Position numbers and translations under genes: made by a program | The notes under the pieces: generated by a model | Database searches by the model: none | What the model was told of the DNA's origin: nothing | What the model saw: only the letters and a program-made list of their open reading frames with translations | Assembly: GCA_020073605.1 (NCBI GenBank) | Contig: JAIQEW010000007.1 | Span: 1-64,000, forward strand | Direction of reading: 5' to 3' | DNA from: Terriglobia bacterium | GTDB taxonomy: Bacteria; Acidobacteriota; Terriglobia; Acidiferrales; UBA7541 | Length of the DNA stretch: 64,000 nucleotides | Shown here: positions 1 through 64,000 of the stretch, one piece after another | How the letters are laid out: the number at the start of each line of letters is the position of its first letter | How positions within the stretch are numbered: position 1 is the first letter of the stretch

Positions 1-185
1 ACACCCTCTAATCGATACTTCGGATCGTACTTTTCAGAAAAGACTGGTCTTCCGGGCTGCACTCAATTTGACTTAATCAGGACGGGGTTTTCTTTGAATT
101 GACGCCCGCGAGCGGACTTAGGCTCTTAAACTCAGCCCAATGGACTTCGAACTAGTGTTGCATCGACCCATTGAGACCACCGCGC

Positions 186-227
186 TAACCGGACATGTGG
201 AGTACTGGGAAGGGACTTATCCGGTTA
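186..227. repeat. Hairpin repeat, left copy
   Basis: TAACCGGA at 186-193 is the exact reverse complement of TCCGGTTA at 220-227. The arms extend inward with two mismatches to a loop of about 16 nt. A related hairpin lies at 844-883, so the two bracket the gene at 276-791. No transposase is nearby. The rest of positions 1-275 shows no gene. Confidence 0.6.
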
Positions 228-275
228 TCCGACTAATCGGGACTTAGCTTGCGTCCCTCTGGTAAACTTGCCCGC

Positions 276-791
276 ATGAAATCCTTACGAGCGATCGTTT
301 TGGCGGTGACGCTCGCAATCGCACCGCCGCTGCCCTGGCCGCAGAGCGACACATCGCACACATCTGCAAAGGTGGCGGCGCAGCCGGTTGACGATCAAAC
401 TCAAGTACGTCAGGTAGTGGAAGAATTCTACAAAGCCTTCAACTCGGATAGATTCGACCGCGCTGTGGAATTCACGACCGACGATTGGAACCACATCACA
501 CCGCTCGGCAGTCGAACGCGCGGACGCACCGCTGTGCTGCAGCAGTTGACGCAGGTCCACAAGACGTTTCTCAAAGGAGTAACTGAAACGATCGAGGAGA
601 TCGACATCCGATTCGCAACACCGGAGGTCGCAGTGGCCACGGTCGCGAGCCGCGCCACCTCGTTCACAACCCCCGACGGCGTGAGGCGCGAGAACCCCCA
701 CCAGATCCGGACATTTGTTCTGACAAGGCGCAACGGTCGGTGGCTCATCATGCAGGATCACGCCACGTACACAACACCAGCGGCGCGGTGA
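276..791 (+). CDS. Secreted SnoaL/NTF2-like protein
   Basis: This 171-residue protein starts at ATG 276; an in-frame TTG at 249 is possible, but the sequence from 276 begins directly with a signal peptide (charged MK, hydrophobic run, then a Pro-rich cleavage region near residue 22). The mature part reads as one NTF2-like cone: a helix with VRQVVEEFYKAFNS, a DDW motif, a GRTAV segment and a closing GRWLIMQDHAT strand. Such SnoaL-type folds bind small hydrophobic ligands or act as isomerases or hydrolases, but the family name does not give a substrate. The gene stands alone, and hairpin repeats lie on both sides. The fold is fairly sure; the function is unknown. Confidence 0.75.
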   Translation: MKSLRAIVLAVTLAIAPPLPWPQSDTSHTSAKVAAQPVDDQTQVRQVVEEFYKAFNSDRFDRAVEFTTDDWNHITPLGSRTRGRTAVLQQLTQVHKTFLKGVTETIEEIDIRFATPEVAVATVASRATSFTTPDGVRRENPHQIRTFVLTRRNGRWLIMQDHATYTTPAAR

Positions 792-843
792 CAATGATGC
801 GGCATTCCTTTCACCGTGATCCCGCAAGCCCTGATTAACGCGG

Positions 844-883
844 TAACCGGACAAGTGAGTAATGGAACCAACTTGTCCAGTAT
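844..883. repeat. Hairpin repeat, right copy
   Basis: ACCGGACAAGT at 846-856 pairs with ACTTGTCCAGT at 871-881 with one mismatch and a 14-nt loop. It shares TAACCGGACA-GT and the loop text GAGTA-TGG with the copy at 186-227, in the same orientation. It starts about 50 nt after the stop codon of the gene between them. The rest of 792-983 shows nothing recognisable. Confidence 0.6.
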
Positions 884-983
884 TCTGACGTATTAGGCCC
901 TTGAACGTCGGCGGCCTTCGCCCAGCGCTTGCACGATGGCCGTGCGATCCGCTGCGAAGTGGCCGGGCAGTTGATTGACCGGC

Positions 984-2024
984 TTATTGCTTAGGCAACG
1001 GCGTCGCATCTGTCCTCGGCGGCAAGATCGGCAAATCAACCCGGGGTTGCTCGCCCGTGAGCGTTTGCAGGAATGCGACGATGGCGTCTTCTTCCCGATC
1101 GGTCAGCTTCTGCCCGAGCTGGCTGGCGCCCATGATGGCCACCGCCTGCTTCAGGCTCCAGACCTGGCCGGAATGAAAGTACGGCGCTCTCAACGCCACG
1201 TTGCGCAGCGGGCCCGCCCGGAACACATACTCGTCGCTGGCCGTCTTGGTAACGGCGAATCGCCCCTTGTCGTTCGGCGGCAGGATGTCCGCACCGGGCT
1301 TTTCGACCACGCCAAAGGGGAAATAAGCCGTGCCACCCACGTTGATTCCGCCGTGGCAGGCCGCGCAGCCCTTGTCCATGAAGACTTTCAGGCCGTCTTT
1401 TTCCTGAGCCTTCAAAGCATTGGCATCGCCTTCGAGAAATTGATCGAAGCGGGATCCGGGGGTTATCAGCGTCGCTTCAAACGCCTCGAGCGCCCTGGCG
1501 ATGTTGTCGAAGGTGACGGGTGAAGCCTCCTGCGGAAAGGCTTTCTTGAATTGCTCGACGTAGCCCGGCATTGATTTCAATGTCGTCTCCACCATCGCGG
1601 GTGTGGCGTTCATTTCGACGCTCGCCTGGATCGGCCCCTTGGCCTGCGCTTTCAGATCCTCGGCTCTGCCGTCCCAGAACTGCGCGATGTTGAAGACGGC
1701 GTTGAGGACCGTCGGCGCGCGGCGCGGCCCTTTTTGCCAGGCGTGGCCTACCGATGTGGATCCGGCGTCCACGCCACCGGCGCTCAAGTTGTGGCAAGTG
1801 TTACAACTGATGATTTGGCTGGCCGACAGGCGTGGATCGAAGAACAACATTTTGCCGAGTTCAATTTTTTCGTGCGTGACGGCATTGCCCTTCACCGCCG
1901 GGACCGCTGACGGGATCGGCTTAAAGCTTTGTTGAGCCGCTTGCATCAGATCATCCGCCGGGGCGGGCAGCGTCGCGCCCGCGAACACCACAAGGCCGGC
2001 CGCCCACACCAATAATCGTTTCAT
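984..2024 (-). CDS. Di-haem cytochrome c peroxidase (MauG/CcpA family)
   Basis: This 346-residue periplasmic protein should reduce hydrogen peroxide with electrons from small c-type cytochromes, or act as a MauG-like oxidase. It has a signal peptide ending near APA-DD (residue 23) and two haem c attachment motifs, CNTCH at 74-78 and CAACH at 220-224, which is the standard arrangement. Typical family text follows each haem (FWDGR near 116-120; RNVALRAPYFHSG near the end). The start at 2024 has AGGAGG six bases upstream; a longer start at 2066 lacks this. Length fits the family. The next gene downstream of its promoter side is a CBS protein, about 150 bp away. The family is secure; peroxidase versus MauG-like oxidation cannot be separated by reading. 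Confidence 0.9.
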   Translation of the reverse strand: MKRLLVWAAGLVVFAGATLPAPADDLMQAAQQSFKPIPSAVPAVKGNAVTHEKIELGKMLFFDPRLSASQIISCNTCHNLSAGGVDAGSTSVGHAWQKGPRRAPTVLNAVFNIAQFWDGRAEDLKAQAKGPIQASVEMNATPAMVETTLKSMPGYVEQFKKAFPQEASPVTFDNIARALEAFEATLITPGSRFDQFLEGDANALKAQEKDGLKVFMDKGCAACHGGINVGGTAYFPFGVVEKPGADILPPNDKGRFAVTKTASDEYVFRAGPLRNVALRAPYFHSGQVWSLKQAVAIMGASQLGQKLTDREEDAIVAFLQTLTGEQPRVDLPILPPRTDATPLPKQ

Positions 2025-2054
2025 GATTAACCTCCTCGAATCGAACTGACGGCG

Positions 2055-2100
2055 ACAGGCAGGCACAGCGAGCGTTTTCGCTAGCAGGCGGCCTGCCTGT
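2055..2100. repeat. Nested inverted repeat
   Basis: ACAGGCAGGC at 2055-2064 pairs perfectly with GCCTGCCTGT at 2091-2100, and a small AGCG-TTTT-CGCT hairpin sits inside. It lies between the CBS gene stop and the peroxidase start on the minus strand, so it may be a transcript-end structure. No clear T tract follows. Confidence 0.5.
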
Positions 2101-2175
2101 AGCTAGTCACGAAGTTGTTCCGTCATTCGGGCTTCTGTCTCGGAAGAACCGGGCGCAGGAGCCTCTCTGCTCGTA

Positions 2176-2667
2176 TCAAGCGGCGACGGCTGCTTTCCGT
2201 TGCGCCAATTGCGGGAGCTCCCCTCGATAAAGCACCTTCAGGGTGTCCACCACATCGTCATCCGAGAGTTCCGTCGTCTTTCCCGGGACTTTAGCTTCGG
2301 AGTGAGCGACGACATCATCCATGGAGAGAATCCCCTCGAGCTTGCCGTCGGCGTTGACCACGGGCAAGCGACGCACCTTCGCGTGCGCCATCGTCGTCAG
2401 GGCATCGCGAACGTCATCGTCGGGCCTGCAGGTAAAAACATTTCCGGAAGCGACTTCGCCCACGGTGATTTCTCCCGCCAATCGATTCCGGGTTCCTAGA
2501 GCGATGCACACATCCCGATCGGTCACTACGCCGATCACCTTCTGTTGAGCGTTCACAACGGGAAGAATTCCACAGTTCCGATTCCACAGGATTTCTACCA
2601 CGGTGCCCAGATTCGTCTCGGCGGTGCAGCTGGCCGGTGTCCTCATCATTACGTCTTTCACTTTCAT
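2176..2667 (-). CDS. CBS-domain protein
   Basis: This 163-residue cytosolic protein is made of two CBS domains in tandem (about residues 1-60 and 70-130), with the usual text VKDVMMRTPASC, GVVTDRDVCIAL and GILSMDDVVAH. CBS pairs bind adenine nucleotides and sense energy or redox state; here they are not fused to any enzyme, so the partner is unknown. The start at 2667 has AAGGAG at a normal distance; a longer in-frame start at 2688 would add only an arginine-rich tail. A perfect CRP/FNR-type palindrome lies about 80 bp upstream, so the gene may answer to cAMP, oxygen or nitric oxide through such a regulator. Confidence 0.88.
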   Translation of the reverse strand: MKVKDVMMRTPASCTAETNLGTVVEILWNRNCGILPVVNAQQKVIGVVTDRDVCIALGTRNRLAGEITVGEVASGNVFTCRPDDDVRDALTTMAHAKVRRLPVVNADGKLEGILSMDDVVAHSEAKVPGKTTELSDDDVVDTLKVLYRGELPQLAQRKAAVAA

Positions 2668-2747
2668 TGTCCGTCTCCTTCTCTGCAATCTGCAAAGAAC
2701 GGTTGCCCACAGATCGCTTGAGGGTGTTCCGGTGCAAGGCGAAAGTA

Positions 2748-2763
2748 TGTGATCTGGATCACA
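2748..2763 (-). promoter_or_regulatory. Perfect CRP/FNR-type binding site
   Basis: The sequence TGTGATCTGGATCACA has two exact TGTGA/TCACA half sites six bases apart, the classical CRP-family operator, with seven-base arms in all. It is centred about 88 bp upstream of the CBS gene start on the minus strand. I see no good -10 box at the usual class II distance, so activation from a more distant position is more likely. Confidence 0.6.
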
Positions 2764-2783
2764 GACGATGCATCGCGCAGAGT

Positions 2784-2812
2784 CCCCACCCTTTGCTGGG
2801 CAAAGGATGGGG
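2784..2812 (-). repeat. Intergenic hairpin
   Basis: A 13-bp stem (2784-2796 with 2800-2812) has a three-base loop. The only non-Watson-Crick pair is a G-U in minus-strand RNA but a C-A in plus-strand RNA, which suggests that it works in the minus-strand transcript. It lies between the stop of the HXXEE gene and the start of the CBS gene. No T tract follows. Confidence 0.5.
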
Positions 2813-2896
2813 CACCCGAATAATCAGGTGCATGAGGTTGGGGCACTCGGCTACTGGGAACTCAGGGCAGGCGAGATGACAATCCTCGTGGAACTG

Positions 2897-3478
2897 TCAA
2901 TCGTGGCGGCCGAGGATGGAGCGGGCGAGCGGAATCGTGCGCTTGATCGCGTTCGTGAGCTGCGGCGGGAGCTGGGGCGGAGTCTGATTGGCTGCGCGGA
3001 CCGTGGAGACTACAGTGGGGATGAGCAAGAGATACAGGATTGCGGCGTACCACCACGGAATGAGTTTGCCGCGGATCGCTTTCACGGTCAGGCCGATGAC
3101 CACCGGTGCGACCAACAGGACCGCGGTCACTACGCCCGGGGCATACGTACGGAAGAAAAGCGTCCAGTAGATGTGCTGCAACACGTTGCCGAAAGAGAGA
3201 TAGACGAAGAAGGGAAGCGTGAGAAACGCGGCGAACTTCGGGTTCCTGGGCCACGCCGTCAGAGCGGTCCAGATGATTCCGTAGGACGCGACGAGTCCCA
3301 GGCCGATCCACAGAACGGGATGATCAATGAGGGAGAAATGGCCGGGGTCGGCGAAGTGCCGGCTTTCGAAGTTGTTGATGTTCCATTCCTCGGCTTCGTG
3401 CAGCGTCCAGACCAGAGGCGCGAGCCAGATGGCTTTTCGAAAATCGAGTCCCATGAACCAATCGACGAGCGGTTTCAT
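2897..3478 (-). CDS. HXXEE-domain membrane protein
   Basis: This 193-residue protein carries the family signature HEAEEW at residues 27-32, in a predicted membrane helix after a short N-terminal helix. Further hydrophobic segments give about five or six membrane spans. HXXEE proteins are uncharacterised; the conserved His and two Glu residues could bind a metal, but this is not established. The start at 3478 has a good site, GGAAGGTGA. The gene is divergent from the cytochrome/propeller gene at 3628; the 150 bp between them contain an imperfect palindrome with arms TTATCA and TGATAA at 3518-3531. Confidence 0.8.
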   Translation of the reverse strand: MKPLVDWFMGLDFRKAIWLAPLVWTLHEAEEWNINNFESRHFADPGHFSLIDHPVLWIGLGLVASYGIIWTALTAWPRNPKFAAFLTLPFFVYLSFGNVLQHIYWTLFFRTYAPGVVTAVLLVAPVVIGLTVKAIRGKLIPWWYAAILYLLLIPTVVSTVRAANQTPPQLPPQLTNAIKRTIPLARSILGRHD

Positions 3479-3571
3479 GGAGTCACCTTCCTTTTCCGTC
3501 GGCGGACTTGCGGGAAGTTATCACATGATAAAGAACGCAGGCAAATGACAAGAGCACCCGCGCTTACTCTT

Positions 3572-3617
3572 GCGAGGGCGATGCTGCGCTGGTACCCTCG
3601 CGTCCATCAAGCGAGGG
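3572..3617 (+). promoter_or_regulatory. Leader with alternative pairings over the ribosome site
   Basis: GCGAGGG occurs at 3572-3578 and again at 3611-3617, and CCCTCGC at 3595-3601 can pair with either. The second partner overlaps the purine-rich ribosome binding site (about 3613-3623) of the gene starting at 3628. The two pairings exclude each other, so the leader could switch translation. This is structural inference only. Confidence 0.4.
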
Positions 3618-3627
3618 GGGTGGACCG

Positions 3628-5472
3628 ATGAGAGAACGACGGAATCATTCGCGCGCCACGGCGCGCAAGCGCGCGGCGGGAATGCTGATTTTCGCGGCAG
3701 CAATCTTCATGGTGGCGGCTTCGTCGCCCGGCCAGATACAGTCCCAGACGCCAACGTCGTCGCCGATCCGCGGAACACTTTCCGGCATGGTGACGGCGGA
3801 TCAGGGCGCGGTGGTCGGATTTCGCGTCACGGTGCACAACCTCACCTACAAGCTCTGGTACACCGTCTTCACCGTGAAGGGACACTACACGGTGCCGCAG
3901 GCGCTACCGGGCTCGTACGACGTGATCGTGCTGGAGAAAGGCTACACGTCGCCGACGCTGCGGATCGATCTCGCGCCCGGCGAAAACAAGACGGTCGACA
4001 TCGCTGTAAAGAACCTGGCGGCGCGCACGGCTGCGACGCAGGGCGCGTCAACCGAGGGGATGACAGCGGCCATGGGAGGTCCTGCCCCCGCTGCGAACAC
4101 CGTTTGGGTCAACTCGATGGACGAGCTGTATCCTCCCGGGCCGGGGCGCGATCTGCTGAAAGCGAACTGCACGGGCTGCCACGGTTCTGAATTCGGCACG
4201 ATGCACCGCACCAAGGACGCCTACCGCATCGGCATCGCGCGCATGACCGAGACAGGACCGACCGACATTCCCTTCGATTCAAATCTCGGACATACCTACC
4301 TCACCGGCGCGCAGAAAGATCAGATGGCGGAGTACCTCGCCACGAATTTTGGTCCCGGCACGCCCGACAAGCGGCTGAAGGTGGACCCGCCGATCCTCGA
4401 CGAAGACGCTCTCGCAAAGGCGATCTATGTTTCCTACGACATTCCCGACAATTTTCCGCGCCCGCCGTTTCGAGGCGACCGAGTCGGCGCAAACGAAATC
4501 GACGGCGTGACGGCGCAGGAATCTTCTATGCCCGGCGGCCGGGCGCTGCCGCAGATGTTGCACGATCCGCTGATCGTGCCGGACGGCATCTGGTACGCGA
4601 ATCCCACGGGCAACGCGATGATCCATCTCGATCCGACGCAACTCGATCCGAACATGCGGTACACGGTCTATCCGCTCAAGGGATCGAATACGTACACCTT
4701 CCTGCACGGCATCACGGCGGACAGTAAAGGGCACATCTATTGGGCGGAAATTATCGGCGGGCAATTGGGCGAGCTCGATCCCGCGACGGGCAAGCAAATC
4801 CGGCACTACACTCCGCGGAAGGGCGGAATGCTTCAGGTCGTCACGGACAAGGACGACAACATATGGTTCGGCATGGTGAAGGGGCCGGGCGGAGTAGGGA
4901 ATCTCGACGCGAAGACGCGTGTGATCCATCAGTGGCAGACGCCGACGCCCGACAATTTGATTTACGGCCTCGCCGCGAGCCCGGTGGACGGCACGATCTG
5001 GGGCGCGGGCTACAGCAAAGGCCAGGTCACGAAATTCGATCCGAAGACGGAGGAGTACACGGAGTATTACGCGCCGGGATCATGGGGGCAGATCCGGCGC
5101 ATCGGCGTGGACTCGAAGGGAATCGTCTGGTTCTCGGAGTACAGCACGGGAATCCTTGGGCGGCTTGATCCCTCGACCGGCAAAATGACGGAATACAAAA
5201 TGCCGACACTGGGCGCGAATCCGTACGACGCCTGGCCGGACAAGACCGACAAGATATGGATTTCGGACCAGCCGCAGAGCTCGCTCGTGCGATTCGATCC
5301 GGACACCAAGAAGTTCACGTATTATCCCGAGCCGCAGCTGAATTGGAGCCTGCCGAAGGTCGAGGTCGAGAAGAACAACACGATCTGGTTCGGCGCGCGT
5401 TTCCTGCCCTACATCACCGCGAACCATTTGTATCCGAATGGCTACTCGGCCGACGCGCCGCCGGAGCCGTAG
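3628..5472 (+). CDS. Secreted cytochrome c / Vgb-like beta-propeller protein
   Basis: This 614-residue protein combines three parts. After a signal peptide (residues 1 to about 35) comes a carboxypeptidase-regulatory-like beta-sandwich (about 48-130), then a single-haem cytochrome c domain with CTGCH at 181-185, then from about 300 a six-bladed propeller of the streptogramin lyase (Vgb) type with repeated units such as GHIYWAEIIGGQLGELDP and NIWFGMVKGPGG. Vgb lyases open cyclic peptide antibiotics, but many propellers of this shape have no shown lyase activity, and the haem domain points to periplasmic electron transfer. A quinoprotein-like dehydrogenase role is one possibility. No partner gene is adjacent. 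Domains are clear; substrate is unknown. Confidence 0.82.
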   Translation: MRERRNHSRATARKRAAGMLIFAAAIFMVAASSPGQIQSQTPTSSPIRGTLSGMVTADQGAVVGFRVTVHNLTYKLWYTVFTVKGHYTVPQALPGSYDVIVLEKGYTSPTLRIDLAPGENKTVDIAVKNLAARTAATQGASTEGMTAAMGGPAPAANTVWVNSMDELYPPGPGRDLLKANCTGCHGSEFGTMHRTKDAYRIGIARMTETGPTDIPFDSNLGHTYLTGAQKDQMAEYLATNFGPGTPDKRLKVDPPILDEDALAKAIYVSYDIPDNFPRPPFRGDRVGANEIDGVTAQESSMPGGRALPQMLHDPLIVPDGIWYANPTGNAMIHLDPTQLDPNMRYTVYPLKGSNTYTFLHGITADSKGHIYWAEIIGGQLGELDPATGKQIRHYTPRKGGMLQVVTDKDDNIWFGMVKGPGGVGNLDAKTRVIHQWQTPTPDNLIYGLAASPVDGTIWGAGYSKGQVTKFDPKTEEYTEYYAPGSWGQIRRIGVDSKGIVWFSEYSTGILGRLDPSTGKMTEYKMPTLGANPYDAWPDKTDKIWISDQPQSSLVRFDPDTKKFTYYPEPQLNWSLPKVEVEKNNTIWFGARFLPYITANHLYPNGYSADAPPEP

Positions 5473-5488
5473 CGGCAGGCGAGAGGAG

Positions 5489-5542
5489 AGATCCCTCGGC
5501 TCCTGTTAGTCGCTCGGGATGACGACCCTTGTCGGGTCGTCA
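5489..5542 (+). repeat. Two-hairpin intergenic repeat, copy A
   Basis: ATCCC-TC...TC-GGGAT (5491-5520) is followed by a perfect 8-bp hairpin, GACGACCC/GGGTCGTC with loop TTGTC (5521-5541). Its last bases form the stop codon of dcd on the minus strand. Related copies lie at 6158, 12971, 23603, 48676, 50984 and 51055. Confidence 0.85.
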
Positions 5543-6094
5543 GATCTTCGGCAAAACGATGCCTTGCTGCGCCTGGTATTTCCCCTTCTTATCCTTGTAG
5601 GAGACTTCGCAGACTTCGTCGGATTCGAAGAAGACGACCTGGGCGAGTCCTTCGTTGGCGTAAATTTTGGCGGGGAGCGGCGTGGTGTTGCTGATTTCGA
5701 GCGTGACGAAGCCTTCCCATTCGGGCTCGAACGGCGTGACGTTGACGATGATGCCGCAACGCGCGTACGTGGATTTGCCGACGCAGATCGTCAGAATGTT
5801 GCGCGGGATGCGGAAATACTCCACCGAGCGCGCGAGCGCGAAGGAATTCGGCGGCACGATGCAGACGTCGCCCTTGAATTCGACGAACGATTTCGCGTCG
5901 AAGAATTTTGGATCGACGATGGTGGAGTTCACGTTGGTGAAGATGCGGAACTCGTCGGCGACGCGCAAGTCGTAACCGTAGGACGAAACGCCGTAGCTGA
6001 TCACGCCCTCGCGAACCTGGCGGTCTGCGAACGGCTCGATCATCTTCGTCTCGCGCGCCATCTTGCAAATCCACTTGTCCGCTTTCACCGACAT
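5540..6094 (-). CDS. dcd: dCTP deaminase
   Basis: This 184-residue protein converts dCTP to dUTP, supplying dTMP synthesis. The order of motifs is that of the family: an N-terminal [11 protein letters not shown] start, the [12 protein letters not shown] segment, a [10 protein letters not shown] nucleotide-contact region near residue 110, and the catalytic-glutamate region around [12 protein letters not shown] near 140. Length is close to the usual 185-190 residues. Whether the enzyme is mono-functional or also hydrolyses dUTP cannot be told here. The gene stands alone on the minus strand; repeat copies A and B lie at its two ends, and copy A supplies its TGA stop. Confidence 0.95.
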
Positions 6095-6157
6095 TCAGGG
6101 CCTCCGGGCAAAAATGCGATTTACATTACATGAGCCAAGATCAACGTTTGAAGAGGT

Positions 6158-6210
6158 TGTCCCTCGGCGACTTCGTTCGCCTCGGGACGGCGATCCTTTG
6201 TCGGATCGCC
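6158..6210 (+). repeat. Two-hairpin intergenic repeat, copy B
   Basis: TCCC-TC-GGCGA...TCGCC-TC-GGGA is followed by GGCGATCC/GGATCGCC (6189-6196 with 6203-6210). Both arms of the second stem differ from copy A in a compensatory way. It lies between dcd and the HU gene and does not touch a stop codon. Confidence 0.8.
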
Positions 6211-6242
6211 GGAATCGCGCAGTGTATTACACGGTGGCGTGC

Positions 6243-6271
6243 TTGACAACCTGCAAACCCCTGTCTAGCAT
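6243..6271 (+). promoter_or_regulatory. Sigma-70-type promoter of the HU gene
   Basis: TTGACA (6243-6248) and TAGCAT (6266-6271) are 17 bp apart, about 40 bp before the GTG start of the HU gene. The -35 box is perfect and the -10 box matches four of six positions. Confidence 0.7.
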
Positions 6272-6309
6272 AGGGTTCCGGCCAAAGTAGGGGGGTTTCG
6301 GAGGAAGTT

Positions 6310-6597
6310 GTGATCAAGCTCGACATCGTGAACGCCATCGTGCAGAAAACCAATATTACCCGGACCAAGGCCGAGCAGGCGGTGGAGACCGTTTTCGAGG
6401 CGATGAAGACGGCGCTCGGCAGCGGGCGACGCATCGAACTGCGCCGCTTCGGCGTCTTCAACGTGAAACCGCGCAAAACCGGCATTGGGCGCAATCCGCG
6501 CACCGGCCAACAGGTGAACATCCCGCCCGGCAAAGCCGTACGCTTCAAGCCCGGCAAGGAACTCCAGGCGCTCCCGGCTCCCGCCGCGAAGTCCTGA
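6310..6597 (+). CDS. HU/IHF-family DNA-binding protein
   Basis: This 95-residue histone-like protein bends and packs DNA as a dimer. It shows the full family pattern: two N-terminal helices with TKAEQAVETVFEAMK, the strand segment RRIELRRFGVFNV, and the DNA-contact arm RNPRTGQQVNIPPGKAVRFKPGKEL with its tip Pro. Start is GTG at 6310 after GGAGG at normal spacing. The C terminus is slightly extended by an Ala/Pro tail. It has its own promoter (6243-6271). HU and the IHF subunits cannot be told apart reliably here, so no symbol is given. Confidence 0.93.
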   Translation: MIKLDIVNAIVQKTNITRTKAEQAVETVFEAMKTALGSGRRIELRRFGVFNVKPRKTGIGRNPRTGQQVNIPPGKAVRFKPGKELQALPAPAAKS

Positions 6598-6723
6598 ACG
6601 AAGACCTGAGCATTCGCGCGACTTCGATACCGCAAGCGAGGCCGCGCACCAATCATTTCGGGCGGCGCGCCGAATTCTCGCGCCACCGCATCCAATCCCT
6701 ATGAACTTCGCGAGCGCGCGCAC

Positions 6724-7713
6724 ATGAACGAGGGCAACGGCCGCACGCGGATTCCGGTCGAAGTCCTCGACGCGAATTACCCGCGCATCATCGATCTGCC
6801 TCCGCCTCCGGCGGCGCCGCGGCGGCGCGAGCTCTGGCTGCCCCTGATTCTGTTTCTGCTCACCGTCGTTTCCACGCTCGTCGTCGGCGTAGAGTTTGGG
6901 CGATCGTACGCCGCGAACCAGGAGCCGTTCTCCGGCGACGCCAATCTATTCGCGATGATGTTGCTGCCGTTCCAGCATCCGAGTTTGCTCGTGCTCGGCA
7001 TTCCGTTTTCGTTCACGCTGCTGGCAATTCTTTTCGCGCATGAGATGGGCCACTACGTCGCCGCAAGACTCCACGGAATCGACGTCAGCTATCCGTATTT
7101 CATTCCCGCGCCCAATATTTTCGGCACGTTCGGCGCGTTCATTCGGATTCGTTCGCCGATTGGGACGCGCCGCGCGCTATTCGACGTCGGCCTCGCCGGA
7201 CCCGTGGTGGGATTTCTGATTGCGGCGCCCGCGCTGGCGTTCGGCGTGGCCACGTCCAAAATCGTGCCGGGCGCGGAACAGAATGCCGCCCTCGTCTTTG
7301 GCCATCCGCTGCTGGTGCGATTGTTCGGCGCGCTGTTTCATCCGAATGTGGATGTGACCTGGTTGTTGCTGAACCCGGTGGGGCGCGCCGCGTGGGTGGG
7401 GCTGTTCGTGACGGCGCTGAACTTGCTGCCGGTATGGCAGCTCGATGGCGGGCACATCATGTATGCCCTCACCAGCTCACGGCACGCAAAGATTTCACTT
7501 TCTGTGTCGCTGATACTGCTCGGGCTTGGAATTTTCACATGGCACGCCTGGGCGGCGTGGGGGTTCATCCTGCTGATCCTGTCGCTGCGATTCCGCCATC
7601 CGCCCGTGTGGGACCGTTGGCAGCCGCTCGATCCCGCGCGCCGCGCGTGGGCCGCCGTGGCGCTGGTGATTTTCCTGCTGTGCTTCACTCCCTGGCCCGC
7701 GATGACGCCGTAG
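6724..7713 (+). CDS. Site-2 protease family membrane metalloprotease (M50)
   Basis: This 329-residue membrane protein has the zinc motif HEMGH at 106-110 in a membrane helix and the second conserved site LDGGH near 245-250, together giving the two His and one Asp ligands of the M50 family. About six or seven hydrophobic segments are visible after a Pro-rich cytosolic start of some 35 residues. Such proteases cut transmembrane segments, for example of anti-sigma factors, or process membrane proteins. No PDZ domain is seen, so it is not a typical RseP. The next gene follows only 7 bp downstream, so the two are probably co-transcribed. Confidence 0.88.
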   Translation: MNEGNGRTRIPVEVLDANYPRIIDLPPPPAAPRRRELWLPLILFLLTVVSTLVVGVEFGRSYAANQEPFSGDANLFAMMLLPFQHPSLLVLGIPFSFTLLAILFAHEMGHYVAARLHGIDVSYPYFIPAPNIFGTFGAFIRIRSPIGTRRALFDVGLAGPVVGFLIAAPALAFGVATSKIVPGAEQNAALVFGHPLLVRLFGALFHPNVDVTWLLLNPVGRAAWVGLFVTALNLLPVWQLDGGHIMYALTSSRHAKISLSVSLILLGLGIFTWHAWAAWGFILLILSLRFRHPPVWDRWQPLDPARRAWAAVALVIFLLCFTPWPAMTP

Positions 7714-7720
7714 AGGGCCC

Positions 7721-8548
7721 ATGCCACGCGTTCCGATCAAGCGTTTGAAACCCAAACAGCCGGCACGAAACCGTCCCTATTTGCTCAAGGTATCAATGCT
7801 AGCTGACCGCGTGCGACCGAATGAGTTTCCTTTCTCGTTCCCGGCAATCGCGCATGGACTTCCACTCGAATTCAACCACAGCGTAACCTTCTTCGTTGGC
7901 GAGAACGGGACGGGGAAATCAACTCTGCTGGAAGCGATCGCGCAAAAATGTGGATTCAATCCGGCTGGGGGAAACCGCAATCACGTCTATACGCGGCATG
8001 AGACGGAATCTCCGCTCGCGTCTTCATTGCGGCTGTCATGGCGGAAGAAAGTGACGCGCGGGTTCTTCCTCCGGGCGGAGAGTTTTTTCAATTTTTCGAC
8101 CTATGTTGACAACCTCGCAAAAGAAGACCCGAATGCTCTCGCCCCGTATGGAGGCAGATCGTTGCATCAACAATCGCACGGGGAGTCGTTTCTTGCTCTA
8201 TTCCAGAACAAGTTCAGGTACCGCGAGGCAATCTACTTGTTGGATGAGCCAGAAGCCGCCCTATCACCTTCCCGACAGCTGGCGTTTTTGAGAATCCTTC
8301 ATGAAATCGACTCGCGTGGCGAGGGGCAATTCATAGTAGCGACACATTCACCAATTCTTTTGGCATATCCAAGAGCGACGATTCTGTTCTTCGATACGCA
8401 TGGAATCAGCAAGGTCGCATATAAGGACACAGAGCACTTCCAATTGACGAAGCGATTTCTCAACAATCCGGATCTCTATCTGAGGCACTTACTGGCAGAA
8501 GAGGACCAGCAAGGTTCTCTTCCGCTGACGGAAAGAAAGTCCCGCTGA
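7721..8548 (+). CDS. Orphan AAA-type ATPase (COG3910-like)
   Basis: This 275-residue cytosolic ATPase has a Walker A motif GENGTGKST at 60-68, a signature-like QQSHGESF near 150, a Walker B LLDEPE at 173-178 and a following ATHSPILL switch segment. This is the SMC/ABC-like predicted ATPase family, whose cellular role is not established. Related ATPases serve in defence modules, but those have a nuclease domain or partner, and none is seen here. The coding sequence looks richer in A and T than its neighbours, which may mean recent transfer. It follows the protease gene by 7 bp and is convergent with priA. Confidence 0.78.
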   Translation: MPRVPIKRLKPKQPARNRPYLLKVSMLADRVRPNEFPFSFPAIAHGLPLEFNHSVTFFVGENGTGKSTLLEAIAQKCGFNPAGGNRNHVYTRHETESPLASSLRLSWRKKVTRGFFLRAESFFNFSTYVDNLAKEDPNALAPYGGRSLHQQSHGESFLALFQNKFRYREAIYLLDEPEAALSPSRQLAFLRILHEIDSRGEGQFIVATHSPILLAYPRATILFFDTHGISKVAYKDTEHFQLTKRFLNNPDLYLRHLLAEEDQQGSLPLTERKSR

Positions 8549-8555
8549 ACGGATC

Positions 8556-10976
8556 CTACGTGAGGCTTGTCGGATCGACGTCTACGAGGACGGCGGTTTC
8601 GGGGATTTCCTTCGCGGCGCAGAAATCGAGCGCGCCGGAGAGAGCTTTTCCGAGCGCGGAGCGGTGCGGCGATTTCAGCACGAACTGAAAGCGGTAGTCG
8701 CTGCGCAGGCGCGCGAGCGGCGCCGCGGCGGGACCGAGGATCTTCACTCCGTGCTGCTCGAATGGCGCGAAGTAGGCGGCGAGCGCGCGGGACCAGCGGA
8801 TCGCGTTCTCGATTTTGCGGTCGCGCACCAGCACGCTCGCGAGCGCGGTGAACGGCGGATAGTGCAGGACTCGCCGGAAATGCGCTTCCTTGTCGTAGAA
8901 CGAGACGTAGTCCTGCCGGGCGGCGAATTCAATGGCGTAGTGTTCGGGATAGTACGTCTCGACGAGGACTTCGCCTGAAAGCTCGCCGCGGCCGGCGCGC
9001 CCCGCGACCTGCGTGAGCAATTGGAAAGTCCGCTCCGCCGCGCGAAAATCCGGACGTCCGAGCGCGAGATCGGCGGCGACCACGCCGACGAGCGTGACGC
9101 GCTCGAAGTCGTGCCCCTTCGCCACCATCTGCGTTCCCACGAGGATGTCGATCTCGCCCTTCGCGAACGCACCGAGCACCTGCTGGTATTCGCGTTTCGT
9201 GCGCACCGTGTCGCGGTCGAGCCGCGCGACGCGGGCGCTCGGGAATTGCTCGCGCAAGTATTCGTCCACGCGCTCGGCGCCGTCGCCGACGAAGTACATG
9301 TATTCGGCGCGGCACTGCGGGCACTGCTTCGGCGGGCGGATGGAATAGCCGCAGTAGTGGCACTCGAGGCGCTCGCGGCTCTTGTGATACGTCAGCGCGA
9401 TGCTGCAATTCTGGCACTGCACGAGCGCGCCGCAGCTGCGGCAGAGAAGCGACCACGAATAGCCGCGCCGATTGATGAGCACCATCGCCTGCGTGCGCTC
9501 CTCGAGGCGAAGGGTGATGGCCGCGCGAAGCGCCTCCGAAACGGGCGCGGCGCGATGCTGGCGGCGAAAATCCTCGCGCAGATCGACAATGCGGACTTCC
9601 GCGAGCGGGCGATTCTCGACGCGCGAAGTGAGCTTGAGCAGCTTGTACTTTCCGGCGCGGGCGTTGTGGTACGTCTCAAGCGACGGCGTAGCCGAGCCGA
9701 GCAACACGGCCGCGCCTTCGAGGCGCGCGCGATAGACGGCCGTGTCGCGCCCGTTGTAACGCGGCGCGTCCTCCTGCTTGTAGCTCGATTCCTGCTCCTC
9801 GTCCACGATGATGAGGCCGAGATGTTCGAGCGGCGCGAAAACAGCGGAGCGCGTGCCGACCACCACGCGCGCTTCTCCGCGCCGAACGCGCCACCATTCG
9901 CGAGCGCGCTCGATATCGGGCAGGCCGCTGTGGAGCACGGCGACGCCTTCGCCGAATCGCGCGCGCACCAGCCGGCCGACCCAGAGCGTGAGCGCGATTT
10001 CCGGAACGAGCACGATCGCCGTCTTGCCGCGCGAGAGAACGGCGTCGATTGCGCCGAGATAGACTTCCGTTTTGCCGCTGCCCGTGACGCCGTGGAGCAG
10101 GCCCGCCGAAAATTCACTCGCTACCAGCCAGCGCCAGATTTCGGCGAGCGCTTCTTTCTGCTCGGCGTTCAATTCGTGCGTCTGCAGGACGAAATCGGTG
10201 TCCCACGGGTCTTCGCCGGGCGTGATCGGCTCTTCCCACGTCTGCAGCATTCCCGCTTTTTCGAGCCGCCGCGCAACGGCGGATGACGCGTCTGCTTTTT
10301 CGAGAAGGATATTGAGCGGCAGAGGGCCGCGCGTGGCCGTGAGGACTTCGCGGATTCGTTTCTCTGCGTCCCCAGCAAGAAGCTCCGTGGTCCCCGGACG
10401 CCACGCGACAATCTTCTGCGTGCGCGTCTTGCGGCGCAGCAGCACTTCGCGCGCGGCGAGATAACCGCGGCGGACGAGCTTTTCGGCGGCCGCTTCGTTG
10501 ACGCGCCGGCGGCGTGCCCGCGAATCCTTGGCGTCGAGCTGCTGGAGGAGATCCCGTTCGGCGCTCTCTTCATCCGTCCGCTCCTCGGCGTCGACAAGCT
10601 GCCGCAAGTAGGCGCGGCCGGAATCGGTGAGCGAATATTCGCGGTCGTGGCGTAGCTCGATTTCCGGCGGCAGCATCGCGCGAAACGTCTCGCCGATGGG
10701 CGCAAGATAGTAGCGGCTGATCCACTGGCCCAACTCGATGAGTTTCGGCGGAAGCGCGGGGAGCGCGTCCATCAGCTCGGCGACTTCCTTGACGCGCGCG
10801 ATTTCCGGCGCACGGTCCGATTCGGCGATGCCCACGCCAATCATCGCGCGCTTGCGAAAAGGGACGACAACGCGCCGCCCGACAAGCGGCTCGCCATCGA
10901 AGGATTCGGGCACGGCGTAGGTGAACGTCGAGCGGAGGGGAACCGGGAGCGCGACCTCGCAGTAGCGGGGAGCCAT
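8556..10976 (-). CDS. priA: Primosomal protein N' (PriA helicase)
   Basis: This 806-residue helicase reloads the replication machinery at stalled forks. It has an N-terminal DNA-binding domain (about 1-110), a helicase core with Walker A GVTGSGKTEVYL near 295 and the DEEQ box followed by SSYKQEDAPRY, and a zinc-binding insert with CRSCGALVQCQNC and CHYCGY/CPQC pairs. The C-terminal helicase motif GRAGRG is present. An internal region near residues 130-190 is rich in charged residues and longer than in E. coli. The gene is the last of a minus-strand group that includes coaBC upstream, a common pairing with priA. Confidence 0.95.
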   Translation of the reverse strand: MAPRYCEVALPVPLRSTFTYAVPESFDGEPLVGRRVVVPFRKRAMIGVGIAESDRAPEIARVKEVAELMDALPALPPKLIELGQWISRYYLAPIGETFRAMLPPEIELRHDREYSLTDSGRAYLRQLVDAEERTDEESAERDLLQQLDAKDSRARRRRVNEAAAEKLVRRGYLAAREVLLRRKTRTQKIVAWRPGTTELLAGDAEKRIREVLTATRGPLPLNILLEKADASSAVARRLEKAGMLQTWEEPITPGEDPWDTDFVLQTHELNAEQKEALAEIWRWLVASEFSAGLLHGVTGSGKTEVYLGAIDAVLSRGKTAIVLVPEIALTLWVGRLVRARFGEGVAVLHSGLPDIERAREWWRVRRGEARVVVGTRSAVFAPLEHLGLIIVDEEQESSYKQEDAPRYNGRDTAVYRARLEGAAVLLGSATPSLETYHNARAGKYKLLKLTSRVENRPLAEVRIVDLREDFRRQHRAAPVSEALRAAITLRLEERTQAMVLINRRGYSWSLLCRSCGALVQCQNCSIALTYHKSRERLECHYCGYSIRPPKQCPQCRAEYMYFVGDGAERVDEYLREQFPSARVARLDRDTVRTKREYQQVLGAFAKGEIDILVGTQMVAKGHDFERVTLVGVVAADLALGRPDFRAAERTFQLLTQVAGRAGRGELSGEVLVETYYPEHYAIEFAARQDYVSFYDKEAHFRRVLHYPPFTALASVLVRDRKIENAIRWSRALAAYFAPFEQHGVKILGPAAAPLARLRSDYRFQFVLKSPHRSALGKALSGALDFCAAKEIPETAVLVDVDPTSLT

Positions 10977-11103
10977 GGCAGCGCCCTAGTGTAGCAGCCC
11001 GCGCTGTTGGCTCTCACTCCCTGATGATGTAGGGCCCGCGAGCAACTCGAATACTTGCTGCGACAGAACAGCGCACAGGGACGCGCTTCGCGCGGGCCGT
11101 TTA

Positions 11104-11125
11104 GGGCGGGGTTGAAACCCCGCCC
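11104..11125. repeat. GC-rich palindrome
   Basis: GGGCGGGGTT pairs perfectly with AACCCCGCCC around a two-base centre. It lies between the DMT transporter stop and the priA start. A longer palindrome of the same kind is at 52754-52782. Such sequences may end transcripts or be a mobile repeat. Confidence 0.6.
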
Positions 11126-11154
11126 TTCCACCGGCGGCGTTTTGCGGCACGCGG

Positions 11155-12039
11155 TCAGAGGCTGACGAGGACGATCCCGGCGAAAATCAGGACGATGCCG
11201 AACCACTGGCTCCGCTCGATGCGCTCGCGCAAGAAAATCCAGGAGAGCAGCACGGTGACGGCGCCATAAAGAGACGACAGCATGCTGACGACCGCCACGT
11301 GGCCCATGCCCATCCCGGCGTTGTTGGCGACGAACGCCGCCGTGTCCATCAGGCCGACGACAGCGAGCAGGCCCCAGACGCTCCCGCGCGGAAGCCGAAA
11401 GGTTCGCCCGGTCGGCGCGCCCGCCAGGGCGAGCGTGGAGAATGTGGAGATGCGCACGACCCACACGGAGATCGCGCTGCCAACCATCGGCACGACATGA
11501 AATCCCAGCCACCAGAACATCACGCCGTAGCCCACGGCCGCGAGAATCGCCCAGCCCGCGCCGGTGGAGACGTGGGCGCTGGAGAGATGTTCGCCTTTCG
11601 GGGCTGCGCGATTCGAATTCGAGGTGAACGAAAGCGCCGCGAGGATTACGCCGACAAACGTGATCGCGAGCGCCGCGCCGCGAAGCGCGTGAATCCGCTC
11701 GCCGCTCAGCAGCGCGAGTGCGACTGTCAGCGCCGGGTAGGCGGAAGAAACGGGCGCGACGATGCTCATCACGCCGACCTCGAATGAATGATAGAGCGCA
11801 AGCGAGGAAGCGGAGTTGATTAAGCCGGCCACAACCGCGAACGCCCAAGGGTGCCACCCCGAGGCAGTACCGCGAGAGAACGCGCCGGATCGCGCGAGGT
11901 AGATTGAGAGGCCGAGAAAGCCGAAGAGCTGCATCCACATGAGCGTGCGGTAGGCGCCGATGCGGCGGGAAGCAAAGCGCGCGGAGAAGTCCGCAACACC
12001 CCAGCCGATCGCCGCCGCTATTCCGAGGATGATTTCCAA
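11155..12039 (-). CDS. DMT-superfamily (EamA) transporter
   Basis: This 294-residue membrane protein has about ten hydrophobic segments arranged as two repeated halves of five, which is typical of EamA transporters. The first half opens with a GWGVADFSARF segment and the second with GWAILAAVGYGVMFW. Members export amino acids, metabolites or drugs; the substrate cannot be read from the sequence. The start is TTG at 12039 with no clear ribosome site, but the family alignment begins right there. The gene follows the uracil-DNA glycosylase by about 24 bp and probably shares its transcript. Confidence 0.82.
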   Translation of the reverse strand: MEIILGIAAAIGWGVADFSARFASRRIGAYRTLMWMQLFGFLGLSIYLARSGAFSRGTASGWHPWAFAVVAGLINSASSLALYHSFEVGVMSIVAPVSSAYPALTVALALLSGERIHALRGAALAITFVGVILAALSFTSNSNRAAPKGEHLSSAHVSTGAGWAILAAVGYGVMFWWLGFHVVPMVGSAISVWVVRISTFSTLALAGAPTGRTFRLPRGSVWGLLAVVGLMDTAAFVANNAGMGMGHVAVVSMLSSLYGAVTVLLSWIFLRERIERSQWFGIVLIFAGIVLVSL

Positions 12040-12063
12040 GGGAGTTGGCTTAGAGGAGCAGCT

Positions 12064-12912
12064 CTAACGTTTCTTTGGCTCGAGGCCGAGGACGGCCATT
12101 ATCTTTTGCAAATCCTTCCAGACCTCGCTCTTCGCGGGGGGATTGCGCAGCAGATAGGCGGGGTGGTAGGTGGCGATCAATTTCGAGCCGCGATAGTCGA
12201 ACCACTCGCCGCGAAAGCGGGAAATGCCCTGATTTGTATTGAGCATCGTCTGCGCGGAGCAACTGCCGAGGCAGCAGATCACTTTGGGCCGGATCACGCC
12301 GAGCTGGCGGAAGAGAAACGGCGAGCAGGTGGCGATTTCGTCTTTTTCAGGGAGGCGGTTTTCGGGCGGACGGCATTTGACGACGTTGCAGATGTAAACG
12401 TCGCTGCGGCGCAGGCCCATTGCCTCAATCATCTGCGTGAGCAGCTTCCCCGCGCGGCCGACGAACGGTTCGCCCTGCTCGTCTTCATCGCGGCCCGGAC
12501 CCTCGCCGACGAAGACCAGCTGTGCTTTCGGGTTTCCAACGCCGAAGACGATGTTCGTGCGCGCCTTGTGCAGCTTGCAGCGCGTGCAGTTCGGGCCGAT
12601 GTCCGTGCGGATGCGATCGAGCGTGTCGCCTTCAATGTGCTCTTCGAAGAGCGATGCGCCCGTGGTGGGAGGGACGAAAACCGGGACGGCAGCGGACTTT
12701 GGCGCGAGAGGCGGCGCCGAGGAGCGCGGGGGAGCTGCGGCTGCAACTGCGGGAGATGAAGTTGGAGCGGGAGCGGAGATTTCCGGCGGCGCACCCGAAG
12801 AAAGTCGTTCGGCGGGTTGCGGCGCTGCGCGGTCGCGGTAGTACGGGCCGAGGCCAAGATCGTCGGCGTAACGGAGCCATGCTTCTGCGCGAGTGAATTT
12901 GTTTTGATCCAC
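12064..12912 (-). CDS. Family 4 uracil-DNA glycosylase
   Basis: This 282-residue enzyme removes uracil from DNA. It shows the family 4 water-activating and binding motif GEGPGRDEDEQGEPFVGRAG, the later motif ATYHPAYLLRNP, and cysteines suited to a 4Fe-4S cluster (CTRCK near residue 110, then C-x-x-x-x-C in CNVVKC, and a further Cys). The first 90 residues are a low-complexity Ala/Pro linker absent from short family members. Start is GTG at 12912. It lies between coaBC and the DMT transporter, with an intergenic repeat (copy C) on its upstream side. Confidence 0.93.
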   Translation of the reverse strand: MDQNKFTRAEAWLRYADDLGLGPYYRDRAAPQPAERLSSGAPPEISAPAPTSSPAVAAAAPPRSSAPPLAPKSAAVPVFVPPTTGASLFEEHIEGDTLDRIRTDIGPNCTRCKLHKARTNIVFGVGNPKAQLVFVGEGPGRDEDEQGEPFVGRAGKLLTQMIEAMGLRRSDVYICNVVKCRPPENRLPEKDEIATCSPFLFRQLGVIRPKVICCLGSCSAQTMLNTNQGISRFRGEWFDYRGSKLIATYHPAYLLRNPPAKSEVWKDLQKIMAVLGLEPKKR

Positions 12913-12970
12913 GAGGTTTCAGATTATCCGGGAGGCGCAAGAAATTCACAACAGGCAAAAGATTCAGAGC

Positions 12971-13000
12971 AGATCCCTCGTCCCGAAGCCTCGGGATGAC
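12971..13000 (+). repeat. Two-hairpin intergenic repeat, copy C (degenerate)
   Basis: AGATCCC-TC...TC-GGGATGAC is well preserved, but the second stem is replaced by an unrelated hairpin (AGCGA/TCGCT, 13001-13024) that covers the stop codon of coaBC. Confidence 0.7.
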
Positions 13001-13016
13001 AGCGAATAATAGCGGG

Positions 13017-14219
13017 CTATCGCTGGCGAAGTTGAAGGACTTGGTCGAGGATGCGGTTGGCGACGTCGAACTTCGAGAGCTTGGGGAGCGGGACTTCGCG
13101 GCCGTCGCGGAGGAAGAGCGTGACGATGTTCGTGTCGGTATCGAAGCCCGCGCCTTCTTGGGTGACGTCGTTGGCGACGATCATGTCCGCGCCCTTGCGC
13201 GCAAGCTTGCCCCGGGCGTTTTCCGCGAGGCGATCGGTTTCCGCAGCGAAGCCGACCAGAATGCGCGATCCTTTTTCGCGGCCCAGCTCGGCGAGAATGT
13301 CCGGCGTGGGCTCGAGTTCCAGCGTGAGGCGATCGTCGCCGCGCTTGAGCTTTTGTGATTGCGCCGCGGCCGGGCGATAGTCGGAGACCGCCGCGGCCAT
13401 GATTACGACTTGCGCCTCGCGGGCGCGCTCGCGCACGGCGTTACGCATTTCCTCGGTGGTGCGCACGGGCACCCAATCGACGCCCTCAGGAACCGGCAGA
13501 TCGGTGGGCCCGCTGATCAACACAACGCGCGCACCGCGCCGCGAGGCGGCCTCTGCAAGCGCGTAACCCATTTTTCCAGAGGAGCGGTTCGTCAGAAAGC
13601 GAACCGGATCGATGTCTTCGCGGGTTGGGCCGGCGGTGACGAGCACGGTCTGGCCTTCGAGATCGTGGCGCAACCCGAGCACGCCGCAAACTTTTTCGAC
13701 GATCGCTTCCGTGGCGGCGAGGCGCCCGGCGCCGGTCATCCCGCAGGCGAGGTAGCCTTCCTCCGGGTCGACGACATGCACGCCGCGGGCGCGAAGTGTT
13801 TTCAGATTTTCCTGCGTCGCCGGATGCTCCCACATGTTGACGTTCATCGCCGGGGCGACGACCACGGGAGCTTTTGTTGCGAGATACAGGGTCGAGAGGA
13901 AATCGCCGGCGATGCCATGAGCGAACTGGCCGAGGATGTCCGCGGTTGCGGGCGCGACGAGCAGGAGATCGATGCGCTGCGCCACGGCGATGTGTTCGAT
14001 GGCGCTTTCGACGTTCGCGGGCGCGGCGTCGTCCGCGCCGAACATCTCGGTGATGACTTTCTTGCCGGTGAGCGCGGCGAACGTGAGCGGCGTGATGAAC
14101 TCCCGCGCCGAGCGCGTCATCACCACCTGCACGTCGAGCTTTTCCTGCTGAAGGCGGCGGACGAGTTCCGCGGCCTTGTAAGCTGCCACTCCACCGGTTA
14201 CGCCGAGGGCGATCTTCAT
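13017..14219 (-). CDS. coaBC: Phosphopantothenoylcysteine decarboxylase / synthetase
   Basis: This 400-residue bifunctional flavoenzyme makes 4'-phosphopantetheine for coenzyme A. The N-terminal CoaC half has the start GVTGGVAAYKA and the substrate motif PAMNVNMWEHP near residue 120; the C-terminal CoaB half has NRSSGKMGYALAEAA and the AAVSDYRP segment. Length is typical. Start is ATG at 14219. It sits about 60 bp downstream of rpoZ, in the order yicC-gmk-rpoZ-coaBC that is common in many bacteria, and priA follows further down. Confidence 0.96.
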   Translation of the reverse strand: MKIALGVTGGVAAYKAAELVRRLQQEKLDVQVVMTRSAREFITPLTFAALTGKKVITEMFGADDAAPANVESAIEHIAVAQRIDLLLVAPATADILGQFAHGIAGDFLSTLYLATKAPVVVAPAMNVNMWEHPATQENLKTLRARGVHVVDPEEGYLACGMTGAGRLAATEAIVEKVCGVLGLRHDLEGQTVLVTAGPTREDIDPVRFLTNRSSGKMGYALAEAASRRGARVVLISGPTDLPVPEGVDWVPVRTTEEMRNAVRERAREAQVVIMAAAVSDYRPAAAQSQKLKRGDDRLTLELEPTPDILAELGREKGSRILVGFAAETDRLAENARGKLARKGADMIVANDVTQEGAGFDTDTNIVTLFLRDGREVPLPKLSKFDVANRILDQVLQLRQR

Positions 14220-14280
14220 GATGATTTGACTCTACAGGCGGTGCGCGCGATGCAAGAAGCACGCGCCGCGGCCAGAACCG

Positions 14281-14514
14281 CTACTTGTGGCGCTTGCCAT
14301 CCTTGTCCAGGGTCCCTTCCGGCGCTGCGGGCAGCTCGTATTCGAGAAGCCCCTGGAGCAATTCCTCCTCGGCGATGCGCGAGGTCTTGCGATTTTTCGG
14401 GTTGTCCACCATAGGGCGCCCGCCCATCATCAATTGCCGGGCGCGGCGCGAGACGACAACGACATAAGCAAACTGGCTTTCGGGCACGCTTGTAAGACCA
14501 GCCATAGGTAACAT
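14281..14514 (-). CDS. rpoZ: RNA polymerase omega subunit
   Basis: This 77-residue subunit helps assemble RNA polymerase by holding the beta' subunit. The family core SQFAYVVVVSRRARQLMMG and the NPKNRKTSRIAEEEL stretch are present, and the acidic tail is short. The start codon overlaps the gmk stop as ATGA at 14512-14516; an in-frame ATG at 14505 is an alternative. Its position between gmk and coaBC supports the call. Confidence 0.93.
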   Translation of the reverse strand: MLPMAGLTSVPESQFAYVVVVSRRARQLMMGGRPMVDNPKNRKTSRIAEEELLQGLLEYELPAAPEGTLDKDGKRHK

Positions 14515-15134
14515 CAGCCTCCAAAGGAGTTCAGAATATCGCGAATTCGATCTTCCATGCGCGCCACACGGCAGCGCGAGCCGAGCGCGATGGCCTGCAC
14601 TTCGCGGCCTGCACGCTCGAGATCGTCGTTGACGATGGCGAAATCATAGCTGCTGTAGTTCAACATTTCCTGCCGCGCGCGTTCCAGCCGCCGCCGGATT
14701 TCGTCCTCCGAATCCTGGCCGCGCGCCCGAATGCGATGCTCGAGATCGGCGCGCGAGGGCGGCATCACGAAAACCGCGACAGCGCCCGGCAACTTCTGCT
14801 TCGTCTGCAACGCGCCCTGGACATCGATCTCGAGAACCAGGTCTCTTTTCAGTGCGAGCGCGTCGTCGAGCGACTTTCGCGGCGTCCCGTACCAATTCTT
14901 CCCGAAGACCTGCGCGTACTCCAGGAATTCGCCCTGCTCGACCATCCGCTGGAATTCAGCTTCGGAGACGAAATTGTACCACTTGCCGTCGCTCTCCGTC
15001 TTGCGCGGAGGGCGCGTGGTGCACGAAACAGACAGCATCGTGCCGGGCAGCTCCAGAATCTTCTGCACCAGCGTGGATTTTCCCGAACCCGACGGTCCGG
15101 AAACGATGAGGACCAATGGCTCCGCTTTGCTCAT
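14514..15134 (-). CDS. gmk: Guanylate kinase
   Basis: This 206-residue kinase turns GMP into GDP using ATP. It has the P-loop SGPSGSGKSTL near residue 11, the GMP-binding SCTTRPPRKTE segment, and the FLEYAQVFGKNWYGTP stretch of the family. The C-terminal lid with RLERARQEM is also present. Start and stop overlap the neighbouring genes by ATGA at both ends (yicC upstream, rpoZ downstream), which implies translational coupling within one operon. Confidence 0.97.
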   Translation of the reverse strand: MSKAEPLVLIVSGPSGSGKSTLVQKILELPGTMLSVSCTTRPPRKTESDGKWYNFVSEAEFQRMVEQGEFLEYAQVFGKNWYGTPRKSLDDALALKRDLVLEIDVQGALQTKQKLPGAVAVFVMPPSRADLEHRIRARGQDSEDEIRRRLERARQEMLNYSSYDFAIVNDDLERAGREVQAIALGSRCRVARMEDRIRDILNSFGG

Positions 15135-16087
15135 TCGATGTTCTGCACCTGTTCCCGCAGTTTTTCGATTTCAGACTTGATTTCGAGCGCGAGCCGCGTG
15201 ATTTCGAGGCTCTCGGCTTCGTTGCCGGGAGTCTTCGAGAGCAGCGTATTGGCCTCGCGCTGCATTTCCTGAAGCAGGAAATCGAGCTTCTTGCCCACGT
15301 CCGACGCGCCGGTGAGCAGGGACTCAAACTGGCGCACGTGGCTTGAGAGCCGCGCCAGCTCTTCGGATATGTCGCTGCGTTCGGCGGCGAGCGCCGCTTC
15401 CTGTGCGAGTCGCGCGGGATCAATCTGCGCCTCGCCGAGCAGCTCCTTCAAGCGCGATTCGAGCCTGCGCGCGTAGGCCGGGCGGGCACTCTCCGCGAGC
15501 GTTGCGACCTTTGCGGCGAGGCTCGCGATGTTCGTGAGCCGCCCGGACAGGTCCTGCCGGAGGGCGTCGCCTTCCTGCTCGCGCATGTGGTCGAGCTTGT
15601 CGAGCGCTTCGCCCAGGCATCGCGCGACAACGGCTTCCAGTTGTGCGATCTCCTCGTCCAGCGAAGCGCCGGGGGGACCGATCACGCCGGGCAGGCGCAG
15701 GATCGAAGCGATGTCGGGCTCCGCTTGTATGCCGAATTGCTTCCGCAGCCCGTTGACTGCTTGCAGGTATGCCGCCGCGACATCCTGGTTGACGCCCACG
15801 GCCGCGGGCCCCGCAAGCTCGTAGCGGACCGTGACATCGAGATGCCCGCGCCGAACGCGCTCGCGGACGATCTGCCGGATGCGAGGCTCGATCGGCTCGA
15901 AACCTTCGGGCACGCGCATGTGCAGATCGAGAAACCGGTGATTGACGCTGCGCACGGAGACGCGCAGGCCAAAGCCATTTTCGACGGCCTGGGTGTGGGC
16001 GTAGCCGGTCATTGATTTCAGGCCCCTCACCGGGGTCTTCAGTGGATCTGCGGGAGCGGATTGGGGTTTTGTGCCTGCCATTTTCAT
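15131..16087 (-). CDS. YicC/YloC-family endoribonuclease
   Basis: This 318-residue protein belongs to the YicC family, members of which act as RNA endonucleases in E. coli and Bacillus. The typical opening LKSMTGYAHTQA begins near residue 24, followed by the VRSVNHRFLDLHMRVPEGF segment and a C-terminal helical region ending with TLLSKTPGNEAESLEIT. The first 20 residues are an Ala/Pro extension, so an ATG at 16081 or later is also possible. ATGA overlaps join it to the exporter upstream and to gmk downstream. Confidence 0.9.
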   Translation of the reverse strand: MKMAGTKPQSAPADPLKTPVRGLKSMTGYAHTQAVENGFGLRVSVRSVNHRFLDLHMRVPEGFEPIEPRIRQIVRERVRRGHLDVTVRYELAGPAAVGVNQDVAAAYLQAVNGLRKQFGIQAEPDIASILRLPGVIGPPGASLDEEIAQLEAVVARCLGEALDKLDHMREQEGDALRQDLSGRLTNIASLAAKVATLAESARPAYARRLESRLKELLGEAQIDPARLAQEAALAAERSDISEELARLSSHVRQFESLLTGASDVGKKLDFLLQEMQREANTLLSKTPGNEAESLEITRLALEIKSEIEKLREQVQNIE

Positions 16088-17946
16088 TCGGGACCCGCCG
16101 CGCGGGAAACCGGCTCGGCGTCTCGGAATTGCATGTCGTAGAGGCGCGCGTAGATTCCGCTGCGCTTCAAAAGCTCGTCGTGCGTGCCGCGCTCGCGAAT
16201 CGTGCCGTCGTCGAGCACCGCGATTATGTCCGCGCGGCGGATCGTGGAGAGGCGGTGCGCGATGACGAAGACCGTGCGGCCGGTCATCAGATTGTTGAGC
16301 GCCCGCTGCACGAGCATTTCGGATTCCGAATCGAGCTCGGAAGTCGCCTCGTCGAGAATCAGGATCGGCGCGTCCTTCAGCAGCGCCCGCGCGATCGCCA
16401 GCCGCTGCCGCTGGCCTCCGGAAAGGCGCTGGCCGCGGTCACCGATCACGGTCTGGTAGCCCTCCCGCATTTGCATGATGAAATCGTGCGCCAGGGCTGC
16501 CTGTGCCGCCGCGACGATCTTTTCGTCGGGCATGTCCGGGCGGCCGTAGCAGAGATTGTTGCGGATGGTATCGTTGAAGAGAATCGTTTCCTGCGTGACG
16601 ATGGCCATCTGCTCGCGCAACGAACGGAGCGTGACGTCGCGCACGTCGTATCCATCGATCCGGACCGATCCTGCCGTGGCGGTGTAAAAGCGGGGCAGCA
16701 GATTCACGAGCGTGGTCTTTCCCGCGCCGCTCGTGCCGACAAACGCGACCACGGAACCGGCGGAGACTTTCAAGTCGATGCCCTTCAAGATGAGCGGGCC
16801 ATTCTCGTAGGCGAAGCTTGCGCGATCGAACTCGATGGAGTTCGAAAATGGCGGCAATACCTTTGCGCCGGGCGCCTCCATCATTTCCTTCGGCAAATCG
16901 AGGAATGAGAAGACCTGCCTGGAAGTTCCAGCGGCCTGGAGGAACAATTGATAGACATTGCCGAGGCGCTTGATGGGCTCGTAGGCCTTGAACAGAGCGT
17001 AGGCGAACGACACGAACAAGCCAACGCTCATGCGGTCGGCTTTAATCTCACCGCGCGCGGCGAGCAGGACCAGCGCCACGACGACCGCGCCCAGCAGATC
17101 CATCAGCGGCGGGGTGGCGGCAAAGGCCCTGATCCAGCGCATGTTTTCATGGAGAAGATTGCGCGCGGCCTCGCGGAACTTGCGGATTTCAAAATTCTCC
17201 ATTCCGAAGGCTTTCACCACGCGGTTCCCGGCGATGGTCTCCTGCAGAATTTCGCTCAGGTCCGCGAGGCGCGACCGGCTCTTTTCCGACGAACGGCGAA
17301 TCCGGCGGCCGAATTTGCTGACGGGCCATACGACAACCGGAATCAGAACGGCGGCGCCAAAGGCCATTCTCCAGTTGATCACCAACAGGACGGCGACGAA
17401 GGCGACCAGGGCGAATACCTGACGGAAGAACTCCGCGAGCCAATCCGAGAAGGCGCTCCGCATCTGCTCGATATCGCTGATGACGGCGGACATCACGCGG
17501 CCGGTGGGATTGTTGTGGAAGAAGCCGACGGGTTGCTGCACAACCTGGCTGTAGACCTGGTTGCGGAGGTCCGTGACGGCGGAAAGACCCACGTGCTGAA
17601 TCAAAATGCTACCCACGTACTCCGTCGTGCCTTTCACGAGCGCGAGGAACCCCAGTGCGACGGCAAAAACGGTCCACACATTGTGGAAGTGGCGAGGAGC
17701 AAAAGAGTGCAGATCGACGACGTGGCTGGTGTAGGGAATCTGAAACAGCGTCAGAGCCTGGGTGGTCGAATGCGGATTCAAGACCACGTCGAACGCAGGC
17801 CGAAGGGCGAAGGCCACCAGGAACTCGATCACGCCCATCACCGCGACCAGAAGAATGCCCGCAGCTAAGCGCGGCGTGTACGGCCGGAGATAACGCAACA
17901 GCCGCCGGATTTCGTCTCGTTGATTCACGCGCGGAACGCCGCCCAT
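16084..17946 (-). CDS. MsbA-like lipid exporter (ABC transporter)
   Basis: This 620-residue half-transporter has six membrane helices in the first 330 residues and an ATPase domain with Walker A GTSGAGKTT near 405, the signature LSGGQRQRLAIARAL and Walker B ILILDEATSELD. By architecture and context it should flip lipid A or another large lipid across the inner membrane. Drug export is the main alternative, because MsbA and multidrug half-transporters are hard to separate by reading. Lipopolysaccharide transport genes lie a few kb upstream on the same strand, which favours lipid A export. It heads the yicC-gmk-rpoZ-coaBC run. Confidence 0.87.
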   Translation of the reverse strand: MGGVPRVNQRDEIRRLLRYLRPYTPRLAAGILLVAVMGVIEFLVAFALRPAFDVVLNPHSTTQALTLFQIPYTSHVVDLHSFAPRHFHNVWTVFAVALGFLALVKGTTEYVGSILIQHVGLSAVTDLRNQVYSQVVQQPVGFFHNNPTGRVMSAVISDIEQMRSAFSDWLAEFFRQVFALVAFVAVLLVINWRMAFGAAVLIPVVVWPVSKFGRRIRRSSEKSRSRLADLSEILQETIAGNRVVKAFGMENFEIRKFREAARNLLHENMRWIRAFAATPPLMDLLGAVVVALVLLAARGEIKADRMSVGLFVSFAYALFKAYEPIKRLGNVYQLFLQAAGTSRQVFSFLDLPKEMMEAPGAKVLPPFSNSIEFDRASFAYENGPLILKGIDLKVSAGSVVAFVGTSGAGKTTLVNLLPRFYTATAGSVRIDGYDVRDVTLRSLREQMAIVTQETILFNDTIRNNLCYGRPDMPDEKIVAAAQAALAHDFIMQMREGYQTVIGDRGQRLSGGQRQRLAIARALLKDAPILILDEATSELDSESEMLVQRALNNLMTGRTVFVIAHRLSTIRRADIIAVLDDGTIRERGTHDELLKRSGIYARLYDMQFRDAEPVSRAAGPE

Positions 17947-18114
17947 GGTCTCGGTTGCCAGGATACCGGTGTCAGATTTCAGCGCGAAAACGAATCTTCG
18001 CGCTTTCCACGACTCAAGGCTTTCTACGGACTGCGAATCACGCCCCGCCGAGTGGCTCTAGACTATTCATCGCGCGACCATCTTGCAAGGCGCAATCGCC
18101 AGGCAATCGCGCCC

Positions 18115-19017
18115 TCACGTGGCCGCTTTATCCAGATCGCGATGCACGACCTTGGTCGCGTAACCCTTGCGCTGGATGGCGCGGCGGATCACTTCCGCGA
18201 GCGCGACCGACCGGTGCCGCCCGCCCGTGCACCCCAGCGCGACCGTCAGATAGCTTTTGCCCTCGCGAATGTAATGCGGGATCAGATATGCCAGCAAGCT
18301 TTCGATCCGGCGCAGGAATTCCCCCGTTTGCGGGAACGATCGAATGTAGCGGGCCACGCGCGGGTCCTTGCCGGTGAAGGGGCGGAGGCGCGGCACGAAG
18401 TGCGGGTTGGGCAGAAAGCGCACGTCGAAAACCAGGTCGGCGTCGGCAGGAATCCCATAGCGGAAGCCGAAGCTCACGACCGACACCAGCAGCGGCCGCC
18501 GCCCGGGATTCTGAAACCGGTCGATGATGAACTGGCGCAGCTCGTGAACGTTGAATCGGGTCGTGTCGATGACGACGTCGGCGAGCCGGCGAATCGGAGC
18601 CATTCGCCGCCGCTCCTCGCGAATTCCTTCCTTGATCGAGCCTCCGCCGCCCAGCGGATGCGGGCGGCGCGTCTCGCTGAAGCGCCGCAAAAGGGCGTTC
18701 TCGCTCGCCTCGATGAAGACGAGCGTGGCGGCGTGCTCGCTGCTCAACTTGCGAAAGATGCCCGGCAGCTTGTCGATCTGCTCGCCTTCGCGGGCGTCGA
18801 CCAGCAGGGCGGCGCGCTCGATTTCACCGCGACCTTCCGCGTAGAGCTCGCTGAACGTGGGAATCAAAGCAACGGGAAGATTATCGACGCAGTAGAAGCC
18901 GAGATCCTCGAAGGTATTCAGGACGGAACGCTTGCCGGAACCGGATAGGCCCGTGAGGATCACGAGCTGCCGGGAATGGGAGTTGCGGCCGGGACGTTTC
19001 GGATCGTGGGGCGGCAC
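18115..19017 (-). CDS. rapZ: RNase adapter / nucleotide-binding protein RapZ
   Basis: This 300-residue protein has the P-loop GLSGSGKRSV near residue 23, DTTRFNVHEL in the middle and the C-terminal GCTGGRHRSVALAE motif of the RapZ/YvcJ family. In E. coli it guides RNase E to the small RNA GlmZ and so controls amino-sugar synthesis; in other phyla the target is less clear, and GlmZ is not expected here. Start is GTG at 19017. It follows rpoN by 12 bp, a frequent association, though the usual ribosome hibernation factor gene between them is missing. Confidence 0.93.
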   Translation of the reverse strand: MPPHDPKRPGRNSHSRQLVILTGLSGSGKRSVLNTFEDLGFYCVDNLPVALIPTFSELYAEGRGEIERAALLVDAREGEQIDKLPGIFRKLSSEHAATLVFIEASENALLRRFSETRRPHPLGGGGSIKEGIREERRRMAPIRRLADVVIDTTRFNVHELRQFIIDRFQNPGRRPLLVSVVSFGFRYGIPADADLVFDVRFLPNPHFVPRLRPFTGKDPRVARYIRSFPQTGEFLRRIESLLAYLIPHYIREGKSYLTVALGCTGGRHRSVALAEVIRRAIQRKGYATKVVHRDLDKAAT

Positions 19018-19029
19018 GGCGGCGGACGC

Positions 19030-20472
19030 TCAGGCCTTCACCCGGCGCCGGTGCGTGCTCGGGATGCGGAGGTCTTCGCGATATTTCGCCACGGTGCGGC
19101 GTGTGACACGGATGCCTTCGTCGCTCAGCTTTTTGGTGATCTGTTCGTCCGTGAGCGGGTGTGCGGTGTCTTCCTCTTCGATCATTTGCTTGACGCGGCG
19201 CTTCAGGGACAAGAGAGACATTTCGCTGCCCTGCGGCCCGTTGACGGATTCGGAAAAGAAGCTGCGAAGCTCGAGCACGCCCTGTGGCGTGTGCACGTAC
19301 TTGTTGGCGACGGCGCGGCTGACGGTGGAGGGATGCACGCCGACTTCCTCGGCGACCTCCTTGATCATCATAGGCCGCAGGTGATCCGGGCCGTAATCCA
19401 GGAAATCTCCCTGCCGGTGCAGGATCGAATGGCAGACGCGCAGGATCGTGTGCTTGCGCTGCTCGATATTTTTCATCAGCTGAATGGCGGCAGTGAAGCG
19501 CTCCTTGACATAGTTGCGGACGTCACGGTCGGCTGCGTCTCGGGCCAGCAGGCGGCGGTAGGTGGGGCTCAGGCGGAGCTGCGGCACGTCGTCGTCGTTC
19601 ATGAAGACCTGCCATTCGCCGTCCACCTTGCGGAACTGAACGTCCGGCTCGACCAGGCGCGGCTCCGTCTTGTTGTAGCGGAGGCCGGGCTTGGGATCGA
19701 GACGCTTGATCACGTCCACGGCGCGCTTGACGAGCTCCACGGGGCGGTTGAGGGCGCGGGCGACTTCCTTGAGCTGATTATTCTGGAGAAGCTTTAGATG
19801 CTCGGTGATGATCTGCTGCGCGAGCGTATTCTGCGGGTCGAGCACTTTGACCTGCAAAATCAGGCATTCCTCCAGATTGCGCGCGGCCACGCCGGGCGGA
19901 TCGAATTCCTGCACCACGGCCAGGGCCTCTTCCACGTCCTCCATCGAATAGTTTCCGGATTGCGCGAGTTCCTCGAGCGTCGCGGTCAGGTAGCCGTTTT
20001 CATCGAGGTTGCCGACGATTCCTTCGGCGATCTTGCGAACCGTCTCGGTGCAGATGCTCATGCTTAATTGCCAAGCGAGGTGGTCGGTGAGGCTCGCGGG
20101 AGAAGAAAGGAACTTGTCGAATGACGGCTTTTCGATATCCTCGCGCTCGCCGCCGGCCGCGCGCTCGGCGCCTGTGTCGAGATACTGCGTAAAGAACGAC
20201 CCGAAATCGAATTCATCAAAGGGATTCGCTGCCGGGCCTTCCGGGACTTTCTCGGTTTCTTTCTTCAGGAAGGCTTCGTCCGTGTAGCTATCGGCCGTGA
20301 CGCTCTCCTCGCTAAGCTCTTCGAGGACGGGATTCGCCATGATCTCCTGGTTGATCATTTCCCGCAGCTCGAGGCGGTTGAGCGCCAGCACGCTCACCAT
20401 CTGGACGAGCCCCGGCGTCAGAATCTGCTTCTGAGCCAGCCGGAGATGCAATTTGGGCGCGAGAAAGTTCAT
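19030..20472 (-). CDS. rpoN: RNA polymerase sigma-54 factor
   Basis: This 480-residue sigma factor directs RNA polymerase to -24/-12 promoters that need an enhancer-binding activator. Region I is the Gln- and Leu-rich start (LHLRLAQKQILTPGL), an acidic region II follows (about 60-120), and region III ends with the helix-turn-helix and the RpoN box ARRTVAKYR-like sequence RRTVAKYRED near the end. Length is normal. It lies 5 bp downstream of lptB and is followed by rapZ, the classical lptC-lptA-lptB-rpoN order. Confidence 0.96.
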   Translation of the reverse strand: MNFLAPKLHLRLAQKQILTPGLVQMVSVLALNRLELREMINQEIMANPVLEELSEESVTADSYTDEAFLKKETEKVPEGPAANPFDEFDFGSFFTQYLDTGAERAAGGEREDIEKPSFDKFLSSPASLTDHLAWQLSMSICTETVRKIAEGIVGNLDENGYLTATLEELAQSGNYSMEDVEEALAVVQEFDPPGVAARNLEECLILQVKVLDPQNTLAQQIITEHLKLLQNNQLKEVARALNRPVELVKRAVDVIKRLDPKPGLRYNKTEPRLVEPDVQFRKVDGEWQVFMNDDDVPQLRLSPTYRRLLARDAADRDVRNYVKERFTAAIQLMKNIEQRKHTILRVCHSILHRQGDFLDYGPDHLRPMMIKEVAEEVGVHPSTVSRAVANKYVHTPQGVLELRSFFSESVNGPQGSEMSLLSLKRRVKQMIEEEDTAHPLTDEQITKKLSDEGIRVTRRTVAKYREDLRIPSTHRRRVKA

Positions 20473-20477
20473 AGCGT

Positions 20478-21203
20478 TCAGTTCAGCCGGAAGCCCTCTC
20501 CCAGATAGATGCGCCGAACGTCGGCGTTGGCGGAAAGCTCGGCGGGAGTTCCCGCGGCCAGTATCTTGCCGTCGCTGATGATGTAGGCGCGGTTGGTCAC
20601 GGCCAGGGTGTCCCGCACGTTGTGGTCGGTGATGAGCACGCCGATTCCCGCCTGGCTCAGGTCCGCGATGATCTTCTGGATGTCCACGACCGTGAGGGGA
20701 TCGATTCCGGCAAAAGGCTCATCGAGCAGAATGAAGGAAGGCGAGAGGACAAGCGAGCGCGCAATTTCCAGGCGTCTTCGCTCTCCGCCCGAAAGCACGT
20801 GAGCCTGGCTGTAACGTACTCCTTCGAGTCCCATTTGCGCCAAAAGCTCCTCGACCCGGTCGCGCCTCTGCTCCGGCGTGATCGAAAGCGTCTCCAGAAC
20901 CGCCAGCAAATTCTCTTCTACGGTCAGTTTCCGAAAAACCGAAGGCTCTTGGGGGAGGTAGCTGATGCCGCTGCGGGCCCGCAGATACATGGGGAGGTCG
21001 GTGATATCCTCGCCGTCGAGCATGACACGCCCGTAGTCCGGACGCGCGAGACCGACCAGGATATAGAATGTCGTGGTCTTTCCAGCGCCGTTCGGCCCGA
21101 GCAGCCCAACCACTTCGCCCTGTCGAATCTCCAAATTGACATCATCGACGACCTTCCGACCCCGGTACGACTTCCTCAGATCGGCGGCTTGGAGTCTCAA
21201 CAT
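20478..21203 (-). CDS. lptB: LPS export ATPase LptB
   Basis: This 241-residue cytosolic ATPase powers lipopolysaccharide extraction from the inner membrane with LptF and LptG, which are not in the window. It has Walker [10 protein letters not shown] near 35, the LptB-type segment [13 protein letters not shown], signature [15 protein letters not shown] and Walker [14 protein letters not shown]. Its start is 6 bp after the stop of the LptC/LptA gene, and rpoN follows at 5 bp, so all three should be in one transcript. Confidence 0.96.
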
Positions 21204-21209
21204 GCCGGT

Positions 21210-23510
21210 TCATTTCTCAACCCGGTGCTTGGTCAGCGTGCGCGAACCTTCCTGCGAATCAATTAAAATCGTATCACTCGCTACATAGAAGGTCAACGAA
21301 TGGCCCGTTGTTGTGTCGCTAGCAGCATTAACTATTGTTGGCTGGCCGCCCGAAAGCACGAACTTTCCATCCGCAGCCGTGTATTCGGCTTGCTCGCCCA
21401 TGCCCCGACGGTCCCCCTGACGAATCACCACGCTTCCCTGAGCCAGCACGCGATTGAGCTGGCGCCCGCCGGGGGCGCCCGGCGCTCCGGCGGACGTGGC
21501 AGGCGCGGCGCCGAGGAATACGTCCAGGGTCTGGGATGAGAGCGAGCCCTGCGCGGAACTGGCGGAGACTCCGCTTTCGAGGTGCGCCTGGCCCCGGTCG
21601 CTCCAGTAGGTGAGAACCGGCGCGACGATCTTCCAGAGCGTCGGCGCTGAAGATGGGCCGGAGGATTTTCCCGGGAGCGCGGGAAACGGTCCGGCGATTT
21701 GCGGAAAGACGGCGACCACGTGCCCGCTGGCCTGGAGTTTCTTGTCGTCGCGCCAGAGGTCGATCTGATCCGCATCGAGCACGGACTCGCCCTGCCAGAG
21801 CCGCGCATGACCGGTGTACGCGACGTGGCCCGAATTGACTGAGCCGGAGAGCGTATCCGCCGAGACGTGAGCCGCGCCGGAGCCGAGATTCACGGCGTCT
21901 CCCTTTGCGGTCGGGATATATGTGGAGACCACGCCGCCCGTGGCGCGCAGCTCCCCCGACTTCTGATTGACCACGACGCTGGCCGCCGTCGTGCGGCTCA
22001 CCGCATCGGAGACCACGGGCGAGCCGTCGAGCTTGATGGTGTCCGTGGCGCGAACCATGCTGGCATGCTCGGCGCTGGCCTGGCGATCCGCCTGCTGAAA
22101 GCGCACATTCCCGCTCTCCTCGAGCGTGTCCCAATCACCGTGCGCGCCGAACGTGGCGGCTAGTTCCGCAGCCGAGATGGTCTGCGGCGCGCCGCTGCCG
22201 ACCTGCCTTCGTACATCGACGCCGCCGTGACCGAAGAGCTTATCGAGTCGCCCGCCGGGGCCCAACTGCGCGACGAACTTCTTCGCGCGCAGCGTGGTCG
22301 TGTCGCTCGCACTCTTCGATTCGATTGTCGCGGGCGCAAGGGTTTCGACGCTCTCGATCCGCTGCTGATCCATCTTTCCCGCGCCGGGGCCGGAGGCCTT
22401 GGCTGCGGAGCCTTCGGAGAATGTGACGCGCAAGGCGTCGGTTTTCAGGAGATGCGAATCACCGCCCTGTTGCGATTCCGCCGTCACGCCGCCGGTTGCC
22501 GTCATGTCCTGAATGAGATTGCGTCCCGGCAGCATCGCGATTTCCACGTGCGCCGCCGAGAAGCGGTCGGCTCCAGAGGCTGTCTGCCGCGTGCCTTCGA
22601 TGTTTCCATCGGCGATGAGTCGTTCAATCCAGCCCGCGGGGTTGCGCAAGCCCTCAAATTGGGTGGCGGAAATGCTGATCTTCCCGCCCCCCTCCTGGGC
22701 GCGAAGTTGCGGATGTCCTTGGGCCACGGCGCGCCGGGCACGGTAGTTCGCGTCGAGTTCCACCAGGATCGCGTCCGCCGAAAGTTCGCGAGCGCCTTCG
22801 CGCACGAGCGCAGGGCCTGCGAGCAAGACGGTGCGCTGATCGCGGCGAATTTCGAGGCTGCTGCCTGTGGCGCTCACCGGCATCCCGCCTGTTCGGTCCG
22901 AGGCAGACAGGTCGAATTCGACGGCGTGCTCGACTCGGACCGTCGAGTCGCGGGTGCTGTAGTTGACTCCCACTCCGCGCCCCTGGCCTGCAGGAAAGCG
23001 GAATACCACGGGTGCCGGAGTCGAAGCCTCGCCCGTATTGCGGTTGAACGAGAGGTTGCTCGTCGTCACCTCGATGCCGCCCGGGGACTCCGCGGGTTTG
23101 CCTTGCCCGGCATTCGGGTTTCCGATGTCGATCCGGACTTCGCCCTGGCAGCGGACGTCTCCGGATTCCGGCTCGTAGCTGCACTCGCGCGTGTGGATAT
23201 TGTCGTTGCGGTTTCCGTCGCGGCCGTAGATCGTGATCCACACGTCTTCGAGCAGCGCGCGATTCTGATCCTTGTATTGCGTGGCGCGGGACGCGCGAAC
23301 GGTGAAGATGGTGCGGTCCTGTTCGACTTTGGAGAAGGAGAATTGCGCCGATTGCTGCTGCACGGTGACGGGAACAGCCACCGGCGCGTGGCTGCGCGCG
23401 TGAGCCCGGCGAAGAGCGCGCTCCGCGTACACGCCGACGACGGACAGCGCCACCACGCCCGCGGCGATGGCCGCCCAACGCGCATATCGCGCTGCTTCCC
23501 GGTTGCGCAC
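21210..23510 (-). CDS. Large LptC/LptA-type LPS transport protein
   Basis: This 766-residue protein has one N-terminal membrane helix (about 12-30), an LptC-like beta-jellyroll domain (about 50-210), and then several OstA/LptA-type repeats up to the C terminus, including a segment with VRRQVGSGAPQTISAAELA and another with VNSGHVAYTGHARLWQGESVLDAD. It should form part of the periplasmic bridge that carries lipopolysaccharide to the outer membrane. Canonical LptC and LptA are each under 210 residues, so this looks like a fusion or an enlarged protein. The start is GTG at 23510 after a G-rich ribosome site. It is directly upstream of lptB. Confidence 0.85.
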   Translation of the reverse strand: MRNREAARYARWAAIAAGVVALSVVGVYAERALRRAHARSHAPVAVPVTVQQQSAQFSFSKVEQDRTIFTVRASRATQYKDQNRALLEDVWITIYGRDGNRNDNIHTRECSYEPESGDVRCQGEVRIDIGNPNAGQGKPAESPGGIEVTTSNLSFNRNTGEASTPAPVVFRFPAGQGRGVGVNYSTRDSTVRVEHAVEFDLSASDRTGGMPVSATGSSLEIRRDQRTVLLAGPALVREGARELSADAILVELDANYRARRAVAQGHPQLRAQEGGGKISISATQFEGLRNPAGWIERLIADGNIEGTRQTASGADRFSAAHVEIAMLPGRNLIQDMTATGGVTAESQQGGDSHLLKTDALRVTFSEGSAAKASGPGAGKMDQQRIESVETLAPATIESKSASDTTTLRAKKFVAQLGPGGRLDKLFGHGGVDVRRQVGSGAPQTISAAELAATFGAHGDWDTLEESGNVRFQQADRQASAEHASMVRATDTIKLDGSPVVSDAVSRTTAASVVVNQKSGELRATGGVVSTYIPTAKGDAVNLGSGAAHVSADTLSGSVNSGHVAYTGHARLWQGESVLDADQIDLWRDDKKLQASGHVVAVFPQIAGPFPALPGKSSGPSSAPTLWKIVAPVLTYWSDRGQAHLESGVSASSAQGSLSSQTLDVFLGAAPATSAGAPGAPGGRQLNRVLAQGSVVIRQGDRRGMGEQAEYTAADGKFVLSGGQPTIVNAASDTTTGHSLTFYVASDTILIDSQEGSRTLTKHRVEK

Positions 23511-23602
23511 TGCAAATCCCCCCTTATCCGATTAGAAGCCGAGTATAGGGGAGGGGTTTGCGCAGGACAACAGCGGCAGGATTGCTTCACGCGTCGGAAG
23601 AG

Positions 23603-23661
23603 AGATCCCTCACGCCGCAAACAGCGCTGCGTTCGGGATGCCGACCCTTATCGGGTCGTCA
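23603..23661 (+). repeat. Two-hairpin intergenic repeat, copy D
   Basis: ATCCC-TC-ACGC...GCGT-TC-GGGAT is followed by CGACCC/GGGTCG with loop TTATC. The end of the second stem gives the TGA stop of the GGDEF gene on the minus strand. Confidence 0.8.
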
Positions 23662-24822
23662 GCTTTGTGGGAGAAGTCCGACGCCGGCGGCGGCCACACT
23701 GTCGCGCGAAGTGTTCTTCACGAGGTACATCGCTTCATCGGCGAGATGCAGAAGTTCGGCCTTCGTGCGCGAGTCGGTGGGATAGGCGGCTACGCCCACG
23801 CTGGCCGTGACGTGAACATTGAGCCCGGTGTCCTTCAGCCAGACCGTTTCGCGGATCAATTTGTGGAGGCGGTGGGCCACGCCGAGCGCATTCTCTTTGG
23901 ACGTTTGCGGGAGCAGCACGACGAATTCGTCTCCGCCGTAGCGAAACGCCAGATCGATCAGCCGGCATTTTCCCTTCACGGCCTCGCCGATTTCGCCCAG
24001 CAGCTTGGAGCCGACCAAATGGCCGTGCGTGTCGTTCACGCTCTTGAAGTGGTCGAGGTCGATGAAGATCAGCGAAAACTCGAACGCATAGCGGTGCGAG
24101 CGGTAGATCTCCGTGTCGAGCATGAAATTCAGGTGGCGCGCGTTGTAGAGACTCGTGCAGTCGTCGGTGATCGTGAGCTCATGAATTCGCTGGACGTGCC
24201 GCGCATTCTCGATGGCGATGGCGGCGTAGTCGGCAAGCGCCTCGAGCAGGGCGAGATCGCGATGGCTGAATCCCTCCGGGCCGACGCAATTGATCAGCTC
24301 GATCACGCCGAGGCACTGGTCGCGGAATCGCACCGGCACGGCGACGATGGATCGCGTCTCCATCTTCGTCTTCTCGTCCACCTTCCCGAAGAAACGCGAA
24401 TCCTTGCTCGTGTCCGCCACCACCACGGCTTCCCCGGACTCGGCCACCCAGCCCGCAAGCCCCTGTCCGACCTTGATGCGCACATCCTTCAGCGCTTCCG
24501 CACCCTTGCCCGTGGCGATCTGGAAGTAGAGTTCGTGCTTCTCAGGATCCATCAGCAGAAGGGACCACGTGTCGGGGCGCAGCACTTCATTGATCTTTTC
24601 CATGATCGTGCGCAGCACCTGATCGAGCTGGAGAGAGGACGTTAGGGCTTTGCCGAGCTCGTGGAAGACGTTGACTTCGCTGGCTTCCGAAACTTCGGGG
24701 AGCGCTTCCGAAACGTGGCGCCGTTCGACGCCTTCAAACGGTTTCGCGTCGGACGCTCTGCGCGACCGGTCGGCAGGGCTCTGGTGCTTGGCGTCTTGGG
24801 ATTCGCGGGGCAATGTTCGCAT
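23659..24822 (-). CDS. Diguanylate cyclase with GAF sensor domain
   Basis: This protein (387 residues if started at 24822) makes cyclic di-GMP. A GAF domain covers about residues 50-200 and a GGDEF domain about 225-385, with the active-site motif RYGGDEFVVLLPQ intact. The residues before GGDEF contain no RxxD inhibitory site that I can recognise. The start is uncertain: the ATG at 24822-24820 overlaps a -10-like TATAAT, and a longer start at 24933 runs into the divergent rodZ promoter. No phosphodiesterase domain is present. The first 40 residues are polar and likely disordered. Confidence 0.9.
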   Translation of the reverse strand: MRTLPRESQDAKHQSPADRSRRASDAKPFEGVERRHVSEALPEVSEASEVNVFHELGKALTSSLQLDQVLRTIMEKINEVLRPDTWSLLLMDPEKHELYFQIATGKGAEALKDVRIKVGQGLAGWVAESGEAVVVADTSKDSRFFGKVDEKTKMETRSIVAVPVRFRDQCLGVIELINCVGPEGFSHRDLALLEALADYAAIAIENARHVQRIHELTITDDCTSLYNARHLNFMLDTEIYRSHRYAFEFSLIFIDLDHFKSVNDTHGHLVGSKLLGEIGEAVKGKCRLIDLAFRYGGDEFVVLLPQTSKENALGVAHRLHKLIRETVWLKDTGLNVHVTASVGVAAYPTDSRTKAELLHLADEAMYLVKNTSRDSVAAAGVGLLPQS

Positions 24823-24850
24823 TATAGTGAACCGTTTTCGCCCACTGCAA
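24821..24850 (-). promoter_or_regulatory. Sigma-70-type promoter candidate before the GGDEF gene
   Basis: On the minus strand TTGCAG (24850-24845) and TATAAT (24826-24821) are 18 bp apart. The -10 is perfect, but it overlaps the ATG taken as the gene start, so translation would have to begin further downstream if this promoter is used. Confidence 0.45.
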
Positions 24851-24917
24851 CGGGCATTCCGGGCGGATTGCCGAAAGGCCAATGGCCCCGCCCCGCGGAG
24901 CGCTTCTCCGCGCAGCA

Positions 24918-24946
24918 TTGACACCCCTTGCACGCGCGCCTATATT
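24918..24946 (+). promoter_or_regulatory. Near-consensus sigma-70 promoter of rodZ
   Basis: TTGACA (24918-24923), a 17-bp spacer and TATATT (24941-24946) stand 17 bp before the rodZ start codon. The predicted transcript start would leave a leader of only about ten bases. Confidence 0.75.
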
Positions 24947-24963
24947 TTTGATGGTCCCTGCGG

Positions 24964-25689
24964 ATGTCTGCCACACCTTTCGGCGAGCACCTGAAACGCG
25001 AGCGCGAGATGCGCGGCGTTTCCATTGAAGAAGTCTCGGCCGCCACGCGCATCAGCACGCGCTTCCTGGAAGCGATGGAAAACGATCAGTGGGACCGTCT
25101 GCCCGGCGGAGTGTTCAATCGGGGCTTCATCCGCTCGATCGCGCGATTCCTGGGGCTCGATGAAGACGGCCTCGTGGCCGAGTACGCGCTCGAGACGCAC
25201 GCCAACGCCGATGTGAAGGCTCCTTCCCAGCCGCCCACCGAGATGCCGCGAAACTGGAAGCCCGCCGCCATCGCGCTGGGCTTGATCGTGCTGCTGATTG
25301 CGGGCGCAGTCCTTGGCTATCATCTCTACGGCGCGCGGATCGCGGCGCGTCTGCATAGAGTGCCCGCCCGGGCCGGCGCGGCGGAACAGGCTAGCCCACC
25401 TGCAAGGACGGCGGCGCCCGTTGCGCTCGAATTGAAGATGGAAGCCGGCAAGCCTGCCGATGTGAAAGTAGTCGCCGACGGCAAGATTCTTTTCGAGGGC
25501 ACTGTGCAGGCGAATGACGTGAAGCAGTTCGAGGCGCGCGACACCTTCGAGATTTCGTCCAGCGATTCGAGCGCCCTTCTGCTCGAACTCAACGGCCAGT
25601 CCGTTCCACCCATCGGCACGCCGGGCCAGCCGGGCAGCGTCACGCTTACACGCAACGATTTGAAACCCGCCGAAGGAGGTTCCCATTAG
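24964..25689 (+). CDS. RodZ-like cytoskeleton protein
   Basis: This 241-residue membrane protein has an N-terminal helix-turn-helix domain (about 5-72, with EHLKREREMRGVSIEEVS and ATRISTRFLEAME), a linker, one membrane helix at about 98-118 and a periplasmic C-terminal domain of the DUF4115 type (about 155-235). RodZ links MreB filaments to the cell wall machinery and helps keep rod shape; MreB is not in the window. It has its own promoter. The downstream gene begins inside its stop codon region (25685), so the two are probably translated together. Confidence 0.85.
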   Translation: MSATPFGEHLKREREMRGVSIEEVSAATRISTRFLEAMENDQWDRLPGGVFNRGFIRSIARFLGLDEDGLVAEYALETHANADVKAPSQPPTEMPRNWKPAAIALGLIVLLIAGAVLGYHLYGARIAARLHRVPARAGAAEQASPPARTAAPVALELKMEAGKPADVKVVADGKILFEGTVQANDVKQFEARDTFEISSSDSSALLLELNGQSVPPIGTPGQPGSVTLTRNDLKPAEGGSH

Positions 25690-26641
25690 CGCCGAACTGC
25701 GAGAACAAGTCCGCTCCGGCCACTCGCGCCCGGAACAAAAGCTGGCGGTCTGCGCGGGAAGCGTCCCGCTCGGCGCGGAGGACCGCGTCGAGTTGCTCGC
25801 CGTGCTCGCCTCGGACGCCGATGCCGCCATCGCCGAGCGCGCGCAGAATGCCCTGCTCACGCAGCCGGTGGAGCATTTCCTGGCGGCGGTCGCGCGCGCC
25901 GATGCCGATCCGCGCCTTTTCACCTACTGCGCGAATGAGTTGAGCGGGAAGCACGGTGTCGCCGACGCGCTGGCAAAAAACGAGGCCTGCCCGACGGCGC
26001 TTATCGCGCGCGTGGCGCAGTATCTGACTTCGGCGGGAATCCAGGCTCTGCTCGACAATCTCGAACGCTTCATCGCCGATCCGCAGCTCGTCATGGCCGT
26101 GGCGGGATCTCCGGCGGCGACCGTCGAGCAGCGCGATCTGCTCGGCGAAATGCGGAAGGGCGCCGTTTCCATGAACGAGATCGAAGAGGCCGCGGCGGAA
26201 ATCGAGCCGGATCCCGTGAAGCGCGAGACGCTGATGCAAAAGGTGACGCACATGAACGTGGTGCAGCGCCTCACGCTCGCGCTGAAGGGCGGCCGCAGCG
26301 AGCGGATGCTGCTGATCCACGATTCGAACAAGCTCGTGCAAAGATGCGTCTTGCAGTCGCCGCGGCTTACGGACTCGGAAGTCGAGGCGTTTGCCTCGAT
26401 GACCAATCTGACGGGAGAAATTCTCCGGGCAATTTCGCTGACGCGAATCTTCATGAAGAACTACACGATCGTCAAAAACCTGGTCAACAATCCGAAGACG
26501 CCCCTCGACGTCTCCCTGCACCTTTTTCCACGGCTGACGGCCACCGACCTCGTGAAGCTCACCTTGAACAAGAACATCCCGGAAACCCTGCGATCGACCG
26601 CCCTGAAGCTTCATCGGAAGCGGAAGATCGGGGGCAGTTAG
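25685..26641 (+). CDS. Conserved-looking hypothetical protein with possible ATT start
   Basis: The reading frame is open from the end of rodZ. An ATT codon at 25685 overlaps the rodZ stop (CATTAG) and is preceded by AAGGAGG at five bases, giving 318 residues. The first ordinary start is TTG at 25793, which would drop 36 residues that look like normal protein (VRSGHSRPEQKLAVCAG). The protein is helical and rich in Ala, Glu and Leu, without membrane segments or a recognised domain; repeated helix pairs such as LIARVAQYLTSAGIQALLDN suggest a HEAT-like solenoid. Function is unknown. The rodZ operon and methyltransferase neighbours give no clear hint. Confidence 0.75.
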   Translation: MSAELREQVRSGHSRPEQKLAVCAGSVPLGAEDRVELLAVLASDADAAIAERAQNALLTQPVEHFLAAVARADADPRLFTYCANELSGKHGVADALAKNEACPTALIARVAQYLTSAGIQALLDNLERFIADPQLVMAVAGSPAATVEQRDLLGEMRKGAVSMNEIEEAAAEIEPDPVKRETLMQKVTHMNVVQRLTLALKGGRSERMLLIHDSNKLVQRCVLQSPRLTDSEVEAFASMTNLTGEILRAISLTRIFMKNYTIVKNLVNNPKTPLDVSLHLFPRLTATDLVKLTLNKNIPETLRSTALKLHRKRKIGGS

Positions 26642-26781
26642 TCGCGGCTCCCGCGGAGCTTTCTATTCGAATGGGTGCCGAGGCGCGCTTTCCTGCAAGC
26701 ACGGCCGGGATCGCTGGCAAAGCCTCCCCAAAGTATGCTAAGGAGAGCACACCGTCGGGCTCGCTTTCCGACGAATAACCC

Positions 26782-27966
26782 GTGGCAGCCCCAAAACCTC
26801 TGACAGAAGGATCCGTGGTGATCAGCTCGCGAGGCGTCGAGCGCCTTCGCTCGGGTCACCTGTGGGTGTATCGCAGCGACGTCCGCGAAGCGCACGCCGA
26901 GCCGGGGGCTGTGGTCCGCCTGAACGACGAGCGCGGGAATTTTCAAGGGCGGGCCTTCTACAGCGATAAATCGCAGATCTCCATACGGCTTCTCACGAGA
27001 GCAGACGTGTCCGTTGACCGCGAATTCTTTGCGGAGCGCCTCCGCCGCGCGGAGGCCTATCGGAAACTGGTGGTCGAGAATTCGGAAGCGTTCCGGCTCG
27101 TGTACAGCGAAGGCGACCTCCTGCCCTCCCTGATCATCGATCGATACGGCGAATACTTCGTCATGCAGACCTTGAGCCAGGGCACGGAGCGCCTCAAGGG
27201 CCTCTTTGCCGAAATCCTGGTAGAGCTTTTCTCGCCGAAAGGCGTGCTCGAACGCAACGACCCCAAGGTGCGGCTGCTCGAAGGGCTTGAGCAGCGGGTG
27301 AGCGTCCTGTATGGCGAAGTTCCGCCGGAGCTGCTGGTGAAAGAAAACGGCGTGACGTTTGTCTGCGACCTGGCGAAGGGCCAGAAGACGGGCTCGTTCC
27401 TCGACCAGCGGGAAAACCACTGGGCCGCCCGCCGCTATGCATCCGGAGACGTCCTCGATTGCTTCAGCTATCAAGGCGGCTTCGCGCTCACGATCGCGGA
27501 CAAATGCTCACACGTCGAGGGCATCGATATGGCCGCCGCGGCTGTCGAGTCGGCAAAGCACAATCAGAAATTGAATTCGATTGCGAACGTGAACTTTCGC
27601 GAAGGCAACACATTTGATCTCTTGAAGGAATACGACGAGGTGGACCGGCGGTTTCAGATGGTGATTCTCGATCCCCCTGCGTTCGCTAAGAACCGGGACA
27701 GCATCCCGGCGGCGCGCCGGGGGTACAAGGAGATCAATCTTCGCGCGCTGAAGCTTCTCCGGCCGGGCGGTTACCTGGTGACCTGCTCGTGCTCCTACCA
27801 CATTACCGAGCCGCTATTCCTTCAGATCCTCGCCGAGGCGGCCAACGACGCACGGAAAACGGTCGCGGTTGTCGAGAGGCGGACGCAGGCTCAGGATCAC
27901 CCCATCCTGCTCACAATGCCGGAGACATACTATCTTAAGTGCCTGATAGTTAAGGTCTTAGAATAG
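26782..27966 (+). CDS. RlmI-like class I rRNA methyltransferase
   Basis: This 394-residue protein has an N-terminal PUA domain (about 10-75, with GVERLRSGHLWVYRSDV) and a C-terminal Rossmann methyltransferase domain with the SAM motif VLDCFSYQGGFALT near 225 and a DPPAFAKNR motif near 300, as in the 23S rRNA m5C methyltransferases of the RlmI/YccW type. The expected catalytic cysteine is in VTCSCSYH near residue 335. Start is GTG at 26782; an in-frame stop lies two codons before it, so no longer form exists. No ribosome site is evident. The exact target base is not shown by the sequence. Confidence 0.88.
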   Translation: MAAPKPLTEGSVVISSRGVERLRSGHLWVYRSDVREAHAEPGAVVRLNDERGNFQGRAFYSDKSQISIRLLTRADVSVDREFFAERLRRAEAYRKLVVENSEAFRLVYSEGDLLPSLIIDRYGEYFVMQTLSQGTERLKGLFAEILVELFSPKGVLERNDPKVRLLEGLEQRVSVLYGEVPPELLVKENGVTFVCDLAKGQKTGSFLDQRENHWAARRYASGDVLDCFSYQGGFALTIADKCSHVEGIDMAAAAVESAKHNQKLNSIANVNFREGNTFDLLKEYDEVDRRFQMVILDPPAFAKNRDSIPAARRGYKEINLRALKLLRPGGYLVTCSCSYHITEPLFLQILAEAANDARKTVAVVERRTQAQDHPILLTMPETYYLKCLIVKVLE

Positions 27967-28008
27967 AGCCAAGTGATCACCGCGCATCTCTACTTGTGTC
28001 CAATAAAC

Positions 28009-28038
28009 ATTGACAGGAGTACGCTCATATATTATGCT
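28009..28038 (+). promoter_or_regulatory. Promoter with HspR/HAIR-like operator before hsp20
   Basis: TTGACA (28010-28015) and TATGCT (28033-28038) are 17 bp apart. ATTGACA-N7-GCTCATA at 28009-28029 resembles the HspR operator CTTGAGT-N7-ACTCAAG and overlaps the -35 box exactly as at dnaK. The 115 bp from 27967 contain nothing else besides the hairpin just below. Confidence 0.65.
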
Positions 28039-28041
28039 TCG

Positions 28042-28062
28042 TCTGCGCTAATTATGCGCAGA
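28042..28062 (+). promoter_or_regulatory. Inverted repeat in the hsp20 leader
   Basis: TCTGCGC and GCGCAGA form a perfect 7-bp stem with a 7-base A/T loop, directly after the -10 box and before the ribosome site GGGAGG. It is either a second operator or an RNA hairpin at the 5' end of the transcript. Confidence 0.5.
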
Positions 28063-28082
28063 GATTTATTGGGAGGATAGAA

Positions 28083-28538
28083 ATGAGTTCGATTACCAGA
28101 TGGGATCCATTTCATAACGTCTCCAGCCTGCAGGAGCAGGTCAACCGCTTGTTTGAGAGCTCTTTCCCCGGTCGGTCCGACAACTCGGCCCTAACAACTT
28201 GGGCGCCGGCCGTGGATATCTACGAAACCGAGAACGAGCTTGTCCTGAAGGCCGATCTGCCCGACATCAACGAGAAGGACCTGGACGTCCGGGTCGAGAA
28301 CAACATGCTCACCATTCGCGGGGAGCGGAAGTTCGAGGAGAAGGTGAAGGAAGACAACTATCTCCGCATCGAGCGGACGTATGGTTCCTTCAGCCGCAGC
28401 TTCAGCCTGCCGAACACGGTGAACGCTGAAACTATCAAGGCCGAATACAAGAACGGCGTGTTGACCGTCGAGCTGCCAAAGCGCGCCGAGTCGAAGCCGA
28501 AGCAGGTGAAGATCAACGTCACCAACGGCCACAACTAA
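28083..28538 (+). CDS. Hsp20 small heat-shock protein
   Basis: This 151-residue chaperone has the alpha-crystallin domain at about 37-135, including the DLPDINEKDLDVRVENNMLTIRG stretch in two parts, and the C-terminal anchor motif VELPKR followed by KQVKINV. It should hold unfolding proteins in large oligomers for later refolding by DnaK and ClpB, both of which are in this window. The start has a clear site, GGGAGG. Its promoter carries an HspR-like operator. clpB follows about 100 bp downstream. Confidence 0.95.
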   Translation: MSSITRWDPFHNVSSLQEQVNRLFESSFPGRSDNSALTTWAPAVDIYETENELVLKADLPDINEKDLDVRVENNMLTIRGERKFEEKVKEDNYLRIERTYGSFSRSFSLPNTVNAETIKAEYKNGVLTVELPKRAESKPKQVKINVTNGHN

Positions 28539-28555
28539 GACGAATCGAGAATTGG

Positions 28556-28581
28556 GGGCCGGCGCCGCATTTCACCGGCCC
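28556..28581 (+). terminator. Weak terminator-like hairpin after hsp20
   Basis: GGGCCGG (28556-28562) pairs with CCGGCCC (28575-28581) around a 12-base loop. No T tract follows, so it may only reduce read-through into clpB or protect the hsp20 transcript end. Confidence 0.35.
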
Positions 28582-28634
28582 TCATGCTTTCTGCGCGCGT
28601 TGAGTATTCCAAATCAAAGTGAGAGACTTTGCCC

Positions 28635-31247
28635 ATGCTGCGATTTGACAAACTGACGGTGAAAGCCCAAGAGGCCCTCCAGGCGGCCCAGGAAATGGGA
28701 GCGCGCTCGGGCCAGCAGCAGATCGAGCCTTTGCACCTGCTCTGGGCGCTCGTGGCTCAGGGCGACGGCGTGGTGCCGCCACTCCTCGAGAAATTGGGCG
28801 TTTCGCCGGCGGCGCTGGGAGGCGAGGTCGAGAAGCAGATTGAGCGCCTTCCGAAAGTTTCGGGCGTTTCCGAACAGTCTCTCAGCCGCACATCCAATAG
28901 CGTCCTTGAAAAGGCCTTCGATGAAGCGCAGCGACTGAAGGACGAGTACGTCTCAACCGAGCATATTCTGCTGGGCATTGCCGGGGCGGATCGTGATCCG
29001 GCGGGCCAGATTCTCGCGCGTCAGGGCGCCAGCCACGATGCGATCCTGCAGGCGATGGCGACGATTCGCGGAAGCCACCGCGTCACGTCCCAGAATCCCG
29101 AGGCAACGTATCGCGCGATCGAACAGTATGCGCGCGACCTCACGGAAGCAGCCCGGCGCGGCAAGCTCGATCCCGTGATCGGGCGCGATGAAGAGATCCG
29201 CCGGGTGATGCAGATTCTCGCGCGGCGCACGAAGAACAATCCGGTTTTGATCGGCGAGCCGGGCGTGGGCAAGACGGCCATCGTCGAGGGCCTGGCCGGC
29301 CGCATCGTCGCCGGCGACGTCCCCGAGGTCCTCAAGCCAAAGCGCATTGTGGCGCTCGATCTCGCGGCGCTTGTGGCGGGCGCGAAATACCGCGGCGAAT
29401 TCGAAGACCGTCTCAAGGCTGTTTTGAAGGAAGTGAGCGAGTCCGAGGGCCAGGTCATTCTGTTTATCGACGAGCTGCACACTCTTGTGGGCGCGGGGGC
29501 GGCCGAAGGCTCGATGGACGCCTCGAACATGCTGAAGCCGGCGCTGGCGCGAGGCGAGCTGCGGGCCATCGGCGCGACCACGATCAACGAATACCGCAAA
29601 TACATCGAAAAGGACCCTGCCCTCGAGCGCCGCTTCCAGCCCGTGCAGGTCGGCGAGCCGTCCGTCGAAGACACCATCGCGATTTTGCGCGGCCTCAAGG
29701 AGCGCTACGAAGTGCACCACGGCGTGCGCATCAAGGATGCCGCGATCGTAGCCGCCGCGATGCTTTCGCAGCGCTACATCACCGATCGCTTCCTGCCGGA
29801 CAAGGCCATCGACCTGATCGACGAGGCCGCGGCAGGCCTGCGCATGGAGATCGATTCGCTGCCGACCGAAATCGACGAAATCGAGCGACGGATCATGCAG
29901 CTCGAAATCGAGCGCCAGGCGCTGCGCAAGGAATCGGACCCGCATTCCAAGGAACGGCTGGGCCAGATCGAAAAGGAGCTCAGCACGCTGCGGGAGCAGT
30001 CCAACGGCCTGAAGGCGCACTGGCAGACGGAAAAGGACGCGATTGGCCGCATCCGCAAGCAGAAGGAATCGATCGAGCAATTGAAAGCCGAGGAGCAGCG
30101 CTTCGAGCGCTCCGGAGATCTTTCGCGCGTCGCGGAAATCCGCTACGGCAAGCTTTCGGCCGCCGAAAAAGAGTTGAAGGCGGCGCAAGACCGTCTCGCC
30201 GAGCTGCAAAAAGACCACCCCATGCTGAAGGAAGAGGTGGGCGAGGAAGAGATCGCGAAAATCGTCAGCAAGTGGACCGGCATTCCGGTCGGGCGGCTGC
30301 TTGAAGGAGAGATCGAGAAGCTCGTCCACATGGAAGAGAGATTGCGCCAGCGCGTGGTGGGGCAGGATCCCGCACTCGCGAGCGTGGCCAATGCTATCCG
30401 CCGCAGCCGGTCGGGCCTGAGCGATCCGCACCGGCCGATCGGCTCGTTTCTGTTTCTCGGGCCGACCGGCGTGGGAAAGACGGAGCTGGCGCGGGCGCTC
30501 GCCGAATTTTTGTTCGACGACGAGCGCGCGATCGTGCGCCTCGACATGTCCGAATACATGGAGAAGCATTCCGTGGCGCGGATGATCGGCGCACCTCCGG
30601 GCTACGTCGGCTATGAAGAGGGCGGCCAGTTGACCGAGCAAGTCCGCCGCCGTCCGTACTCGGTTGTGCTGCTCGACGAAATCGAGAAGGGCCATCCGGA
30701 CGTTTTCAACGTCCTGCTGCAGATTCTCGAGGATGGACGTCTAACCGATGGAAAGGGCCGCACGGTGGATTTCCGCAACGCCGTGATTATCATGACCTCC
30801 AACGTCGGCTCGACGGCGATCTTCGAACTCGCGGGCAAGGACCCGAAGAAGGCGCGCGAGGAAGCGATGGGCGCGCTGCGGGAGATGTTCCGCCCCGAGT
30901 TCTTGAACCGCATCGACGATATCGTGATGTTCAGCCCGCTTGGGAAGGATCAGATCGAGCGGATCATCGACCTGCAAATGGCTTCCTTCATGAAGCGGGT
31001 TGCCGAAAAGAAAGTGGCGCTCACGCTCACGGCGGCGGCGAAGGCGGCGCTCTTCCGCGAGGGCTACGATCCGGCCTACGGCGCGCGGCCGATGAAGCGA
31101 GCCATCCAGCGGCTGATTCAGGATCCGCTGGCGCTGAAGATCCTCGATGGCGAAGTGAAGCCGGGCGACGAAGTCCTGGTGGACGCCGACTCGAAGACCG
31201 GCGAAATGAAGTTCAGGCGGGAAACTGCAAAGGTGGGCGCCGCCTGA
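28635..31247 (+). CDS. clpB: ClpB disaggregase
   Basis: This 870-residue Hsp100 ATPase pulls apart protein aggregates with DnaK. It has the double Clp N domain (about 1-145), a first AAA+ domain with GEPGVGKTA near 205, the long coiled-coil M domain (about 400-525) that marks ClpB rather than ClpA or ClpC, and a second AAA+ domain with GPTGVGKTE near 605. ATG at 28635 is preferred; a TTG at 28629 would add two residues. The upstream gap has a weak HspR-like repeat at 28599-28619 but no clear -10, so it may be read from the hsp20 promoter. Confidence 0.97.
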
Positions 31248-31269
31248 AACGGCGCAGGGGACAGGGACC

Positions 31270-32127
31270 ATGAAAACCTTTAAGACGGCATTTCTGCTGA
31301 CCGCGCTGACGCTGCTGCTTCTTTTCGTGGGCCAGGCATTCGGCGGGCGGAACGGCATGACGCTTGCGCTCGTGATGGCCGTCATCATGAACGGCACGGC
31401 CTACTTCTTCTCGGACAAGATTGCCTTGATGTCGAGCGGCGCGCAGCCCATTAGCAAGGAGCAATCGCCGCGCTTGTACGCCGTGATGGAGCGGCTGGCG
31501 GCCAAGGCGAATCTGCCGATGCCGAAGCTTTACATGATCCCTCAGCCCGCGCCCAATGCCTTCGCCACGGGCCGGAATCCGAGCCATGCGTCGGTCGCCG
31601 TCACGCAGGGATTGATGGAATTGATGGACGACGAAGAGCTCGAGGGCGTGATCGCGCACGAGCTTTCGCACGTCCGCAACTACGACATTCTGACGTCTTC
31701 AATCGCTGCCACGATCGCCGGCGCAATCACATGGGTTGCCCATATGAGCCGCTGGGCCATGATCTTCGGAGGCTGGGGTGGGCGCGACGACAATCGTGAA
31801 GGCGGTGGCGGCCTCGAAGCCATCCTGATGCTGATTCTTGCGCCGCTCGCGGCCGTGTTGCTACAGCTCGGCATATCGCGCCAGCGCGAATACCAGGCGG
31901 ACGCCTCGGGTGCGAAGATGGTCGGCCATCCCTACGGCTTGATGCGCGCGCTCGAAAAGCTTGGCGCATACAATAAGAAGATCCCCATGGATATCTCGCC
32001 GTCCACCTCGGCGCTTTGCATCGTTGCGCCTCTCACGGCCGGCCAGTTCCTCACGGGACTGTTCAGCACGCACCCCCCACTCGCTGAGCGCATCGCTCGG
32101 CTACAGAACATGACCATCACTCGCTGA
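31270..32127 (+). CDS. htpX: HtpX-type M48 membrane protease
   Basis: This 285-residue membrane metalloprotease degrades damaged membrane proteins, often under heat or envelope stress. Two N-terminal membrane helices (about 5-50) precede the zinc site HELSH at 130-134; further helices follow, with a second ligand region EYQADASG near 205. It lies 22 bp downstream of clpB and should be in the same transcript, which fits a shared stress response. Family is secure. After it, 230 bp up to 32358 contain no gene that I recognise. Confidence 0.93.
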   Translation: MKTFKTAFLLTALTLLLLFVGQAFGGRNGMTLALVMAVIMNGTAYFFSDKIALMSSGAQPISKEQSPRLYAVMERLAAKANLPMPKLYMIPQPAPNAFATGRNPSHASVAVTQGLMELMDDEELEGVIAHELSHVRNYDILTSSIAATIAGAITWVAHMSRWAMIFGGWGGRDDNREGGGGLEAILMLILAPLAAVLLQLGISRQREYQADASGAKMVGHPYGLMRALEKLGAYNKKIPMDISPSTSALCIVAPLTAGQFLTGLFSTHPPLAERIARLQNMTITR

Positions 32128-32358
32128 GTCGGTCGGCTCCTTTGAGCCTTCTGGGGTGAATTTGCCACCACGCAGAAAGCATTAATGCCACGTAAAAATT
32201 GCAGGGTGGGCCGGGCGTTCTAGCAAGCCGAATGACACCTCTTCTTCCGCAACTCTATCTGCTACAAGCACTTATGTTCGGAATGCCCGTTTGGCATCTT
32301 TGGCTCCGGGCGTGCTCCTACTGATTCCAGCAAGGGGTTTCCACGGAGGAGAAAGAAC

Positions 32359-33198
32359 ATGCTCGAAGAAAAACAGGAAGTGATACAGGAAGGGGCGGCG
32401 CCGCGATGGATCGGGATCGTCACGGTCGCGCTGGCCATCGTTTCGCTCGCGGCCCTGGGCTTTGGGTGGACAGCATCGAGCCGCTCGTCGGCGATTCAAC
32501 AGACCTTGTCAACGCAGCTGCAGCAGGCTAAGCAGAACGAAGACATTCTCTCGCAGCGGCTTGCCAAGACCGAGGACACCAACGCGCAGCTTCAGGGCGA
32601 GCTCAGCGTGGTGACCGACAAGATGAAGCTGACGGAAACCGAAGTCGGCCGGGCGCGCCAGCAAGCCAAGGTCATCAAGGAAAATGACGCCAAGCAGCTG
32701 ACGGAGCTTCAGACCAATATGACCGGCCAGTTGGCTACGAAGGCGAACGTCGATGACGTCAACAAGCTCGGCACGGATGTCAACGGTGTCCGCACCGACC
32801 TCGAGTCCACGAAGAACAATCTGAGCCTGACCCGCGGCGAATTCGGCACGTTGATCGCGAAGAACCACGATGAAGTGGAAGAGCTTCGCCGTCTGGGTGA
32901 GCGCGACTACTACGAGTTCACCATCGACAAGAAGAACACCCGCGAGAAGGTGGGCGATCTGATGGTCGAGCTCCGCGGCGTGAACCAGAAGAAGAACCTG
33001 TTCACGGTTGCCATCTACGTGGATGACTCGCGGTACGAGAAGAAGAATCGCTCGGCGAACGAGCCGATCTACTTCTTCACGCACGGCACGCGGGCTCCGA
33101 TGGAGTTCACCGTGAATTCGATCGGGAAGGATAAGATCGCCGGCTACCTGAGCGTGCCGAAGGTTGCATCGACGCACGCGCAGGCTTCCGGGAACTGA
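32359..33198 (+). CDS. Single-span membrane protein with coiled coil, unknown function
   Basis: This 279-residue protein has a short cytosolic start, one membrane helix (about 17-37) and a long predicted coiled coil (about 40-160) rich in Gln, Lys, Glu and Thr. The last 90 residues (from about EFTIDKKNTREKV) look like a globular beta-rich domain with FTVAIYVDDSRYEKKN. I do not recognise a family. The ribosome site GGAGGAGAA is strong and a strong terminator follows at 33241, so it is a single-gene unit and probably well expressed. The C-terminal domain should lie outside the cytosol. Confidence 0.8.
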   Translation: MLEEKQEVIQEGAAPRWIGIVTVALAIVSLAALGFGWTASSRSSAIQQTLSTQLQQAKQNEDILSQRLAKTEDTNAQLQGELSVVTDKMKLTETEVGRARQQAKVIKENDAKQLTELQTNMTGQLATKANVDDVNKLGTDVNGVRTDLESTKNNLSLTRGEFGTLIAKNHDEVEELRRLGERDYYEFTIDKKNTREKVGDLMVELRGVNQKKNLFTVAIYVDDSRYEKKNRSANEPIYFFTHGTRAPMEFTVNSIGKDKIAGYLSVPKVASTHAQASGN

Positions 33199-33240
33199 AC
33201 GATCTGCCCCTCCTGGCGGGGCGGCAGCAGTCGAAACAGA

Positions 33241-33276
33241 GAGGGCATCCGCGGTGGCGGGTGCCCTCTTTTTTTT
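33241..33276 (+). terminator. Rho-independent terminator
   Basis: GAGGGCA (33241-33247) pairs with TGCCCTC (33262-33268) and is followed by eight T residues. It ends the transcript of the gene at 32359-33198. In the other direction no matching T tract is seen. Confidence 0.9.
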
Positions 33277-33280
33277 GCTT

Positions 33281-33451
33281 TTAGGCTGACTTGCTGAGAG
33301 CCCGCGTCTTGCGGCTCAGGAATCTCTTGGCGAGGGAGGGAAGCTTGTCGTGCGGGATCTTTCCCTGTTCGTAGAGCTTCACCTTTGCCTTGGCCGCTTT
33401 GCGGCGGCGGCGCTGCCGCTTTTGGGCGACGTAACGCTTTTCATTTGCCAT
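33281..33451 (-). CDS. Small very basic protein (56 residues)
   Basis: A 56-residue frame from ATG 33451 has a near-perfect ribosome site (GGAGGAGAA, four to five bases before the ATG). More than a third of the residues are Lys or Arg, with a run KRQRRRRKAAKAKVK near the start, a short loop GKIPHDKL, and a tail AKRFLSRKTR. It looks like a nucleic-acid or ribosome-binding protein, similar in composition to small ribosomal proteins, but I cannot assign a family. It is divergent from nagA. A 12-bp perfect palindrome (ACAATCGATTGT, 33477-33488) lies 25 bp upstream. Confidence 0.7.
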   Translation of the reverse strand: MANEKRYVAQKRQRRRRKAAKAKVKLYEQGKIPHDKLPSLAKRFLSRKTRALSKSA

Positions 33452-33583
33452 CCAATTCTCCTCCGGAAAAGTTGCGACAATCGATTGTAGCGAAGAAGCA
33501 ACCGGATGCAAGCTCGCTTGTGATTTCGCGGCCCAATTCCGGTAGCATGCTCTGAGAGCGCGAGAGCCAGCGCTCTGAAACCC

Positions 33584-34768
33584 ATGCCGACAACCGTCAT
33601 CCATGCCAGCCGGATCCTGACGCCGGAAGAAGAGATCAGCGACGGCATCATCGTCGTCGAGGGAAGCCGCATCGCCGCGATAGGGCATCGCGACACGATG
33701 CGCCTGCCCACGGGCGCGATCGATTACGTCGCCTCCGGCATGACCGTCGTGCCCGGTTTTGTCGATATCCACATCCACGGCGCAGGCGGGCACGATTTCA
33801 TGGAAGGAAACGCGCGCGCCCTGGATCGCATCACCTCGACCGTCGCGCGCCACGGCACCACATCTCTCGTCGCAACCACCGTCACGGCGCCGGTGGAGGA
33901 AACGTGCCACAGCCTCGAAGGAATCGCGCGCTACATCCGCAATCATGAGGAGCCGAAGGAGCCCGCCGAAAATGGACGGGCTGCGGCCGAGATTCTCGGC
34001 ATCCATCTCGAGGGACCGTTCATCAGCAAGGCGCGCCGCGGCGTGCATCCTCCGGATTCCATCGCAAGGCCTTCGATCGAAGTCCTGGACAAATTCTTGA
34101 AGGCCGCGGACGGCCTGGTGCGGATTCTTACGATCGCGCCCGAGCTGCCTGGCGCAATGGAGCTGATCGGGCCGGCGCTCGCAGCCAAAATCGTGGTCGG
34201 CCTCGGGCACACGGACGCCGATTACGACCAGGCGCGCGCGGCCATTCACGCCGGAGCGCGGCACGCCGTGCACACCTACAACGCCATGCGGCCGTTCACG
34301 CACCGCGATCCGGGTATCGTCGGCGCGATCCTGACCGATCCGGAAGTCACCGCCGAAATCATCGCGGACATGGTTCACGTCGCGGGTCCCGCGATTCAGG
34401 TCCTGATCGGGACCAAAGGATTCGACACAATTCTCCTCGTCAGCGACGGCATCGCTGCCACGGGCATGCCCGATGGAAACTACCGGCTGGGGAATTTCGA
34501 AGTGGCCGTGAAGGATGGCGTGGCGCGAAATGACGAAGGGAAGCTCGCCGGCAGCACGCTCACTCTCGATCGCGCGCTGCGGAATGTCGTAGCTCTCGGC
34601 GTGCCCTTGAGGGATGCCGTGCGGATGGCCACCGTGCTGCCCGCGCGCCGCCTGGGCCTTGCAGGAAAGAAGGGCATCCTCGCCGTGGGCGCGGACGCCG
34701 ACCTCGTCGCGCTCACTCCGGACTTGCGCGTCGCAGGCGTGATGACGCGCGGCGTTGGGCTCGCCTGA
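33584..34768 (+). CDS. nagA: N-acetylglucosamine-6-phosphate deacetylase
   Basis: This 394-residue metal-dependent amidohydrolase removes the acetyl group from GlcNAc-6-phosphate, in cell-wall sugar recycling and chitin use. It shows VVPGFVDIHIHGAGGHDF near residue 60 (first metal ligands), GIHLEGPF near 140 (metal-binding Glu), GLGHTDADYDQ near 207 and HTYNAMRPFTHRDPG near 230, and the catalytic Asp region LLVSDGIAATG near 290, all in NagA order. Length is usual. nagB and a transporter are not adjacent, so the sugar source is unclear. Confidence 0.95.
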   Translation: MPTTVIHASRILTPEEEISDGIIVVEGSRIAAIGHRDTMRLPTGAIDYVASGMTVVPGFVDIHIHGAGGHDFMEGNARALDRITSTVARHGTTSLVATTVTAPVEETCHSLEGIARYIRNHEEPKEPAENGRAAAEILGIHLEGPFISKARRGVHPPDSIARPSIEVLDKFLKAADGLVRILTIAPELPGAMELIGPALAAKIVVGLGHTDADYDQARAAIHAGARHAVHTYNAMRPFTHRDPGIVGAILTDPEVTAEIIADMVHVAGPAIQVLIGTKGFDTILLVSDGIAATGMPDGNYRLGNFEVAVKDGVARNDEGKLAGSTLTLDRALRNVVALGVPLRDAVRMATVLPARRLGLAGKKGILAVGADADLVALTPDLRVAGVMTRGVGLA

Positions 34769-34785
34769 AAAGTGGAGGGACTCAG

Positions 34786-35271
34786 ATGCACTTTGAGTAC
34801 GAGATCCCAGCCGATGAATTCGTCGCATCCCAGCTTCTGTATCACAAGCTAAGCGGGGTTAAGCGTTTCCAGCGTGCAGCCGCTTGGATTCTGTCTGGCC
34901 TATTCCTTATTGTCGTCGCGTGCAACCAAAAACTCTCTGACGGGAGCCCGCTACTTCTAGCGCTCATAGGAGGATGGTGGACTTATGCGGGAGTCCAAGG
35001 ACTCTTTCCTTCGAGGTATTTTCGCCGTGCCTATCGAGCGTTCGAGTTCGCCGGTAGCATGTTCAAAGCAGATGTGGATGAAAACGGCTTCGAGGTCAAA
35101 GGCGATCTCTGCGAGTGGCGCGTCAAGTGGCCCGGTGTGAAACTGAAGGGCGAGGACGAGCGAGTCTTCATTTTCACCTCGGGAGGTACGATCTTTACCT
35201 TTGGGAAGAAATACTTGAATAGCGAACAACAACAAGAGCTTCGTAGGCTTGGTGGACTAAAACCACTTTGA
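34786..35271 (+). CDS. YcxB-family membrane protein
   Basis: This 161-residue protein has two close membrane helices (about 30-65) and a C-terminal soluble domain with WRVKWPGVKLKGEDERVFIF, matching the YcxB-like family, whose function is not known. The start has GGAGGGA at a normal distance. It is 17 bp after nagA, so it may be in the same transcript, but its codon use looks richer in A and T than nagA, which may point to separate origin. The last 40 residues are polar. Confidence 0.72.
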   Translation: MHFEYEIPADEFVASQLLYHKLSGVKRFQRAAAWILSGLFLIVVACNQKLSDGSPLLLALIGGWWTYAGVQGLFPSRYFRRAYRAFEFAGSMFKADVDENGFEVKGDLCEWRVKWPGVKLKGEDERVFIFTSGGTIFTFGKKYLNSEQQQELRRLGGLKPL

Positions 35272-35328
35272 TGGTCGAGAGATAGTACCGCTGGACCCCT
35301 TTCATCAGCTCCCGGACACCGTCAGTTG

Positions 35329-35598
35329 CTACGAATTCAACGGAATCTTCAGTTCTGAGGCAAGCAGGTAGGGATCAAACGGGCTGCAGGCGAAATAGCG
35401 GCCGTCCGTCTCAAAGGTCGGGATTTTGCGCCGGCCGTCGTTGACGCGCAGGACAAGTTCCTCGGCTTCCGGCATTTCGTCGATGTTCACTTCGCGGAAT
35501 TTCACGCCGCGTTCGCGCAGGAACTGCTTGGCGCGGTGGCAATCGCCGCACCACGGTGTGCAGTACATCGTAATTTCAGCCGTCCGATTCTTTTTCAT
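35329..35598 (-). CDS. Glutaredoxin-family protein
   Basis: This 89-residue thiol-disulfide oxidoreductase has the active-site segment CTPWCGDCHRAKQFL with a C-x-x-C pair at residues 17-20 and an extra Cys at 13, and the cis-proline loop RKIPTF near 68. This resembles the short glutaredoxins or mycoredoxins rather than NrdH. It should reduce protein disulfides or mixed disulfides with low-molecular-weight thiols. It lies alone on the minus strand between the YcxB gene and the ATP synthase genes, with no clear operon partner. Confidence 0.87.
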   Translation of the reverse strand: MKKNRTAEITMYCTPWCGDCHRAKQFLRERGVKFREVNIDEMPEAEELVLRVNDGRRKIPTFETDGRYFACSPFDPYLLASELKIPLNS

Positions 35599-35714
35599 CC
35601 AAGTGAAAGCAAGGCAGGAGCGAAATAAATCTTACATCAATTAGATGCCGCTGGAATTGTGCGGATTCCGCGGAAGGTGACCAGATGTGGACGGCCGCGC
35701 TGACGCTGGATCGC

Positions 35715-36149
35715 CTAGCTATGCGCGCCGGCTGCCGCGCCCACTTTGGACGCCGCCTGGAGCCGCACCATCGCACGTGCCAGCGCGAACGAGGCGTGCT
35801 GCCAGTCGGGATCGCCGGAGCTGATCTTTGCGAGTGCGGCCTGGGCGCGCTCCTGGGCTTCGCGCGTGCGCGCGATATCGATCTCCTCGGCGCGCTCGGA
35901 AAGTTCGGCGAGGACGATCACGCGGTCCGGCAGCACTTCGGCGTAGCCGTTGATGACCGTGAGGTAGCGCGTCTCCGCGCCCTTGCGGTACGCCATGATA
36001 CCGATGCCAAGCTCCGTGATCAGCGGGGCGTGCCCCGGAAGGACGCCGAGATAGCCTTCCTTCCCCGGGATCTCCACGGACTGCACCGTTTCCTGCAGCA
36101 CGTGCCGCGCGGGCGTGACGACTTGAAGTTCGATGTTCTCGGATGCCAT
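35715..36149 (-). CDS. atpC: ATP synthase epsilon subunit
   Basis: This 144-residue subunit couples rotation in F1 and can inhibit ATP hydrolysis. The N-terminal beta-barrel domain (about 1-85) has VVTPARHVLQETVQSVEIPGKEG in two adjoining parts, with GVLPGHAPLITELGIG, and the C-terminal helices run from about 95. It lies 24 bp after atpD and is the last gene of the ATP synthase group. Confidence 0.95.
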   Translation of the reverse strand: MASENIELQVVTPARHVLQETVQSVEIPGKEGYLGVLPGHAPLITELGIGIMAYRKGAETRYLTVINGYAEVLPDRVIVLAELSERAEEIDIARTREAQERAQAALAKISSGDPDWQHASFALARAMVRLQAASKVGAAAGAHS

Positions 36150-36173
36150 TTTCTCGGTCCCAGCGTCCCAGGA

Positions 36174-38598
<2,425 letters not shown>

Positions 38599-38609
38599 CG
38601 GTAGCTTGG

Positions 38610-40142
38610 TTAGTCCGCGGCTGCTGCGCCGGCTTTGAACCGCTCCTTGAACGCCTCGAGCGCCTTCAGTGCGTCCGCGCGCAGCGAATCATCGATCGCT
38701 TTCTTTTCTCGGATCGTCTTCAAAAGCGCGGGGTGGTTCGTCTCGACGAACGGGAAGAGATCGGCCTCGAACCGCTGGACTTCGGAAATCTCAAGATCGT
38801 CGAGAAAGCGGTTGGCGCCCGCGAAAATAATCAGGACCTGCTTCTCGACGGAGAGCGGCGTGTACTGATCCTGCTTGAGAATCTCGACGAGCCGCTGGCC
38901 GCGCGCGAGCTGCTGCTGCGTGGCCTTGTCGAGCTGCTCGGTGCCGAACTGCGCGAACGCGGCGAGGTCGCGGTACTGCGCCATATCGAGCCGGAGCGTG
39001 CCGGCCACCTGGCGCATGGCCTTGATCTGCGCGTTGCCGCCGACGCGGCTCACGGAAATGCCGGCGTTGATCGCCGGGCGAATGCCGGAGTTGAAGAGGT
39101 CCGCTTCCAGGTAAATCTGGCCGTCGGTGATCGAGATGACGTTCGTCGGAATGTAGGCCGAGACGTCGCCCGCCTGCGTTTCGATCACGGGCAGCGCGGT
39201 GAGCGAACCCGCGCCGAGCTTGTCGTTCAGTTTCGCGGCGCGTTCCAGCAGGCGCGAGTGCAGGAAGAAGACGTCGCCGGGGAACGCCTCGCGCCCCGGA
39301 GGACGGCGCAGCAGCAGCGAAATTTCACGATAGGACTGCGCGTGCTTCGAGAGGTCGTCGTAGAAGCAGACGGCGTGGCGCTTCGAATCGCGGAAGTACT
39401 CGCCCATCGCCGCGGCGGCGAACGGCGCGATGTACTGCATCGTGGCCGGCTCGGTGGCCGAGGCCGCCACGACGATGCTGTATTCGAGCGCGCCGTAGTC
39501 CGCGAGCGTCTTCACCACTTGGGCGATGGTCGACCGCTTCTGCCCGATCGCGCAATAGATGCAGATCATGTCTCCGCCGCGCTGATTGATGATCGTGTCG
39601 AGAATGATCGCGGTCTTGCCCGTTTGGCGGTCGCCGATGATCAGCTCGCGCTGCCCGCGCCCGATCGGAATCATCGAGTCGATGGCCTTGATGCCGGTCT
39701 GAAGCGGCTCGCGCACCGGTTGCCGGTCGACCACGCCCGGCGCCAGGCGCTCAAGCGGATTGCGTTTGTCGGTCGCGATCGGGCCCTTGCCGTCGAGCGG
39801 CTTGCCCAGCGGGTCCACGACGCGCCCGATGAGCGCTTCGCCCACCGGCACGGACATGATCCGGTTCGTGCGCTTCACCGTGTCGCCTTCGCGGATTTGC
39901 GTGTAATCGCCCAGCAGCACCGTGCCGACCTGGTCTTCTTCCAGGTTGAGCGCGATGCCGAACACGTCGTGCGGAAACTCGAGCATCTCGCCGGACATGC
40001 ACCGGTCGAGGCCGTGAACGCGCGCGATGCCGTCGCCGACCGAAATGACCGAGCCGACCTCATCCACCGCGACCGTTTGCTGATAGTTCTCGATCTGCTC
40101 GCGCAGAATCTTTGTGATTTCGTCTGCCTTGATATTCGCCAT
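38610..40142 (-). CDS. atpA: ATP synthase alpha subunit
   Basis: This 510-residue non-catalytic subunit alternates with beta in the F1 head. It has Walker [10 protein letters not shown] near 172, the [13 protein letters not shown] motif, and the strictly conserved [22 protein letters not shown] region as two close motifs ([10 protein letters not shown] and [10 protein letters not shown]). Length is normal. It lies 9 bp after atpH and 12 bp before atpG. Confidence 0.98.
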
Positions 40143-40151
40143 CCCTGGCTC

Positions 40152-40691
40152 CTATTCCGCTTCGAGCTGCTCGCGCAGCCGCATCAATTGCTCGCGCACC
40201 GAACCGTCGTAGACGGTCGAACCAATACGCACGACGGCGCCGCCGACGAGCGACTGGTCCTCCCGGAAGCGCGCTTCGATCTTTTTCCCCGTGCGCTGTT
40301 CGAGCGCCGCGGTCAACCGCTTTCGCTCCTCGGCGCTCAGTTCCCGCGCCGAGGTCACTTCGGCTTCGGCGATTCCGAGCCGCGTGTTGAGTTCCACGTG
40401 AAACGCCTGCTGAATCTCGCGCAGCAACTCCGTCCGGCGATGATCCACAAGGAGATACACGAAATTCCGGACCGCCGGCGACAAATCCATCCGCGCCGCG
40501 ATTTTCTCGATCACATTCCGTTTCGCGTCATTGCCCACTGCTGGACTCTCGAGGACATTCCGCAAGTCAGTCGAAGAGAAAAACGCGTCGACAAACGCAG
40601 CCAGATCACGCTTCACGCCCTCGGCGTTCTTCTGGTCGAGCGCTGCGTCCGCCAGCGCCGCCGCGTATCGCGATGAAACCGCGCCGTTCAA
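40152..40691 (-). CDS. atpH: ATP synthase delta subunit
   Basis: This 179-residue stalk subunit joins F1 to the b subunits. The N-terminal helical bundle begins SRYAAALADAALDQKNAEG and the C-terminal region has the conserved GGAVVRIGSTVYDGSVREQL. Its start overlaps the end of the b subunit gene by four bases, so the two are translationally coupled. Confidence 0.94.
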   Translation of the reverse strand: MNGAVSSRYAAALADAALDQKNAEGVKRDLAAFVDAFFSSTDLRNVLESPAVGNDAKRNVIEKIAARMDLSPAVRNFVYLLVDHRRTELLREIQQAFHVELNTRLGIAEAEVTSARELSAEERKRLTAALEQRTGKKIEARFREDQSLVGGAVVRIGSTVYDGSVREQLMRLREQLEAE

Positions 40692-41275
40692 TTCGCGCTC
40701 CCTTCGAGCTCACCGACAAACGTGCGGAAGAGCGCCGCTTCGGCCTTCGGCGTCAGCTCCTGCCGCAGCAGAGCTTCCGCGCGCTCCACGGCCATCCCGG
40801 CCGCGAGCATCTTCAGCTCGATGTGCGCCGCGCGCTCGGCTGCGGCGATCTCCGCCTGGGCGGCGCGCTCGATGGCGTCCGCTTCGGTCCTCGCGAGTGC
40901 TCGAACGCGCTCGGCTTCGGCTTCGGCCCCGCGCTTCGCGTCCGCGCGCATCTCTGCAACGTCCTTCTCAATCCCGGCGAGCTTTGCCTGCGCTTCGCTG
41001 CGCTGTTTCTCTGCCGCCTCGCGTGCGTGAGTCCCTTCCGCAATCTTTTGCGCGATTTCTTCGGTGTGGCTTCGGAAGTAGGGGCGCGCTTTTCGGAAGG
41101 CGTACACAATCAATCCGAAAACGATCGCGAAATTCACCCACCGGAAAACCTGGCCCGTTGGAGAGTCGGCTGGCGAAGGATTGCTCTCCTCGGCCAGCAC
41201 GGGCGCGGCCGCGAGCAGGAGTGACGTCGCGACCAAGCCGAGCAGATGCCCGGCGAACGAGGCGATGCGTTTCAT
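40688..41275 (-). CDS. atpF: ATP synthase b subunit with signal-like N terminus
   Basis: This 195-residue stator subunit has a hydrophobic stretch at about 8-28 ending AAAPVLA-EE, which looks like a cleavable signal peptide, then the usual membrane helix (about 47-65, VFRWVNFAIVFGLIVY) and a long alanine- and glutamate-rich helix (about 80-165). A second b-type gene lies just upstream (atpF'). Usual bacterial b subunits have no signal sequence; in some lineages a b-type subunit has such an extension. It overlaps atpF' and atpH by four bases each. Confidence 0.88.
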   Translation of the reverse strand: MKRIASFAGHLLGLVATSLLLAAAPVLAEESNPSPADSPTGQVFRWVNFAIVFGLIVYAFRKARPYFRSHTEEIAQKIAEGTHAREAAEKQRSEAQAKLAGIEKDVAEMRADAKRGAEAEAERVRALARTEADAIERAAQAEIAAAERAAHIELKMLAAGMAVERAEALLRQELTPKAEAALFRTFVGELEGSAN

Positions 41276-41739
41276 CGGCCCGCTCCCCCGCGCAATGAAG
41301 AAGGCTTCTCCAGAATCGAACGGGCGATTTCACCGGCGAGCGCGGGCATATCGGCTTCCACTTGGGCGCGGGCAGCGGCGAGGTCCGCGGCAACCCTCTT
41401 CTTGGCGGCGCTCACGTCTTCCTGCGAGCGGCTGCGAATCGCTTTCAGCAGTTGGGCGCGGCCATCGAGAGCCGCCTGGCGCGCCGCCTCCTGCTCCCCG
41501 TAGATTTCCGCGCGCGCTTTTCGCAGAGCGTCGTTGTAGGTATCGAGTTCCTGCTTCGCCGCGGCTTCGACCGAAGCGGCTTCGGTGCGGGCGCCTTCGA
41601 TCAGGGCCTCGCGCTTCGCCATGGCCTCCTGAATCGGCTTGAAGAAAGCCCAGCGGAGGAAAAAAAAGAATAGGAGAACGCCGATCGTGGTCGGCAAGGC
41701 GCCGAGAAACAGCTTTCCGAGCTGGTGGGCGATTTCCAT
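41272..41739 (-). CDS. ATP synthase b'-type subunit
   Basis: This 155-residue stator subunit has one membrane helix near the N terminus (about 8-30, FLGALPTTIGVLLFFFFLRW) and a long charged helix with REALIEGARTEAASVEAAAK. It is shorter than the other b subunit and lies first in the group. Two distinct b genes suggest a b-b' heterodimer. The gap of 145 bp upstream (to 41884) shows no gene for the a or c subunit. Confidence 0.88.
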   Translation of the reverse strand: MEIAHQLGKLFLGALPTTIGVLLFFFFLRWAFFKPIQEAMAKREALIEGARTEAASVEAAAKQELDTYNDALRKARAEIYGEQEAARQAALDGRAQLLKAIRSRSQEDVSAAKKRVAADLAAARAQVEADMPALAGEIARSILEKPSSLRGGAGR

Positions 41740-41884
41740 CCTATGGAAAAGGTGCTGCGGCCTGACTCCTGGCTATATTTTGTTGATTCCCGGTGTGCGG
41801 TCGGGCCCACCGGCACAGATTATTAGGGACAATTAAAGCGCATGATTATTGCATCCGGCCTTGCCGCGCGTCAAATGTCTTGGC

Positions 41885-44026
41885 TCATCGCGGAGAGCCC
41901 GCCGCACCGGCCGCCACTTCGGAAAGAAGCGCCGTGAGCTTTGCGCGATCCGCGATCGGCGGGTAGCACGTGGTCTCGACGCACACGAGCGCCTGCGGCA
42001 CGCTGGCGTCGAGGTGCGGCAAGGTTTCGCGGAGGGCGGCGGGGAGAGTCGCCTCCGCCAGTTGCTCCGGCGTGACGCGTAGCACCGCTTTGCCAAAGCG
42101 GTAGATTTCGTGAGCCGCTTTTTCGAGGCCCGCGGCTTTCGGATCGCCGGCCGCGCCCGTGACGACCACTTGCAGCGGATGCCGCGCGTGCAGCAGCGCC
42201 GCGAGGCCGTACGTCGCGGCAAAGAGTCCGTACTGCGGAATCAGCCCCGCGAAAGCTTCGAGCGTTTTCTCTGCCCATTCGTGGTAGAGGCGTTCGCCGG
42301 TGAAGCCGTAGAGCCGGTCGAGGACGATTGCCGCCGCGGAGTTCGCTCCCGGCGTGGGCGAATCCTGCAGCGGCTTGCGGCGGACGTCGAGCCCGCCCAT
42401 CGGCGCGGCGTCTTTCGCGCGATCAAAGAATCCGCCGCCTTCGGGATCGCCGAATCGCTCGACGGCGAGGCGCATCGCCCGCTCGGCGATATCGAAAAAG
42501 CGCCGGTCGAGCGTCGTCTCGTACGCATCCAGCAGCGCCGCCGCCGCAAATACTTGATCGTCGAGCGTGCCTTCCAGGAGCGGCCCGCCGATGCGGTGCA
42601 GAAAGCCCTTCGACGCGTCCCACGCTTCGGCGAGGATGCGCCCGAGCGTCTTGAGCGCGAATTCGCGGCAGTCGGCGCGGTCGAGCACGCGCGCGGCCTC
42701 GAGGTACGCGGACACGAACATCGCGTTCCAGCCGACGTAGAGCGTCTCATCCACCATGGGCGTGGGCCGACGTTCACGCCGCGCGGCCAGCAGCTTGCCT
42801 TTTGCGCGCGCGAGGAGAAGTGCGGCTTCGTCCTCGCTCAATTTCAGCCTGCGGCAGATGCCCTCGATTGTCTCCGCAATCCACAGGACGTTCTTCTCCG
42901 GGTTGTGGTGCATTTCGCCGTGCGGGCCGATGTCGTAGTAGAGCTCGACCACTCGCCATTCTTCCGGCGAGAGCTTTTCGCGCGCCTCGGCCACGGTCCA
43001 CGTGAAGTAGTCGCCGTCATCGTCGAGCGTCTGATCGGCGTCCTGGCTCGAATAGAAGCCGCCGCGCGCGCGATCGGACAGCACCTCGCCCACCCAGTCG
43101 ATCAATCCCTCCGCCACGCGGCGGTAATGCGGAAGCCGGAGCACCTGGTAGCCGTACAGATAGTTTTTCAGCAGCTCCGAATTGTCGTACGACATTTTCT
43201 CGAAGTGCGGCACGCACCAGCGCTCGTCCACCGAGTAGCGGTGGAATCCGCCGCCGATCTGGTCGTGGAAGCCGCCCGTCGCCATTCCGTTCAGCGTCTT
43301 TTCGGCAATTTCCTGGAGATTTGCGCCGCCGGGCCACTTCGTGCGCTCGAGCAGCAGATCGATCGCGGACGAATGCGGGAACTTGGGGAGATGCCCGAAG
43401 CCGCCGTGCTGCTCGTCGAACTGGCGCACCGCCGATTCGACCACCGCATCGACCACGCGGGCGTCGAACACGCCCCGCGCATCCTGAAAAACCTCGGCCT
43501 TCGCCACGGCATCCGCCAAGGCTTTCGCGGAGTTGTCCACTTCCGTGCGGCGCGTTTTGAATGCCTCGGAAATCGCGAGCAGGATGCGCTTGAATCCCGG
43601 CCGGCCGCCGGCGTCGTCGGGAGGGAAGTACGTGCCGCCGAAAAATGGTTTGCCGTCCGGCGTGAGAAACGCCGTGAGCGGCCAGCCTCCCTGTCCCGAA
43701 ATCGCGCTGACCGCGGATTGATAGCGCGCGTCCACGTCGGGCCGCTCGTCGCGATCGACTTTCACGGGGATGTAGAGCTTGTTGATCATCGCCGCGATCT
43801 CGGGATTTTCGTAGCTCTCGCGGTCGATCACGTGGCACCAGTGGCACCACACGGCGCCGATATCGAGCAGCACCGGCTTCTCTTCGGCCCGCGCTTTTTG
43901 GAACGCTTCTTCGCCCCATTCGTGCCAGTCGATGGGCTGATGCGCCGCCGAGCGCAGATACGGGCTCGCGGAATCCTTCAAGCGATTGTCGGCAGGCTGT
44001 GTCAACCAGCACTTCTCCTTTGTCAT
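41885..44026 (-). CDS. YyaL/SSP411-type thioredoxin-domain protein
   Basis: This 713-residue protein belongs to the family related to human SPATA20 and bacterial YyaL. The N-terminal thioredoxin-like domain (about 1-160) opens with [21 protein letters not shown] and has the motif WCHWCHVI near residue 60; the rest resembles an alpha/alpha-barrel glycosidase or epimerase fold. The function is not established; sugar or thiol chemistry has been suggested for the family. The start at 44026 (MTKEKCWL) is chosen because the longer frame to 44077 adds only hydrophobic, unconserved residues. It lies upstream of the ATP synthase genes on the same strand with a 145-bp gap. Confidence 0.9.
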
Positions 44027-44213
44027 CCACATTAGCAGCATCGCGAAGAAAAGGAAGGGCGAGCTTGTCGTAAACAAAGCGGCCGGAATCGTCGAATGAG
44101 ATCAGCGAGACGAGCAATCCTGGCGGAAAAAATGTGTAAGAAACCCTCCGGCCAAGCGACTACCTTATTGCACGGCCAAAAGCGTGGCGAGAGAAGAATC
44201 CATCCCGGCTGGA

Positions 44214-44735
44214 ATGTCGCAACAGGACACGCTGTATGAAGAGGCCGCCAGCGGCTTCGGTGCAGCCCTGGGCCGGCTCGCGCGCGCCTATGAAGCGGAC
44301 CCGGACAAGTGCCGTGACCTCGTTCAGGAAATTCACATTGCCTTATGGCGAAGCTTCGGGAAGTTCGACGGCCGGTGTTCACTGCGGACATGGATCTATC
44401 GCGTGGCGCACAACACAGCGACATCGCACGTGATCCGGCAGGCCCGAGCCAAGACGCCCGCGATGGTGGGGCTGGAAGAGCTCGAGAATCTGTCCGACAA
44501 GAACGAGACGGAGATTGCTTCCGATCAACGCGTGGCGCTGGAGCGGCTGCTGGCGCTGATTCAGAAGCTGAAGCCGGTGGACCGGCAGGTGATCGTGTCG
44601 TACCTCGAAGGAATGGACGCTGCTTCCATCGGCGAGATCACGGGAATATCGGCGGGAAACGTGGCGACCAAAATCCACCGGATCAAGAACATCCTGGCTC
44701 GCCGGTTTCACGAAGGAGGGCGCCATGGCGAATGA
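44214..44735 (+). CDS. Sigma-70 family (ECF-type) RNA polymerase sigma factor
   Basis: This 173-residue sigma factor has region 2 (about 15-80, with CRDLVQEIHIALWRSF and RTWIYRVAHNTA) and region 4 (about 108-165, with RQVIVSYLEGMDAASIGEITGIS). Regions 1 and 3 are missing, as in ECF factors. ATG at 44214 and GTG at 44184 are both possible; neither has a clear ribosome site. The following membrane protein gene overlaps its end by 11 bases, the arrangement usual for a sigma/anti-sigma pair, although that partner has no recognised zinc anti-sigma motif. Confidence 0.9.
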   Translation: MSQQDTLYEEAASGFGAALGRLARAYEADPDKCRDLVQEIHIALWRSFGKFDGRCSLRTWIYRVAHNTATSHVIRQARAKTPAMVGLEELENLSDKNETEIASDQRVALERLLALIQKLKPVDRQVIVSYLEGMDAASIGEITGISAGNVATKIHRIKNILARRFHEGGRHGE

Positions 44736-45318
44736 GCTCTCGCCGAACGACATGAGAGATGTTTGGCAGAACCAGAAGGCGGAGGGCGTCCAAATATCGC
44801 TGGAAGAAATTCGGCGAAGGGCAGGGAAGTTTTACAAACAGGTAAGCCGCAGGAACCTCCGCGAGTACATCGCCGTCGTGTTTGTCGTGCTCGCATTCGG
44901 GTTCTACATTTTCCATTTCCATAGTGTCGTGGTGCGTTTGGGTTCGAGCCTCGTGATCGTAGGCACGCTATACGTCGCCTATCAGCTTCACAGAAGAGGG
45001 TCTGCCCGAGCGCTTCCGGAGGATTGCGGCTTCGAATGTTGTCTCGATTTCCACCGACGGGAACTCGAGCGCCAGCGCGATGCTCTTCGCTCCATTTGGT
45101 CGTGGTATTTGGGGCCGCTGGTTCCCGGACTCGCGGTCCTCATAATCGGGGGCGAGTTCGCGAAGCCGCCGGGGATCCCTCATCATTGGCTGGGTTTCGC
45201 CGTGAGTGTCACGTTTTGCACTTTGGTTTTCGTTGGGATCGGGGGACTGAATCGATGGGCGGCACGCCGGCTTCAGCGACAAATAGATGATCTGAAGGCT
45301 GCGGCTGAGCAACAATAA
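44725..45318 (+). CDS. Membrane protein of the sigma-factor operon
   Basis: This 197-residue protein has a cytosolic start of about 47 residues (with DVWQNQKAEGVQISLEEIRR), two membrane helices (about 50-85), a polar stretch rich in Arg and Glu, and two more helices (about 127-145 and 155-175), ending with a charged RQIDDLKAAAEQQ tail. The start overlaps the sigma gene. An anti-sigma role is plausible by position, but no family signature confirms it; two Cys in GFECCLDFH are of interest. Confidence 0.78.
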   Translation: MANELSPNDMRDVWQNQKAEGVQISLEEIRRRAGKFYKQVSRRNLREYIAVVFVVLAFGFYIFHFHSVVVRLGSSLVIVGTLYVAYQLHRRGSARALPEDCGFECCLDFHRRELERQRDALRSIWSWYLGPLVPGLAVLIIGGEFAKPPGIPHHWLGFAVSVTFCTLVFVGIGGLNRWAARRLQRQIDDLKAAAEQQ

Positions 45319-45328
45319 GGAGCACTTC

Positions 45329-45475
45329 ATGGCGGAAAGCTATCTGATGGGATTGTTGCCGGCCCTGTTTTGCGCGGTCAAAGCTGCCCTGTACGCCAGC
45401 AAGATCGCGCCTCTTGTGGTTGTGCTGATCATCGGGGTGGCGTTGTTCGGATTCCGGGGCCGGAATAGAAACTAA
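45329..45475 (+). CDS. 48-residue membrane protein
   Basis: A short gene starts at ATG 45329 with AAGGAG seven bases upstream, ten bases after the stop of the previous gene. It encodes 48 residues with a hydrophobic core (about 3-20, then 26-41 IAPLVVVLIIGVALFGF) and a basic tail RGRNRN. It would be one or two short membrane helices. It has no recognised family and is easy to miss in automatic annotation. Its place between the sigma-operon membrane gene and the serine hydrolase suggests shared expression. Confidence 0.72.
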   Translation: MAESYLMGLLPALFCAVKAALYASKIAPLVVVLIIGVALFGFRGRNRN

Positions 45476-45506
45476 AAGCGACGAAAGAAGTGACGGAGCT
45501 TACATC

Positions 45507-47192
45507 ATGACAACAAGAGCTGTGATGCTTGCAGGTGCGCTGATCGCGTCGGCCATTGCCGCCGCGGCCCAGCCGGCTCCGCAATCTGCGGTACCGTCGG
45601 ATTCCGAGATTCGGCAAATCCTGATCGATCGAATCGACGCCCAGCATCAAAGCGTCGGCATCGTCGTGGGCGTCATCGGGCCGGAGGGGCGCCGGATCGT
45701 TGCCTACGGGCATTTGGAGAAGGGCGATCCGCGTCCGCTCAACGGCGACACCGTTTTTGAAATAGGCTCAGCGACGAAAGTGTTCACGTCGCTGCTGCTG
45801 GCCGACATGGTGCAGCGCGGTGAAGCCGCGCTGGACGATCCTGTCGCCAAGTACTTGCCTCCGGGCGCCAAAATGCCGGGGCGCAACGGGCGCTCGATCA
45901 CGCTTGTTGATCTTTCGACGCACACGTCGGGCCTGCCGCGCTTGCCAACCAACATGACGCCGAAGGACGCGGCCAATCCCTATGCGGACTATTCAGTCGA
46001 GCAGCTCTACCAGTTTCTTTCGGGCTACCAATTGCCACGCGACATCGGCTCGCAATACGAGTACTCGAATCTCGGTGGCGGGCTACTCGGCCACGTGCTG
46101 GCGCGGCGCGCCGGGATGGATTACGAGGCGCTGGTGCGGTCTCGCATCTGCGATCCGCTCGGCATGAACGACACGCGAATCACGCTCACGCCGGAAATGA
46201 AGGCGCGGCTCGCAGCAGGGCACAACCAGGCCCTGGATACCGTTGCCAACTGGGACCTCCCGACACTCGCGGGCGCTGGCGCCCTCCGATCCACCGCAAA
46301 CGATCTGCTCACTTTCCTCGCGGCCAATCTCGGCTACACAAAGTCGCCGCTTGCTCCGGCGATGGCTGCAATGCTGAAGGTTCGCCGGCCCACCGGCCAG
46401 CCGACGTTAGAAGTGGCTCTTGGCTGGCACATCTTCACGACCAATGGCAAAGAAATCATTTGGCACAACGGCGGCACGGGCGGTTATCGCTCCTTCATGG
46501 GCTTCGACCCGAAGACTCGGATCGGCGTGGTCGCGCTATCCAACGCGGAAACGACGGCGGGCGTCGACGACATCGGACGCCATTTACTGGATGCTGGCGT
46601 CCCATTGATGAAATCACATAAAGAGATCGCGGTGGATCCCAAGCTGTTTGACAGTTATGCGGGGCGATACGAACTGGCGCCAGGCCTGGTGATGAACATT
46701 ACGCGCGAGGGCGATCTTTTGATGGCTCAGTTGACCGGGCAGCCGAAGGTCGAACTGTTCGCAGAAGGGGAGCGCGACTACTTCGTGAAGGTGGTAGACG
46801 TGCAGATTTCATTTATGACCGGGACCGATGGGCATGCCACAGAAATCGTGGTGCATCAGAACGGGCGGGATACGCACTCCAAACGGATCGGCGACGCAGC
46901 GCCTCCTAAGGAACACAAGGAAGTAACGGTCGACCCGAAGTTGTTCGACGGTTACGTGGGAAGGTATCAGTTCGCACCTAATGTCGTTCTTGCAGTTACG
47001 CGCGATGGGACTCACTTGTTCGCGCAATTGACCGGACAGGCGAATTTCGAGATTTTCCCGGAGGGGGAGCGAGACTACTTCTATAAGGTCGTGGATGCGC
47101 AGATCACATTCGTAACCGACGGCAGCGGCCGTGCGACGGAGCTGATCCTGCACCAAAACGGCTTCGATCAGCACGCCAAACGGGTCGACTAA
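45507..47192 (+). CDS. Serine hydrolase (class C beta-lactamase family) with tandem C-terminal repeats
   Basis: This 561-residue secreted enzyme has a signal peptide (1-21) and a penicillin-binding/beta-lactamase fold with the nucleophile motif SATK at 88-91, YSN at 186-188 and HNG at 320-322 in place of KTG. The C terminus carries two tandem copies of about 90 residues (from about 371 and 469) each starting VDPKLFD-Y-GRY and ending VVHQNG or ILHQNG, matching the DUF3471 type. Substrate may be a D-Ala peptide, an ester or a beta-lactam. HNG suggests an esterase or peptidase rather than a classical AmpC. It is likely in one transcript with the sigma-factor genes. Confidence 0.92.
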   Translation: MTTRAVMLAGALIASAIAAAAQPAPQSAVPSDSEIRQILIDRIDAQHQSVGIVVGVIGPEGRRIVAYGHLEKGDPRPLNGDTVFEIGSATKVFTSLLLADMVQRGEAALDDPVAKYLPPGAKMPGRNGRSITLVDLSTHTSGLPRLPTNMTPKDAANPYADYSVEQLYQFLSGYQLPRDIGSQYEYSNLGGGLLGHVLARRAGMDYEALVRSRICDPLGMNDTRITLTPEMKARLAAGHNQALDTVANWDLPTLAGAGALRSTANDLLTFLAANLGYTKSPLAPAMAAMLKVRRPTGQPTLEVALGWHIFTTNGKEIIWHNGGTGGYRSFMGFDPKTRIGVVALSNAETTAGVDDIGRHLLDAGVPLMKSHKEIAVDPKLFDSYAGRYELAPGLVMNITREGDLLMAQLTGQPKVELFAEGERDYFVKVVDVQISFMTGTDGHATEIVVHQNGRDTHSKRIGDAAPPKEHKEVTVDPKLFDGYVGRYQFAPNVVLAVTRDGTHLFAQLTGQANFEIFPEGERDYFYKVVDAQITFVTDGSGRATELILHQNGFDQHAKRVD

Positions 47193-47203
47193 GAACCGAG
47201 GCC

Positions 47204-48130
47204 TTACGAGATGAGGGCCGTGGGATTCGTGACGGCCATGCGGCGCACGTCGGCCGACGAAAAGCCCGCGTCGAGCATCTTCTGCGCGAACATGGCGAAA
47301 CCTTCCGTCACGGGAGGATTGATCGTCTGCCCCAGGTCCGTCGAGAGAACCACGCGCTCCGGCCCCACTTTGCGGACGCTATCGAAATAAGCGTCCCACG
47401 GGGCCTTGTTCGTGTACATCGTGGTGAAGCAGTGCTCGATCACCGCTCCCATGTTGGCCAATTCCACCTGTTCGCTCGCCGTGAGACTCTGCGACGGGAA
47501 CTCCGCGTGGGTGACGAGGACTCGCTTGAGGCCCATCTCCTTGCTGCCCTTCACCAGCGCGTGGATTTCCTTCTTGCCCAGGTGGCCGGTGGCAAGGATC
47601 ATGTCGTGCTTGCCGATCAATTCCAGGCAGCGGCGCGCGGGTTCGGTCAGCTTTCCGTCGCTAGCGATCACCGTCAACGGCGCGGGCGAGATGCCTTGCG
47701 CCGAAAGCTCGCGCTGAATTTTCGCCCAGAAGGGAAGCTTGTCCGTCGGGCCGTCCGTGCGGCCGGCCGTTTCGTTCGCCGCGTCCACCGTGGGCATCCA
47801 CACGATCTTGTTGCCGGAGCGTCCCGCGATTTCGAGCGCCACGGGATTGAGGCCGCCCACGCTGTGATTCAGCGTGATCGCGCCAAACGCCGTGATTCCC
47901 GGGCAGGCCTTCGTGACCACCTTGGCCCGCTCGTACGTGGGAACGTAGTGCGACTTCAAAACGAATCCCTTGAGCTTGCGCGATAGAAATTCCTTGGCAA
48001 GGTCGAGATCGTCGATGCGCCGCGCGATCACATCCGGCGCGACGTGGACCTGCAAGTCGTAGCCGCCCTCGATCGCCTGCCATGCGGCGTCGGTCAATCG
48101 GATCGGAGCGGCAGCGGTTTCAGCGGACAT
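47204..48130 (-). CDS. DUF6282 family protein (amidohydrolase-like)
   Basis: This 308-residue cytosolic protein has an amidohydrolase-like barrel with VHVAPD near residue 29, LKSHYVPTYERA near 56, TLNHSVGG near 88, and a late STDLGQTINPP near 268 with a possible metal-binding Asp. This is the DUF6282 family, which is uncharacterised. The residue pattern (H, K, H, D) suggests a metal-dependent hydrolase, but the substrate is unknown. The gene lies downstream of DUF2203 and moaA on the same strand; the gap to DUF2203 is about 60 bp. It is convergent with the serine hydrolase. Confidence 0.82.
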   Translation of the reverse strand: MSAETAAAPIRLTDAAWQAIEGGYDLQVHVAPDVIARRIDDLDLAKEFLSRKLKGFVLKSHYVPTYERAKVVTKACPGITAFGAITLNHSVGGLNPVALEIAGRSGNKIVWMPTVDAANETAGRTDGPTDKLPFWAKIQRELSAQGISPAPLTVIASDGKLTEPARRCLELIGKHDMILATGHLGKKEIHALVKGSKEMGLKRVLVTHAEFPSQSLTASEQVELANMGAVIEHCFTTMYTNKAPWDAYFDSVRKVGPERVVLSTDLGQTINPPVTEGFAMFAQKMLDAGFSSADVRRMAVTNPTALIS

Positions 48131-48190
48131 TTTTCCCCCTATTTTTTGTGCCGCCCAAGAATAAGGGATGAGCGGGGCAAAATTCCAGCA

Positions 48191-48637
48191 TTACTGAATG
48201 GGATTCCGATAGTCGGCGTCGCGCGGATCGATCGGTTTGCGGCCTGAAAAACCTTCGTCCTGACGGTGGTAGAAGCGGATGCGGTCCTCGCCGAGCTTCC
48301 AGCAGAGGTAGACGGCCTCGCCATCGATGCGCGCGGGAAAATCGAGCAGGCCGACTTCGAGGTCTTTGACGATGCAGCCGGTCGACTGGATTCGCTCGAG
48401 GGCCGCCTGGATGGCTTCCGCGAGGCGATTGCGCTCGATGCGCTGCCGAGCCACCTTCTCGTAGGAGACGATCAGGCCGCCGGAGCGCTGGATGCGCTCG
48501 GCAAGCGCGCCGAGCTGCTCTTCCAGCTCCGCCAGCTTCCGGCGCGATTCGATCGTCTCGATCAGGATCGGCTCGATCTGCGTGCGGAGGCGCTCCGCCT
48601 CGCGCAGGGAGAAAAGTTTGGATTCTTCATCCGCCAT
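48191..48637 (-). CDS. DUF2203 family protein
   Basis: This 148-residue protein begins LFSLREAERLRTQIEPIL, has a helical coiled-coil region (about 20-85), and ends in a beta part with CIVKDLEVGLLDFPARIDG and VYLCWKLGE followed by the FYHRQDEGFSGRKP tail. This is the DUF2203 pattern; the role is not known. It is about 90 bp downstream of moaA, with repeat copy E between, so it may or may not share the transcript. Confidence 0.85.
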   Translation of the reverse strand: MADEESKLFSLREAERLRTQIEPILIETIESRRKLAELEEQLGALAERIQRSGGLIVSYEKVARQRIERNRLAEAIQAALERIQSTGCIVKDLEVGLLDFPARIDGEAVYLCWKLGEDRIRFYHRQDEGFSGRKPIDPRDADYRNPIQ

Positions 48638-48675
48638 AAGTAAGTGGCTCGCGGGCAGTCCCCAAGATCAACTGC

Positions 48676-48729
48676 AGATCCCTCGGCTCCCGTTGGTCGC
48701 TCGGGATGACGACCCTCGTCGGGTCGTCA
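48676..48729 (+). repeat. Two-hairpin intergenic repeat, copy E
   Basis: Nearly identical to copy A: ATCCC-TC...TC-GGGAT, then GACGACCC/GGGTCGTC with loop TCGTC. Its last bases form the TGA stop of moaA on the minus strand. Confidence 0.85.
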
Positions 48730-49707
48730 ACCGCCGATTGAAACCATCGTGCGCGAAGGCGGCGCAAAGCCCGGCTCGTTGATGCGGTGCCCCTTCTCTT
48801 TTTGCGCGACGATCGCGAGAATTTCGTCGCCGATTTCCCGGTCGCTCGCCCCGCCCCGCAGGAGGAATCGCAAATTGTGATCCTCCTTGCTGAAAAGGCA
48901 CGTCCGGAGTTTTCCATCGGCCGTGAGCCGGATGCGCGAGCAGTGTCCGCAGAAGGGCTGGGAAACGGGAGAGATCAAGCCGATTTCGCCCCGGCCGTCG
49001 GCGAAGCGGAATTTGCGCGCCGTTTCGCTGCGCTCGTGGACCACGGGCACCAGCGGCCAGTGCGCCGAAATGCGCGCATGCACCTCCGCGCCGGTGACCA
49101 CCATGTCGCGCGTCCAGGAGCGGTCCGCGTCGAGCGGCATGAACTCGATGAAGCGCATGATCAGGTTGCGGTCGCGCGCGAAGGCGGCAAACGCCTCAAC
49201 CTCGTCGTCGTTGATGCCGCGCACGAGCACGGCGTTCACTTTCACCGGGCGCAGCCGCGAAGCCTGTGCCGCGTCGATTCCGGCGATCACTTGATCGAAC
49301 ATCTTGGTGCGCGTAATGCGCTCGAATCTTTCGCGGTCGAGCGAATCGAGGCTGATGTTGATCCGGTCCATGCCCGCGGCGACCAGGCGGTCGCAGTGTT
49401 CGGCGAGCATCTGGCCGTTCGTGGTCATGGAAAGGTCTTGCACGCCGAGCGCCTTCAGCCGCGAGATGAAATCCTCGACGCCCGGGCGAACCATCGGCTC
49501 GCCGCCGGTGACGCGCACCTTGCGAATGCCCATCGCGACCAAAATTCGGACCAGCCGCTCGTACTCCTCCCACGCGAGCAGATCGCCCGACGGCATGTGC
49601 GTTTCCGGGTTGGCCGAACGGCAATAGACGCAGCGGAAGTTGCAGCGGTCCGTTACCGAAACGCGCAGGTCGGTGATCTGCCGGCCGAATTTGTCAATGA
49701 GCGGCAT
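48727..49707 (-). CDS. moaA: GTP 3',8-cyclase, molybdenum cofactor synthesis
   Basis: This 326-residue radical SAM enzyme turns GTP into the 3',8-cyclic form, the first step to molybdopterin. It has the SAM cluster motif CNFRCVYC (Cys 22, 26, 29), the VTGGEPMVRPG segment, a C-terminal cluster set in FCGHCSRIRLTADGKLRTC, and the conserved C-terminal Gly-Gly ending SIGG. The start at 49707 fits the family; a TTG at 49743 would begin inside the terminator upstream. No strong ribosome site is seen. A structured leader and terminator lie just before the gene. No other Moco gene is in the window. Confidence 0.96.
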   Translation of the reverse strand: MPLIDKFGRQITDLRVSVTDRCNFRCVYCRSANPETHMPSGDLLAWEEYERLVRILVAMGIRKVRVTGGEPMVRPGVEDFISRLKALGVQDLSMTTNGQMLAEHCDRLVAAGMDRINISLDSLDRERFERITRTKMFDQVIAGIDAAQASRLRPVKVNAVLVRGINDDEVEAFAAFARDRNLIMRFIEFMPLDADRSWTRDMVVTGAEVHARISAHWPLVPVVHERSETARKFRFADGRGEIGLISPVSQPFCGHCSRIRLTADGKLRTCLFSKEDHNLRFLLRGGASDREIGDEILAIVAQKEKGHRINEPGFAPPSRTMVSIGG

Positions 49708-49726
49708 GCGATTTTTTCGAGCCCAT

Positions 49727-49764
49727 AAAAAGCAAAAGCCCAAATCCGTGTTTGGACTTGGGCT
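49727..49764 (-). terminator. Terminator 20 nt before the moaA start
   Basis: In minus-strand RNA AGCCCAAGUCC pairs with GGAUUUGGGCU (49764-49754 with 49747-49737; one G-U pair) around a six-base loop, followed by TTTTGCTTTTT. It has the form of an intrinsic terminator and, by position, must be read through for moaA to be expressed from any promoter upstream. Confidence 0.85.
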
Positions 49765-49929
49765 ACACGCCCGGCATGACTTGTGTCAGCCGAGCATCCC
49801 CTTTCCAATCACGGGAGGCCCGGGCGTTTCCACCCGAACCCTCGGTCCCGCCCTGCAAAAACTTGGTACGGGACGTCGCCTCCAAGCCTTCGGATTTCTC
49901 TCCTTTAGGCTTGGGAGGTCGGAGAACTC
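49765..49929 (-). promoter_or_regulatory. Structured leader RNA before moaA (riboswitch candidate)
   Basis: The minus-strand RNA folds into successive stems: CCTCC-CAAGCCT/AGGCTTGGAGG, GTCCCG/CGGGAC, a GAGG...CCTC stem topped by CGGGTG-GAAA-CGCCCG (GNRA tetraloop), and GCTCGGC-TGAC/GTCA-GCCGGGC. Then comes the terminator. With its position this suggests control of moaA by premature termination. A molybdenum cofactor (Moco) type riboswitch is the obvious candidate by context, but I could not check the consensus. A free small RNA is the alternative. Confidence 0.6.
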
Positions 49930-49935
49930 AAGGGG

Positions 49936-49965
49936 ATTCTACCTTTTGCGCGCGGAAGGAAGCAA
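49936..49965 (-). promoter_or_regulatory. Promoter candidate of the moaA leader
   Basis: On the minus strand TTGCTT (49965-49960) and TAGAAT (49941-49936) are 18 bp apart, placing the transcript start near 49929, at the beginning of the structured leader. The rest of the gap from 50029 contains no gene. Confidence 0.55.
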
Positions 49966-50029
49966 ATCGCACACTACCTATGAATGTAGTCGTCTCGTAA
50001 TAACAAGAATGGGCGACTTGGGATAATTC

Positions 50030-50908
50030 TTAGGACGAGCTGCCGGCGGAGCGGCTGATGTTGCGGATTTCCTTGCGGTAATCGGGCGCGGAGATTTCGA
50101 CCGTGCGGCACATTTCGTAGAGGCGCGAGCGGATGCGCTTGCCGACGCGGTCGGTAAGCGAGTCTTCGATGGTGGGCGCGCGCATTCCCGCAACGCGCGC
50201 GGGCGGCAGGGACGTGGCATTCGCCGCCACGTCGGAATCGAGGAAGTTCGTGGTCAGCAGCGTGACGCGCTTCTCGTTGTAGCGCGTGTTCAGGATGTAG
50301 CCAACGGTCTCGAGCGCCCATAGCGACGGCTTGCTCGACCCAAGATCGTCGAGCACCAGGATTTCGGCCTTGAGCACGGGCTCGAGGACGCCCATTTCGG
50401 TGGCCTGGCTTTCCGCGTTGTAGCTGTCTTGAATTTCCTTCAGCAGCTCGCGGTAGTCGTAGAAAAGCCCGCTGTGCCCGCGAAGGACGATTTCTTTCAG
50501 CGCCGCGACGGCCAGATGCGTCTTCCCCACGCCGCACGGGCCAATCAGCAGCAGGCCGTGTTCGTTGCCGACCGGAAATTCCGAGGCGAAGCGCTCGACG
50601 ATCAATTTCGCTTGCGTGAGGCTTCGATTCCAGGCATTGAGCTGCGCGCGCGGGACGTTTTCGATTTCGTTGTCCGTCTCGTAGTTCTCGAAATCGCAGT
50701 GGCGATAGCGCTCCGGCACGCGGGCTTTCGCGAGCACGCGTTCGGTGCGGTCGCCCACCGTGCAATCGCACGGAATCGCCCACACCATTTTCGGCTCGCC
50801 CGCCGCGGAGCCGGCGTTATCGGCGGCAAGCGCCTGCGCGCCTTCGGTGGTGCGCTCGACAACTTTCCAGCCGCTGCCCTGGCAAATGGGACAATCCGCT
50901 CGCGCCAT
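50030..50908 (-). CDS. DnaC/DnaI-like AAA+ ATPase with zinc-ribbon start
   Basis: This 292-residue ATPase has Walker A GPCGVGKTHLAV near 130, Walker B LVLDDLGSS near 195, and a following sensor TTNFLD, as in helicase loaders DnaC and DnaI and in IstB. The first 55 residues hold CPICQGSGW and a later CDC, a likely zinc site. A helicase loader role fits because no transposase is present to pair with an IstB. The start at 50908 is chosen since the longer frame upstream runs through intergenic repeats. It lies between hspR and the moaA leader on the minus strand. Confidence 0.85.
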   Translation of the reverse strand: MARADCPICQGSGWKVVERTTEGAQALAADNAGSAAGEPKMVWAIPCDCTVGDRTERVLAKARVPERYRHCDFENYETDNEIENVPRAQLNAWNRSLTQAKLIVERFASEFPVGNEHGLLLIGPCGVGKTHLAVAALKEIVLRGHSGLFYDYRELLKEIQDSYNAESQATEMGVLEPVLKAEILVLDDLGSSKPSLWALETVGYILNTRYNEKRVTLLTTNFLDSDVAANATSLPPARVAGMRAPTIEDSLTDRVGKRIRSRLYEMCRTVEISAPDYRKEIRNISRSAGSSS

Positions 50909-50983
50909 GAAGTGAGCATAAGCGGGCCGCGCGACGAGCGCAAGCAGACGGGTGCTGTGCAAATTGGGAGGGCTGTGGAATTC

Positions 50984-51044
50984 GATGATCCGATCAGGAT
51001 CGTCGTCCCGAGCGAGTTTACCGGAGCGAACGAGCCGAGAGACT
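50984..51044 (-). repeat. Two-hairpin intergenic repeat, copy G (inverted)
   Basis: On the minus strand this reads CTCTCGGCTCG...CTCGGGACGACGATCC-TGATC-GGATCATC, matching the family with a few changes. It faces copy F head to head with about ten bases between them. It is the only copy in this orientation. Confidence 0.75.
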
Positions 51045-51054
51045 TCTGGAAGAG

Positions 51055-51107
51055 AGATCCCTCGGCCGCGTTGCGTCCTCGGGATGACTATCCTGGTCGG
51101 ATAGTCA
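51055..51107 (+). repeat. Two-hairpin intergenic repeat, copy F
   Basis: ATCCC-TC...TC-GGGAT is followed by GACTATCC/GGATAGTC. Both arms have changed together relative to copies A and E. The end forms the TGA stop of hspR. Confidence 0.85.
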
Positions 51108-51503
51108 CTTCTCCACGCGGAAGGCGTGGCGGGGAATCGCGCGGACGATGGCGTTGCGCGTCTTGCGCTCATGGGCGGCGATGAAATCGTGCGCGATTTC
51201 GCTGCGCACAAACTTGATGAACGCTTCCATCTGCGTCTGCATCTCGCCCATCTTGTCGCGCATGTTGAGGATGATTTCGATCCCGGCGAGATTGACGCCC
51301 AGCTCGCGCGTCAAATTTAGGATCACTTCCAGGCGCTCGAGGTCGGAGTCGGTGTAAAGCCGCGTGTTGCCCTGCGAACGCGAGGGCTTCAGAAGCCCCA
51401 CGCGCTCGTAAAGGCGCAGGGTCTGCGGGTGAAGTTGATAGAGTTCGGCGACGGCGCTGATCATGTAGCCGGCTTTCGCTTTTTTCCTGGGCCGCGTCGC
51501 CAT
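51105..51503 (-). CDS. hspR: HspR-type heat-shock repressor (MerR family)
   Basis: This 132-residue regulator has an N-terminal winged helix of the MerR type (about 12-80, with AELYQLHPQTLRLYERVGLL and GNTRLYTDSDLERLE) and a short C-terminal helix, without an effector-binding cysteine site. In actinobacteria HspR represses dnaK and clpB operons by binding the HAIR repeat, and needs DnaK as co-repressor. GGGAGACGACG precedes its ATG. It lies 20 bp after dnaJ, the common dnaK-dnaJ-hspR order, and matching operators lie upstream of dnaK and hsp20. Confidence 0.93.
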   Translation of the reverse strand: MATRPRKKAKAGYMISAVAELYQLHPQTLRLYERVGLLKPSRSQGNTRLYTDSDLERLEVILNLTRELGVNLAGIEIILNMRDKMGEMQTQMEAFIKFVRSEIAHDFIAAHERKTRNAIVRAIPRHAFRVEK

Positions 51504-51523
51504 CGTCGTCTCCCTGCGATTCC

Positions 51524-52696
51524 TCAGACCGTCGCGCGCGAGAAAATCTCGCACCGCGGGTCTTCCTGGTCGATCTTGCCGAGCTCCTTGAGCAGATTGC
51601 GCACGCGCTCGTCTTCCGGCTTCGGCACCACGATCTGCACCTCGACGATCTGGTCGCCGCGCTTGCCCGATTGACGCGCCGAGGGCGCGCCCTTCTCTCG
51701 CAGCCGGAGCCGCTTCCCGCTGTTCGTCCCCGGCGGAATGCGCACCTGCGCGCGGCCGTCGATTGTCGGCACTTCCACTTTCGCGCCGAGCGAGGCTTCG
51801 GTCACCGTCACCGGGACCACCGTGTAGAGATCGTCGCCGCGCCGCTCGAAAAACGGATGCGGCTCGACCTTTGTGATGATGTAGAGATCGCCCGCCGGGC
51901 CGCCGTGCATCCCTGCGTTGCCGCGCCCGGCGACGCGCACCCGCGATCCGGTCTGCGCGCCGGGAGGAATGCGCACATCGAGCGTCTCGACGCGCTGCAC
52001 GCGCCCTTCGCCGCCGCAATTCCGGCACATCGTTTGCATCCGCCCGCGGCCGCCGCAGCGCGAGCAGGTGATCTGGAAGCGCATCTTGTTGCTCACCTGC
52101 GTCACGTGGCCCGAGCCGCCGCAGGTGGGGCAGACCTTCTCGTCGCCCGGCTGCGCGCCCGTGCCGTGGCACACGTTGCAGACGTCGAGGCGCGTGAAAT
52201 TCAGCTTCTTCACCGTCCCGCGCATCGCTTCGGAAAAGGTGATGTCGATCTGATATTCGAGGTCGGTTCCGGGCTCGCGCTCCTGTCCGGCTTGTGCGGC
52301 CGTCGCGCCGCGGAAGAACTGGCTGAAGAGATCGCGGAAGCTCGTTCCGCCGCCCGCCGCTCCCGGACCGCCTCCACCGAAATCGAATCCACCGAAATCG
52401 AAGTGAATATCCTCGGGAGAAACGCCGCCGTATCCCGCGCCGGGACCGGGCGCGCCGCCCGCGCCTGGGACGTTGAAGCCAAACTGGTCGTACATCTGGC
52501 GCTTCTTCGCGTCCGAAAGAACTTCGTAGGCTTCCTGGATCTGCTTGAATTTTTCTTCCGCGGATTTGTCGCCGGGATTGAGATCGGGATGGTATTTGCG
52601 CGCGAGCTTGCGATACGCCGCGCGGATTTCCTTGACGGGCGCCTTGCGCGCGACTCCCAGGAGTTCGTAGTAATCGGTTTTGGTCGTCGTTGGCAT
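51524..52696 (-). CDS. dnaJ: DnaJ chaperone
   Basis: This 390-residue co-chaperone activates DnaK and holds unfolded proteins. It has the J domain (about 5-70, with HPD in KYHPDLNPG), a Gly-rich linker (about 75-130), four zinc repeats ([32 protein letters not shown]) near residues 160-230, and the C-terminal binding domain. It is a full type I DnaJ. dnaK is 122 bp upstream; no grpE gene is present between or around them in this window. Confidence 0.97.
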
Positions 52697-52753
52697 GACG
52701 GGCCTGCTTTATGTAGCGGCCACCTTGTGGGCACTTCCCTGAGCAACAACATC

Positions 52754-52782
52754 GTAGGGGCGGGTTTCAAACCCGCCCCTAC
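52754..52782. repeat. 29-bp perfect palindrome between dnaK and dnaJ
   Basis: GTAGGGGCGGGTTT and AAACCCGCCCCTAC are exact reverse complements around one central base. The shorter relative at 11104-11125 has the same GC-rich core. In the dnaK-dnaJ transcript it would form a 12-14 bp hairpin that may change the ratio of the two proteins. Confidence 0.75.
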
Positions 52783-52818
52783 ATTCGATTCGAGTCGCCC
52801 GCGTGAAAGTGGACGCTT

Positions 52819-54768
52819 TTAGTTCGGCTTCTTCGACTCGTCCACGTCCACGAATTCGGCGTCCACCACTTCGCCTTGTCCGGCCTGGCCGGGTTGGCTG
52901 CCGTCGCCGCTCGGAGGAGCTTGTCCGCCCGCGGCGGCCGCCCCGCCCGGCGCTCCCGCGGCGCCTTGCTGCGCCTTGTAGAGCGTTTCGGCGATGCGGT
53001 GCGAAGCCTTGGTCAGGTTTTCCGCGGCCGCGTTCAGCTTATCGAGGCCGCCGTCGGTCAGCGCGCGCCGGGATTCCTCGATCGCTTCCTCGACTGCCTT
53101 GACGTCAGCGTCGGCCAGCTTTTCGCGGTTTTCCTTGATCAGCTTCTCGGTCTGGTAGACGAGGCTGTCGAGCCGATTGCGAGCTTCGACTTCCGAGAGC
53201 CGCTGCTTGTCCTCGGAAGCGTGCGAGTCCGCTTCCTTCTTCATGCGCTCCGCTTCTTCCTTGCTGAGGCCTGTGGAAGCGGTGATCGTAATTTTCTGTT
53301 CCTTGTTCGTCGCGGTGTCCTTCGCCGAGACGTTGAGAATGCCGTTCGCGTCGATATCGAACGTCACCTCGATTTGCGGCATGCCGCGCGGCGCCGGTGG
53401 AAGCCCGATCAAGTGGAATTTCCCCAGCGACCGGTTGCCACTCGCCACAGGGCGTTCCCCTTGCAGGACGTGGATTTCGACCGACGTCTGGCTGTCCGCC
53501 GCTGTCGAAAACGTCTCCGACTTCCGCGTCGGAATCGTCGTGTTGCGGGGGATGAGCACGGTCATCACGCCGCCGAGAGTCTCGACGCCCAGCGAAAGCG
53601 GCGTCACGTCGAGCAGCAGGATGTCCTTCACTTCGCCGCCGAGCACGCCACCTTGAATCGCTGCGCCCACCGCAACCACTTCATCCGGGTTCACGCCCTT
53701 GTGAGGCTCCTTCCCGTTGAAGAGGCCTTTGACGATATCCACCACGCGCGGGATGCGCGTCGATCCGCCTACCAGCACCACTTCGTCGATCTTGTCCGGC
53801 GACAGCCCGGCGTCGGTCAAAGCTTGTTTCACGGGACCCACGGTTCGCTGGAGCAGGTCTTCCATCAATTGCTCGAGCTTCGCGCGCGTGAGTTTGAGCT
53901 GCATGTGCTTCGGCCCGGAAGCGTCGGCCGTAACGAACGGCAGATTGATCTCGGTTTCCTGCAATTGCGAAAGCTCGATCTTCGCCTTTTCCGCGGCCTC
54001 CTTCAGGCGCTGGATGGCCATGCGGTCCTTGCTGAGGTCGATTCCCTGATCGCGCTTGAATTCCGAAATCATCCATTCGACGATGCGCTGGTCAATGTCG
54101 TCGCCGCCGAGGTGCGTGTCGCCGTTCGTGGACTTTACCTCGACCACGCCTTCGCCCACTTCCAAGTCCGAAATGTCGAACGTGCCGCCGCCGAGGTCGT
54201 ACACGGCGATCGTCTCTTCCTTCTTTTTGTCGAGCCCGTAGGCGAGCGCCGCCGCTGTCGGCTCGTTGATGATGCGCAGCACTTCGAGGCCGGCGATTTC
54301 GCCCGCTTGCTTGGTCGCCTGGCGCTGGCTGTCGTTGAAATATGCCGGGACGGTGATCACGGCCTTGGTGACTTTTTCGCCGAGGAAGTCTTCCGCCGCG
54401 GCCTTCAGCTTTTGGAGAATCATGGCCGAGACTTCGGGAGGGCTATAGCTCTTGCCGGAGATCTCCACGCGCGCATCGTCGTGCGGTCCCTTCACCACTT
54501 TGTAGGGCACGCGCTTCGCTTCTTCCTGCACTTCATCGTAGCGGCGTCCCATGAACCGCTTGATGGAATACACGGTGTTCTCGGGGTTGGTGATCGCCTG
54601 CCGCTTGGCCACCTGGCCGACCAGGCGCTCCCCGCTCTTCGTGATGCCCACAACCGACGGCGTCGTGCGCGCCCCTTCCTGGTTGGGGATGACGACGGGT
54701 TCGCCGCCTTGCATGACGGCGACGACCGAGTTGGTCGTGCCCAAATCAATTCCGATAATCTTGCTCAT
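52819..54768 (-). CDS. dnaK: DnaK (Hsp70) chaperone
   Basis: This 649-residue chaperone has an ATPase domain beginning [16 protein letters not shown], with [31 protein letters not shown] and [12 protein letters not shown] in the standard places, and a substrate domain (about 390-540) followed by a lid ending in an Ala/Gly/Gln-rich tail [11 protein letters not shown]. Length is typical. Its promoter (54832-54861) has an HspR-type operator, and dnaJ and hspR follow in the same direction. Confidence 0.98.
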
Positions 54769-54831
54769 GGAGTCCGCTCCTATTGGCGTCCGACTGGATC
54801 AGCAGGGAGGAATCACCGCTGAAGCAGCGAC

Positions 54832-54861
54832 AGAATACACATTGAGCGTGTTATTGTCAAG
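54832..54861 (-). promoter_or_regulatory. dnaK promoter with HspR/HAIR-like operator
   Basis: On the minus strand TTGACA (54860-54855) and TATTCT (54837-54832) are 17 bp apart. CTTGACA-N7-GCTCAAT at 54861-54841 matches ten of fourteen positions of the HAIR consensus CTTGAGT-N7-ACTCAAG with exact spacing, and covers the -35 box. The rest of the gap from 54862 to 55113 (about 250 bp) holds no gene; a TACAAT at 55069-55074 may be the -10 box for the next gene. Confidence 0.7.
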
Positions 54862-55113
54862 TTTCCTGTGTGTCTGTATAACTCTGATTATGCGAGTGTT
54901 AGATAGCCATCGGAGCCTTCTCGCTGCAGTCTGCCGGGGTATTCCCCGTACGCCCTAATTCCACCCAAACTGCGGCGAACCCCGCCCTTCCCTTCCGCAT
55001 CCTACTGTTTGTGTTGCAGCATTGGTGTGTTGAGGTCAAGGCGTAACGACTGTGGCGGCGATTCGCGCTACAATAAGCTCGCTGATTTTGATCCGTGCGT
55101 GGGGGAGGCAGAG

Positions 55114-55947
55114 TTGAACCGGCAAATTCTTGGAGTGTTGTCCAGAAATCTTTGGGAAGCATGCGGCGTGTGGCGAAAGACTGTAGCCGCGCTTATCGTC
55201 GCGTTGGTTTTCGCGTTTGCGATCGGCTCGCCCGCATATTCGCAGACGGCTTCGACGCAGCCGAAAACGACAGCTCCTGCCAAGAGTGCCGCGTCCGCGA
55301 AGACGCCCAAGCCCGCCACGGCGCCTGCCAAGACGGCTTCCATTGGCGCGCCGGTAAAAGCCTACGGATCGAGCAGCGCTCCGATCACGATGGAAGTTTT
55401 CAGCGACTACGAATGCCCGGTTTGCCGGAGCTTATTTGAGCTTACTTTGCGGCCGATGATCGGCGACTACGTGGCCGCCGGGAAGGTTTACCTGATTCAT
55501 CGCGATTTCCCTCTTCAGAACCACAAGTACGGATACGAAGCGGCCCGGTGGTTGAACGCGTCGGCGCGCGTCGGGCAGTTTCAAAATACAGAAGCGGCCC
55601 TCTACGACAATCAGGACGCATGGGCGGCTGATGGCAATATCGGCAAGTACGTTGCGGGCGCGATGTCGCCGGATACGTTCAAGCGCGTCGAGAAGCTGAT
55701 GCAGGGTTGCGGAAGCCAAGCGTCCGCCGGGACGAATCCCGCGGGACTCTTGAATGTGGCGCAAGCAAGCGGCGGTTGCGCTGTGGACAGCTACATCGAA
55801 CAGGACAGGGCGCTCGGCGAAAGGATCCCCGTGCGCGCGACGCCGACGTACGTGATCACCTATAAGGGCCAGAAGCTTCCCGCCGGAACGGGCGTGGTCA
55901 GCTGGCCTATCCTGAAGCAATTCTTCGATTCGCTCCTGAGCCAATAA
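55114..55947 (+). CDS. DsbA-like periplasmic thiol oxidoreductase
   Basis: This protein (277 residues from the TTG at 55114) has a signal or anchor helix (about 20-42), a Thr/Pro/Ala/Lys linker, and a DsbA-type thioredoxin fold with the active site CPVC in SDYECPVCRSLF, the helical insert and the cis-proline loop ATPTYVI near the end. It should form or shuffle disulfides outside the cytosol. TTG at 55114 has GGGGGAGG five bases upstream; a GTG at 55168 starting just before the signal helix is a reasonable alternative. A MauE-type membrane protein follows at 25 bp. Confidence 0.85.
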   Translation: MNRQILGVLSRNLWEACGVWRKTVAALIVALVFAFAIGSPAYSQTASTQPKTTAPAKSAASAKTPKPATAPAKTASIGAPVKAYGSSSAPITMEVFSDYECPVCRSLFELTLRPMIGDYVAAGKVYLIHRDFPLQNHKYGYEAARWLNASARVGQFQNTEAALYDNQDAWAADGNIGKYVAGAMSPDTFKRVEKLMQGCGSQASAGTNPAGLLNVAQASGGCAVDSYIEQDRALGERIPVRATPTYVITYKGQKLPAGTGVVSWPILKQFFDSLLSQ

Positions 55948-55972
55948 CCGGCCCGTCGCCTGAAGACCCCTG

Positions 55973-56596
55973 ATGAACACGCTGGGTTCATTGTTGGCAT
56001 GGCTGGCAGAGCACGGCTACGAATTCGTCCTCGCCGGGCTGGTTGTGACCCTCTGTGTACGAGACCCTCGAAAGCGCCGCGCCGTCGTACGAATCCTCCT
56101 GATCTTGGGCGGCATTGTGGTCGGGGCCATATTTCTTGCCGCCGCCTACGGGAAGATGAAGCCGCTGCCTGGTTTCGCATGGTCATGGGCGTCCATTAGG
56201 ACGTCGATTTCGTTTTTCGCTATCCAGGTGGAGTCGTACCAAGTGCTTTCGCCCGGTGCTGCGAACACGGTCGCTCATTTCTTGCCCTTTATTGAGCTGT
56301 TCCTTGGGCTGTGGCTGGTCAGCGGCATCGGACGGCGGTTTGCATCCCTCCTGGCCAGCTCGGCGATTTGCGGATTCATGATTGCCATCACGTCCGCTTA
56401 CTTTCGGGGTTTGAAGATCGATTGCGGGTGTGGAATTGGGCCGCCGGAAGAGGTGGGCCCTGCGGCCTTGATGCGCGACGGGTTCAGGTTTCTGCTGCCG
56501 GCACTGCTCGTGACGATCGGCGCCTTTTGGATCCGGCGGCAGCCAAGCGGGACAACCGCCGCCGCGAGTCCCGATTCCCTCAGCCCCGCAAGCTAA
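55973..56596 (+). CDS. MauE-like redox membrane protein
   Basis: This 207-residue protein has about four or five membrane helices (near 20-35, 45-65, 105-130, 135-150 and 170-190) and the cysteine pair CGCGIGPPEE near residue 153, as in MauE/DoxX-like proteins that pass reducing or oxidising power across the membrane to a thioredoxin-like partner. Its neighbour is the DsbA-like protein, so the two probably work as a pair, as VKOR or DsbB do with DsbA. The cysteine chemistry is inferred. It ends with a Pro/Ser tail. Confidence 0.8.
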   Translation: MNTLGSLLAWLAEHGYEFVLAGLVVTLCVRDPRKRRAVVRILLILGGIVVGAIFLAAAYGKMKPLPGFAWSWASIRTSISFFAIQVESYQVLSPGAANTVAHFLPFIELFLGLWLVSGIGRRFASLLASSAICGFMIAITSAYFRGLKIDCGCGIGPPEEVGPAALMRDGFRFLLPALLVTIGAFWIRRQPSGTTAAASPDSLSPAS

Positions 56597-56702
56597 GTAG
56601 CCCTCAGCGCCAAGTGACACCGAGAACCACCGCTTGGAGCAGACTCGCGCGCCTATTCATCTCAACTATTAGTCGAATCGCTGGAAGGGAAACTTCGGAA
56701 GA

Positions 56703-57605
56703 TCAATCGCCGGTGGCGGTTGCAGTGGGTGAAATCGATCGCAGGTAGCGCCAGGGGTTTACAGGCGTGTTGTAGATGCGTACTTCGTAATGAAGGTGCG
56801 GGCCGGTGGAGCGGCCGCTATCCCCTTCGTAGCCGATCACGTCTCCCGACTTGACGCGCATCCCATTCTGCACATTGAAGCCGGAAAGGTGCCCGTACCA
56901 AGTGGTGACTCCGAAGCCGTGGTCGATCACGACCAGCTTGCCGTAGCCCGCGCGGCGGTCGACTTCTTCGACCACGCCGTCGGCGGTCGCTCGAACCTCG
57001 TCTCCGTAACGGGAGGCAATGTCGAGCCCTGCATGGAATGCACCCTCACCGCTGAACGGGTCGAGCCGCTCGCCAAAGTGCCCCGTAATCCGACCAACCA
57101 CAGGCCAAAGGGCCGGAACGATCCCGAGACTGCTCAACTGGGTGACGGGCAAGAGCCGCATCCCTCCGCTCGACATCGCAACTGCGGTGACGTTCTTTTG
57201 CAGGTAGCTGAACTCGTAAACGGACTCCTGGAACTCCGCATCCGGCTCGGGGGCCGCATCGGTCAGGCCAAATGGGGTCTGGCGGAAGCGCGTGATGCCG
57301 TAAGCCATGGCTACTTCGCCCGCGAGCGATTGCAGGGAGTTCAGGCGCTGGTTGGTGTCTTTAACCTGGGATTGAAGCTCGACGTACTGCTGTTTGAGGC
57401 TGTCTTGTTCGCGGCGCAGGGAATTGTAATTCGTAGCCTTCCAGAGCATCCGCGAATACGAGCCCATTCCCGCGGAGACCGTGATGCCGCCCACAACCGC
57501 TAGAATTGCCAGCACATGCAAGACGTACCACGGCACGCGCACTCGCCGCATGCCGCCCGAGGCGTTGGAAGCAATGAAAAACGTATAGGAATGTTTGTGC
57601 CTCAT
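56703..57605 (-). CDS. M23 family peptidase (membrane-anchored)
   Basis: This 300-residue protein has one membrane helix (about 23-45), a coiled-coil region (about 60-105, with SLKQQYVELQSQVKDTNQRL), and an M23 peptidase domain (about 170-290) with FHAGLDIASRYGDEV near 190 and GPHLHYEVR near 277, supplying zinc ligands. The H-x-x-x-D and H-x-H sites look complete, so it may cut peptidoglycan cross-links, or, as NlpD and EnvC relatives, activate an amidase. It is divergent from thiL and convergent with the MauE gene. Confidence 0.88.
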   Translation of the reverse strand: MRHKHSYTFFIASNASGGMRRVRVPWYVLHVLAILAVVGGITVSAGMGSYSRMLWKATNYNSLRREQDSLKQQYVELQSQVKDTNQRLNSLQSLAGEVAMAYGITRFRQTPFGLTDAAPEPDAEFQESVYEFSYLQKNVTAVAMSSGGMRLLPVTQLSSLGIVPALWPVVGRITGHFGERLDPFSGEGAFHAGLDIASRYGDEVRATADGVVEEVDRRAGYGKLVVIDHGFGVTTWYGHLSGFNVQNGMRVKSGDVIGYEGDSGRSTGPHLHYEVRIYNTPVNPWRYLRSISPTATATGD

Positions 57606-57798
57606 CGCCTTAGTTTCTTCCGAATGAACTTTGCGCCGGCCGGCTTGAATCCGCGCGCCCCTTGCTGCGGCCCGCCGGTTTTCCCAGGACTTCGATCGGG
57701 AGTTTGGACCGAGAGCCCTGGTCCGAAACCCGCCAAATTGTAATGACTACAGCCGTTTGCGTCAACCCCGATCTTCCATTTCGCATAGAGCTCCTGCC

Positions 57799-57827
57799 CT
57801 CGCTTCTCAATCCGAGGCACTCTATAA
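57799..57827 (+). promoter_or_regulatory. Promoter candidate of thiL
   Basis: A perfect -10 box TATAAT lies at 57822-57827, about 68 bp before the thiL start, with a weak -35 (TCGCTT) 17 bp further up. The 289-bp gap between the M23 gene and thiL holds no gene. Confidence 0.45.
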
Positions 57828-57894
57828 TCCGGGGGTCGCCTGACCAAATTCTACGCGAGTCAGTGAGCGCGAAACAACTGTACAGAAGGACAGG

Positions 57895-58932
57895 ATGGAC
57901 GCGGAAACCAAGCTGATCCAGAGGATAGCCCGAGCGATCCCTTCGGAAATGGGCGCCGGAAAGGGCCGCGGACGGGCGCCCGGCGGACTGCGTCTCGGAA
58001 TCGGCAATGACGGAGCTGTGCTGGCGCCCAGCGGTCGCACCGAATGGGTGCTGAGCTGCGACGCCTTCCTGGAAGGCGTCCACTTCCTCGCGGATCGCCA
58101 TCCGGCGGATTCCGTGGGGTTCAAGTCGCTTGCCCGGGCCACCAGTGATTTGGCTGCGATGGGCGCCGCACCGCGCTACTTCCTGCTAACGCTGGCCCTC
58201 CCGCTCGGCCGCACGGGCGCGTGGCTCGACGATTTCCTGCGGGGAATGGCGAAAGCATCCCGCCAGCTCGGGATACGCCTGATCGGCGGAGACACGAAGC
58301 GGCACGCGTCCGTCGCGATCAGTATTACCGTGCTCGGCGAAATCGCTCCTGGGCGGGCCGTCACGCGCGCGGGCGCACGCCCCGGCGATATTTTGTACGT
58401 GAGCGGGAAATTAGGGCGTGCCGAGCTGGGCTTGCGGATGGTCAAAAGTGGCGCTCTTAAACGAGGTAAACGGGGCCTAAAGAGCCAATCTTTGCTCCTC
58501 GAGCAGCACTTCTACCCACGGATCCGCGTGGGCCTCGGCACCTGGCTCGCCCGGCACCGGATCCCTTCGGCCATGATGGATATCTCCGACGGCCTTTCGA
58601 CCGACTTGGGCCGCCTCTGCGCCGCGAGCGGAGTGGGGGCGCGCGTCTGGGCAGAGCGAATCCCCTGCGTGGAGATACCATCCGCAGGACCCGGCTCGCT
58701 TAAGAGGCTGAAACTCGACCCGCTCCAATTGGCTCTGCACGGCGGCGACGACTACGAGCTTCTCTTTGCAGTTTCGCCTCGGAAGGTGAAGCAACTGCGA
58801 ATGGTGCCGGGGTTTTCAAGCCTGACGGCGATCGGCGAAGTCGAGCGCGGCAACAAAGTTGTGCTGGTTGGGGCCGACGGCCGCGCCACACGCCTCGTTT
58901 CCGGCGGCTGGGATCCCTTCCGCGAAAAGTAG
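57895..58932 (+). CDS. thiL: Thiamine-phosphate kinase
   Basis: This 345-residue enzyme phosphorylates thiamine phosphate to the active diphosphate. It has the ATP-binding GNDGAVLAP near residue 38, LSCDAFLEGVHFLADRHPADSVG (as LSCDAFLEGVHF and ADSVGFKSLARATSDLAAMG), the LIGGDTKRH loop and the DISDGLSTDLGRLC motif near 226, all typical of ThiL/PurM-like proteins. Start has AAGGACAGG before it. No other thiamine genes are adjacent. It is convergent with the PBP1A gene, only 14 bp away. Confidence 0.95.
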   Translation: MDAETKLIQRIARAIPSEMGAGKGRGRAPGGLRLGIGNDGAVLAPSGRTEWVLSCDAFLEGVHFLADRHPADSVGFKSLARATSDLAAMGAAPRYFLLTLALPLGRTGAWLDDFLRGMAKASRQLGIRLIGGDTKRHASVAISITVLGEIAPGRAVTRAGARPGDILYVSGKLGRAELGLRMVKSGALKRGKRGLKSQSLLLEQHFYPRIRVGLGTWLARHRIPSAMMDISDGLSTDLGRLCAASGVGARVWAERIPCVEIPSAGPGSLKRLKLDPLQLALHGGDDYELLFAVSPRKVKQLRMVPGFSSLTAIGEVERGNKVVLVGADGRATRLVSGGWDPFREK

Positions 58933-58946
58933 CCGGACGAAGCTTC

Positions 58947-61244
58947 CTATGGGGATGGGTTTGCGGCCGGCTTTTCAGGAGGCGGCGCTGCGCTCTCCGT
59001 CAAACCCTGCTCGGCGGCGTCGGCGGGAGGAGCCGTGTCCGGCGTGTCCACCTGGACCACCTTTGTCGGCGCGATTTTCTCGAGCGGCACGACGTTGGGA
59101 AAATCCTCCACCGGCATCCCCTGCATGGCCTGCTGCATGAACTCGAGCCAGATGGGGAGCGCGGCGCGCGCGCCGGTTTCCTTCTTGCCGAGCGAATTCC
59201 GCTTGTCGTCGTTGCCGACCCACACGCCGGCGGTGATCTGCGGCGTGAATCCGATGTACCACGCGTCTGTGAAATCGTTGGTTGTCCCGGTCTTGCCCGC
59301 TGAGGGGCGTCCGAGCTCTTTGGCGCGCACGCCCGTGCCGAACTTCACCACGTCTTCGAGCATCGCGACCATGGTGCGCGCCACGTCCGGCGGGATCACG
59401 TCGGTCACATTGGCGCGCGACTCTTCAAGCACCGCTCCGTCGTAGGAAGTCACGCGGCGGATGTAGTGCGGATCGATGTGGATGCCGTCGTCGGGAAAAA
59501 CGGTGAACGCCGAGGTGTGCTCCATCAGATTCAGGTCAGCGGCGCCCAGCGCGAGCGGCAGATACGGCGGCAGGGGGCTTTCGATGCCGAACTTCCTTGC
59601 CAGGGCCACCGTATTCTCGATTCCGATTTTGTCCAGCAGGCGCACGGCGGGAATATTCCGCGAATCGGCGAGAGCGCGGCGGAGCGTGATGCGCCCTTCG
59701 AACTTCTCGTCGTAGTTGTGCGGCGTGTAATCCTGGCCGCCGCTCGTATACGTAATAGGCGAGTCAACCACCGTGTCGAAGGGCGACGCGCCCTGGGCGA
59801 GGGCCTCGGCATAGACGTACACCTTGAAGGAGCTGCCGGTCTGGCGCTGCGCTTGCGTTGCGCGGTCGAATTTCGATTCCTCGAAATCGTAGCCTCCGAC
59901 CATCGCCTTGATGTCGCCCGTGGCATTGTCGATGGCGACCAGCCCCGCCTGCGCCGTCGGCTGCTGCTCGAGATCCACCTGCGCCGCCGTGCCGGCGATC
60001 TCCCGGACATGCACGACGACGAGATCGCCCGGCTTCAGAAGGTCCGAGGCCGATTTGTGGCCGGTCCACGAAAAATCGGACGGCGTGAGCATCGCGCGGT
60101 ACGGCCCGATCTTGATCCACGCAAAGGTCGGCTGCACGGATGTGACCAGCCCGGTGAGGTAGTCCCCCTTTTGGATCGGTCCTTTCCAGTCGTCGTTCTG
60201 ATAGGTGTCGAGCGCGCCCGGATTGTCGCTGAGGATGTTCGGGAGATTGCCGCGCCAGCCGTGGCGGCGATCGTAGGCGTGGAGCCCGTCGCGGACGGCT
60301 TGGTTCGCCGCTTTCTGCATCGCCACGTTCAAAGTGGTGTACGCGCGCAAGCCCTGCTCGTGGACCGCCGCCGTGCCGTACGTGTGCTCGAGATACTGCC
60401 GGATTTCCTCGACGAAATAGGGCGCCAGATCGTTGCGCTGGGATTGGATGTGCAGGCCGAGCGGCTGCTTGCTGGTGGTGTCGGCTTGCGCCTGCGTGAT
60501 TTTCCCGGCGTGCGCCATCAGCGAAAGCACCAGGTTCCGCCTTGCGAGCGCGCGGTCCGGGTGCGTGATCGGGGAATAGACCGGCCCGCGGATGATGGCG
60601 GCGAGCGTCGCGGCCTCGGCGAGATTCAGCTGGCCCACCGGCTTGCTGAAATAGTATTCGGACGCCGCCTCGAAGCCGTAAGTTCCCGAGCCAAGATAGA
60701 TCTGGTTGGCGTACATCGTGAAAATCTGCTCTTTCGTGTAGTGCCGTTCGATCTGGAGGGCGAGGACCGTTTCTTCGATTTTGCGGTGAAGGCTGCGGTC
60801 GGAGCGGTTCAGGAAAAGCCCGCCGGCGAGCTGCATCGTGAGCGTGCTGGCGCCTTCCGCGGCGCGATGGCGGACGAGGTCGCGCCACGCAGCCTCAAGC
60901 ACGCGCGGAAAATCCACTCCCCAGTGCTGCTCGAAGTGCTGGTCCTCGGTCGCGATCACCGCGTCCTTCAGCACCTGCGGAGTCTGGCTGTAGGTGACGA
61001 GAATCCGCCGCTGGAGCGCGAATGTACCGATCGGCTGGCCGTCGTCGGCGTACAGCTCCGTCACGACGACCGGGCGGTAATCCTCAAGCGCGTGAATTCC
61101 CGGCAGATCGCTCGCGTAAACGAACAGCAGCCCGACCGCCGCTCCGAGCGCGATCGCGAACACGACGAGGAACGAGAACGCCAGCCGCCCCAGCAGCGTC
61201 CCGCCGCCGATGCGCATCGTCGCGCGATAAAATCGTTCGTCCAT
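58947..61244 (-). CDS. Class A penicillin-binding protein (PBP1A type)
   Basis: This 765-residue bifunctional enzyme polymerises and cross-links peptidoglycan. It has one N-terminal membrane helix (about 17-40), the glycosyltransferase domain with ATEDQHFEQHWGVD near 95 and the RKIEETVLALQIERHYTKEQI motif, then the transpeptidase with SSFK in the motif TGSSFKVY near 475, and SAGKTGTT near 690. The C terminus ends in an Ala/Pro-rich tail. All active motifs are complete. The gene stands at the end of a minus-strand stretch, opposite thiL. Confidence 0.95.
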   Translation of the reverse strand: MDERFYRATMRIGGGTLLGRLAFSFLVVFAIALGAAVGLLFVYASDLPGIHALEDYRPVVVTELYADDGQPIGTFALQRRILVTYSQTPQVLKDAVIATEDQHFEQHWGVDFPRVLEAAWRDLVRHRAAEGASTLTMQLAGGLFLNRSDRSLHRKIEETVLALQIERHYTKEQIFTMYANQIYLGSGTYGFEAASEYYFSKPVGQLNLAEAATLAAIIRGPVYSPITHPDRALARRNLVLSLMAHAGKITQAQADTTSKQPLGLHIQSQRNDLAPYFVEEIRQYLEHTYGTAAVHEQGLRAYTTLNVAMQKAANQAVRDGLHAYDRRHGWRGNLPNILSDNPGALDTYQNDDWKGPIQKGDYLTGLVTSVQPTFAWIKIGPYRAMLTPSDFSWTGHKSASDLLKPGDLVVVHVREIAGTAAQVDLEQQPTAQAGLVAIDNATGDIKAMVGGYDFEESKFDRATQAQRQTGSSFKVYVYAEALAQGASPFDTVVDSPITYTSGGQDYTPHNYDEKFEGRITLRRALADSRNIPAVRLLDKIGIENTVALARKFGIESPLPPYLPLALGAADLNLMEHTSAFTVFPDDGIHIDPHYIRRVTSYDGAVLEESRANVTDVIPPDVARTMVAMLEDVVKFGTGVRAKELGRPSAGKTGTTNDFTDAWYIGFTPQITAGVWVGNDDKRNSLGKKETGARAALPIWLEFMQQAMQGMPVEDFPNVVPLEKIAPTKVVQVDTPDTAPPADAAEQGLTESAAPPPEKPAANPSP

Positions 61245-61320
61245 CGTGCCGCCATTCTATCGCATCGCGCTGGTTGCGCTGATTTGAAGCAGGGTGGTTG
61301 CGAGCGAGAAGCTAACGGGC

Positions 61321-61692
61321 TCACTGATTGATCATGAAGGTGGCCATTTGCTCGAAGAACGCACGAAGGAATTGCTCGGCCTCGGCCGGCAGAGCCGCTT
61401 CCGCAAACGCGTTGCTCATCAGGCGCATCCAGCGGTCGCGCGCGGCCTGATCGATCCGGAACGGAATGTGCCGCGCCCGCAACATGGGATGTCCCCGCTC
61501 CGCGATGTATCGTTGCGGGCCTCCGAACCGGTAGATCAAGAAGTCGCGAAGGCGCTGCTCGGCCCCGGCACGATCCTCTTCCGGATACATCTTTCCGAGA
61601 ATGTCGTCCTGCGGGACCTGGCGATAGAAGGCGGCCACCAGACGCGCGAAGCCATCCTCTCCGATAATCGAGTAGATGTCGGTTTCTTCCAT
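61321..61692 (-). CDS. Truncated haemoglobin, group II
   Basis: This 123-residue globin has YSIIGEDGFARLVAAFYRQV at the start and the proximal-histidine region AERGHPMLRARHIPF near 63-78, followed by WMRLMSNAF; the Trp in the G helix is typical of group II. Such globins bind oxygen or detoxify nitric oxide and peroxide. ATG at 61692 gives the usual length. PBP1A lies downstream and a bacilliredoxin gene upstream, 66 bp away on the same strand; the pairing may be one small stress operon. Confidence 0.85.
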   Translation of the reverse strand: MEETDIYSIIGEDGFARLVAAFYRQVPQDDILGKMYPEEDRAGAEQRLRDFLIYRFGGPQRYIAERGHPMLRARHIPFRIDQAARDRWMRLMSNAFAEAALPAEAEQFLRAFFEQMATFMINQ

Positions 61693-61758
61693 GCCTGTTC
61701 GATTTGAGTGTGGCATCGCCGCAAATGGCGATGCCAGTGGGCGGCGCGGCTCGCGCGG

Positions 61759-62199
61759 CTACTGGCCCGCGGGAGCCGTGGCCGGGGTGCAGAAGCGGTC
61801 GAAGGCTTGCGTCAGCGCTTGCGCGATGGTGAAAGGGTCGCTGCTCTCGATGCTGCGTCTTTCCATCATGAAGACCAGCTTGCCGTCGCGCAGCAGCGCG
61901 ATCGAAGGAGAAGAAGGGGCATAACCAGTGAAGTAGCCTCGCGCTCGGTCGGTGGCTTCCAGATCCTGCCCTGCGAATACCGTCGTCAGGACTTCCGGAC
62001 GCGCCTTGTTCGAGAGAGCCTTGGCAATTGCCGGGCGGGCCTTGCCGGCGGCGCAGCCGCAGATGGAGTTCACCACGACGAGCAACGTTCGTTTCTCCTG
62101 CTTCAGCACCGAATCCACCTCTTCCGGTGTCCGCATTTCGCGGAAGCCGATTCTCGTCAGTTCCTCTCGCATCGGTCGAACCATGTCTTCAGGGTACAT
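61759..62199 (-). CDS. Bacilliredoxin (BrxA/BrxB family)
   Basis: This 146-residue protein shows the bacilliredoxin pattern: start MYPEDMVRPMREELT, the active site SICGCAAGKARP with C-G-C near residue 43, and the loop SSPSIALLRDGKLV. In Bacillus it removes bacillithiol from proteins after oxidative stress. The presence of one suggests that this organism uses bacillithiol or a similar thiol, though its synthesis genes are not in the window. The start at 62199 has AAGGAGCAGCG upstream. It is upstream of the globin gene and divergent from glutathione peroxidase. Confidence 0.92.
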   Translation of the reverse strand: MYPEDMVRPMREELTRIGFREMRTPEEVDSVLKQEKRTLLVVVNSICGCAAGKARPAIAKALSNKARPEVLTTVFAGQDLEATDRARGYFTGYAPSSPSIALLRDGKLVFMMERRSIESSDPFTIAQALTQAFDRFCTPATAPAGQ

Positions 62200-62404
62200 C
62201 GCTGCTCCTTCGCTGATCTGCGCTCGGCCCATAGAGCCGACGCTAGGTCTAGACGACACTATAGCACGCGCGATCCCCGCCCATCGCAATCTGGCCGTTT
62301 CCAGTCAGTGCGTTCACCGGAAACGAACCTGCCGTCGCCGGCGGGCTAACCTTGACCCAGGCTTGCGGCGAGCTTATCCTTTGAGCGAAATTCGCGGAGG
62401 ACAA

Positions 62405-62974
62405 ATGAAGAAGTTGTGGAGAGCTGAATTTCCGGGTTATTTTCTTGCGGGGGCACTGGTTCTTATGACTGCGGCGGCTTCGTTTGCGGCATCGAGCATT
62501 TACGATTTCAACCTGCCGTTGCTGGACGGCAAAGCGGCGCCGCTCGCGAGTTACAAAGGCAAAGTGGTGCTCGTGGTCAACGTGGCGAGCCGGTGCGGAT
62601 TCACGCCGCAATATACGGCGCTCGAGTCCATCTACGAAAAGTACAAGGACCGGGGATTCGTGATCATCGGCTTCCCGGCGAACAATTTCGGCGGGCAGGA
62701 GCCCGGCACGAACGAAGAGATCAAGACGTTTTGCCAGTCAAAATACAGCGTGACCTTCCCCGTGTACGGAAAAGTTTCGGTGAAGGGCGACGACCAGACG
62801 CCGCTCTACGCCTATCTCACCAAGGAAGCGAATCCCGCCGTGTCCGGCGACATCAAGTGGAACTTCACGAAGTTCCTCGTCGATCGCCAGGGCAAGGTCG
62901 TGCAGCGATTCGAGCCGGCCACCACGCCGGATTCACCGGAAGTGATCTCAGCGATCGAGAAGCTGCTGAAATAG
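62405..62974 (+). CDS. Secreted glutathione peroxidase-family protein
   Basis: This 189-residue protein has a signal peptide (about 1-29, ending SFAAS) and a thioredoxin-fold peroxidase with VVNVASRCGFTPQY (catalytic Cys), the FPANNFGGQEPGTNEEI segment with the Gln, and WNFTKFLVD with Trp and Asn of the catalytic set. Such Cys-type enzymes are usually thioredoxin-dependent rather than glutathione-dependent. The GGAGGAC site fixes the ATG at 62405. The signal suggests periplasmic action, which is less common. It is divergent from the bacilliredoxin gene; both relate to peroxide stress. Confidence 0.93.
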   Translation: MKKLWRAEFPGYFLAGALVLMTAAASFAASSIYDFNLPLLDGKAAPLASYKGKVVLVVNVASRCGFTPQYTALESIYEKYKDRGFVIIGFPANNFGGQEPGTNEEIKTFCQSKYSVTFPVYGKVSVKGDDQTPLYAYLTKEANPAVSGDIKWNFTKFLVDRQGKVVQRFEPATTPDSPEVISAIEKLLK

Positions 62975-63047
62975 CCGCAGGGTCAAGCCATCGAGTCCAG
63001 TGCAGGAAGTAGGGAGGCGCCGAAACGCCTCCCACCTCCGCTTCTTT

Positions 63048-64000
63048 CTACGGCAGGACGTAACGGAACGACGTAAGGACCATGCTCTCGGAGCCACTCG
63101 GCTGGCCGCTCGGATTGGCTACCGATCCTACGCCCGACCAGGTGTTGCGCGTGATGTACGAATACTGCGGCCCCCACTGCACGGTTCCCTTAGGTCCCTT
63201 GTAGAACCGATACCAGAACCCGAGCGTACCTTCGATCACGTTTCTCGTATCGCCTGCGCAGTTTGCAAGAGAACCCGGAGCGAAGCCGCTCGACCCGGGC
63301 GCGGTCTCCGTCCAGCAACCGGAGTTGTTGAACAGCGGCGACCCATAGCCGACAGCGGTGGTCTCCGAAGTGGGATGTGCCGTGCGAGCTGCGTATTCTC
63401 CGCCCACGTTGGCGTAGACGTCGAACTTCGGCGCGTGCCATTCGATCGTTCCGAGCGATTGGTAGCTGCGGACAAGGGCCAGCGTGCCGTTCGGATGCAC
63501 CGTCGCATCCGGAAGGCCTACCGTGCCGTAGCGCCCAATGCCGCTGCCACCGAGGAAGTGAAGACCGACGTCCAGACGCTTATTGAGGAACGAGACGCGG
63601 GCGTTCGCGCCCACGCCGCCGCCGGCTTTTGTGTTGTTGAACGCGCCTGCGGCTGACGGAGCATTCGGAAACACGCGGTCGCGGAACGTGCTGACTAAGC
63701 CGAACACTTCAAAGTGTCCCCATCCCGGCTCAAAGGCTGCCTTGAAGATGAGGTCGGGCGCTGCGTTGAAGGAGTAGTTGGTCGTCGCATTGAGCAATCC
63801 GCCGCCGTTTCCAGTGGTACCGAGCAGGAAGTTGGCTGACTGGTTGTGGGCCGCGAAAGTGGTCTGCGGGTTTTCGACGGCGAACGCCAGCCACACCTTG
63901 TTATTGAAGTTCCTTGCCACGCGGAAGCCGTACTGCCGCGCCCAACTGAAACCCACGTTGTATTGTGAGTCGATCACCATGGGCGGCGCCTCGGTGCGGT
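63048..64000 (-). CDS. Outer-membrane beta-barrel protein, C-terminal part
   Basis: At least 310 residues of a protein whose frame stays open to the end of the window, so its N terminus is missing. The sequence alternates hydrophobic and polar residues with many Gly, Asn and aromatic residues (VKNP-like strands such as NKVWLAFAVENPQTTF, TVQWGPQYSYITRNTW) and ends SFRYVLP, typical of a porin-like beta-barrel. No family is named with certainty; it resembles porin-like proteins of acidobacteria. An ATG at 63980 is internal and probably not the real start. Confidence 0.72.
   Translation of the reverse strand, partial: RTEAPPMVIDSQYNVGFSWARQYGFRVARNFNNKVWLAFAVENPQTTFAAHNQSANFLLGTTGNGGGLLNATTNYSFNAAPDLIFKAAFEPGWGHFEVFGLVSTFRDRVFPNAPSAAGAFNNTKAGGGVGANARVSFLNKRLDVGLHFLGGSGIGRYGTVGLPDATVHPNGTLALVRSYQSLGTIEWHAPKFDVYANVGGEYAARTAHPTSETTAVGYGSPLFNNSGCWTETAPGSSGFAPGSLANCAGDTRNVIEGTLGFWYRFYKGPKGTVQWGPQYSYITRNTWSGVGSVANPSGQPSGSESMVLTSFRYVLP

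Follow-up and report, generated by a model that had tools for sequence, protein, structure and literature searches.

The closest described counterpart of the leader analysed here is the molybdenum cofactor (Moco) RNA of Escherichia coli moaABCDE, for which Moco-dependent repression was demonstrated by reporter; the riboswitch class, its gene association and its terminator-type members were already described in 2008 (Regulski et al., 2008; PMC2408646). Termination by this riboswitch class was later reported for E. coli too, in a 2025 RNA-seq study (PMC12121620). For terminator-type Moco RNAs, such as those of Syntrophomonas wolfei, no antiterminator pairing is described in the available portion of Regulski et al. 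(2008; PMC2408646), and in the open literature, with most subscription papers outside our coverage, no paper was found that mentions both Moco RNA and an antiterminator.

The window considered here, a 64,000-nucleotide stretch of DNA, comes from an uncultivated soil Acidobacteriota close to Candidatus Acidiferrales and carries a leader of the same P3-bearing aptamer family as the E. coli RNA, upstream of the same controlled gene. P1 was proposed to hide the ribosome-binding site in E. coli (PMC2408646), whereas in the present leader the aptamer is followed by an intrinsic terminator, as in S. wolfei, whose tandem copies, unlike this leader, lack P3; an OFF switch, shown by reporter for the E. 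coli RNA, is predicted for the present leader. With a probability of about 0.86, the element is a P3-form Moco riboswitch (RF01055) with a transcription-termination platform, exerting feedback control on moaA. The class itself being known, what is new is a proposed, comparatively supported antiterminator switch.

Gene setting and related leaders

The controlled gene was identified as moaA by TIGR02666 (379 bits against a cut-off of 284), and its nearest relatives by protein lie in Acidobacteriota metagenome genomes, Candidatus Acidiferrales among these. Towards moaA on the minus strand, a promoter is followed by some 165 nt of structured leader, an intrinsic terminator and the gene itself (Table 1). 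The initial annotation had described this layout accurately, including the promoter candidate, the stems, one of them with a GAAA tetraloop, and the 11-bp terminator with its T tract. It had also recognised that no second promoter fits after the terminator, which ends only about 20 nt upstream of the moaA ATG (49707–49705). Beyond moaA, the minus strand encodes DUF2203 and DUF6282 proteins of unknown function (48191–48637 and 47204–48130), and the first gene of this pair may be included in the moaA transcript.

Table 1. Features of the moaA leader, given in window coordinates.
Feature	Coordinates	Strand	Basis
Promoter: -35 TTGCTT (49965-49960), 18-nt spacer, -10 TAGAAT (49941-49936)	49936..49965	-	position conserved in relatives
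Moco RNA aptamer, RF01055, full-length (P1, P2, P3, P4 with GAAA loop, UUGGAAAGG core strand)	49781..49936	-	Rfam match; covariation
GAAA tetraloop of P4 (GNRA)	49827..49830	-	sequence; Rfam alignment; alignment A1
Proposed antiterminator 5' strand GUGAUUGGAAAGGGG, including aptamer P5 and P1 3' strand	49798..49812	-	folding; partner-swap tests; covariation
Spacer hairpin between aptamer and terminator, capping the proposed antiterminator	49767..49797	-	folding of 38 leaders
Proposed antiterminator 3' strand CCCAAGUCCAAACAC, i.e. terminator 5' arm and its loop	49748..49762	-	folding; partner-swap tests; covariation
Intrinsic terminator: 11-pair stem (49764-49737) and T tract (49736-49727)	49727..49764	-	sequence; covariation
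moaA, GTP 3',8-cyclase, controlled gene	48727..49707	-	TIGR02666; Mob_synth_C and Radical_SAM

RF01055 RNAs were found in 43 of 101 genomes (this genome and 100 relatives), and of 30 loci retrieved, 28 have a moaA match next to the leader, the downstream side of the locus being short in the other two (L016 and L021). The relatives' loci, 14 further stretches from the same genomes and, from a second collection, the closest moaA loci gave 49 distinct leaders, in most of which an intrinsic terminator separates the aptamer from moaA. In L018, an aptamer without terminator lies directly at the moaA start, and in the near relative L032 no RF01055 match was found, a plain AAAGGAG ribosome-binding site preceding moaA. 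Two leaders from genomes of the same family (L007 and L008) have an aptamer with a P4 arm unlike the others and no terminator that could be found; their platform is presumably translational or of another kind. Inserts at the P5 position, between CCUCCC and UUGGAAAGG, were seen in L031, L034, L117, L120 and L122, several of them hairpin-like; they are not part of the Rfam consensus, and the core is retained.

Aptamer, promoter and terminator

Scanning the full window against every Rfam family returned a single family above its cut-off, RF01055 (Molybdenum/Tungsten riboswitch aptamer), which matched the leader completely (model positions 1–135), scoring 65.4 bits (cut-off 36; E 1.8e-13). This match supports the first guess of the initial annotation, a termination-type riboswitch sensing Moco, and rules out the new riboswitch class that it had envisaged otherwise: the leader belongs to the established Moco riboswitch family, a membership shown by computation. 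It is the only RF01055 copy in the 3.66-Mb genome. An S15 leader match on the opposite strand (13.9 bits, cut-off 39.5) was rejected as chance.

The Rfam alignment locates the junction core CUCCGA, AGGG, CCUCCC and UUGGAAAGG, all in invariant columns of alignment A1, which comprises 17 leaders. The P3 stem is present (GUCCCGU...GCAGGGCGGGAC, 49874–49845), and both sides of this helix vary at all five pairs counted in A1. In the tetraloop receptor of the P2 bulge, the 5' half CCUAA is present and the 3' half is degenerate, reading GAAGG instead of UAUGG; relatives such as L025 retain CCUAAC/UAUGG. Covariation among homologous moaA leaders, which had been put forward as a check, was found in both aptamer and terminator stems: in A1, 13 pairs of P1–P4 changed on both sides, a level that no shuffle out of 500 reached and that slid controls fell far short of. 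The leader also folds better than its dinucleotide shuffles (z -6.5, 0/200 as good), the whole-leader structure of -115.8 kcal/mol taking in some promoter DNA expected outside the transcript; with the transcript expected to begin close to the first P1 strand, pairings that involve DNA further upstream can be disregarded.

The promoter, which a simple sigma-70 scan missed because its -35 element matches at only three of six bases, is established computationally by its conservation, the pattern TTGnnn-16..19-TAnnnT keeping a nearly constant spacing to the aptamer in 36 of 48 leaders, compared with 3% of shuffles. The start is therefore expected near 49929, around the first P1 strand. Computation likewise establishes the terminator, whose stem has 19 cells changed on both sides in A1, more than in any of 500 shuffles. 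The idea that the arm is conserved as part of a terminator motif repeated across the genome was rejected, the pattern being found once in the genome. The spacer hairpin averages -16 kcal/mol over 38 leaders (mean z -3.2) and is conserved in shape, not in sequence, as expected of a cap joining two antiterminator halves.

Proposed antiterminator and alternatives

Comparative evidence supports the antiterminator. Transcripts truncated immediately upstream of the terminator 3' arm adopted the same fold in 11 of 11 leaders folded, in which UUGGA and its surroundings, followed by GGG or GGAG, pair around the spacer hairpin with the CCC part of the terminator arm, UCC and the terminator loop; in this window, GUGAUUGGA...GGGG is paired with CCC...UCCAAACAC. 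In tests designed after these folds, the duplex between aptamer strand and terminator loop averaged -12.6 kcal/mol for true partners against -9.9 for swapped ones in 38 leaders (z -7.3, 0/20,000 permutations), and the pair count in a fixed register was likewise unmatched by swapping (0/20,000). As such permutations do not fully remove shared ancestry, the more careful figures are those from swaps within subgroups, which were assigned manually on the basis of genus labels and sequence: 28 of 20,000 in g1, 0 in g5 and 5 in the remainder.

On A1, four antiterminator pairs changed on both sides, and the covariation score, higher than that of all slid versions, was reached in 4 of 500 shuffles. In L010 and L050, the GGAG of P1 is met by a terminator-arm CUC replacing CCC. 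An initial swap test of the core pairing, confined to 11 nearly invariant bases, gave no signal because these bases hardly vary; the core strand is invariant as part of the aptamer, so that only its flanks can covary, and the signal arises only from the flanking bases and the terminator loop. This loop tracks the aptamer of its own genome, although terminator formation requires no such complementarity. In L012, L013, L006, L043 and L050 the antiterminator persists in the full-length energy minimum, which is not always aptamer plus terminator because the energy model knows no ligand. The pairing is weak in some leaders (L114, L112, L031).

From sequence and comparison, we infer that Moco would be the ligand, that its binding would switch moaA off and that switching would take place during transcription, the RNA itself beginning near the first P1 strand. 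At low Moco, nothing would keep the aptamer fold in place; its 3' strand GUGAUUGGAAAGGGG would then pair with CCCAAGUCCAAACAC around the spacer hairpin, allowing the polymerase to reach moaA. With Moco bound, UUGGAAAGG would be locked in the aptamer core and P1, leaving the terminator 5' arm free for its 3' arm, and transcription would stop about 20 nt before moaA. Because UUGGAAAGG is common to the ligand-binding fold and the antiterminator, Moco binding should free the terminator. For the genome itself this would amount to ordinary feedback control of cofactor synthesis. The odds are about even that, in Acidiferrales-like Acidobacteriota, UUGGAAAGG, from the ligand pocket, pairs around a variable spacer hairpin with the arm and loop of the terminator, in what may be the first termination switch of the class resolved by covariation.

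A switch acting through P4 instead of P1, with the P4 5' arm GGGUUCGGGU pairing with the terminator 5' arm GCCCAAGUCC, is very unlikely, even though this pairing reaches 10 of 10 pairs in some leaders and is often more stable than the core pairing. True partners averaged 8.21 pairs and swapped ones 8.30 (P 0.96), the P4 and core swap tests having been run sequentially on the same leaders. Moreover, L034, L117 and L038 combine a different P4 arm with a similar terminator arm, P4 is a stable hairpin completed before the terminator, and every truncated-transcript fold chose the core pairing. The element might instead belong to a separate small RNA or to the tail of the upstream gene (50030–51211, same strand), which stops about 65 nt ahead of the promoter, with moaA transcribed from elsewhere. 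The conserved promoter and complete aptamer lying between that gene and moaA, and the short gap between terminator and moaA, make this extremely improbable; the leader also stays with moaA in genomes where no upstream-gene match was found nearby. A protein-controlled attenuator would be compatible with the sequence, although nothing points to one.

Ligand of the aptamer

Moco is unstable outside proteins, which makes the direct study of Moco riboswitches hard; the roughly 40 natural leaders in which the switch can be read provide constructs with termination as a possible readout. In the P3-form riboswitch proposed here, the ligand is likely Moco, judging from gene content and aptamer form: the genome has moaC and five MoCoBD_1 (molybdenum hydroxylase family) matches. 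Since the Rfam family covers both cofactors, the RNA could in principle sense the tungsten cofactor, or a precursor, instead of Moco. This is highly unlikely given the P3 stem, which Regulski et al. (2008; PMC2408646) link to the Moco form, the P3-less form being linked to the tungsten cofactor. The hydroxylase matches also argue against it, as does the result that no gene for AOR (aldehyde ferredoxin oxidoreductase), only one tungsten marker, was found in the genome.

Among the related leaders, four Moco RNAs located before moaA lack P3 by sequence (L004, L018, L024 and L048, from genomes G091, G067, G061 and G101, respectively). No gene for AOR, as one tungsten marker, was found in these four genomes, and three of them (G061, G067 and G091) have 3 to 6 molybdenum hydroxylase matches; the P3-less leaders of these three do not fit a strict rule tying P3 to Moco.
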